This document shows, one piece after another, positions 1 through 36,742 of a stretch of 36,742 bases of DNA. The position numbers were made by a program, and so were the translations under genes. Positions within the stretch are counted from its first letter, which is position 1, and each line of letters starts with the position of its first letter. This stretch comes from Fimbriiglobus sp. (lineage in GTDB: Bacteria; Planctomycetota; Planctomycetia; Gemmatales; Gemmataceae), in NCBI GenBank assembly GCA_025351325.1, contig JANXWE010000310.1, positions 1-36,742 on the forward strand, read 5' to 3'. Below the pieces are notes generated by a model. It ran no database searches. It had not been told where the DNA came from and was given only the letters and a program-made list of their open reading frames with translations.

Positions 1-316
1 GTATTCGGCTGATCTCTTCCGCGTGGAGGGCCGCCAAGCACGCTTCGACCAATTGGTGCCCCAGACCACGCCGTCGATGGGCTGCCAACACGCCCACATG
101 ATGGAGATAACCGCGTCGGCCGTCATGCCCGCAAATGGCGACACCGACGACCTCGGCTCCGATGCACACAAGCTGGCTGCAGCCCGCGTTGCGTGCCAGG
201 AACCGCTCCAGCCCCGCTTCCGACTCCACGCCGCGCGACTGCAGCGGACTGGTCACCTGCCAGAGCCGCAACGCCGCCGGGATGTCGGCAAGCTCGACTG
301 GACGCACCGTCGTCAT
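1..316 (-). CDS. GNAT-family N-acetyltransferase, partial (C-terminus off the left edge)
   Basis: Reading the minus strand from an ATG at 316 gives an open frame of 105 residues that runs off the window. It starts MTTVRPVELADIPAALRLW, the usual beta1-alpha1 opening of GNAT acetyltransferases, and near residues 72-90 it has HHVGVLAAHRRRGLGHQLV. That holds the acetyl-CoA binding motif A (R-x-x-G-x-G at about residues 81-86). Such enzymes transfer an acetyl group from acetyl-CoA to an amine; the substrate cannot be told. The first 38 codons and some upstream sequence recur at 1646-1815. The fold assignment is firm, the role is not. Confidence 0.8.
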   Translation of the reverse strand, partial: MTTVRPVELADIPAALRLWQVTSPLQSRGVESEAGLERFLARNAGCSQLVCIGAEVVGVAICGHDGRRGYLHHVGVLAAHRRRGLGHQLVEACLAALHAEEISRI

Positions 317-367
317 GGGGGGAGTTTCCCGGGCTTGAACCGTGTTTGCGTAAGTAGGTAGTGTATT
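195..367. repeat. Direct repeat, copy A (5' end of the GNAT gene plus upstream region)
   Basis: Positions 201-316 match 1652-1767 with a single difference (a G/A change at 272, Ala to Val in the protein). The upstream parts are more diverged, but a GCGTA-x-GT-x-GGTAGTGTATTT block recurs at 348-367 and 1796-1815. The copies are in the same orientation with an offset of about 1,450 bases and flank an A+T-richer segment with two genes. This copy is joined to the intact GNAT frame. Confidence 0.9.
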
Positions 368-498
368 TATTCTATGGAATTGTAGGAAAGGAAATGGAGG
401 AGATGGAGGATGTGAGGGATGAGAAATGTCAGGAAGGTATCGCCAGCTACGGTAACAAAGGCGGTGAAGCAGTCTCTTGTCTCACCGCAAGATTTTGG

Positions 499-846
499 CT
501 ACTTTTTCTCAGAATCAGCTTCGTTGCGTTTTCGCAACGCTTTGTACTCGTTTATGAGCTTATTAAGCTCCAGTTTTGCCATTTTCTTGTCGCATAGATC
601 TTCTGTTGCAATTACTTTTTGCAACTGATTCGCAATTTGCTTTGCAAGTTCGTTCTCAGGCACACTTTTAGCAAGAATGCGATCACTTCTATTCATAGCA
701 GCCTGAATTTGCAATGCAAGATTGTTGAGGCGGCGTTTCAACTGCTCCATCTGTCGTTCGAGTTGCTGAATTTGCTGCTCTTGGAGTGACGGAATCGGAG
801 GCTGAACAGCACAGATTAAACAAATTGCGACAACACACGTCGGCAT
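499..846 (-). CDS. Small exported or membrane-anchored coiled-coil protein, unrecognised
   Basis: I do not recognise this 115-residue protein. The ATG at 846 is chosen because a GGGAGG Shine-Dalgarno sequence sits seven bases upstream; an in-frame TTG at 861 would overlap that site. The N-terminus MPTCVVAICLICAVQPPIP is a short hydrophobic run that could be a signal peptide or anchor. From about residue 20 to the end it is Gln/Leu/Lys/Glu-rich with heptad-like spacing (QEQQIQQLERQMEQLKRRL), a predicted coiled coil. Codon use is A+T-richer than in the rest of the window. It lies about 50 bases downstream of the coiled-coil gene at 897-1448 on the same strand, so the two are probably cotranscribed, and both sit inside the segment flanked by the GNAT duplication. 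Confidence 0.6.
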   Translation of the reverse strand: MPTCVVAICLICAVQPPIPSLQEQQIQQLERQMEQLKRRLNNLALQIQAAMNRSDRILAKSVPENELAKQIANQLQKVIATEDLCDKKMAKLELNKLINEYKALRKRNEADSEKK

Positions 847-896
847 GGCGTAACCTCCCAAAGTGTCATATGATTGCTAGGCTGTACCAAAAAAGT

Positions 897-1448
897 TTAT
901 CCCGCGATTGCACTTGGGAAAGGGACGTTCGCACTGGTTAGAGAATCGATACCCACTGCTTGCGCTTCGAGTTTTTTACGAATTTCTTCTAGTAAACCGT
1001 CACGCTCTTTTATCTTGTCAGCAAGCTCTTTCTGATGAACAGCATTAGTCGCAGTCAATTCTCCCACTAGCTTGTCGAGATCATCCATAGTTTTCCTAGT
1101 TTCGTCAACTCCCTTCTGTACCTCTTCAATAGTCGTTTTATCACCACCAGACTTTTTCAGAGCAAGGAGATAAGTCACTTGAACCTTCAACGATTTCTCA
1201 AGGTCTATCCTAGACTTATCTAAGTCTCCAATTTGTTTAGTAATCTTCAAAATGTCTGCATTCAATTTGTCAATCACTTTGTTTGCGGCTACCACCTTGT
1301 CAAGCAAATCGATCAGCTTCTGATCGGCCTCAGTAGCTGTGCCACTGACTTGGTACGTAACGTTTCCCGAAACGTTCATCACCGACACGGAAGGAAGTAC
1401 ACGGTTACCAAGTTCGCAGAGTTCGAGAATCGATCGTGAATTGAACAT
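897..1448 (-). CDS. Coiled-coil protein, unrecognised
   Basis: This is an unrecognised 183-residue protein. The ATG at 1448 has AAGGA six to seven bases upstream; the frame extends to a TTG at 1484, but that part runs through tandem 19-base repeats and is probably leader. Residues 1-50 are non-helical looking (SVSVMNVSGNVTYQVSG), then about residues 52-170 form a long amphipathic helix pattern (LIDLLDKVVAANKVIDKLN; DKIKERDGLLEEIRKKLE). There is no signal peptide, transmembrane segment or catalytic motif. It is upstream of the second coiled-coil gene at 499-846, suggesting a two-gene unit. Low G+C content and its position between direct repeats suggest acquisition or rearrangement. Confidence 0.6.
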   Translation of the reverse strand: MFNSRSILELCELGNRVLPSVSVMNVSGNVTYQVSGTATEADQKLIDLLDKVVAANKVIDKLNADILKITKQIGDLDKSRIDLEKSLKVQVTYLLALKKSGGDKTTIEEVQKGVDETRKTMDDLDKLVGELTATNAVHQKELADKIKERDGLLEEIRKKLEAQAVGIDSLTSANVPFPSAIAG

Positions 1449-1456
1449 GTGTTGTC

Positions 1457-1513
1457 CTTGAACAAGAAGGATTTTCTTGAACAAGAAGGATTTTCTTGAA
1501 GAAGAAGGATTTA
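1457..1513. repeat. 19-base tandem repeat, three copies
   Basis: Three contiguous 19-base units (1457-1475, 1476-1494, 1495-1513) are seen. The first two are identical and the third differs at two positions. The unit read on the plus strand is CTTGAACAAGAAGGATTTT. On the minus strand the repeat lies immediately upstream of the ribosome-binding site of the gene starting at 1448, so copy number could affect its leader. Confidence 0.9.
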
Positions 1514-1548
1514 ACTATTGATCACTGTGCTCGGCTGTGCCCAGCTTG

Positions 1549-1767
1549 TCAACTGGAAAAGGCTAAATATTTAGAAAAGTCCTCATTATTCCCAGCAAAT
1601 TGTGATTTTTTTTCCCTAGGAGAAGTTCGGAAGAAATCTTCCCGAGCCAAAAACCGCTCCAGCCCCGCTTCCGACTCCACGCCGCGCGACTGCAGCGGAC
1701 TGGTCACCTGCCAGAGCCGCAACACCGCCGGGATGTCGGCAAGCTCGACTGGACGCACCGTCGTCAT
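1549..1767 (-). pseudogene. Truncated GNAT acetyltransferase 5' fragment
   Basis: The frame from ATG 1767 gives MTTVRPVELADIPAVLRLW and matches the first 42 residues of the GNAT gene at 1-316 with one substitution. It then continues into unrelated residues (EDFFRTSPREKK) and stops at 1549. The acetyl-CoA binding region is missing, so this cannot be a working acetyltransferase. It is a duplicated gene start, fused at about 1650 to the A+T-rich segment. Confidence 0.85.
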
Positions 1768-1815
1768 GGGGGGTTACCGGAGCAGGACTGTAATTGCGTA
1801 GGTGGGTAGTGTATT
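1646..1815. repeat. Direct repeat, copy B (truncated GNAT 5' end plus upstream region)
   Basis: This is the partner of 195-367 in the same orientation. Homology begins abruptly near 1646-1654, where the sequence changes from A+T-rich to G+C-rich, and fades after 1815. Because the intact gene belongs to copy A, this copy lies where the original upstream region of the GNAT gene would be. Confidence 0.9.
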
Positions 1816-1888
1816 TTTTCCGCACTCAACGTGTGCATCGATTTGTAGGAGAGAGTCGAAAGGTGTGTCGGGAGTGCGGTTCAGTGAC

Positions 1889-2065
1889 GGATTCTTCGCT
1901 CCTACAGAGCGTTTGATGTTAGCCAAGCCCGGAAGGGCCAGACGCAATTTTAGCTCCGAAGGAGCGTTCGGAATCGGGCGCTCCTTCGGAGCTAGAAATC
2001 CTCAATCACTTCCAGGCCCTTCCGGGCCTGGCTAACATCGGCCACTCCTTCGGAGTGAAGAATCC
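1889..2065. repeat. Three-layer nested palindrome in a gene-free stretch
   Basis: The stretch 1816-2203 has no credible gene; this element fills its centre. The outer arms are 1889-1897 and 2057-2065 (9 bp). The middle arms are 1915-1939 and 2015-2039 (24 of 25 positions complementary). The inner arms are 1951-1966 and 1979-1994 (16 bp perfect, 12-base loop). The inner arms are themselves small palindromes of the type GCTCC-GAA-GGAGC. No T-run follows, so a simple intrinsic terminator is unlikely. Confidence 0.9.
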
Positions 2066-2203
2066 ACCGGTTACCAACCAGCAATATTTTTTACGCCCCC
2101 GAACATTTCCGCGTCGGAACCGTCCCTAGGTAAAAATCGCGGATCGTGAACAGTTCCACTTGAAAGGTGCAATCCGCGCGATAACGTGGTTTGGTCGGAG
2201 TAG

Positions 2204-2275
2204 GCGGGAGTAACTCAGTGGTAGAGTACCTCGTTGCCAACGAGGTTGTCGTGGGTTCAAATCCCATCTCCCGCT
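2204..2275 (+). tRNA. tRNA-Gly (anticodon GCC)
   Basis: A full cloverleaf can be folded. The 7-bp acceptor stem GCGGGAG pairs with CTCCCGC at 2268-2274, with discriminator T at 2275. The D arm is CTCAGTGGTAGAG. The anticodon stem CCTCG/CGAGG encloses loop TTGCCAA with anticodon GCC. The T arm is GTGGG-TTCAAAT-CCCAT. The 3' CCA is not encoded. It lies 166 bases upstream of the trigger-factor start on the same strand. Confidence 0.97.
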
Positions 2276-2441
2276 CTGACGGTCTGGCGGAGTCGACGAA
2301 TCGAGACGAGCCGGGAAGCGGTGGGAACCGGGCGGGCACTGACCCGACTGTTCTCGCAACTTCGCCGGCTCGAATTGTTTCCGTATCATTCCTTTTCTGA
2401 ATCGCCCAGTTGGACGGCCGTTGCGGCTAGGAGAGACGACG

Positions 2442-3896
2442 ATGTCGAGCGAATTGAGCACCGCCCTCGTGGACGCGCCGGACACCGAATCGGCCGAGGC
2501 CCCCGCCAAGCTGGCCCAGCAAGTCGTCATCACCGACGCCGGCCCCTGCAAAAAGCACGTCAAAGTGACGGTCGAGCGGGCCGCGATCAACACGCGGATG
2601 GACGAAAAGTTCTCGGACATGATGGTCAAGAACCCGGTGCAAGTGCCCGGCTTCCGCACCGGTAAAGCTCCGCGTAAGATCGTCGTGAAGAAATTTTTCA
2701 AAGAGATCGCCGCCGAGGTCAAGAACGAAATCTTGATGAAGAGCCTCGAGCAACTCGCCGAGGAAGAGACACTTTCGCCGCTTAGCCCGCCGGAACTCGA
2801 CCCGTCGAAAGTGATCATCCCGGAAGCGGCCGACGAGCCGATGGTGTACGAGTTCAACATCGAAGTCCGGCCCGAGTTCGACCTGCCAAACTACAAAGGT
2901 CTGAAGATCCGCCGGCCGGTTCACACGTTCACACCGGACGACCTGAAACGGGAAACGAAGCGGATTCTGGAGCCGTACGGAACGCTCGTGCCGAAAGAAG
3001 GCACCAATGTGACCGTGGCCATGGATGACTTGGTGACGACGACGCTGGTCATCAAAGACGGCGACAAAGAGATGAACAAAGTTGACGAAGTTCGCTTGAA
3101 GGTCGAAAAGCGGCTCGCACTCGAAGATGGCGTGGCCGAAGATTTCGGCAAAAACCTCGTCGGGGCCAAGGTCGGCGACACCCGCACTGTAAACATCACC
3201 CTGTCGCAAGGGGTTTCCCAGGCCATGCGTGGCAAAGTGGTCGTCGCCCACTTCACGATCCACGACATCAAAGTGATGCGGTTGCCGGAACTCACGGCTG
3301 ACCTGCTGAGCCAGTTCAACGTCCGCAACGCCGATCAGTTCGACGAAGTCGTGAACACGCGGTTGGAACGGTTCCTGGAATACAGCCAACGGCAAACGGC
3401 CCGCACGCAAGTGCTGCAAACGCTCGCCGGCAACACCAAGTGGGAACTGCCGCAAGACTTGCTGCAACGCCAAGCCCGCAAGACACTCTCCCGCCGCGTG
3501 ATGGAGATGCGCGGCGCCGGGATGACCGACGAACAAATCACGAGCCGCGAACGAGCACTGACCCAAGACGCCATCCGCAGCACCGCCGATGCGTTGAAGG
3601 AGCACTTCGTCCTCCAGAAGATCGCCGACCTCGAGAAGCTCGAAATCGAAGATGCGGACATCGAAGCCGAAATCGATGCGATCGCCGACCGCACCGGCGA
3701 AAGCCCCCGTAAAGTCCGCGGCCGCATGGAGCGCGAAGACCTCATCGAGAGCCTCGCCACCGAGTTGCTGGAACGCAAAGCACTCGACTTGCTGTTGGAA
3801 ACCGCAGTGTACGAAGACTATGAATTCAATCCGATGAACCAAGACGACGACGCGACCGCGACGACGGATGCCACCGCGACCGACGGCGACGTTTGA
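2442..3896 (+). CDS. tig: Trigger factor (ribosome-associated chaperone, peptidyl-prolyl isomerase)
   Basis: This is a 484-residue protein. The ATG at 2442 is preceded by AGGAG eight bases upstream; an in-frame TTG at 2421 lacks such a site. The N-terminal ribosome-binding domain carries the signature GFRTGKAP at residues 70-77, about 27 residues later than in E. coli because of an N-terminal extension. An FKBP-like middle region and the helical C-terminal chaperone domain follow. The tail after about residue 465 is low-complexity Asp/Thr/Ala (DDDATATTDATATDGDV). Trigger factor binds nascent chains at the ribosome exit tunnel. It is followed by two clpP genes, the common tig-clpP order, but no clpX is next to them. 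A large palindrome lies between tig and the first clpP. Confidence 0.95.
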   Translation: MSSELSTALVDAPDTESAEAPAKLAQQVVITDAGPCKKHVKVTVERAAINTRMDEKFSDMMVKNPVQVPGFRTGKAPRKIVVKKFFKEIAAEVKNEILMKSLEQLAEEETLSPLSPPELDPSKVIIPEAADEPMVYEFNIEVRPEFDLPNYKGLKIRRPVHTFTPDDLKRETKRILEPYGTLVPKEGTNVTVAMDDLVTTTLVIKDGDKEMNKVDEVRLKVEKRLALEDGVAEDFGKNLVGAKVGDTRTVNITLSQGVSQAMRGKVVVAHFTIHDIKVMRLPELTADLLSQFNVRNADQFDEVVNTRLERFLEYSQRQTARTQVLQTLAGNTKWELPQDLLQRQARKTLSRRVMEMRGAGMTDEQITSRERALTQDAIRSTADALKEHFVLQKIADLEKLEIEDADIEAEIDAIADRTGESPRKVRGRMEREDLIESLATELLERKALDLLLETAVYEDYEFNPMNQDDDATATTDATATDGDV

Positions 3897-3927
3897 CCCG
3901 CTGCGTAAACTAAATCTGACCCCTCAT

Positions 3928-3997
3928 TGTGGCGACACGTTTCCAACGTGTCGGAAACGCCAAATTGTTTCCGACACGTTGGAAACGTGTCGCCACA
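3928..3997. repeat. 31-bp perfect inverted repeat between tig and clpP
   Basis: The arms 3928-3958 and 3967-3997 are perfectly complementary over 31 bp with an 8-base loop. Each arm also contains its own smaller palindrome (for example CGACACGTT-TCC-AACGTGTCG in the left arm), so the element can fold as one long hairpin or as two short ones. It lies 31 bases after the tig stop and 24 bases before the clpP start. In RNA it would be a very stable structure that could end or slow transcription, or protect an mRNA end, between the two genes. Confidence 0.95.
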
Positions 3998-4021
3998 GTC
4001 CGATTACCCGGAAAGGCTACC

Positions 4022-4687
4022 ATGTCCCGATCCGACGGCAACCCGATGGCAATGGCCCAGAACTTCGGCCCCATCGAACCCCTGATGCAACAAGGCTACA
4101 CCCGCCAGCGCCAAATGACGCTCGCCGACTTGCTCCTCGAAAACCGCATCATCTTCATCGGTAGCAGCATGGAGACCGGCGGTAGCCCGGTCATCAACGA
4201 CTACATGGCCAGTGTGGTCATCCAGAAGCTGCTCTGGCTCGTCACCGACAAGAAGTCGACGGACGTCCACATTTACATCAACAGTCCCGGCGGGTCGATC
4301 ACGGCCGGTCTGGCCATCTACGACACGATGCAGTTCATCGACTGCCAGATCAACACTTACTGCATGGGGATCGCCGCGAGCATGGCCGCCGTGCTGCTGA
4401 GCGCCGGTACCAAAGGGAAGCGCTACGCCTTGCCGAACAGCAAAGTGATGTGCCACCAGCCATACGGCCAAGTCGGTGGGCAAGTGTCGGACATCGAAAT
4501 CCAGGCCAACGAGATCCTGAAGGAACACCAGCGGCTCAACCAGATTTTGGCCCACCACACCGGTCAAACGTTGGAAGTCATCGCCAAAGAGACCGAACGG
4601 GATCGTTACTTCTCGGCCGATCAAGCGAAAGCGTTCGGGATCGTCGACGAAGTGCTGATCAAGCCGCCTGCCGAAGTGAAGAAATAG
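4022..4687 (+). CDS. clpP: ATP-dependent Clp protease proteolytic subunit, first copy
   Basis: This is a 221-residue ClpP. The ATG at 4022 is used because GGAAAGG lies five bases upstream; the open frame reaches back to 3929 only through the palindrome. The catalytic triad is visible: Ser120 in GIAASMAA, His145 in KVMCHQP and Asp194 in ETERDRYF. The N-terminus has an about 25-residue extension relative to the usual start of mature ClpP. ClpP forms the barrel peptidase that degrades substrates fed by ClpX or ClpA/C in the cytoplasm. The second clpP lies 154 bases downstream, so hetero-oligomers are possible. The HQPYGQVGG stretch differs from the usual HQPLGG. Confidence 0.93.
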   Translation: MSRSDGNPMAMAQNFGPIEPLMQQGYTRQRQMTLADLLLENRIIFIGSSMETGGSPVINDYMASVVIQKLLWLVTDKKSTDVHIYINSPGGSITAGLAIYDTMQFIDCQINTYCMGIAASMAAVLLSAGTKGKRYALPNSKVMCHQPYGQVGGQVSDIEIQANEILKEHQRLNQILAHHTGQTLEVIAKETERDRYFSADQAKAFGIVDEVLIKPPAEVKK

Positions 4688-4841
4688 CCCAGCTTCGCCG
4701 ACCCGCTCAACCGGCCCGCACCGCAGGAACCAACGGTGCCGGCCAATCCGACAACGAATTCAACCGACAACTCCGACATACCATGCTGGCCGGTCGCCGA
4801 TATAAGACGTGCGGCCGTCCTTGGCGAACGAGGGACGAACC

Positions 4842-5453
4842 ATGCCGCTGATCCCGATGGTCGTGGACAACAAGGGCCGCGAACAGCAAGCGTACGACAT
4901 TTACAGTCGCCTGCTGAAGGAACGCATCATCTTCCTGCAAGGGGTGGTGCGGGACGAAATGGCGAACTTGATTGTCGCCCAGATGCTCTACTTGCAGTTC
5001 GAAGATCCGAAGGCGGACATCCACCTGTACATCAACAGTCCGGGTGGCTCGGTCAGTTCCGGGATGGCGATTTACGACACCATGCAATTCGTGAGCTGCC
5101 CCGTGGCCACGTACTGCATGGGACTCGCCGCCAGTATGGGGGCGATGCTGCTGACGGCCGGAACCAAGGGCAAGCGGTACGCCCTGCCGAACGCCGAGAT
5201 CATGATTCACCAGCCGCTGGGTGGCTACGAGGGGAATGCGACCGAGATCGACATCCATGTGAAGAACATCCGGAAGCTCAAAGTCAAGTTGAACGACCTG
5301 ATGAAGACGCACACGGGCAAGACGCTCGAGCAGATCGAAAAGGATACGGATCGCGACAATTTCATGACGGCCGCCGAGGCCCGCGATTACGGTCTCATCG
5401 ACCAAGTGTTGGAAAAGATGCCGGAAGGGTTGGCCCGCAAGTCAGAGGGCTAA
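4842..5453 (+). CDS. clpP: ATP-dependent Clp protease proteolytic subunit, second copy
   Basis: This is a 203-residue ClpP of standard length. The ATG at 4842 has GAGGGA upstream and gives the canonical opening [20 protein letters not shown]. The triad is Ser98 (GLAASMGA), His123 ([10 protein letters not shown]) and Asp172 (DTDRDNFM). It is closer to textbook ClpP than the first copy. The order tig-clpP-clpP on one strand suggests a proteostasis cluster; which unfoldase partners it has is not visible here. A lipoprotein gene follows after 24 bases and may be cotranscribed. Confidence 0.94.
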
Positions 5454-5477
5454 CGACCGACCGGCGGACGGAGAAAA

Positions 5478-6338
5478 ATGCTTAGCCGCGAGACGGAGTC
5501 GAGCGCGCCACCCGAGGACAGCAGATTCACTTCTGTGGTTCCCAAGTGGCGCGTTCGACTCCGTCTCGCGGTTCATGTGTTGCTGCTTGTCTTTGTTGCC
5601 AGCGGTTGCAAGTCGATCACCAAACTCACGGGCAAGCAAGAGAAGCCCGACCTCCTCGAAGCGGAGTTGCGTACCCGCGAACGCGAACTGCTCGAAGCCC
5701 GCGCGGAACTCCAGCAGCTCCGATTGCTCGGCGATGTGTACCAACGGCAAGGGCCGGTGTACGGTCAACCCGTGCCGTTCCCGGCAGGGGGCACCGTGCA
5801 CGAATCGGGTTCCGCCCCGTTCACCCTCCGCGATTTTCAACTGGGCAACGGCACCGGTGGCCGCGACGATGACGGCATCCCCGGCGACGAAGGATTGCAA
5901 GTGGTGCTGGTGCCCAAGGACGAAGAGGGTACCGCGATCAAGATTCCCGGACGGGCCACGGTGACGGCGTTCGAGATCACCAAAGAAGGGTTCAAGCTGC
6001 CCATCGGGAAATGGGAAGTGCCCGCAGATCAACTCAAGAAGACGTGGAAGTCGGGCCTCTTCGGCGGCGGCTACACGGTGCCGTTGCAATGGGATCGTGC
6101 CCCGACGACAGCTCGCATCCGGGTCGTCGTCCGCTTCACGTTGGCCGACGGTCGGGAGTACGAGGCGGATCGAGACGTCAACGTCACGCCGTTGCCCGGC
6201 CTCGCTCCTCGGGCGCCAGCGCCGACGTTCAATCACGAACTCCCACCACCGAATGTCGTCCCACCGAGCGCGAGTTTCTCCCCGCCGATTGCCGAGACTC
6301 CCGCCGCGACGCTGCGACCGATCACCCGCTTGCCGTAG
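5478..6338 (+). CDS. Predicted lipoprotein with coiled-coil segment, function unknown
   Basis: This 286-residue protein is unrecognised. The ATG at 5478 is preceded by GGAG. Residues 1-28 are polar and basic, residues 29-44 (LRLAVHVLLLVFVASGC) form a lipoprotein signal with lipobox VASGC, giving Cys44 as the lipidated residue. A charged helix follows (residues 58-85, LEAELRTRERELLEARAELQ), then a beta-rich domain (about 110-250) and a Pro-rich tail. The unusually long pre-signal segment is encoded by one arm of an inverted repeat (5485-5572) and may be a later addition. Its 3' end overlaps the convergent HEAT-repeat gene by 17 bases. Confidence 0.75.
   Translation: MLSRETESSAPPEDSRFTSVVPKWRVRLRLAVHVLLLVFVASGCKSITKLTGKQEKPDLLEAELRTRERELLEARAELQQLRLLGDVYQRQGPVYGQPVPFPAGGTVHESGSAPFTLRDFQLGNGTGGRDDDGIPGDEGLQVVLVPKDEEGTAIKIPGRATVTAFEITKEGFKLPIGKWEVPADQLKKTWKSGLFGGGYTVPLQWDRAPTTARIRVVVRFTLADGREYEADRDVNVTPLPGLAPRAPAPTFNHELPPPNVVPPSASFSPPIAETPAATLRPITRLP
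5485..5572. repeat. Inverted repeat inside the start of the lipoprotein gene
   Basis: The arms 5485-5510 and 5547-5572 are complementary at 24 of 26 positions with a 36-base loop. The element begins seven bases after the ATG of the lipoprotein gene and encodes residues 3-32, covering the N-terminal extension and the first part of the signal peptide. Folding in mRNA would place a strong hairpin just after the start codon. Confidence 0.9.
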
Positions 6339-9300
6339 GAAGCAGTTCCAGTTTCGGCGGAATCGGAATCGCCGCGATCAAGCGTTCGATCCGTTCTCGG
6401 ATTCCACCGTCGGTCTCGGCGGTGCGGGTCGATTCCAAATCGTCGAGGAAGAGTGGGATTTCCGGGCCGAGTGGCTCGATCAACGACAGCGCCAGTTCAC
6501 GCAGGCGCGGGTTCTTGTCGGTCAGTGCTTCGCGGATCACCACAGCCGCCTCTTCGTGATCGGCATCTCCTGAAAGTACCGCACTGGCGGCCGTGAGACG
6601 CACCCGCAAATTTGTATCTTTGAGCAAGTTCACCATCACCCGTTCCGGGACATCCGAACCGGCCGCACGGAGCGCGATGGCCGATGCGAGCCTCAAGCCG
6701 TCGTCGCTGGCCGGGGAGGTGTTCTCGATCAGGAATGGAATTGCCGCCGAGGGGACGGGATCGAGTCGGCCGAGGACGGAGGCGATGGTGGTGCGGACGC
6801 GGATGTCGGGATCGCGCAACGCTTCGATTACGACATCGATTCCAGTTTCGGGAACCCGGCCGAGTTTCTGCAACCCGGCGGAGGCCACCTTCCTCACGTC
6901 CGCTTCGGCGTCGTGGAGTCCGACCAAAAACGCCCCGAGGGCTTCCTCCGGTTCCAAGATCGCCAAGGCACGCATCGCGGCTTGTCGGAGTTCCACATCG
7001 CCAGTCGAAGCGACCAGTGCCAAGTCGGCACCGGCAACGGTCGCGGCTTCTCCCATCCGGCTGAGCGTCAGGGCGGCGACCGATTGAATCCAGGTATCGT
7101 TCGGATCGCGCAGTCGAACCAGCACCGCTTCGACGGCCTCGACCGGGTGGCTCTGGAATTTGTGAAGAGCTTGCAGTGCGGACGCGGCCACGTCCGAATT
7201 GCCATCGGCCACCAAGTCGACGATGGCCCCGACCGATTCGGGCCACTCCGCAGCCCATTCGGCGATCCCTTCGGCTGCCAAGGAACGCACTTCGGGAGCG
7301 GGGTCGGCGAGCGCGGCGATCAAGACGGTTTTCGTCGTTGAACCGAGCGGAGCCAGCCGGCCGACGGCTTGGACAGCTTTGGCCCGCACGGTGGTATCCG
7401 GATCGGCACAGGCCAGTTCCAGTGGGGTGCGCGAACTTTCCGACCGGAGTTTCCCCAACGACTCGGCCGCGTTGGCACGTACGTGTGGGTTCGCATGTTG
7501 CAGGGATCGCAGCAACGCCGGGCTAGCATTTTCGGCGGCTTCGCCCATTTCCCCGAGCGCTTCCGCCGCGAGGGCACGCACCCAATTGTCTTCGTCGCGC
7601 AGCAACCGCATCAGGGCGGGCACGGCCGCAGGTGCCGCCGAAGCGCCGATGCGGCCGAGCGCTTCGGCGGCCTTGGCCCGGACACGGTCGTTCGTGTCGG
7701 TCAAGGCGGCGGCGAGTGCGGGCGCCGCCGTTTCCGCGGCCATGCCGATGCGCCCCAACGACTCGGCTGTTTGCGCGCGGACGACGTTGTCGTCACTCGA
7801 CAGCCCATTGAGCAGCTGCCGGGTCGCTTCCTCGTTTTGCACTCCGATGCGGGCAATCGCATCTGCGGCGGCGGTGCGAACGTCTTCGTTGGTGTCTTGG
7901 AGCAAGCCGATTAGCCCGGAAACGGCATCCGCGGCCGCCGCCCGATACTCACCGAGGGCCTTGGCTGCGGCGGTGCGAACCTCCGGCGTCGGATCGGCGA
8001 GGGCCAGCGTTAAGGCAGTAATCGCTTCTGTTCCCGCAGTGCGAATTTGTCCAAGCGCGGTCGCGGCCTCGACTCTCACATCGTCGGTGTCGGTGCGCAG
8101 CAACTCCACGAGCGACTCAGTTGCCGCCGCTGCCATCGTACCAATTTGCCCGGTAGCCGTGGCCGCACGCCCGCGCACGGCGGGGGATAGATCGCGCAAC
8201 GCCGTGCGGAGCAATTCGACGGCCAGCTCCACTTCCTTCCCGTAACCGGGCTTCCGTCGGTGGCCGAGCGGGTGGCGAATTCGCCGGGCCGCACGCTTCC
8301 ACCACCGGACGGGCTGAGTCGAGTTCGCCGATGCGTTCTGCGTCGCATGGGCTTCGCCGATTCGCCCCAGTGCCTCCACGACGGCGAGCCGAACGCTTTC
8401 CGAAGGATCGTCGGCCAATCGGGCTAAGTCGGGCACGGCATCGCGGACTTTCAGCAGCCCCAGGGCCACCGCCGTGACAACGCGGGTGGTTTCGTGGCGG
8501 TCATGCAGATGTCGCAAGAGGCCGGGGATGGCCGCCGGGCCGATGCCCGCCAACACCACCGGCAGCAACTCTCGTTGTTCGAGGGTCAACGTGGCCGTCG
8601 AGCGGAGGGCGATCAACACGGGGACGACGGCATCGTGCCCGAACTGCGGCAGAACCGAGCGCGCGCGTTCGCGGATCGGCACGTGGGGCGACCAAAAATC
8701 GGTGACGGTGTCGGCCAGCAACCGGCCTTGGCGTACCGATGCGAAAATTTGTTGGAGCAGCACGAGCATGAAGAACGAGCGGAATCCCGTCATGAGCAAC
8801 GAAGCGGGTTTGCCGACGGGGCGGATCAAACTCACGCTGAGGAACTCGTACGACTTCGCCAGATCGAACACGTCGACGATTTTGAGCAAATTGACGAACG
8901 TGTACGCCAAGAAATCGAGGTAGACGGGGTGGGCATCCGGGTCGGCGATCCGATACCAAGATTGCCCGCCCGATTCGTACAGCGCCAAGTTCAACAGCGC
9001 GAAGCTGAAGACAGTCACCGCTGCCGCCGAGGCGAGCATGAGGATCCCGAGATTCGGGCCGTAGCGGATCAAATCGACCGCGAGCTGTTGACCTTTTTCG
9101 GGGTTGTACAGTGCTTTGAACCCACGCCCGACCTCGTACCGTTCTACCGAAATGTACATGTACGCGAGGCACGTCACCGCACCGGCGGCGATCAAGAGTG
9201 TGGCCACCGGCACCACCAACCACGGCAGGCCCGCGCCGATGCACTCCACGCAACCGACGATGATGCCGGTACTCAGGACGATCAAACCGAGCCAACCCGT

Positions 9301-9501
9301 CCAGGACAGAGTGCGGGCCCAGATGCGAAAGCCGGTGCGCACGACGCCGCGGACCGCCCGGGTCACGGTGCCCAGAATCCAGTCGACGAAGCCGGAGGCT
9401 TTGAGCAGCCCGGCGACGACGATCACGGCCCCGAGGCTGGCCAAAATCCAGTAGCTCGTGTGGATCTGGTCGAGCGCCACAGCACCGAAAAGAACAGGCA
9501 T
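6322..9501 (-). CDS. Large membrane protein with a long HEAT-repeat array
   Basis: This is a 1,059-residue protein from ATG 9501; an in-frame ATG at 9579 is possible, but the later start places the membrane segments at the N-terminus. Hydrophobic stretches at about residues 17-34, 70-84, 94-116 and 149-174 predict four transmembrane helices, with more hydrophobic runs at about 195-210 and 232-255. From about residue 280 the protein is built of HEAT/PBS-lyase-type repeats of about 31 residues, at least ten clearly alike (DTNDRVRAKAAEALGRIGAS, DEDNWVRALAAEALGEMGEA, DPDTTVRAKAVQAVGRLAP). Such solenoids bind proteins; the partner is unknown. It is divergent from the WD40 gene and its stop overlaps the lipoprotein stop tail to tail. 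Confidence 0.85.
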   Translation of the reverse strand: MPVLFGAVALDQIHTSYWILASLGAVIVVAGLLKASGFVDWILGTVTRAVRGVVRTGFRIWARTLSWTGWLGLIVLSTGIIVGCVECIGAGLPWLVVPVATLLIAAGAVTCLAYMYISVERYEVGRGFKALYNPEKGQQLAVDLIRYGPNLGILMLASAAAVTVFSFALLNLALYESGGQSWYRIADPDAHPVYLDFLAYTFVNLLKIVDVFDLAKSYEFLSVSLIRPVGKPASLLMTGFRSFFMLVLLQQIFASVRQGRLLADTVTDFWSPHVPIRERARSVLPQFGHDAVVPVLIALRSTATLTLEQRELLPVVLAGIGPAAIPGLLRHLHDRHETTRVVTAVALGLLKVRDAVPDLARLADDPSESVRLAVVEALGRIGEAHATQNASANSTQPVRWWKRAARRIRHPLGHRRKPGYGKEVELAVELLRTALRDLSPAVRGRAATATGQIGTMAAAATESLVELLRTDTDDVRVEAATALGQIRTAGTEAITALTLALADPTPEVRTAAAKALGEYRAAAADAVSGLIGLLQDTNEDVRTAAADAIARIGVQNEEATRQLLNGLSSDDNVVRAQTAESLGRIGMAAETAAPALAAALTDTNDRVRAKAAEALGRIGASAAPAAVPALMRLLRDEDNWVRALAAEALGEMGEAAENASPALLRSLQHANPHVRANAAESLGKLRSESSRTPLELACADPDTTVRAKAVQAVGRLAPLGSTTKTVLIAALADPAPEVRSLAAEGIAEWAAEWPESVGAIVDLVADGNSDVAASALQALHKFQSHPVEAVEAVLVRLRDPNDTWIQSVAALTLSRMGEAATVAGADLALVASTGDVELRQAAMRALAILEPEEALGAFLVGLHDAEADVRKVASAGLQKLGRVPETGIDVVIEALRDPDIRVRTTIASVLGRLDPVPSAAIPFLIENTSPASDDGLRLASAIALRAAGSDVPERVMVNLLKDTNLRVRLTAASAVLSGDADHEEAAVVIREALTDKNPRLRELALSLIEPLGPEIPLFLDDLESTRTAETDGGIRERIERLIAAIPIPPKLELLPTASG

Positions 9502-9634
9502 AAATGTGTTCCGACCGTACGAGGTTTCCGGGAGCCTAAAAATGTGCAAACGGTATGCCGCTCGCCGAATCCGTGTCATCGCGGCCGACGCGCTCCATAA
9601 AATCTATTCACGTTACCCTGTTCCGGACAAGCCC

Positions 9635-10675
9635 ATGATCCTCGGCAAATCGAAACGACCCACCAACAGTTTGGCACCGCTGTGGCGAGCGACCTTGCCG
9701 GATCACGTCATCGGGTTGGATTACTCCGCCGACGGAACACTCCTCGTGGCCGCGAGTGTGAGTGGGCCTCTGTTCGTTTACGATGTGGCTTCGGGCCAGT
9801 TGAAACACGAACTGAAGGGACACGTCCCCGGCACCATGGCCATCGAGTGCCATCCGAATTCTCCGACGTTGGCCTCGTGCGGGCAAGATGGTCACGCTCG
9901 TGTGTGGAACTTAGAAACGGGTGCCCAGACACTTGAACTCGCAGGCGGGGCCGCTTGGGTCGAACACCTCGCTTGGAACCACGATGGGACGTTGCTGGCC
10001 ACTTCAGCCGGCAAAACAGCCCGCGTTTGGGACTGGCCCAAGGGAACGATGGTGCAAGACTACGGCGGGCACGCCAGCACCATCGCCGATGTCGCTTGGG
10101 AGCCGGGTGCGGGCCGATTGAGCGTGGCCGTGTATGGTGGGGTGTTCCATTACGGCCCCACCAAAACCGAAGCCGATGAACAGTACGAGTGGCGTGGTTC
10201 GCCGTTGAAACTCGCCTGGTCGGCCGACGGCAAAATGTTGGCCCACGGCAACCAAGATGCGAGCGTCCACTTTTGGTACGCCCACGATTCCCAAGAGTTG
10301 AACATGTCGGGCTATCCGGGCAAAGTCCGCGAGCTGAGCTGGGACTTCCGGAGTCGGTTCTTGGCCACCGGCGGCGGAAACGCCGTCTGCATTTGGGATT
10401 GCAGCGGGGCCGGCCCGGAAGGAAGCAAACCGAACATGATGGAAGGGCACACGGGCACCGTTACCGCCGTGATGTGGCAGCGACGCGGTACACTCCTAGC
10501 CTCCGGCGACATGGATGGCCGCGTCTGCTTATGGCAACCCGCGAACCGTTCGGGGCTGATCGGTGGCGCCACTTTTGAAGGTACTGAGATCAGCGCTCTG
10601 ACCTGGAGTCGCGACGACAAGCAGATTGCCGTCGGCAGCGGAGCCGGGGCAATCGGACTCTTCAAAGTGGTTTGA
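9635..10675 (+). CDS. WD40-repeat protein, probable single beta-propeller
   Basis: This 346-residue protein has no signal peptide. The ATG at 9635 is chosen because the upstream in-frame part overlaps the divergent gene start. Repeats carry typical WD40 ends: ASCGQDGHARVWNLETG (about residues 88-104), ATSAGKTARVWDWPKG, AHGNQDASVHFWYAHD, ATGGGNAVCIWDCSG, ASGDMDGRVCLWQPANR and a last blade ending AGAIGLFKVV. That adds up to about seven blades, enough for one propeller. WD40 propellers are protein-interaction scaffolds; no catalytic domain is attached. The gene is divergent from the HEAT-repeat gene and ends 11 bases before the convergent purD stop. Confidence 0.9.
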   Translation: MILGKSKRPTNSLAPLWRATLPDHVIGLDYSADGTLLVAASVSGPLFVYDVASGQLKHELKGHVPGTMAIECHPNSPTLASCGQDGHARVWNLETGAQTLELAGGAAWVEHLAWNHDGTLLATSAGKTARVWDWPKGTMVQDYGGHASTIADVAWEPGAGRLSVAVYGGVFHYGPTKTEADEQYEWRGSPLKLAWSADGKMLAHGNQDASVHFWYAHDSQELNMSGYPGKVRELSWDFRSRFLATGGGNAVCIWDCSGAGPEGSKPNMMEGHTGTVTAVMWQRRGTLLASGDMDGRVCLWQPANRSGLIGGATFEGTEISALTWSRDDKQIAVGSGAGAIGLFKVV

Positions 10676-10686
10676 ACCGAGCGAGC

Positions 10687-11975
<1,289 letters not shown>

Positions 11976-11979
<4 letters not shown>

Positions 11980-12338
11980 GAGTGATCCGCCGTGGTCTGC
12001 AAGGCCGCAAAGAGTTCGAGAATATTCCGGCGGTTCTGTCCGAAATCGCCTTGGCCCAATCGGCTGCGGCTTTCGGCATCAATCCGAATCGAGTCGTTTT
12101 CACTGGCAAGTTTCAAGCGGATGTCATCGGCGAAACGGGCAATTCGAGTCCGTCGTACGAGGTGCATTCCGGTGGCATCTGTCGATTCCAACGACCAACC
12201 CCGCAGCGTTTGGCACGCCGTGTGGATGCGGGCTTGTACTTCGGTCAGGGTGCCGGGCAATCGGAGTGGAACCAAGTCGCGGTGCGTCGGCTCGGTTGTA
12301 TTTGCCCAATTTTTGGTGAACCACCTCAACAAACCCAT
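11976..12338 (-). CDS. DUF1499-like small protein
   Basis: This is a 120-residue protein from ATG 12338 with GGAG seven bases upstream. The segment ARFADDIRLKL...IRIDAESRSRLGQGDFGQNRRNI (about residues 67-106) matches from memory the conserved end of the DUF1499 family (x-D-D-x-x-x-x, then SRxGxxDxGxNRxR). There is no signal peptide. DUF1499 has no established biochemical role. The ATGA overlap with purD suggests coexpression, which need not mean a purine role. Confidence 0.7.
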
Positions 12339-12414
12339 GTGCCGACTCCATTGCGGGAAACGATGATCTTAGCGGAATCGGCCGACGCGGCGCCCCGAAC
12401 GCGACCTTGGGTTC

Positions 12415-12519
12415 TTTACCCTGAAAGGGTTGCACCCCACAGCCCAGGGTCGCCGCCTCGGCGCACCCTGGGAATGCAAGCGCACTCTGGGCTGTGGGGT
12501 GCAACCCTTTCAGGGTAAA
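12415..12519. repeat. 33-bp perfect inverted repeat with a competing inner stem
   Basis: The arms 12415-12447 and 12487-12519 are perfectly complementary over 33 bp. The 39-base loop includes ACCCTGGG at 12465-12472, which can instead pair with CCCAGGGT at 12443-12450, so the outer stem and an inner hairpin compete for the tip of the left arm. The element lies between the divergent starts of the DUF1499 gene (12338) and a glycosyltransferase gene (12611), where a terminator would not be expected. Confidence 0.95.
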
Positions 12520-12610
12520 GTGGGAAAACCATGTTGGGCTTGATTCCGAATTCCGGAAGCTTCAGGCTAGGGGCACAGGGATGTTCGTTTTCCGGCACAA
12601 GGAGTGCGCC

Positions 12611-14902
12611 GTGTCCACCGCGACCCAGTCGAACCGCACGCTTAGCCTCGGGCAACTCACACCATCCTTAGGGTTAACCCCTGTTGCTGCGGGCTGGCAC
12701 GCCGACCAAAATCGGGTGCAGTTCATTTCTGAGCAACCCTTGGTAGCGGGTTGGTACCAACTCAAACTTCGCTTGCGCTCCGCCGGCAATTTCACCATCC
12801 GGAAGCGGGCCGAACTCAAATTCGAAGCAACCGAGGGACTAGGCCAGCCGATTTCGGTCGACGTGATGGCGTGGAATCGGACGCTCGAAGAACGCTTCTT
12901 GCTGCATTTGCCCCGCGAATCCGGGCGGATGACGCTGTCGCTCTTCCACATGGAAGGGGCCTTCGATCTCGAACGATTCGAGCTGACGCGGATTTCGGAT
13001 TCCATGGTGGCGGTCGCGGCGTTCCAAGAGAAACTCCGGCTCATCAACGCGTACCACTGTTTGAAACCGGTTCTGAAACGCGGGGCCGGGTTGTTGCTGC
13101 GCGGGAAGTTTCGGGCCTTCCGAGCGAAGGTTCTCAAGGGACTCGCCGATAGTCGGGTGATGCGGGTCGGGGCTTACAAGACCAACGAAGTGGATGCGTC
13201 GTGGTGGCGCCGACACGCGTTGGCCCCCGAAGAAGCCGAGATCATTCGTCAAGCTTGCGATGCCATGACGGCCCCACCACCGTTGGCAGTACTTTTGCTC
13301 GTCGATCCGAAGAAGTTCGACCAAGTGCGACTAGCTGCGCATTCCGTGCGTCGACAGATCTATCCACACTGGGAATTGTTGCTGGCGTGCAGTGGCCCGG
13401 CTTGGCTGCAGCCTCATTTGGCCATGCTCTTAGGCGACGACACTCGATTGAAGATCTCGCTGGTCGACGAAGACGATGGCCTCGGTGCCGCCATCGCCCA
13501 AGCGATTGCGGGTACCGATTGCGACCGGGTGATCGTGCTACCACCAGGGGTCGAACTCGGCGAAGGGACACTGTTCCACTTCGCCGAAGCCTTGAAGAAT
13601 AACCCGAACCTTGAGTCGGCGTCCGGAAGAATTTACGACGGACTCGAACGCCTCACGACCGATGTGACCGAAGCCGCCGCAATTTGGATGACGAGCACAT
13701 GGCGGCTCAGTGACACGGCCCCGGAATCGTTTCAGCCGGCCGACGTGGCCAAATGGGTCAGCGAGGAATTGCCACTAGGAACCGGCACCACTCTCGAACC
13801 GATCTTGGCGTACCCGCTCGACGATAGCCCTCTGATCGACCGTGCCCGCGTGGGGACGGCCGCCCGCACCCGGATTCAAAGGCTCCACATCGCCGGCGAC
13901 CTGGCGGGGATTTCCGGCTGGGATCACGTGGTCTATTCGGTGTTGCGCGGCTTGCCGTCGTTCGGCGTCCGGTTCCGCCAGCACCCGGTGTCCCAGATCC
14001 GGGCCGATTTGGTTCTCCCGCAGTATCTTCCGAAGGTGCTAAAGCGTTTGCCGACCCAGAAGCAACTCGCGATCTCGCCACCGTTTCTCGCGGATCGTTT
14101 CAACATCGACGTTAATACCGCGCTCTTCACCATGTGGGAGACGGACGCCCTGCCACCGGGCAGTGTTCGCACGTTGAACAAAGCGGGGCTGGTGATTGTG
14201 CCGAGCCAATGGAGCGTCGATTGTTTCCGGCGTTCCGGGGTCACCGTCCCGATGGAAGTGGCACCGCTCGGCTGCGATCAACTGGTCTTCAACGCCGATG
14301 GTTCGTTCCCGGAACTCTGTACGTTCGGCACGGCGGGGGCACTGGCGGCCGGGGGCGTTCGCAAGAATGCCCAGCGCATGATCGATCTCTTCCGGCGAGC
14401 CTTCCCCGGTGAAATCAATGTGCGTTTGCGGGTCAAGATTTCGCCGAGTTCACCGACCATCGAAACCTACGACGACTCCCGAATCGACGTGGTTCGGGCG
14501 GTACTGCCACACGCGGAACTGGCGAACTGGTATCGCTCGTTGACTGCCTATGTGAACGGTTCGTTCGGCGAAGGATTCGGACTCCACTTGATCGAAGCGA
14601 TGGCTTGCGGTCGGCCACTAATCACCTCGAATTACTCCGGCCTCACGGCGTTCTTCGAGCCATCACTCGGCTACGCCATCGACTACAAACTCGTGCCGGT
14701 GAAGAACGACATTTACATCGGGCAATGGGCCGATCCGTCGGACGATTCGATTGTCGCGGCCATGCATCGGGTCTTTGCGAACCAAGCGGAAGCCCAAGAA
14801 CTCGGTGAACGGTGTGCGGCCCGCGCAAAGAATTTCAGTTGGAAGGCCGCCGGCCGACAGCTCCACCAAGCGTTGGTGAAGCATCAATTTCTAAAGGGTT
14901 GA
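12611..14902 (+). CDS. Two-domain glycosyltransferase (degenerate GT2-like plus GT4-like)
   Basis: This is a 763-residue protein. The start is GTG 12611 because AAGGAG stands six bases upstream. Residues 1-130 form an N-terminal beta-rich region, about 222-345 resemble a GT2 fold ([18 protein letters not shown]...[16 protein letters not shown]), and about 430-750 resemble a GT-B GT4 transferase with [17 protein letters not shown], where Glu654 and Glu662 form the EX7E motif. Where GT2 enzymes have a metal-binding Asp-x-Asp after a hydrophobic strand, this protein has [10 protein letters not shown], so the GT2-like part is probably inactive. It likely makes a surface polysaccharide or glycolipid in the cytoplasm. 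It is 39 bases upstream of another GT4 gene, probably in one operon. Confidence 0.8.
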
Positions 14903-14941
14903 GTTCCGCCGGACTCCATTGTGCATTGGCAAGGATACCCC

Positions 14942-16018
14942 ATGAAAGTCGGAATCGTCATCCCCACCCTCGCCGATGGCGACGCCGTCGGCAACGATGC
15001 CCTCGGGATGGCCAAGCACATCCGCAGCCGCGGCATCGACGTGGAATTCTTCGTCACCCGCAGCCACATCGCCGAAGCGACGCGGCTGATGCACGACTTC
15101 CACAAAGTGATGCGCTCCCCCGACGACGTGCTGATTTATCACCACTCCATCGGCTACGAACCGGGAGTGAAAGCCATCGAATCGGCACCCTGCCGACGGA
15201 AGGCGGTGAAATACCACAACGTCACACCGCCGAAGTTTTTCAAAGGGTTGAACGACGAGGTGGCCCAAGCCTGCGAAGAGGGGATTGCCCAAGTCGGCCG
15301 GTTGGCGAAATCGAACGCCATTCTCTGGGCCGATTCGGTGTACAACGGCGAACACATTCAAGAGTTCCGGCCCGGCCGCGCCTTCCACGAGCTGCCCCCG
15401 TTTCACCATGCCGATCAACTGCTGACGCTCGAACCGGATTATCGTGCCGCCTCGGGCCTCGACGACTGGACGACGAACCTCTTGCTCATTGGCCGGGTTG
15501 TGCCGAACAAAAACATCCCGTTGGCCATCGAAGCGTTTGCCGAATACCGGCACCGGTTCAACCCCTGTTCGCGGCTGGTGATTGTGGGCGATCAGCCGGT
15601 GCCCAACCATGCGGCCGAAGTCCACGACGCGATTGCGCAGCACAAACTCGACGGCCACGTGTTGATCACCGGGAAGGTGTCCGTGCCCCAATTAAAGGCC
15701 CTCTACCTCACGGCCGATGTGTTGCTGGTCACGAGTTTGCACGAAGGATTCTGCGTGCCGTTGATCGAGGCGATGGGCTTGCGGGTGCCGGTGGTCGCCG
15801 TGCCGAATGCCGCCGTCGGCTACACCGGAGGCGACGCGGCCTTTTACGCCGAGGGGAACGCGAGTGCGCTGGCCGAGCAGCTCGACGCCGTGTTAACCGA
15901 TCCGGACATGCGCGAACAGCACCTGCACACCGGCTGGAAGCGATATCAAGAGAAATTCACCAACGACGCCATCGAGCGGAAGTTCGCCAAGCTCTTCGAC
16001 GACTTACTCATAAGTTAG
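14942..16018 (+). CDS. GT4-family glycosyltransferase
   Basis: This is a 358-residue GT-B enzyme. The ATG at 14942 has AAGGA six bases upstream. The N-terminal half starts [18 protein letters not shown]; the C-terminal half has [20 protein letters not shown] (about residues 181-200), [14 protein letters not shown], and [12 protein letters not shown] with Glu268 and Glu276 forming EX7E. It transfers a sugar from a nucleotide-sugar donor with retention; donor and acceptor are unknown. Its position behind the two-domain glycosyltransferase suggests that both act on the same glycan. Confidence 0.88.
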
Positions 16019-16059
16019 CCGGGCTGCGATCCATTTCTGTTCCCGTGCGGAGTCGTGAC

Positions 16060-16815
16060 ATGTTGGTGAAGAAGTGTTTGGCCGAAATCCTCGGTACATT
16101 TTGGCTCACATTCGGTGGGTGCGGCTCGGCGGTACTCGCCGCGATGTTCATCGCCAAAGAAGGTAGCACCCCGATCAACCTGGGGATCGCGCTCGTCGGT
16201 GTCTCGCTCGCCTTCGGCCTCACGGTGCTGACGATGGCCTATGCTATCGGTCACATCTCCGGGTGCCATTTGAACCCGGCCGTCTCCATTGGTCTGCTGT
16301 TCGGCGGCCGATTCAAAGCCCAGGATCTGCTCCCGTACATCGGTTCGCAGGTAATCGGGGCCATCGCTGGTGCCGGTGTCCTCTTTTTCATCTTCACCAA
16401 CGGTGAAGTGAACGGCGTGGCCCAGACGGTTGGCAGCGGTGCTGGTTCGTTCGCCACCAATGGCTACGGCGATCATTCGCCCGGCGTGGTGAAGTACAGC
16501 GTGGCTGCGTGTGCGCTCGGCGAGTTCGTCCTGACGTTCTTCTTTCTGTTGATCATTCTCGGTTCGACCGACCGCCGTGCCCCCGGCGGCTTCGCCCCGA
16601 TCCCCATCGGTTTGGGCCTGACGCTGATCCACCTGATCGGCATCCCGCTGACGAACACCTCGGTGAATCCGGCACGGAGCACCGGGCCAGCGCTCTTCGT
16701 GGGAGGCGTCGCACTCCAGCAGCTTTGGCTCTTCTGGGCCGCACCCATCGCCGGAGCTGCCGCCGCCGGCTTGCTGTATCGGTTTGCGTTTGAAGCCAAG
16801 CACGACGGGAAATAA
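16060..16815 (+). CDS. aqpZ: Aquaporin Z-like water channel
   Basis: This is a 251-residue membrane protein of the MIP family. The ATG at 16060 has GGAG seven bases upstream. Both half-helix motifs are present: [10 protein letters not shown] (NPA at 72-74) and TSVNPARS (NPA at 203-205), with Arg206 and His191 (LIHLIG) at the positions of the aquaporin selectivity filter. Six transmembrane helices are readable. The His plus Arg filter favours a water channel over a glycerol facilitator. It is 41 bases after the glycosyltransferase and may share its transcript. The gene is convergent with the ECF gene, with 10 bases between stops. Confidence 0.92.
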
Positions 16816-16825
16816 CCTCGGCCGT

Positions 16826-18502
16826 TCACCGGGTTAGCTTCTCGATCAACCCGACGAACCGGAGCACCATTTTGCGGTGGTTCACCGAACCCGCGTCGAG
16901 CATGTCGGCCGACAAGCCGCCGGGGTAGGCCCCGAGCAACTTTTGGAGCGCACTGATGGCGATCCAGCGGATTTTGCCGTCCGGGTCTTTGAGGTAGCTC
17001 AGCAGCACCATGCACTCGGCCTTGGTCCGAACGCCCAAGCGTTCGGCCACCCCGTCGAGGTGGGTGAAGATGTACGGCTCGATCTCTGGGACCGACATTC
17101 CGTTCTGCTCCCCGATACCCTGGGCGGGCGGAACGATCTTCCGGAACCCCTCCATCGCTCCGATCAATCGGCCCGGCCGATCGTCGGCGTCGCGCTCCAG
17201 GACGAGAAGCGATTCACCCGCTTTCACTTTCTCGAAGTCGAAACTGGCCGGCGCCGCGGGTTCGCCTTGGCCGGGCGCCGGGCGATCCCCCATGCAGATT
17301 TTGAGATGGTCGCCATCCAGCTCGAAGATCGCCCGGCTAACGACCTTGTCCGCTTCCAGTATTTCCATCCCGTTCGGCGTCCGGGTCAAGTCGAGGCGGT
17401 ATTTCATCTCGCGGTTGGCGGCCTTGGGATCGAGAATGGCGAGCAGGGTGAGCACTTCGCCCGTGATCTCGATCTTGTACTTGCCCGTCTTGAGGAACGC
17501 CTCCGCGGAGGCCTCCATCTCCGGATTTCGTCCGACTTCTCGTATCGCGGTCGCCGTCCACGTGCCCTGGATCAACTTGGCGACATCCGGCACCGGCGCG
17601 GCGGTCTCCTTGGCGACGGGGGGTGTCTGTTTGGCCCCGTCGGTCTTTTTGATTGTTGGCACTTCGCCGAGTACCTCCCGGATTCCTACCGTGCCCCCGA
17701 GCCCGAGCAGCCCCAGGGCGAAGACGACCAGCGTGGCGGTTTTGATCTTGGCGACGGCCATGGCGTGCAACACTCCTTCCATCAAGGCGGTGACCGCCGG
17801 GGAAATCCCGACGGCGTGGGTCGTTGCGTGAACGGTGGCGGCGACGAGTCCGGTTGTCGGTGCGGCCGAGACGAGACAATCGGAGATCAACACGCCGGAG
17901 AACGCGGTGGAGGCGACGACGCCCCGCGCCGTCAGGCGGCGCGCCAAGGCCGCGCGGGCTTCGTCCAACCGGCGCCGGAGGGTGCGCTTGCTCCACCCCA
18001 ACCGCTTGGCCGCTTCATCCTGCGTCTGGCCTTCGAGGTAGCAGTGGATCAGCGGCAGCCGCCAGCGATCCGGGAGCCGCGCCAACTCGGCATCGAGTGC
18101 GGCTTGCCATTCGCCGGCATCCGCGGGCGGATTGTCGACCCGCACCGCCCGGCGTTCGTGGAGTCCGCGTGCGGCCGCCTGCACTTTTACTTTGAGTGCC
18201 ACACGGTGCGCCACACCATGCAACCAACTGGCGAGCGCCGCGGGCTTGCGGACGGCACGGAGCTTCCGGGCGAGAATCAAGAACGTGGCCTGGAAGGCAT
18301 CCTCGCAATCGTGTGGACTCTTGAGTACCCTCCAGCAGACGCGATACACCATCGGCCCGTGGCGTTGCACGATGGCTTGGAACGCAACCGGGTCGTGGCC
18401 GGTCAGTGCCCTCTCCACCAATTGCGCATCGGAGTGATCGCCGAGCGATTCGGCCGCCATCGCGTGCGTCAACCGATGCAGGAATTCACCCAGTGCGGCC
18501 AC
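16826..18502 (-). CDS. ECF sigma factor fused to a transmembrane anchor and TIGR03067-like domain
   Basis: This is a 558-residue protein from GTG 18502 (GGAG about ten bases upstream). Region 2 is at about residues 40-105 (DCEDAFQATFLILARKLRAV) and region 4 at about 135-190 (LPDRWRLPLIHCYLEGQTQD, then EAAKRLGWSKRTLRRRLDEA), the planctomycete-type ECF layout. A transmembrane helix follows at about 254-273 (TATLVVFALGLLGLGGTVGI). Beyond it, residues 309-430 have the opening LIQGTWTATAIREVGRNPEME, resembling the planctomycete TIGR03067 domain, and residues 440-558 look helical (SYLKDPDGKIRWIAISALQK, HEAT-like). The topology suggests a sigma factor tethered to the membrane with its own sensory domain outside. 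No separate anti-sigma gene is adjacent. Divergent from hslU. Confidence 0.88.
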   Translation of the reverse strand: MAALGEFLHRLTHAMAAESLGDHSDAQLVERALTGHDPVAFQAIVQRHGPMVYRVCWRVLKSPHDCEDAFQATFLILARKLRAVRKPAALASWLHGVAHRVALKVKVQAAARGLHERRAVRVDNPPADAGEWQAALDAELARLPDRWRLPLIHCYLEGQTQDEAAKRLGWSKRTLRRRLDEARAALARRLTARGVVASTAFSGVLISDCLVSAAPTTGLVAATVHATTHAVGISPAVTALMEGVLHAMAVAKIKTATLVVFALGLLGLGGTVGIREVLGEVPTIKKTDGAKQTPPVAKETAAPVPDVAKLIQGTWTATAIREVGRNPEMEASAEAFLKTGKYKIEITGEVLTLLAILDPKAANREMKYRLDLTRTPNGMEILEADKVVSRAIFELDGDHLKICMGDRPAPGQGEPAAPASFDFEKVKAGESLLVLERDADDRPGRLIGAMEGFRKIVPPAQGIGEQNGMSVPEIEPYIFTHLDGVAERLGVRTKAECMVLLSYLKDPDGKIRWIAISALQKLLGAYPGGLSADMLDAGSVNHRKMVLRFVGLIEKLTR

Positions 18503-18667
18503 GGCGATCTTGCTCCATGGTGACTAAAAATCGGTCTGCAGAGTGTAGCTCCTCGGCGCCGGAAATGTGGCCAACAACTTTCCTTCGCTTGTTGCCACTC
18601 CGCAAAACTGTAAAATTACCGACGCTTGGATTTCCGGGGCTTCACCGGCTGAACTGAAAGGCCCACC

Positions 18668-20014
18668 GTGACCGAATCGCTGACCCCCCGCCAGATCGTC
18701 GCCGCACTCGACAAGCACATCGTCGGCCAGAACGCCGCGAAGAAGGCCGTGGCCGTGGCCATACGCAACCGCTGGCGCCGGCAGCAGCTCCCCGCCGAAC
18801 TGCGAAAGGACATCACCCCGAAGAACATCATTTTGATCGGGCCGACCGGCGTCGGCAAAACGGAGATTGCCCGCCGGTTGGCCGAACTGGTTCAAGCGCC
18901 GTTCATCAAAATCGAAGCGACGAAGTTCACCGAAGTCGGCTACGTCGGCCGCGACGTCGAGAGCATGATTCGTGATCTCGTGGAAGTCGCCATCGGGTTG
19001 GTGAAGCGGCGGCAGAAGGAGCAGATCCAGGCCAAGGCCGAAGAGCGGGTCATCGAACGGTTGCTCGATCTGCTGGTTCCGCCGGTGAAGAACAGCCCGT
19101 GGGAGCCGGACGGTGAAAAAGAAGAGGCGGAGAAGCGCCAACGGACCCGGGAAAAGTTCCGCGAGATGTTACTCGGCGGGGAACTCGAAGACCGCGTCGT
19201 CGAGTTGACGGTCGAACAGAAGTCGGGGCCGGTGCAGGTCTTTTCGAGCATGAGCATGGAGAACATGGATGTCGATCTCCAGAGTATGTTCGACAAGTTT
19301 CTGCCCAAATCGAACACCCCCCGGCAGCTCCCGATTCAAGAAGCCCGCAAAGTGCTCCTGGAGCAAGAGACCGAAGCGCTGATCGACCGGGCGGCCGTGT
19401 CGGAGCAGGCCATCGAACTCGTGGAGAACCACGGGATGATCTTCCTCGACGAGATCGACAAAGTCTGCGGGCCGTCGCAATCGAGCGGGCCGGATATCTC
19501 CCGGCAGGGGGTGCAGCGCGATTTGCTGCCGATTGTCGAAGGAACCACGGTGAACACGAAGCACGGAGCGGTGAAGACCGACCATGTGCTGTTCATCGCG
19601 GCGGGGGCATTCCACACGTCGAAGCCGAGCGACCTGATGCCCGAGTTGCAGGGGCGATTCCCCATCCGCGTCGAACTCACCGATTTATCGCGCGACGACT
19701 TCTTGCGGATTCTCACCGAGCCGCAGCACGCCCTCACGAAGCAGTATTCCGAACTGCTGCGCACTGAAGGCATCGAGCTGGAGTTCACCGCGGACGGCAC
19801 CGAAGCACTCGCCGACGTGGCGTACGAGCTGAACCGCACCACCCAGAACATCGGTGCCCGGCGGCTGCACACGATTCTCGAGCGCGTCGTCGAAGACATC
19901 AGCTTCGAGGGGCCGGATCTGATTGAAAAAAAGGTGCTGGTCGACGGAAAGATTGTCCGGGAGAAAATCGGGGCGATCATCAAAAAAGACGACTTGAGCA
20001 AGTACATTCTGTGA
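18668..20014 (+). CDS. hslU: ATP-dependent protease ATPase subunit HslU
   Basis: This is a 448-residue AAA+ unfoldase, the usual HslU length. The GTG start at 18668 follows GAAAGG. It opens with LTPRQIVAALDKHIVGQNAAKKAV, has Walker A GPTGVGKT at 58-65, the HslU-specific FIKIEATKFTEVGYVGRDVE, a helical I-domain (about 110-240), Walker B GMIFLDEIDK, and sensor residues GRFPIRVEL. It ends KKDDLSKYIL, matching the conserved C-terminal tail that docks into HslV. HslU unfolds proteins for the HslV peptidase. No hslV is next to it in the window, so its partner must be elsewhere. Confidence 0.96.
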   Translation: MTESLTPRQIVAALDKHIVGQNAAKKAVAVAIRNRWRRQQLPAELRKDITPKNIILIGPTGVGKTEIARRLAELVQAPFIKIEATKFTEVGYVGRDVESMIRDLVEVAIGLVKRRQKEQIQAKAEERVIERLLDLLVPPVKNSPWEPDGEKEEAEKRQRTREKFREMLLGGELEDRVVELTVEQKSGPVQVFSSMSMENMDVDLQSMFDKFLPKSNTPRQLPIQEARKVLLEQETEALIDRAAVSEQAIELVENHGMIFLDEIDKVCGPSQSSGPDISRQGVQRDLLPIVEGTTVNTKHGAVKTDHVLFIAAGAFHTSKPSDLMPELQGRFPIRVELTDLSRDDFLRILTEPQHALTKQYSELLRTEGIELEFTADGTEALADVAYELNRTTQNIGARRLHTILERVVEDISFEGPDLIEKKVLVDGKIVREKIGAIIKKDDLSKYIL

Positions 20015-20023
20015 ATCTGCCAG

Positions 20024-20698
20024 TCAGGCATTGGCCGCAATTTTATCCCGGTACAGCACTCGCGGTTCGTCGGCGTCGATGATCGCGGTTTCCAGCAACG
20101 CCGCCCGTTCCCATTCCCGGACAAATGGGTGCGCCAGCAACGCTTGCAGATACACTCCCGCCGCCCGTTCGGGCTTCACGCCATAGGTTTGAAAGCGGAA
20201 GGCCACCGGGGCGAAGAACGCGTCGGCCAGTGAGATCGCGCCGCAGAGGAACTCCCCGTGGTCGCCGAATCGACTCCGGCCTTCGTTCCAAATCTCCACG
20301 ATCCGCCCGACGTCGGCGGTCAACTCCGGCGACCACGGGCGGACGTCGACGCGCTCGCGGATGCACATCGCCATTTGATTCCGCAGCGCGGCGAACCCCG
20401 AGTGCATCTCGGCGACGACGCACCGCGCCCACGCCCGCGCTTTCGGATCGGTGGGCCAGACGCCGGGGTAGCGCTCGGCGAGGTATTCGCCGATGGCGAG
20501 CGAATCCCAAACGATGTCGCCATCGTGATGCAATGCGGGGACACGCTGCGACGGGGAGAAGAGTTTCCATTCGGGGTTGAACGAACCTGACAGCGGAACG
20601 AGCCGCTCTTCGAAGGGGATTCCAGCGAGTTTGACCGCGAGCCAGCCGCGGAGCGACCACGACGAGTAGTTCTTGTTGCCGATGTAGAGGGTGGCCAT
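20024..20698 (-). CDS. Glutathione S-transferase-like protein
   Basis: This is a 224-residue protein. The ATG at 20698 gives MATLYIGNKNYSSWSLRGWL, the thioredoxin-like N-terminal domain of GSTs with the candidate catalytic Ser in NYSSWS. SQRVPALHHDGDIVWDSLAI (about residues 52-71) carries the cis-Pro (VPAL) and the Asp-Ser pair that bind the glutathione gamma-glutamyl group. A helical C-terminal domain follows. It is likely cytoplasmic and may conjugate or reduce electrophiles; the substrate is unknown. The Shine-Dalgarno (GAGG, 11 bases away) is weak. The gene is convergent with hslU, with 9 bases between. Confidence 0.85.
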   Translation of the reverse strand: MATLYIGNKNYSSWSLRGWLAVKLAGIPFEERLVPLSGSFNPEWKLFSPSQRVPALHHDGDIVWDSLAIGEYLAERYPGVWPTDPKARAWARCVVAEMHSGFAALRNQMAMCIRERVDVRPWSPELTADVGRIVEIWNEGRSRFGDHGEFLCGAISLADAFFAPVAFRFQTYGVKPERAAGVYLQALLAHPFVREWERAALLETAIIDADEPRVLYRDKIAANA

Positions 20699-21124
20699 GG
20701 CGTGCAAAACCTCAGACAGTGGCAATATCAGGCATTTTAGGATCCTCCAAGAAACTGGAGTGGAGTCACGAGTATTTGTGCTTCCAAGCCAGCATTGCGG
20801 CAAACCTCACGGATCATGGGCCACATCGAAACGTTGGCTATTCAAACGCGAAGTTTCATGTAGGCATAATATTCTGGGCAATCGAGTTTTGACAGCCCAT
20901 CAGACTATTAGAAATTCGTCATTTCTTCACAATCACCTTGTTGGACAGCTGGAACGCAAGTTATAATAACCAATGTAGAAATGGTGGTGTCAGACTCTCC
21001 CAAACATGTCATACACCAACATTTCAAAGTGTTTTTGTGCGAACCATCTAATCAGTGTCCTTTTTCCTACTCGCGCAGGATCGCTTGTTTCCCATTCGCC
21101 CAGTTGGGATCGAGGTGTCATTTT
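20699..21124. other. Gene-free stretch, A+T-richer than its flanks
   Basis: I see no credible gene in these 426 bases. The content is A+T-richer than the surrounding coding sequence and there is no strong inverted repeat. The main readable signal is a promoter-like pair at 20938-20967 facing the DUF1559 gene. Confidence 0.6.
20938..20967 (+). promoter_or_regulatory. Candidate sigma-70 type promoter of the DUF1559 gene
   Basis: TTGTTG at 20938-20943 is separated by 18 bases from a perfect TATAAT at 20962-20967. An overlapping TTGGAC gives a 15-base spacer instead. It is followed by a leader of about 150 bases to the ATG at 21125. Confidence 0.45.
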
Positions 21125-22162
21125 ATGCGTCGTGTTTTAACACGGAGCGATCGGCGTGGCTTCACGCTGATTGAACTCCTGGTGGTGATCGCCATCATCG
21201 CCATTTTGATCGGACTGCTGTTGCCAGCGGTTCAAAAAGTCCGCGAAGCAGCCGCGCGGATGCAATGCAGCAACAATTTGAAGCAAATCGGCTTGGCCAT
21301 GCACAACCACGAAAGCGCTTACTCTTATCTTCCGACAGCCGGTGCGCAATCGGCCGCCTTGGGGATGACGGGTCAAGGGTTCGTCGTCGAGGGCTGGGCG
21401 GCACAGCTCTTGCCGTTCGTCGAACAAGACAACTTGTCGCGATTCGTTGTCGCCCAAGGGCCTTATCAGTGGCAATCCGCTCTCGGCAAAGCTCCGGCCG
21501 AAGTGCAGGTGAAAACATTCCTCTGCCCCTCGCGTTCGAACCGCCAGTCCGTGACGGCTTCGTGGGGTGCGGTGTTCGCACTCAACGATTACGCCGGTTG
21601 CGTCGTCGAGTGGGGCTTTGAGTGGCAGACCACCCAGCCACCGAACCCCAATGAAGTCAATGCTTTCAAGGGCATCATCGTCAAGGGGGGTCACGTGCGA
21701 ACGGACAACCCGGCCCTGACCCAAAAGAATGGTGCGCTCACGGTGATCGGTATCACCGACGGCTCGTCGAACACCATCGCCATCATGGAAAAAGCTGTGT
21801 CCGCCAAGCAATATCAACCCAGAATTTGGGATTGGTGGGATGTGCCGGGTTGGGCACATAACTCGGATTGGCCGAACATGCGTCTGGCGGGCAACTGGCT
21901 CCCGGTCCTCCCCGACACTGAAAAGAATCGCATTTCTTGGGCGGACAACGCCAACGGCAACGGAGCCGGTTGGTTCTGGGAACCCGGTTTCGGATCGGCT
22001 CACACCGGCGTGATGCAGGCAGTGTTCGGCGACGGTTCGGTCCGCAGCGTCCGGATGTCGGTCGGCAACAGCGGCAACAAGGATTACAGCGACAACACCA
22101 GCGTTCTGTACCGCCTTTGCCGGCGCGACGATGGCAACACCGTGAATCCCGGCGATTATTGA
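21125..22162 (+). CDS. DUF1559 protein with prepilin-type N-terminus (first of three)
   Basis: This is a 345-residue protein. The ATG at 21125 has GAGG upstream. It has the type IV prepilin/pseudopilin signal [19 protein letters not shown] with cleavage expected after Gly12 and Glu at mature position 5, then [20 protein letters not shown] and a C-terminal ADGS-like box ([12 protein letters not shown]), both hallmarks of DUF1559. DUF1559 proteins are strongly expanded in Planctomycetes; they are thought to be exported pseudopilin-like proteins of unclear role. A terminator hairpin follows directly, and a lipoprotein gene comes next. Confidence 0.93.
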
Positions 22163-22182
22163 GCCCGGATTGCAATGATCGA

Positions 22183-22221
22183 CTCTGCCCGATCGGATCC
22201 CCGGTCGGGCAGAGTTGTTTT
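22183..22221 (+). terminator. Rho-independent terminator after the first DUF1559 gene
   Basis: A 14-bp stem (22183-22196 with 22201-22214, one G-T wobble) with a 4-base loop is followed by TTGTTTT. It begins 20 bases after the DUF1559 stop. Confidence 0.85.
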
Positions 22222-22258
22222 CGGATTTCCTAACTGCACACTTTCGAGGGAACACACA

Positions 22259-22849
22259 ATGGCCTCTCCGATCCGATGGCAGCGCACCGCTTGGACGACG
22301 TTCGTCGCGTCCGCCGCTTTATTCTTGGCCGGCTGCTCGCGCGACACCACGGCCGAGGATGTCGCGAAGCTCAACAAATCGAACATCCAACGGTTGGCGA
22401 ATTTCTACACCGGCATGCAGAACGGCTACGCTTCGAGCAAAGGCAATAACCCGCCGAAAGACGAAGCCGAGTTCAAAGAGTACATCCGGGTGTACCCGGC
22501 CGACAAACTGAAAATGATGGGCGTCGATGCCGGCAACATCGATGATTTGTTCAAATCCGAACGGGACGGGAAGCCGTTCAAGATCCGCTACAAAGTCGGC
22601 GGCGGTCGCGGCTCCGTCGCCCCGGTGATCTTCGAGCAAGAGGGCAAAGACGGTAAGAAGCAGGTTGGCTTCACTGCGGGCAACGTCGAAGACGTCGATC
22701 AGTCGACTTACGATCAATACTTCGCCGGTAAGTCCGGCGTCGTCGCGCCGGGCAGCGCGAGTGGCCCGGCTGCCGCAGGTGCTAGCGGCGGCGGTCGACC
22801 CAGCGCAGGTGGCCCGCCGCCGGGTGCCCCGACGGGCCCGCCGAAGTAA
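22259..22849 (+). CDS. Predicted lipoprotein, function unknown
   Basis: This is a 196-residue protein. The ATG at 22259 has GAGGGA upstream. The signal peptide ends in lipobox LAGC (Cys at about residue 23). The mature part has a helical segment (LNKSNIQRLANFYTGMQNGY) followed by a compact domain to about residue 160, then a Gly/Ala/Pro/Ser-rich tail (GPAAAGASGGGRPSAGGPPP). I do not recognise a named family. It is paired with the DUF1559 gene upstream but separated by a terminator, so it may have its own promoter or receive read-through. A terminator follows it. Confidence 0.8.
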   Translation: MASPIRWQRTAWTTFVASAALFLAGCSRDTTAEDVAKLNKSNIQRLANFYTGMQNGYASSKGNNPPKDEAEFKEYIRVYPADKLKMMGVDAGNIDDLFKSERDGKPFKIRYKVGGGRGSVAPVIFEQEGKDGKKQVGFTAGNVEDVDQSTYDQYFAGKSGVVAPGSASGPAAAGASGGGRPSAGGPPPGAPTGPPK

Positions 22850-22861
22850 ACAATTCCATAA

Positions 22862-22896
22862 AGAGAGCCGGGAAATCCCGGCTCTCTTCGTTTTTA
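22862..22896 (+). terminator. Rho-independent terminator after the lipoprotein gene
   Basis: An 11-bp perfect stem (22862-22872 with 22877-22887), loop AAAT, is followed by TCGTTTTTA. It begins 13 bases after the lipoprotein stop. Confidence 0.9.
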
Positions 22897-23015
22897 CGTT
22901 CACTCCCGCCAGAAAATTCTTTCCGGAACGGAATTCTACTGTTGACGCCGTCATTTTAGTTCGTCACGATGTTTGCACCTCTCACTTTTACGCACCCCGT
23001 TATTCGAGGCACATC

Positions 23016-23900
23016 ATGGAACCCGTTATCAAACCGTCGAGCCGAAGGCACGGATTCACCCTCATCGAACTCCTCGTCGTCATCGCCATCATTGCCGTTC
23101 TGATCGGATTGCTCCTCCCGGCCGTGCAAAAGGTTCGAGAGACGGCGGCGCGGATGAAGTGTGCGAACAACTTGAAGCAGTTCACCTTGGCGATGCACAA
23201 CTACGAGTCGGCCGTCGGCACCTTGCCACCGTCGTACAACGGGATCGGCTTCGGCCCCGGTTGGTCGTGGTCGGCCCTCTTACTGCCCTACGTGGAACAA
23301 GATCCGCTGCACCGGAATTTGCGCGTGGCCGACACCATCTTCGGTCTGGGCGTCCCCACGGTCACCAGCGACGACGTCCCCGGCGGCTTCAGCCAAACGA
23401 AACTCAGCATCGCCCGGTGCCCCTCGGACACCGGCCCGGACATCAATCCGCGGCGGCAGAATCACGCGATGTCCAACTACCGAGCCGTCGCCGGGCCAAC
23501 CACCTACCCGTACTTCACCCCGGAATTGGACATGGGCGGCGTGATGTTCCAAAACAGCCAGATCAAATTGATCGGTATCACCGACGGTACCAGCAACACC
23601 TTGGCGATCGGCGAAGTGAAGTACGATTTGACCATCAACAAACTCGGCTGCATCTGGGTCGGAATGACCGGCTACTTGGGTTTCAGCATTCGCATCAGCG
23701 ACGTCATGTGGTGGGTCGACGAATCGACGGCCAAAGTCAACGGCCCCGCTCCGCAAGCGTTCAGCAGTCGCCACCAAGGCGGTGCCCAATTCGGCTTCTG
23801 CGACGGTTCGGTTCGCTTCTTCAAAGACAGCACCGACCCGAACCTCGTCCGTTGGCTCGCCGGTCGCGCCGACGGTGTCGTCGTCAACGTGGACTTCTAA
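23016..23900 (+). CDS. DUF1559 protein with prepilin-type N-terminus (second)
   Basis: This is a 294-residue protein. The ATG at 23016 has GAGG upstream. It has the prepilin motif [20 protein letters not shown] (Gly13 before the cleavage site, Glu at mature position 5), KVRETAARMKCANNLKQFTL, the internal IGITDGTSNTLAIGE box and the C-terminal HQGGAQFGFCDGSVRFF box, all typical of DUF1559. It is shorter than the other two. A 55-residue lipoprotein gene begins 15 bases after the stop and is almost certainly cotranscribed. Confidence 0.94.
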   Translation: MEPVIKPSSRRHGFTLIELLVVIAIIAVLIGLLLPAVQKVRETAARMKCANNLKQFTLAMHNYESAVGTLPPSYNGIGFGPGWSWSALLLPYVEQDPLHRNLRVADTIFGLGVPTVTSDDVPGGFSQTKLSIARCPSDTGPDINPRRQNHAMSNYRAVAGPTTYPYFTPELDMGGVMFQNSQIKLIGITDGTSNTLAIGEVKYDLTINKLGCIWVGMTGYLGFSIRISDVMWWVDESTAKVNGPAPQAFSSRHQGGAQFGFCDGSVRFFKDSTDPNLVRWLAGRADGVVVNVDF

Positions 23901-23915
23901 TCACCGGAGGCGACC

Positions 23916-24083
23916 ATGACTCGACGATTGCTCTGCTTCGCCTCGGCCCTCGGAATCGCTTGCGCACCGCTGGGGTGCAACGAAGCGAACACGACCGCGA
24001 CCGTGCCGAAATTCGACGAGACGAAAACGCCCACGACGCCACTACCCGCAAAAAAATCCAGCTCGAAGAACGGCTTCGAGTGA
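23916..24083 (+). CDS. Small predicted lipoprotein (55 residues)
   Basis: The frame from ATG 23916 to TGA 24081-24083 has a strong CGGAGG ribosome-binding site five bases upstream. The peptide opens MTRRLLCFASALGIACAPLG with Cys21 next, a lipoprotein signal with lipobox PLGC. The mature 35 residues are polar (NEANTTATVPKFDETKTPTT) and end in a basic-rich tail. I do not recognise a family. Its tight spacing behind a DUF1559 gene repeats the DUF1559-lipoprotein pairing seen twice more in this window. Confidence 0.82.
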   Translation: MTRRLLCFASALGIACAPLGCNEANTTATVPKFDETKTPTTPLPAKKSSSKNGFE

Positions 24084-24132
24084 TCGGACTTCGTATATCG
24101 AACCGTCCCTGTCGCCCTCCGGGATCGGTTCC

Positions 24133-25059
24133 ATGTCGTACCAAACCTTGCGCGGCCCGATTCTGCTCTCGCTGCTCGCGGCCGTGCTCACCATCGGCTT
24201 GAAGGGTACCGCCTACGCCCTCACCGGCTCGGTCGGTCTGTTCTCGGATGCTCTCGAATCGCTCGTGAACCTGTTCGCGGCAACAGCGGCTTACTTCAGT
24301 TTGCGCTATTCCCACAAACCGGCCGACCCCGAGCACACCTACGGCCATGAGAAGATCGAATACTTCTCGAGTGGCCTCGAAGGGACGCTCATTTGCGTCG
24401 CCGGGCTGGGCACCGCTTGGTACGCGATCGGACGGTTGATCCAACCGCAAGAACTGCTCCAACTCGACCTCGGGATCGGGCTTTCGATCATCGCTTCGGT
24501 GATCAATTTCGCCGTGGCGATGGTGCTTCTGCGGGTCGGTCGCAAGCACGGGTCGGTGATTCTGGAAGCCGACGGCCACCACCTGATGAGCGACGTGGTC
24601 ACCTCGCTCGCGGTTGTAGCCGGGCTGGGTCTGGTCGCACTGACCGGGCTGGGAATCCTCGATCCACTTTTAGCGTTGCTCGTCGGATTCAGCATCCTCC
24701 GCACCGGCTTCAAACTCATCCGGCAGTCGTTCGATGGGTTGATGGATCGGGCTTTGCCACCGGAGGAGCAGACCCGTCTCCGCGAGGGGATTCGCACGGC
24801 GTTGCCCGTCGGTTGCCACTTCCATTTCTTGCGGACACGCCAAGCCGGCCGGCGGAAGTTCGTCGATTTTCACCTGCTCGTACCGGGGACTTGGACCGTC
24901 CAGGCCGGGCACGCGCTGGCTCACGAGATCGAAACGAAATTGGAGGATACCCCCGCCGAATTGGAAGTGACGATCCACGTTGAACCGATTGAAGATGAAA
25001 GTTCGTGGGAGCCAGCCGCCCTAGCCCGCCTGGGCGAAGCCGCGGAGCTTCAAAGATAA
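24133..25059 (+). CDS. CDF-family cation efflux transporter
   Basis: This is a 308-residue member of the cation diffusion facilitator family, which exports divalent metals in exchange for protons across the inner membrane. Transmembrane helices fill about residues 8-30, 35-58, 80-100, 113-135 and 155-195. The metal site region shows GLFSDALESLVNL (Asp39, with Ser43 where YiiP has Asp49) and ADGHHLMSDVVTS (His150, Asp154, matching YiiP His153 and Asp157). HTYGHEKIEYFSS is the usual loop. The C-terminal cytoplasmic domain (about 205-290) has the ferredoxin-like CDF dimer pattern (HFHFLRTRQAGRRKFVDFHL). Metal specificity cannot be told. The ribosome-binding site is weak. Confidence 0.9.
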   Translation: MSYQTLRGPILLSLLAAVLTIGLKGTAYALTGSVGLFSDALESLVNLFAATAAYFSLRYSHKPADPEHTYGHEKIEYFSSGLEGTLICVAGLGTAWYAIGRLIQPQELLQLDLGIGLSIIASVINFAVAMVLLRVGRKHGSVILEADGHHLMSDVVTSLAVVAGLGLVALTGLGILDPLLALLVGFSILRTGFKLIRQSFDGLMDRALPPEEQTRLREGIRTALPVGCHFHFLRTRQAGRRKFVDFHLLVPGTWTVQAGHALAHEIETKLEDTPAELEVTIHVEPIEDESSWEPAALARLGEAAELQR

Positions 25060-25082
25060 GTTTGCCGGACTTGCCGGGTCGT

Positions 25083-25111
25083 TTGGAGTCGCCTGTCGCT
25101 CGTGGTACACT
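25083..25111 (+). promoter_or_regulatory. Candidate sigma-70 type promoter of the DUF1080 gene
   Basis: TTGGAG at 25083-25088 and TACACT at 25106-25111 are separated by 17 bases. It lies in the 97-base gap between the CDF gene and the DUF1080 gene and leaves a leader of about 40 bases. Confidence 0.45.
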
Positions 25112-25156
25112 GTCGTTTGTTGTCTCGATCAACCTCTCTCTCTGTCGGAAGAACCT

Positions 25157-25876
25157 ATGCGTTTGTTCGTCTCACTGTTTCTCGCGGGTCTCTGCGGCTC
25201 CGCATTCGCTCAGACCAAGCCGACCGAACCGGCCAAAGGCGAAACACCCCTGGTGAAGCCTCTCGAAGGCAAATCGGAAACGGTCAAACTCTTCGATGGC
25301 AAGACGCTCGATGGCTGGGAAGGTTACGGAGACCAATGGAGCGTCGTCGATGGCGCCATCGTCGCCAAGAACGACACCGAGGTGAAGTTCAGCACCTATT
25401 TGCTGACCAAAGAAAAGTACACCGATTTCCGCCTGACATTCAGCAGCAAGCTGGTGAAATCGGAGATGCACTCGGGCGTGGCATTCTGGGGCAAAGTCAA
25501 GCCGGACGTCAGCAAGGAACCGGAAAAGGACCGCACGAAGCACACCTACGCCGGTCACCTCGTCATGTTCCCGTCGGATTACGGCATGTACGATCTCTTC
25601 GGCCGCAACGGCCTGCCCGTCAACGGTGCGGCGGCGAAGAAAGTCGGCAAGCAGCACGACTGGAACGAGATCGAGATCTTGGCCCAAGGCAACCGCGTCC
25701 GCGTGGCCGTCAACGGCACGGCCGTGGTCGATTGGCGCGACCCGAAACCCGAAACGATCGGTGCCGCGCCGATCGGTTTGCAACTGCACAGCAACAAAGA
25801 AAAGCAAGAGATCCACTTCAAAGGGTTGACGTTGGAAACGTTCCCGAAGGACGACAAGTTGATTTCGGTGAAGTGA
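25157..25876 (+). CDS. DUF1080 (3-keto-disaccharide hydrolase-like) secreted protein
   Basis: This is a 239-residue protein with a Sec signal peptide (MRLFVSLFLAGLCGSAFAQ, cleavage after AFA). The DUF1080 signature KLFDGKTLDGWEGYGDQWSV lies at about residues 44-63, followed by a jelly-roll, LamG-like domain through WNEIEILAQGNRVRVAVNG and IGLQLHSNKEKQEIHFKGL. The family (Pfam name 3-keto-disaccharide hydrolase) is abundant in Planctomycetes and is linked to hydrolysis of oxidised glycosides made by Gfo/Idh-type enzymes. A Gfo/Idh/MocA oxidoreductase is in this window (31821-33266), but not adjacent. Role as an enzyme here is inferred. Confidence 0.9.
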   Translation: MRLFVSLFLAGLCGSAFAQTKPTEPAKGETPLVKPLEGKSETVKLFDGKTLDGWEGYGDQWSVVDGAIVAKNDTEVKFSTYLLTKEKYTDFRLTFSSKLVKSEMHSGVAFWGKVKPDVSKEPEKDRTKHTYAGHLVMFPSDYGMYDLFGRNGLPVNGAAAKKVGKQHDWNEIEILAQGNRVRVAVNGTAVVDWRDPKPETIGAAPIGLQLHSNKEKQEIHFKGLTLETFPKDDKLISVK

Positions 25877-25888
25877 CAAATTGGAACA

Positions 25889-25923
25889 GGCCCCTCTCGG
25901 AAACTCACGTTTCGAGAGGGGCC
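25889..25923 (+). terminator. Hairpin after the DUF1080 gene
   Basis: Arms 25889-25899 and 25913-25923 pair over 11 bp and continue as AAAC/GTTT past a single bulged G, with a small loop. It starts 12 bases after the DUF1080 stop. There is no T-run, so it may be a transcript end protector or a weak terminator. Confidence 0.55.
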
Positions 25924-25979
25924 GCGTTCGGACGAAGGCATTCAACGGCGAAAGCAATTTGGACGATGGACATCGCATC

Positions 25980-26660
25980 ATGATCAGTGATCTGCCGGGG
26001 CGTCGGTGGTTCGAGTGGTCCAGACCGGGCCGGTTTCTCCTCTTCACGTTGTCGGCAACTTCCATCTGGTGCCTGTTGGCCGAGTTTTACGGCGTCTGCT
26101 CGATGCAGGCGTTCACGCTCGCGGTTCTCTTTCCCGCGACGGTCGCGATCCTGGCCCTCGCCATTCGGGATCGGATCTGTGGCGACGGTCATTTGTGGCG
26201 TGCCGTCGTGGTGGGCGGGCTGGCCGGTTTCGTCGCCGCGTGCGCATACGACATTTTCCGGTTGCCATTCGTGTTCGCCCGCGAGTGGGGCATCGACGAC
26301 GCGGTTCCACCGCTGAAGCTGTTCAAGGTGTTCCCCAGATTCGGGGCGATAATTCTGGGCGAAGCCGCCGAGCAGCCGAACGATTCGCTCGCCGCACACA
26401 TCACCGGTTGGGCCTATCACTTCTCGAACGGCGTCTCGTTCGGCGTGATGTATCTCGCCATGGTCGGTGACGCCCGGCGGCGTAACTGGTGGTGGGCGGT
26501 CGCTTTGGCGACGGGGCTGGAATTGGCCATGCTCGTGACGCCCTACCCAGCGTTCTTTTCCATACCCGTCACCCCGACCTTCATCGCGGTCACGCTCACG
26601 GCGCACTTGGTCTTCGGGGTGGTGCTGGGCTTACTTTGCAAACGGTGGGCGGGACGATGA
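25980..26660 (+). CDS. Polytopic membrane protein, unrecognised
   Basis: This is a 226-residue protein. ATG 25980 is chosen as the first Met before the membrane segments; no strong ribosome-binding site is seen. Hydrophobic stretches at about residues 17-37, 42-60, 75-92, 133-155, 162-185 and 192-220 predict five or six transmembrane helices. Polar conserved-looking loops include YDIFRLPFVFAREWG and AAHITGWAYHFSNGVSFG; the His/Asn pair in the latter lies within or next to a helix. I cannot name a family. Its last 30 bases overlap the convergent small gene at 26631-27080. Confidence 0.65.
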   Translation: MISDLPGRRWFEWSRPGRFLLFTLSATSIWCLLAEFYGVCSMQAFTLAVLFPATVAILALAIRDRICGDGHLWRAVVVGGLAGFVAACAYDIFRLPFVFAREWGIDDAVPPLKLFKVFPRFGAIILGEAAEQPNDSLAAHITGWAYHFSNGVSFGVMYLAMVGDARRRNWWWAVALATGLELAMLVTPYPAFFSIPVTPTFIAVTLTAHLVFGVVLGLLCKRWAGR

Positions 26661-27080
26661 ATCGAGATGCTCGCCAACTTGATTAGGAACGCCCACTTTG
26701 CTCGCCACCAGCAGCGACACGGCCCGGATGGTACAAGGTATGCGTTCCGTGTCTGAAATTGAGAGGACGATGCCGAACTCCGACTCCAACTCCTCGATTA
26801 AATCGGCCATGTCCAACTCGGCCCAGAATAATGCGAAGTCGTCGTCGGGTAGCAGTTTCTCGGCCGGGTAACACATCTGTTTGGCAAATACCCGCCGCAC
26901 CTGCGGCGGTATGTGGGGTGGCACGTCGTCCGTGGCGAAGTACCGGGCGACCCACTCCGCGTCCGGCAGCGGCTCGCGGGCCGCCAACTCATGATCGAAC
27001 TGACGGAACCGGCGCAGATTTGGGTCGAGCCGCCACAGCAGCACCAAGACCAACACCGCAACGCCGATGTATTCCCACAC
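26631..27080 (-). CDS. Membrane-anchored acyl-carrier-protein-like protein lacking the carrier serine
   Basis: This is a 149-residue protein. GTG 27080 is chosen for AGAGG seven bases upstream and because it puts a hydrophobic anchor first (VWEYIGVAVLVLVLLWRLDP). A cytoplasmic region with LPDDDFALFWAELDMADLIE and ELESEFGIVLSISDTERIPC follows (about residues 85-125), which lines up with acyl carrier proteins around the DSLD...ELEEEF...I segment. The phosphopantetheine-bearing Ser is replaced (AELD instead of DSLD), so it should not carry acyl groups. It is the last gene of the minus-strand small-gene array and is preceded by the shared 3' block at 27104-27176. The ACP likeness is my reading; the function is unknown. 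Confidence 0.55.
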   Translation of the reverse strand: MWEYIGVAVLVLVLLWRLDPNLRRFRQFDHELAAREPLPDAEWVARYFATDDVPPHIPPQVRRVFAKQMCYPAEKLLPDDDFALFWAELDMADLIEELESEFGIVLSISDTERIPCTIRAVSLLVASKVGVPNQVGEHLDSSSRPPFAK

Positions 27081-27103
27081 TGCGCGACCTCTTTGCCGCC
27101 CGG

Positions 27104-27176
27104 CTGAAGCTTGGTTAGGCGTCGTTGACCTGCCGCGGCAACCGTGACCGCCGCACGATGAGGGCATACAGCACGC
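27104..27176. repeat. Shared 3' block, copy 1 (gene end plus integron-like inverse core)
   Basis: Positions 27104-27135 match 27822-27853 at 29 of 32 positions, and weaker similarity extends to 27176 and 27894. On the minus strand the block covers the last codons of the small membrane gene (VRRSRLPRQVNDA), its stop codon inside GCCTAAC (27120-27114), and CAAGCTTCAG beyond the stop. GCCTAAC fits the RYYYAAC inverse core of integron attC sites. Confidence 0.8.
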
Positions 27177-27393
27177 CGGCAATTGCCCCGACCACCAACC
27201 CCATTTTAATGCCAAATATGATCCCGCCATACATGACTTCTAAAGGCCTTTTAATCGGTTCTTGGCCTTCCGGCAGGGGCGGAACCAGCCAGTGTTCCAA
27301 GGCGGGACCCATTACCGAGCCGATGCCGGAGCCCGCCATGGCAAACCCAAACGCACACCCGATCACGTTTGGGAGATGCAAACGCTTCACCAC
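27115..27393 (-). CDS. Small two-helix membrane protein of the array
   Basis: This is a 92-residue protein if it starts at GTG 27393, which follows GCAGAGAG; a longer frame from GTG 27504, overlapping the upstream stop as GTGA, would give 129 residues. I prefer the shorter one, because the extra codons are A+T-rich and coincide with a leader that recurs before another gene in a different frame. Two hydrophobic segments (VIGCAFGFAMAGSGIGSVMG; IIFGIKMGLVVGAIAGVLYA) flank a polar loop (PPLPEGQEPIKRP). The C-terminus LIVRRSRLPRQVNDA is basic and is copied in the mini-gene at 27833-27916. Family unknown. Confidence 0.55.
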   Translation of the reverse strand: MVKRLHLPNVIGCAFGFAMAGSGIGSVMGPALEHWLVPPLPEGQEPIKRPLEVMYGGIIFGIKMGLVVGAIAGVLYALIVRRSRLPRQVNDA

Positions 27394-27452
27394 TGGGACG
27401 CTCTCTGCCGCCGGTAATCGCAAAAACAAATCATACCCCGCCGTTAACTGTC
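27393..27452 (-). promoter_or_regulatory. Shared leader, copy 1 (before the small membrane gene)
   Basis: On the minus strand this reads GACAGTT, an 11-base spacer, ATGATTTGTTTTTGCGA (27434-27418), then CGGCGGCAGAGAG just before the GTG start. The 17-base ATGATTTGTTTTTGCGA recurs exactly at 29700-29684, also downstream of GACAGTT (12-base spacer) and upstream of a GCAGCAGAGGG ribosome-binding element and GTG start. The shared parts are in different reading frames relative to the two genes, which supports a noncoding leader. Confidence 0.65.
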
Positions 27453-27500
27453 GTTTTGGTTCAATCATCACAGCACATCTATCGTCATTATTCTTTCTAC

Positions 27501-27773
27501 TCACGACTCACCAAATCGGGCATCGCGATGAGTGGGTTGCGGCCCCCACCCGGTGGAAAGTTCAATGATCTCATCAGCGGTTAAAACTTCCCATCGTGCC
27601 CGCAGGAACTCCCAGTTGGCGGCGTGGTACTTCTTGAGCACCGCTATGGCTGCCGCCTTCAACTTCTCGGCCCGCACGTGGATCACCTCAGTCGTATAGC
27701 CATGCCTGATGGCGTGATCGAGTTCCTGCTTGCGGCGGGCTAGAACGAGACGCTTGTCGGAATTCTTGGCCAC
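27501..27773 (-). CDS. Small basic helical protein of the array, unrecognised
   Basis: This is a 90-residue protein from GTG 27773, with AGAGGG about eight bases upstream inside a leader-like sequence (CGCAGAGGGTTTCGG). It is rich in Lys, Arg and Ala with helical pattern (LVLARRKQELDHAIRHGYTT; AEKLKAAAIAVLKKYHAANW), followed by LTADEIIELSTGWGPQPTHR. No signal peptide or membrane segment is seen. I cannot assign a family. It lies between the mini-gene at 27833-27916 and the small membrane gene, all on the minus strand. Confidence 0.5.
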   Translation of the reverse strand: MAKNSDKRLVLARRKQELDHAIRHGYTTEVIHVRAEKLKAAAIAVLKKYHAANWEFLRARWEVLTADEIIELSTGWGPQPTHRDARFGES

Positions 27774-27821
27774 CCCGAAACCCTCTGCGAACCAACAATG
27801 TCGTTCAGGGGCCGCCTTCGA

Positions 27822-27894
27822 CTGAAGCTGAGTTAGGCGTCGCTGACCTGCCGTCTCAGTCGCGACCGCCGCACAAGGATCGCATACAGCAACC
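27822..27894. repeat. Shared 3' block, copy 2
   Basis: This is the partner of 27104-27176 at an offset of 718 bases, same orientation. On the minus strand it again holds the end of a VRRSRLRRQVSDA-type frame, the stop inside GCCTAAC (27838-27832), and TCAGCTTCAG. Here the upstream body of the membrane gene is missing. Confidence 0.8.
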
Positions 27895-27916
27895 AAAATG
27901 AGATGAACCCACCCAT
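27833..27916 (-). pseudogene. 27-residue C-terminal fragment of the small membrane gene (or mini membrane peptide)
   Basis: The frame from ATG 27916 encodes MGGFISFWLLYAILVRRSRL plus RRQVSDA. Its last 19 residues match the C-terminus of the protein at 27115-27393 (VLYALIVRRSRLPRQVNDA), and homology continues past the stop codon. It begins 16 bases after the stop of the upstream gene. It keeps one hydrophobic helix and a basic tail, so it could still be expressed as a micro-membrane protein, but the shared 3' flank suggests a truncated copy. An AAGG lies 11 bases upstream of the ATG, a poor spacing. Confidence 0.5.
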
Positions 27917-27932
27917 CCCCTGCAACACCTTG

Positions 27933-28550
27933 CTAGACCGAGCTTGTCCTCTCGAACCCGCGCTGTAGCGATCCGGTCTCCGATGATTGTTCCACGAAGT
28001 AAGTGTCAGTCCGGTAGCAGCGGGAAAAGCGATCCGAAGCCTCGGGTACCAGATGGGGCTTGATACACTCCTCGAATACTTCACGGAAGGCTGTGTCGCG
28101 CAACTCGGCTGTCGTCCAAGATCGGAACTTGCCCCCTTGCTTGAATTCCCACCCAAGCGCGATCCGCTCAACGTGAATGCCGAACGACTCCGCAGAATAG
28201 CCACTCACGAAGACCCCCGCGTGATCCAACCGATAGTTGCAGGACGGATGTCCATCGGCGCAGGCGATAGACCACTTCAGGCCATTCGATTCGGACTTGA
28301 TGTGGACCGTGTTTGCATCCCACCAGTAGGGATCGCGGTGTGCCAACCCCCAGATCGACCAATCGGAGGTCGACTGCTCCACGTATCCTGCGTAGCGGTC
28401 ATGGAAGGCCAACCAAGGGGCGAAGCACGGGAAGCCGGCCTCCCGAATGATCGACTCGACTTCTGCGGTTGGAACGGCTGCACGCCGTTCCAAAGTGTCG
28501 AGATACCGACGAGCGCGAGGGCTGAGTTCGATCAAGATACCGGCACTCAT
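27933..28550 (-). CDS. 205-residue cytoplasmic protein of the array, unrecognised
   Basis: ATG 28550 is chosen because GAGG lies nine bases upstream; a GTG at 28565 has none. The protein opens MSAGILIELSPRARRYLDTL and contains VESIIREAGFPCFAPWLAFH, YAGYVEQSTSDWSIWGLAHR, WSIACADGHPSCNYRLDHAG and VSGYSAESFGIHVERIAL. It is rich in Trp, Tyr and His with no signal peptide. The pattern (helix, Pro-turn, W-x-x-F, Gly, mixed beta strands) is reminiscent of SUKH/SMI1-KNR4-like immunity proteins, but I cannot support that with a signature. It sits mid-array on the minus strand. Confidence 0.6.
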   Translation of the reverse strand: MSAGILIELSPRARRYLDTLERRAAVPTAEVESIIREAGFPCFAPWLAFHDRYAGYVEQSTSDWSIWGLAHRDPYWWDANTVHIKSESNGLKWSIACADGHPSCNYRLDHAGVFVSGYSAESFGIHVERIALGWEFKQGGKFRSWTTAELRDTAFREVFEECIKPHLVPEASDRFSRCYRTDTYFVEQSSETGSLQRGFERTSSV

Positions 28551-28614
28551 CCGTTGAGTCCTCACGTCGCGCAGTTGTTGGTCGTCTCACACTTCGCTGG
28601 ATAGAACCCGACAT

Positions 28615-28878
28615 TCAACACTGCGGCAAGAACTTTTTCGTCCGGTAATGCCGCACCCGCCGAATCTTCACAGCCGTAATTGCCTTGTCGTTCCACGCCC
28701 GGCGTGGCTCAACACAATTATGCTGAAGCCACGCGACATCTTCCACTTCCATCATTCGATGGCAGGTATGAAACTCCTTGATCTCGAACCGATCACGCTT
28801 GGCAGGTGCAAACGCTTCACCACTGGGCCCCCTCTGCCGCCGAATGACCCCGCGCAGCCGCAGCAGAACAGACTTCAA
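28615..28878 (-). pseudogene. Chimeric or decayed small gene of the array
   Basis: The open frame on the minus strand (TTG 28878) encodes 87 residues, but the first third is built from the shared leader and from a block copied from the start of the small membrane gene, read in another frame (28791-28828 matches 27361-27398). The rest reads FEIKEFHTCHRMMEVEDVAW, LQHNCVEPRRAWNDKAITAV and ends RTKKFLPQC, which looks like a genuine protein part. In the frame homologous to the membrane gene (VVKRLHLPSVIGSR), translation stops early. No well-placed ribosome-binding site serves the main frame. I regard it as a fusion of a leader/gene-start module with the remnant of a different gene. Confidence 0.45.
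28791..28853. repeat. Copied gene-start block plus leader core
   Basis: Positions 28791-28827 match 27361-27397 at 34 of 37 positions, and the similarity continues through CTCTGCCGCCG with a small indel (27361-27414 against 28791-28842). The adjoining 28830-28853 matches 29648-29671 at 21 of 24 positions, and its 13-base GCCGAATGACCCC (28839-28851) recurs exactly at 30230-30242. Read on the minus strand these are start-proximal leader elements GGGGTCATTCGGC followed by GGCAGAGGG. Confidence 0.8.
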
Positions 28879-28890
28879 CCCACGCGAAAT

Positions 28891-29292
28891 CTACTTGCCC
28901 TCGACGTCGACTCCCGCTGACGTGTCCACCCAACGGTAGAGCGTCTCTTGCCACCGATGACCGCCGTATAACCGAGTCAGGGACGAGTCGAAGGCCCGCG
29001 GATCGGCACGCAACACCTCGCGGAGGATGGGTTGCAAGGTGACCGCCTCGTAGAAGTCGCTGCGATCCTGGGTGGGATCCAGCAGTACCCGCATCGGGGT
29101 GTCCGCCCATCCATCTTTGGGCCAGCCGACCAGCTCCCGCACGCCGAACGGTTGGCCCCTGCGGTTCACGACCCACGAGCACACGACCCCGTGGACGAAC
29201 AGTCTGATCGCCGCCCACGACTCCGCCGACAGTTCGTAGAGTCCGTCCTGCCACGTCTCCTCGTTCGGCCTCGGTTCATCCGGCGTCAGCAC
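28891..29292 (-). CDS. 133-residue cytoplasmic protein of the array, unrecognised
   Basis: GTG 29292 is preceded by GGAGGG with suitable spacing; this site lies inside the end of the upstream gene (29296), so the two are tightly coupled. The protein contains NEETWQDGLYELSAESWAAI, RLFVHGVVCSWVVNRRGQPF, GVRELVGWPKDGW and LTRLYGGHRWQETLYRWVD. It has many Trp and Arg residues, no signal peptide and no membrane helix. I do not recognise a family. The region after its stop (28879-28890) leads straight into the chimeric gene. Confidence 0.6.
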   Translation of the reverse strand: MLTPDEPRPNEETWQDGLYELSAESWAAIRLFVHGVVCSWVVNRRGQPFGVRELVGWPKDGWADTPMRVLLDPTQDRSDFYEAVTLQPILREVLRADPRAFDSSLTRLYGGHRWQETLYRWVDTSAGVDVEGK

Positions 29293-29295
29293 GCG

Positions 29296-29640
29296 TCATC
29301 CCTCCTGCCGCCGAACACCACCCATATCGGTCGCTAACCCGGTGCGAAATATGGCCAAGAATTCCAGTAGCATTTGCCTCGCGGACTCGTCGCAGGTGTA
29401 GTGGTTGAGGAACACCGACGACGTGTTGTGTGTACGATCCTCGACTACAGCCACCAACTCGGCAAGCTGGAGCAGCGCATCGGCCACTTTCGCTGGCCCT
29501 GCCACACGCCGCCACGCCGCGATGACCTCAGGATCGGTGGTGATGGCGTCGATGCCACAGCACTCACGGACGCACTCGACCTCACAGTGCAGGAAGCACT
29601 CTTGCAAGGGAGACGGTATTTCAACCGACACATCCGGCAC
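29296..29640 (-). CDS. DUF6331-like small protein of the array
   Basis: This is a 114-residue protein from GTG 29640, chosen for GCAGAGGG upstream; the frame extends to ATG 29700, but that part is the shared leader. The segments LQECFLHCEVECVRECCGID, AITTDPEVIAAW and SSVFLNHYTCDESARQMLLE match my memory of the DUF6331 family of planctomycete and related proteins. The Cys cluster (C-x2-HC-x3-C-x3-CC) could bind metal or form a redox centre; this is not shown. It ends with codons that supply the ribosome-binding site of the next gene. Confidence 0.6.
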   Translation of the reverse strand: MPDVSVEIPSPLQECFLHCEVECVRECCGIDAITTDPEVIAAWRRVAGPAKVADALLQLAELVAVVEDRTHNTSSVFLNHYTCDESARQMLLEFLAIFRTGLATDMGGVRRQEG

Positions 29641-29719
29641 CCGCAAACCCTCTGCTGCAGAACGACCCCGCTCGAACAACGGTTCGCAAAAACAAATCAT
29701 TCACAGCCCATCAACTGTC
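29641..29719 (-). promoter_or_regulatory. Shared leader, copy 2 (before the DUF6331-like gene)
   Basis: On the minus strand this reads GACAGTT (overlapping the stop of the Sel1-type gene), a 12-base spacer, ATGATTTGTTTTTGCGA (29700-29684), GCGGGGTCGTTCTGCAGCAG, then AGGGTTTGCGG and the GTG start. The first part matches the leader at 27393-27452 and the second part matches 28830-28853 and, more weakly, 30222-30243. It therefore joins elements that are found separately elsewhere in the array. Confidence 0.65.
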
Positions 29720-30214
29720 TTCGCCGGGGAGTGGCAGGCCACTGTCAATCGTGTACTGCTCCATCATATCCAAGTATGGTTGCCCAGGACCCTCGCTCTG
29801 TGTCTGCGACCCGAACGAAGTGAACCCCTGCGCGTAGGCCAGGGTGTACAACTCGGCCGCCCTCGCCTTGCGAACTTCCCACGACCCGCCGCCGTAGCCG
29901 GAAACGTATATCCCTGCGAGGTTGAACGTCGCTATGCCATAGCCCGCTGCTGACGCCGCCTCTAGGAACCGTACACCCTGATTCCGATCCGCCGATGTCG
30001 TGGTTTCATCGAAGATCGGCCCTGTGTCAGAGTTCAGCTGTTCAAAGCTCTCGTACCGGTGAAAACTGTACAGCATCAGCGCCCCAACTCGGCTTTGAGC
30101 CTCCACGTCCCCGGCTTCGGCGAATGGGAGACACAGCCGATACGCCTCGGATAACTGACCAGCTTCGTACGCCGCCAGTGCGGCCGTACGGCGATCGTGT
30201 GAGCTGTTGTCCAT
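29711..30214 (-). CDS. Sel1-like repeat protein
   Basis: This is a 167-residue protein from ATG 30214. AYEAGQLSEAYRLCLPFAEA, then GDVEAQSRVGALML, and GVRFLEAASAAGYGIATFNL, then AGIYVSGYG show two Sel1-type (TPR-like) repeats with the A-x-x-G-x-x-x-A-x-x-x-L-G-x-x-Y spacing. A third partial repeat is ARAAELYTLAYAQGF. Sel1 proteins are helical adaptors often in signalling or in effector and immunity loci. No signal peptide is seen. It is the first gene of the array, 33 bases after the lipoprotein stop, with leader element GGGGTCATTCGGC (30242-30230) upstream. Confidence 0.75.
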   Translation of the reverse strand: MDNSSHDRRTAALAAYEAGQLSEAYRLCLPFAEAGDVEAQSRVGALMLYSFHRYESFEQLNSDTGPIFDETTTSADRNQGVRFLEAASAAGYGIATFNLAGIYVSGYGGGSWEVRKARAAELYTLAYAQGFTSFGSQTQSEGPGQPYLDMMEQYTIDSGLPLPGEDS

Positions 30215-30221
30215 CCGTTGT

Positions 30222-30243
30222 GCCCCTACGCCGAATGACCCCC
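30222..30243 (-). repeat. Leader core before the Sel1-like gene
   Basis: On the minus strand GGGGTCATTCGGCGTAGGGGC stands just upstream of the ATG at 30214. The 13 bases GGGGTCATTCGGC are identical to those at 28851-28839, and the purine-rich end is where the ribosome-binding site would be. Confidence 0.7.
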
Positions 30244-30247
30244 TGCA

Positions 30248-30664
30248 CTACTTCCCGATCTGCAACACGAGATCCACCTGACCCTCGTCCGGGATGGTGA
30301 TGTGCCAAGGCGTCTCGTTGGGGTTGCGATACTGGATAGGGATACCACCCATTTTTCCGGCTTTATCCGGGGCGGTGACTCCGCCGGCCGTACCGTCCGC
30401 AGCGGCGGCGCGGGCCGCTTCCGCGACCGTCACATGGTACTTCCCCGGCACCAGCTTCAACGTGAACTTCCCCTGGGCATCGGTGCCCGACGAATTGTTC
30501 TTTTGGTCGCGCTCTTGCGGATTGAAACTGACCACTTTCAGTGCGAGCGGTTTCCCGCCGGCGTCGAGCATTTGTCCGGACACGGTCACCGCGTTACGCG
30601 TCGCGGGCGGCTTGCTGCAACCCATCAAAATGATCGCACCGACCAATGGGAGGAACCGCAGCAT
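30248..30664 (-). CDS. Lipoprotein with transthyretin/carboxypeptidase-regulatory-like domain
   Basis: This is a 138-residue protein. ATG 30664 overlaps the stop of the upstream DUF1559 gene by one base (TGATG), so translation is coupled. The signal MLRFLPLVGAIILMGC ends in lipobox LMGC (Cys16). Residues about 27-75 (VTVSGQMLDAGGKPLALKVV, then TDAQGKFTLKLVPGKYHVTV) form the beta-sandwich pattern common to small planctomycete lipoproteins next to DUF1559 genes. The C-terminal part has GGIPIQYRNPNETPWHITI. It is likely anchored in a membrane facing the periplasm or outside; molecular role unknown. Confidence 0.88.
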   Translation of the reverse strand: MLRFLPLVGAIILMGCSKPPATRNAVTVSGQMLDAGGKPLALKVVSFNPQERDQKNNSSGTDAQGKFTLKLVPGKYHVTVAEAARAAAADGTAGGVTAPDKAGKMGGIPIQYRNPNETPWHITIPDEGQVDLVLQIGK

Positions 30665-31665
30665 CACCAATCCCCCCCGATGGTCAGGCCGTCGTTCGGG
30701 AGCATCAACCGCGTCCAAGTCTCTTGCGAAACACCGGTCCGGATGAATCGAGTCGAACCGTCGGCCATGCAAACATTCATGCCACCGGTGTGGCCCGATT
30801 GGGCCCGCCAGTTCATGCAATCGGCCGTCGCGGGGTGCGTTTGGAACATGTCGGTGTTCGCCTGTTGATACCAGTTCAGGCCGAAGTTGTGGTAGTACCA
30901 CGAATACAGGGCAATGCGGCTGAGGCGGTCGCAGTTCTGGTACGCTTCACCGAAAGCGATGGTGTTCGAGGTGCCGTCCGTGATGTGCAGAGTCTGCATC
31001 GGGCCGGACCAAGTACCGTACTCGGGCTGCTTGGCGAAACAGTTGTAGTTGGCCACATAGTTGGTGCCACCCCAGTAGCGGTCGTCGAGTAATCCGTTCG
31101 TCGTGGCCGACGGATCCGACTTGCACTGGAGCACCTTGTAAGTGGCATCGTGAATGCCATCGATCCAGATGCCGTTGGGCACCCACGTTCCGCCGCCGCC
31201 CCACGTTCCGTCTTGGTAGCAGTAGGTGTAGCCGTTGTACTCGACGCACGTAATCCCGGAACCTCCGTTGTAGGTTTGCGGAGGCGACTGCACGGGCTCG
31301 TTCATTCCGGACTGTTGAATCTGATTGACCGTCTTGAGGTAGACGTTGTCTTGTTCGACGTAGGGCAGAATGTGCGCGAACCAGCCGCCGTAGATCTTCG
31401 TGCGATTCTCCGGCGGATACCAGGGATAGGTCGGGGAACTTTGCACACCGAAGTAGACCGGCCAACTCTCTTGGTTGGCCGCCGCGTGCCCGTGGACCGC
31501 GAGTCCAAGTTGTTTGATGTTGTTCTGGCAGCTCGCTTTGGCCGCCGCTTCCCGCACCTTCTGCACGGCTGGCAGCAGCAACCCGACGAGCAACGCAATG
31601 ATGGCGATGACGACCAGTAACTCGACGAGGGTGAATCCGCACCGACGACGCAATGGCAGGGTCAT
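30664..31665 (-). CDS. DUF1559 protein with prepilin-type N-terminus (third)
   Basis: This is a 333-residue protein. ATG 31665 follows GAGG eight bases upstream. [20 protein letters not shown] is the prepilin signal (Gly10 before the cleavage site, Glu at mature position 5), followed by KVREAAAKASCQNNIKQLGL, LHITDGTSNTIAFGEAYQNC and the closing box GMNVCMADGSTRFIRTG. The middle part is rich in Gly, Tyr, Trp and Cys (CVEYNGYTYCYQDGTWGGGG), which differs from the other two copies. It is coupled to the following lipoprotein gene by a TGATG junction. Confidence 0.94.
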   Translation of the reverse strand: MTLPLRRRCGFTLVELLVVIAIIALLVGLLLPAVQKVREAAAKASCQNNIKQLGLAVHGHAAANQESWPVYFGVQSSPTYPWYPPENRTKIYGGWFAHILPYVEQDNVYLKTVNQIQQSGMNEPVQSPPQTYNGGSGITCVEYNGYTYCYQDGTWGGGGTWVPNGIWIDGIHDATYKVLQCKSDPSATTNGLLDDRYWGGTNYVANYNCFAKQPEYGTWSGPMQTLHITDGTSNTIAFGEAYQNCDRLSRIALYSWYYHNFGLNWYQQANTDMFQTHPATADCMNWRAQSGHTGGMNVCMADGSTRFIRTGVSQETWTRLMLPNDGLTIGGDW

Positions 31666-31763
31666 GGGAGAAACCTCTGCAAACAGTTGTGAAGAATGAA
31701 TGAAGAGTTTGAATCGTCTGCGAAGTGATGTCAAGAGACTTCCGGTAAAAAAGTGCATCCCGA

Positions 31764-31794
31764 CGTGTCGATCAGCTTCGAACTGATCGACACG
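31764..31794 (-). terminator. Hairpin after the oxidoreductase gene
   Basis: A perfect 12-bp stem (31764-31775 with 31783-31794) with a 7-base loop lies between the stop of the minus-strand oxidoreductase (31821) and the DUF1559 start. On the minus strand a run of six T follows about 11 bases after the stem, so it is a plausible but not classical terminator. Confidence 0.6.
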
Positions 31795-31820
31795 TTCCAA
31801 GTTATCAAAGTCCCGAGGCG

Positions 31821-33266
31821 TTACGCTTCCAACTTCCACGGGGCGCGGTACTCGCGGCTGAGCATCGCGTTGGCTTGATCGTTGCCGGTGAACTTGTGTG
31901 TCTTCGGATCCCACGTCAGCTTGGTGCCTTTGCCCATCCGCAGAGCGATCGCCCCGAGATGGCAAACGATCACCGAACCGCCGCCGATTTCGACGCCGCA
32001 AATCGGCGTCTCGCGAGTTTTGATGCAATCGAGGAAGTTGCCCATGTGGTCGGTGGGCCGCTTCGGATAGAGCATCGGCATGTCTTTCATTGGCTCAGTG
32101 AGGATCTTCTGATCGCTGGCCAACAGCGAGCCCCGGCTGACGAACACCGTGCCCGTCTCACCGAAGATCATCGCGCCGTTTTCGCTGCCCGAAGTCATCT
32201 CTTGGGCTTTGCCATCCCGGTTCTTCGGGGCGTTGCCGTCTTTGTTCACCAACCCCTTCACGTCGGTCCCGCGACCGTCCATGGCGATCACTTCGGAGCC
32301 GTTGGCATAGGTGTATTTCACCTTGAACTGCTCGTGGCAGTTGTAGCCGTCGCCCTTGCTGTACGGCTCTTTGACGTCGATGGCTTCGATGCCCGTCGGC
32401 CCGCTGCCGTCCATGCCGAGGCACCACTGGGCGATGTCGATGTGGTGGGCGCCCCAGTCGGTCATTTTGCCGCCGCTGTACTCGTAGAACCAGCGGAACT
32501 CGTAATGGCAGTTCGTCTTCTTGCCGTCCTTCGACATCCGATACGGGGCCTTGGCCACCGGCCCTTGCCACATGTCCCAGTCGAGTTCTTTCGGCGGTTC
32601 CATTTCGGGGATCGCACCCGATTGTGGGCTACCGCCGATGCGGCATTCAATGCTCTTGATCTTACCGAGTCGACCGCTGCGGGCAATTTCGGCTGCGAAG
32701 CGGAACATCCCACCCATTTCGGTGCGCTGCTGGCTGCCCGTTTGCAGCACACGCTTGGATTCCTTGACGGCTTTCATCAGCGCGAGCGATTCGTTGATGG
32801 TCAGCGTCAGCGGCTTCTCGCAGTAAACGTCCTTACCCTGTTTCAGAGCTTCGAGTGCCACGAGGGCATGCCAGTGATCGGGGACGGCGATGCAGACCGC
32901 GTCGATCTCTTTGTTCCCGCAGACTTCGCGGAAATCCTTGTACTCCGTCGGTTCGTACTTGTCCTTTTTGAGCATCGCGCTGGCGCTGGCGAGGTGCCGA
33001 GTGTCGACGTCGCAGACTGCCATGCAATTGACTTGCTTGAAGTTCCGTGCGGCCCCGTACAAGGCCCGGTTGCGGCTTTGCGGACTGCCGATGCCGATGA
33101 AGCCCATGTTGAGCTTGTCACCTTCTTTTTTGACCCGGGCGATCTGCGTCGCAACCTGGGCACCGTGAACCTCGCGGGCATACCACAGGGGCAAGCCGAG
33201 GGCCGTCAGCCCGGCCAGCGATTGGCCCATGAATCCACGGCGGGAGAGAGTTCCGCGTTCCGACAT
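31821..33266 (-). CDS. Gfo/Idh/MocA-family oxidoreductase with TAT signal
   Basis: This is a 481-residue protein. ATG 33266 has GAGG seven bases upstream. The twin-arginine signal LSRRGFMGQSLAGLTALGLP lies at about residues 7-26. The Rossmann domain has MGFIGIGSPQSRNRALYGAA and VNCMAVCDVDTRHLASASAM, then CIAVPDHWHALVALEALKQG, KDVYCEKPLTLTINESLAL (the EKP motif) and the substrate-domain KMTDWGAHHIDIAQWCLGMD. The family uses NAD(P) to oxidise sugars or similar compounds. Exported forms are very common in Planctomycetes. The DUF1080 protein at 25157 belongs to a family that often works with these enzymes. Confidence 0.94.
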   Translation of the reverse strand: MSERGTLSRRGFMGQSLAGLTALGLPLWYAREVHGAQVATQIARVKKEGDKLNMGFIGIGSPQSRNRALYGAARNFKQVNCMAVCDVDTRHLASASAMLKKDKYEPTEYKDFREVCGNKEIDAVCIAVPDHWHALVALEALKQGKDVYCEKPLTLTINESLALMKAVKESKRVLQTGSQQRTEMGGMFRFAAEIARSGRLGKIKSIECRIGGSPQSGAIPEMEPPKELDWDMWQGPVAKAPYRMSKDGKKTNCHYEFRWFYEYSGGKMTDWGAHHIDIAQWCLGMDGSGPTGIEAIDVKEPYSKGDGYNCHEQFKVKYTYANGSEVIAMDGRGTDVKGLVNKDGNAPKNRDGKAQEMTSGSENGAMIFGETGTVFVSRGSLLASDQKILTEPMKDMPMLYPKRPTDHMGNFLDCIKTRETPICGVEIGGGSVIVCHLGAIALRMGKGTKLTWDPKTHKFTGNDQANAMLSREYRAPWKLEA

Positions 33267-33372
33267 GTTTGAACCTCGGCAAATTCGGGGTGATGGAGCA
33301 AAACGGACTGTATCACAACCGCTGCATGAAGAGGAACTCAGTTTTTGCAGTTTTCAGATTTTCGGGTCGAAT

Positions 33373-34110
33373 TTAACTCGGTTCGGGGCCATACTGGCCA
33401 TTGCCGTTGCCATTTCCGTTCATGTACTTGCCGTGGCGATACACATCGGCGAGCATGGCCTTGGCACGCGGGTCGATCTCCATCGCTTCGACACCGGCGG
33501 TGGTCTCCGGAATCGCGTATTCCACTTGCTTCAACTGCACGACGCCGTCTTCGATGATCGCGTAGCGGGCACGGGGATCGCCATCGCGTGGCAAACCCAC
33601 ACTGCCAGGGTTGAGCAGCGTCGTGGTGCCAATTTCAAACGTGAATTGCTGATGGGTATGACCGACCAACACGAAGTCGGCTTTGACCCCGACTAGCCGT
33701 GGTTCCCAAGCTTTCCGGTCACTGGGAGTGTATTCGTCGAGCGGGTCACGCGGGGTCGCATGCACGAGCAAAAATCTCTTGCCCCCCAAAGTGAGCATCT
33801 GTGTCGTTGGTCGGCTGGCGAGATACCGGCGATGAGATGGTGTCAACGCCGCCAGGGTCGGTGGCCGCGTCACCATCGTGAGGTAGCGGAAGCCACCGAC
33901 GCCGAAAAGATCGACGTTCTGAACGACGCCGTGATCGTGATTCCCACGCACACTGTGATCCGCGTGCTGTTGTACCCAATCCACGCACGCCGCCGGATTT
34001 GGGCCGTATTCCACGGTGTCGCCGAGGCACAGGCAAACGTCGTGCGGCTCCGAAATCGCGTCCAAGGCCGCACGATTGGCGTGAATGTCTGCGACGACCA
34101 GTATCCGCAT
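33373..34110 (-). CDS. Metallophosphoesterase of the YfcE/MJ0936 type
   Basis: This is a 245-residue protein. ATG 34110 has GGAGG four bases upstream. All calcineurin-like metal-binding motifs are seen in order: DIHAN (8-12), GDTVEYG (about 30-36), GNHDHG (about 56-61), HATPRD and GHTHQQF, followed by NPGSVGLPRDGDPRARYAII, typical of this small phosphodiesterase group. It is cytoplasmic and uses two metal ions to hydrolyse phosphodiesters; the substrate is unknown. The C-terminus has an NGNGNGNGQ tail of low complexity. A short 6-bp hairpin (34126-34143) lies next to the ribosome-binding site. Confidence 0.92.
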   Translation of the reverse strand: MRILVVADIHANRAALDAISEPHDVCLCLGDTVEYGPNPAACVDWVQQHADHSVRGNHDHGVVQNVDLFGVGGFRYLTMVTRPPTLAALTPSHRRYLASRPTTQMLTLGGKRFLLVHATPRDPLDEYTPSDRKAWEPRLVGVKADFVLVGHTHQQFTFEIGTTTLLNPGSVGLPRDGDPRARYAIIEDGVVQLKQVEYAIPETTAGVEAMEIDPRAKAMLADVYRHGKYMNGNGNGNGQYGPEPS

Positions 34111-34203
34111 CGGGCCTCCTCATTCTGATAGTAGAATGGGAGCCGGATGCGGACTACCCGGATCGCACTTATTTTTCGGGTTGGGCAAAACGAATCACGA
34201 CGT

Positions 34204-36243
34204 TCACAGAGTCGACGCCCGCGGGCCGGCTTCGCCGTTGTCGTACAACCGGCGGTAAGTCGGACTGCTCAGCAGCAGCTCGGAGTGGGTGCCCATCGCC
34301 TGGATGCGGCCTTCTTCCATCACCACAATTCGGCTGGCGAGTTCCAGTGTGCTACGCCGGTGGGTGATCAAGAACGTCGTCCGACCCACGACGAATTCAC
34401 GCAGCGCTTCGTGGATCTTGGCTTCACTTTCGCCGTCGATTTGACTGGTGAACTCATCCAGGATCAAAATGCGCGGGTCGCGCAAGATCGCCCGTGCCAA
34501 GGCGATCCGCTGCTTCTGCCCGCCGGACAATTTCGAAGCCGCCATGTCGCCGGTGCGGGTCTGGTAGCCGGCCGTCAACGTGATGATGAACTCGTGGGCA
34601 TGGGCCTTCTTCGCGGCCGCTTCCACTTCATCTGGTGTCGCACCCGGTTTCCCATAAGCGATGTTGTTGGCGATGGTGTCGTCGAACAGAACCGTATCTT
34701 GTGTCACCACGCCGAGCTGCTTCCGCAGGCTGCGCAAGTTGGCTTCGTGCAGCGGCACGCCGTCGACTAACACCGAACCATGATCGGGGTCGTAGAATCG
34801 CGGCAGCAATCCGAGCAGAGTCGATTTCCCGCAGCCGTTCGGCCCGACGAACGCCACCGTTTCACCGGCGAGGACGGTGAGGTTCACATCGTTCAACACA
34901 CTCTGGCCAGGGTGGTAGCTGAAGCAGACGTTGCGGAACTCGATGCTCTCGGCGAACGCCGGCAGCCGCGGGCCGTCGGCGTTCGGCCGGATACTCGGCA
35001 CGCGATCATGCAGGGCGTAGATCCGATCCGCGGCGGCCATGCCGGACTGCATTTTGGTGTAGACGCTGCTCAGCTTCCGCACCGGATCGGCGATGGTCGC
35101 CAGGAACATGTACAGCGTGATGAGCGCCTCGAAACCGAGAGGATCATCGATCATCCGCAGCCCGAAAATGTGAGTTTTCTGTTCGAGTACCAAGTAGGCC
35201 CCAGCCACCAGAGCCAAGCTCACGGCCATGACCCCGAGGGTTTCTAGCAGCGGCCCGACGGCGGAGTCGATGCGGATGACGCGGATCGTGCGCTTGTAAT
35301 AATCCATGTTGGCCGCGCGGAAGCGGCGGCGCTCGTGGCTCTCGCGGGCGAACGCCTTCACCAGTTTCAGCCCGTCGAACGACTCCTTCAGCACCTTGTA
35401 CAGCATGCTCATGCGCTCGAGTACGCGCCGCGCCGCTTTCTTGATCGACCGACTCACTTTGTTCAGCGTCACCACGGCGATGAGTACGACAATCACGAAC
35501 ATGAACGTGAGTTGCCAACTGATGATGCAGGCCCCGATGATACAACCGAGCATCTTGAGTGGTTCCAGCATCACCCGGCCGTAGAGCATCTTCATGCCGT
35601 TGCCGAGTTGCTCCATGTCGTTGGTGATCCGGGACATCAGTTCGGTGGTGCCCGCTTCGCCGAGTTGGTGGACGTCTTGGTGGATAGCCGAGCGGAAGAA
35701 CAGGTTCCGGAAGTCGAAGAGTGTGCGGTGGACGACGACTCCGACGAGCGTTTCTTGAATGAACTCGAAGATCCCTTTGAGGGCGATGCTGACGATCAGG
35801 GCGATCACGATGAGCACGAAGGTTTGGAACCGCCCCGTCGGCAGGTGGACGATGACGTTCGCTTGGAGGAGTTTGTAGCGGTAGGCCTTCGAGCTGTACT
35901 CTTTGATCTCACCTTCGAGTTCGGCCAGTTCGCGGAGGTTCCGCCGGATAGTGTTATCCTTGTCCGGGGCGTTCGGGTTGGCCTCGATCGCTTTGAGTTG
36001 GCCGCGCAGCACCTCGATCCGCGCGATCCGCTTTTCGTCCTCGGCCTTCTTTTGATTCTGATCAATCTGCTCGGCGACCCACTGCTGCAAGTTCTTATCG
36101 GCGCTGAGGATTTGCAGCACCGGGTAGACGGCGGAGAGGTTCAGGCTCCAAAAGAGAGCCACGAACAGCGCGGCCACACCCGAAACGAGAATTCGGGCCC
36201 GGTACGCCCACGACAATCGCAACACCCGCATGAAATTCCGCAT
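34204..36243 (-). CDS. MsbA-like ABC exporter (fused membrane and ATPase domains)
   Basis: This is a 679-residue half-transporter. ATG 36243 is chosen as the first Met before the first membrane helix; ATG 36231 is an alternative. After helix 1 (about residues 14-38) there is an 80-residue charged coiled-coil insertion (QWVAEQIDQNQKKAEDEKRI to RRNLRELAELEGEIKEYSS) before helix 2 at about 137. Helices 2-6 and the FARESHERRRFRAAN coupling region follow. The ATPase domain has Walker A GPNGCGKST, the Q-loop (VTQDTVLFDD), signature LSGGQKQR, Walker B RILILDEFTS and the H-loop LITHR. It works as a dimer to export lipids or other hydrophobic compounds. Substrate is not predictable. Confidence 0.93.
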   Translation of the reverse strand: MRNFMRVLRLSWAYRARILVSGVAALFVALFWSLNLSAVYPVLQILSADKNLQQWVAEQIDQNQKKAEDEKRIARIEVLRGQLKAIEANPNAPDKDNTIRRNLRELAELEGEIKEYSSKAYRYKLLQANVIVHLPTGRFQTFVLIVIALIVSIALKGIFEFIQETLVGVVVHRTLFDFRNLFFRSAIHQDVHQLGEAGTTELMSRITNDMEQLGNGMKMLYGRVMLEPLKMLGCIIGACIISWQLTFMFVIVVLIAVVTLNKVSRSIKKAARRVLERMSMLYKVLKESFDGLKLVKAFARESHERRRFRAANMDYYKRTIRVIRIDSAVGPLLETLGVMAVSLALVAGAYLVLEQKTHIFGLRMIDDPLGFEALITLYMFLATIADPVRKLSSVYTKMQSGMAAADRIYALHDRVPSIRPNADGPRLPAFAESIEFRNVCFSYHPGQSVLNDVNLTVLAGETVAFVGPNGCGKSTLLGLLPRFYDPDHGSVLVDGVPLHEANLRSLRKQLGVVTQDTVLFDDTIANNIAYGKPGATPDEVEAAAKKAHAHEFIITLTAGYQTRTGDMAASKLSGGQKQRIALARAILRDPRILILDEFTSQIDGESEAKIHEALREFVVGRTTFLITHRRSTLELASRIVVMEEGRIQAMGTHSELLLSSPTYRRLYDNGEAGPRASTL

Positions 36244-36304
36244 AGCAAACGGATATAGCCAGTTGGCACAATTCGGGCAAGGTGGAAGTCTGGAGGGGTG
36301 CGCC

Positions 36305-36465
36305 AACGGATCTTGGAGTCTTTAAAAACCAAAAGGGACGCGGATGACGCGGATGAGACCCGAGATGAAGAGGATAGGAGAGAAATCAATTTTTTTCTGA
36401 TCCTCTTGATCCTGCCTTTTTCCGCGTCATCCGCGTCCCTCTTCATCTGGACTCCAAGATCCGTT
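36305..36465. repeat. Three-layer nested palindrome upstream of the ABC exporter
   Basis: The gap 36244-36605 has no credible gene and is dominated by this element. Outer arms are 36305-36320 and 36450-36465 (16 bp perfect), middle arms 36334-36353 and 36421-36440 (20 bp perfect), inner arms 36368-36375 and 36400-36407 (8 bp). The middle arms contain GACGCGGATGACGCGGA, itself an internal near-repeat of GACGCGGAT. The core is A+T-rich (a run of Ts at 36390-36396). Its form resembles the element at 1889-2065, though the sequences differ. Confidence 0.9.
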
Positions 36466-36605
36466 GCTACACCCGTATGGAGGGAGAGCGAGCGGGGTGC
36501 AGGACTCGCTTTGCAAGAAAGTTTGGGAGGTGGTATCCAGTGGGCGGGATTTTCTTTTTTGTCGTCGTGAGACGGCTAGAAAATCTTACCCCAGGCTGCC
36601 CGCCC

Positions 36606-36742
36606 GTGCCCTTCGCAAAACCGTCGCCGGAAGAACTCGAACGGGTCGCCAACGAGGTGCTGGCCGTCCTCCGCAAGCAGGAGAACCATCCGCTCGCTCG
36701 GCCGCAGGCCACGGCCTTCCTGCAAATCGAACGGACGGCCCA
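36606..36742 (+). CDS. Unrecognised protein, partial (C-terminus off the right edge)
   Basis: The plus-strand frame from GTG 36606 stays open to the window end and encodes VPFAKPSPEELERVANEVLA, then VLRKQENHPLARPQATAFLQ and IERTA. An in-frame GTG at 36567 is an alternative start; neither has a good ribosome-binding site. The residue composition is that of a helical soluble protein. Too little is visible to name a family. Confidence 0.45.
   Translation, partial: MPFAKPSPEELERVANEVLAVLRKQENHPLARPQATAFLQIERTA

Follow-up and report, generated by a model that had tools for sequence, protein, structure and literature searches.

Two A+T-rich orphan coiled-coil genes between mosaic copies of an acetyltransferase gene start in a Fimbriiglobus genome

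The start of a GNAT acetyltransferase gene of Fimbriiglobus sp. is duplicated at the beginning of the window, i.e., the whole stretch of 36,742 nucleotides analyzed here. The two copies form a mosaic repeat, the gene belonging to one of them is intact, and the DNA enclosed by them is an A+T-rich cargo of two orphan genes, designated CC1 and CC2. New compared with the preliminary description is the mosaic nature of the repeat, since diverged homology continues past both edges of the near-identical block, including four codons (FLAR) on its coding side; the upstream half of this pattern had already been seen. We give about even chances to a one-off horizontal insertion, in which foreign DNA would have been captured by homology-assisted recombination and the 5' end of the GNAT gene rebuilt in the process.

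Architecture of the duplicated gene start

The host genome comprises 5.09 Mb in 382 contigs (96% complete), and the window represents contig C305. Its first position is a contig end, placing the locus with the duplicated gene start at the very beginning of this contig. The features of the locus are as follows.

1–316, minus strand: GNAT acetyltransferase, 5' part of the intact gene (Pfam Acetyltransf_1, 9.1e-10; includes a 141-base overlap with contig C316)
191–202, minus strand: codons 39–42 (FLAR) of the inner copy, diverged edge (TTC CTG GCA CGC)
201–322, minus strand: near-identical block, inner copy, codons 1–38 and 6 bases before the ATG (1 difference to 1652–1773)
323–390, minus strand: diverged upstream arm of the inner copy, probable promoter (aligned to 1774–1820)
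502–846, minus strand: CC2, 115-aa coiled-coil protein with hydrophobic N-terminus, orphan (ORF, GGGAGG before the ATG)
900–1448, minus strand: CC1, 183-aa protein, orphan (ORF, AAGGA before the ATG)
1457–1512, no strand assigned: 19-base unit in about three repeats, leader directly upstream of CC1 (Tandem Repeats Finder, 97% matches)
1642–1653, minus strand: codons 39–42 (FLAR) of the outer copy, where GNAT homology stops (TTT TTG GCT CGG)
1652–1773, minus strand: near-identical block, outer copy, GNAT start truncated (frame continues to 1549 without GNAT similarity)
1774–1853, minus strand: diverged upstream arm of the outer copy (alignment with the inner arm)

The first 105 residues of the GNAT protein matched Acetyltransf_1 (PF00583) with 39.3 bits against a curated cut-off of 20.7. 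Exactly 141 bases are common to window positions 1–141 and positions 16189–16329 of contig C316, inside the GNAT gene; an assembly graph with k=141 probably branches here, which would make the two contigs neighbors. The gene runs off the window and reaches its stop codon on C316, where it is followed by truB. This confirmed that an intact gene begins with the inner copy, as initially proposed, the outer one being truncated with GNAT similarity ending after codon 42. Direct repeats that restore the target frame are present at both ends of the segment (201–322 and 1652–1773), and the GNAT frame is intact through C316. The putative branch point between C305 and C316 lies 60 bases away from the repeat and may reflect variation among strains at the GNAT locus.

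Codons 1–38 were originally reported to be present twice (201–316 and 1652–1767), with one difference and 1,451 bases apart. This holds, with the near-identical block being slightly longer at 122 bases, of which 121 agree; the sole mismatch (273 G, 1724 A) is an Ala/Val replacement at codon 15. Beyond the block, all four FLAR codons differ synonymously (TTC/TTT, CTG/TTG, GCA/GCT, CGC/CGG), leaving the encoded protein the same in both copies. For a random sequence, the chance of keeping FLAR is ~4e-4, an estimate resting on four codons. These codons are A+T-richer in the outer copy, as is the cargo. On the other side of the block, the upstream arms share 35 of 47 aligned bases (~74%), followed by a gap and more similarity, amounting to ~65–80 bases of homology. 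Although short, this similarity reached a Smith-Waterman score of 47, compared with a maximum of 36 in 2,000 shuffles. Differences are distributed unevenly, with 1/122 in the core versus 12/47 in the upstream arm (Fisher p 7e-7). A 25-base motif in the inner arm (348–372) recurs within the genome only at 1796–1820. This promoter-like motif had been considered as a dispersed repeat, a reading dismissed by the genome search, which returned just the two repeat copies.

Judged from the sequence pattern, a near-identical core flanked by homologous but diverged arms is indicative of gene conversion in the course of homologous recombination. The earlier suggestion of either recent duplication or gene conversion can be narrowed accordingly to its second half: a plain recent duplication cannot yield an identical core together with diverged arms, whereas a recent exchange within an already diverged pair can. 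Gene conversion is the better option because the FLAR edge is diverged as well, in addition to the upstream half. As the four codons differ only synonymously, there is also a hint that the outer edge derives from a gene that used to be functional, except if it was truncated only at a late stage.

The enclosed segment and its coding potential

The segment between the copies has a G+C content of 43%, compared with 58% in a genome sample of 0.67 Mb, in which some contigs were masked. It lies below every unmasked 1.2-kb piece of this sample, and the sole window below 46% covers the insert. The two A+T-rich genes described initially exist as open reading frames, each with a Shine-Dalgarno-like sequence ahead of its ATG. 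Their G+C content by codon position (0.56/0.32/0.43 and 0.57/0.30/0.43 versus 0.75/0.50/0.75 in GNAT) is coding-like; being alike in both genes and different from GNAT, it suggests that CC1 and CC2 probably share one foreign origin.

In single-sequence AlphaFold2 models, CC1 begins with a helix and a beta hairpin, after which two long helices run antiparallel to each other (pLDDT 85, pTM 0.68), and CC2 has three helices following the hydrophobic N-terminus (pLDDT 76). A fold search with CC1 returned generic coiled coils and helical hairpins only, none at E <= 0.001. CC1 and CC2 are probably small helical and possibly exported accessory proteins, this role being a guess. The N-terminus of CC1, LELCELGNRVLPS, resembles a planctomycete LExLExR-type start by eye and failed the strict pattern. 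Matches of both proteins to Pfam, NCBIfam, and PHROG families were weak, below cut-offs where these exist, and mutually inconsistent, and are for these reasons regarded as coiled-coil noise.

Relatives of CC1 were found neither in 95 family or 398 class genomes nor in public genome contigs or viral contigs. For CC2, no convincing relatives were contained in the family genomes and the 398 class genomes, nor in viral or public genome contigs; its weak matches (E ~1e-4, 25–50% identity, mostly inside long ORFs) look like generic coiled-coil similarity. Since the CC proteins lack relatives, the cargo does not appear to be native to the genus. At the DNA level, the segment matched none of the plasmids or phages searched, and the genome itself holds no second copy of it. 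Within the segment, just the two coiled-coil ORFs were recognizable, with no recombinase, integrase, transposase, or terminal inverted repeats, and the 0.67 Mb sample of the same genome revealed no second case of A+T-rich DNA enclosed by duplicated gene starts.

Several further repeats were recorded in the window and in the genus. An Rfam match to the Acido-Lenti-1 RNA (2012–2057; 39.6 bits, above the gathering score) lies within palindromic intergenic repeats at 1889–2065. A perfect 31-base inverted repeat is located between tig and clpP (3928–3997), with related copies in other intergenic sites of the genus (8480–8554 of L070 and ~9835–10031 of L046), making it a dispersed palindromic element. 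At 27095–27173 and 27811–27891, ~80 bases are repeated 716 bases apart with 80% identity, possibly a partial gene duplication. In locus L079, the start of a small antitoxin-like gene is repeated 559 bases apart (3168–3267 and 3727–3825; 86%) with a toxin-like gene in between; considered as an insert of the same kind, it looks like tandem toxin-antitoxin paralogues instead.

The locus in related genomes

Extension of the comparison to three genomes of the same genus (G001, G002, and G003) showed that a divergent diacylglycerol-kinase-like gene faces the GNAT start in all of them, overlapping it or lying ~30 bases apart, and that truB follows GNAT. This kinase gene has no match in the present genome at E <= 0.001. 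Here, truB-GNAT is joined to tRNA-Gly/tig, which stand elsewhere in the congeners. Absence of the kinase gene together with this displaced tRNA-Gly/tig position indicates that the region upstream of GNAT was rebuilt in the present lineage, so that at the level of the genus an ancestral status can be assigned to neither of the two upstream arms. The idea that the outer copy retains the ancestral upstream region was therefore not borne out, as the congeners carry the kinase gene at this place.

No donor sequence or strain with an empty site was found. In the closest genomes, which lack the CC genes, GNAT is either a remnant or only 46–50% identical, and the three congeners provided no empty site at the DNA level because the synteny of tig and GNAT-truB differs there. 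In the nearest relative (G002, contig C49, locus L070), a GNAT remnant at ~7608–7758 joins codons 1–23 to the last ~27 codons and is located between truB and the kinase gene.

Possible origins of the arrangement

The scenario to which we give even chances would start from a donor piece carrying CC1 and CC2 together with diverged counterparts of the GNAT start and its upstream region. This piece would have recombined with the resident GNAT start, either by a single crossover of a circularized fragment or by homology-facilitated illegitimate recombination. The central 122 bases would have become identical through strand exchange or later conversion, whereas the edges would have stayed donor- or recipient-like. 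The truB-proximal GNAT gene would be complete, its promoter probably being supplied by the donor-side upstream region, and the other GNAT start would be left truncated at codon 42. In case of a circular-fragment crossover, the recipient arm would lie outside (from 1774 on), with the donor edge at 1642–1653 and the donor arm at 323–390. A donor edge at 1642–1653 would be consistent with the higher A+T content of the FLAR codons in the outer copy. The order of events, the existence of a donor, the crossover, and the expression of CC1 and CC2 are what we infer from the arrangement. From the preliminary description, the proposal that foreign-looking DNA was inserted and left its target with a rebuilt start is supported.

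The mosaic could also stem from an old duplication and later gene conversion inside the same genome. Such a course of events, in which the GNAT start and its promoter were duplicated in tandem at this locus long ago, CC1/CC2 were later inserted between the copies, and the 122-base core was recently converted, appears possible, if rather unlikely. Diverged arms around an identical core fit an old pair homogenized by conversion, and the locus has been rearranged in this lineage, as seen from the missing kinase gene and the junction of truB-GNAT with tRNA-Gly/tig. However, three separate events would be required, and a truncated free copy is not expected to keep four codons synonymous. We consider it improbable that the arrangement is an assembly artefact or strain mixture, with sequences from two strains or loci linked close to the end of the metagenome contig. 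The exact 141-base overlap of the contig end with C316 is what a branching k=141 node would produce and suggests population variation. In contrast, the longest exact repeat between the copies (72 bases) is shorter than 141, and the repeat should for this reason not confuse a k=141 graph; furthermore, the DNA between the copies is unique and continuous, and each of the two copies has its own unique flanks.

A non-autonomous mobile unit, bringing along a copy of the target gene start and thereby keeping the target working after insertion, is very unlikely. Its geometry would be suitable, spanning the upstream region to the truncated start, its circle would contain a junction of gene start and upstream region resembling the target, and recoding of the edge codons has left the protein unchanged. 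Nevertheless, the mobile unit suggested earlier finds no support in the searches for a second genomic copy, protein homologues, or plasmid and phage matches described above, nor is there a second example in the genome sample. The lack of integrase, transposase, and terminal inverted repeats in the segment likewise speaks against it, although a helper recombinase might be encoded elsewhere. Still more speculative, with only a very slight chance of being correct, is a small recombinase-free unit spreading among strains via a partly recoded host gene start, with host homologous recombination inserting it and the gene being kept intact.

Integrase-borne islands and prophages insert into a gene, restore the target from their own copy, and leave a truncated copy at the far end. 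The present locus resembles these gene-restoring integrative elements in its rebuilt target and the truncated copy at the far end; unlike them, it has no integrase, and the unit comprises just ~1.45 kb. With respect to the one-off horizontal insertion, bacteria are documented to integrate DNA that has homology at one of its ends, and circularized DNA by single crossing-over (PMC3240628). As in such homology-facilitated illegitimate or Campbell-type integration, foreign genes are found here beside homology, with no dedicated recombinase and with the target partly duplicated or displaced (PMC3240628); unlike in the documented cases, we infer the event from one sequence only. Mosaic tracts are common in transformation, and single events give short mosaic tracts (PMC13344027). 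In the type VI effector modules of Vibrio cholerae, displacement leaves gene remnants, and conserved parts of genes have been proposed to act as anchors (PMC5361080). The likeness lies in a conserved stretch serving as anchor, foreign cargo entering, and pieces of the old gene remaining, whereas many strains, repeated events, and a known cargo function in V. cholerae stand against one case with orphan cargo here (PMC5361080).

If the unit were mobile, it would represent a new way to insert without damage. As a one-off horizontal insertion, the locus would be a clean fossil of orphan genes entering a bacterial genome without a mobile element, in which the 122-base conversion tract and its diverged arms mark the exchange.
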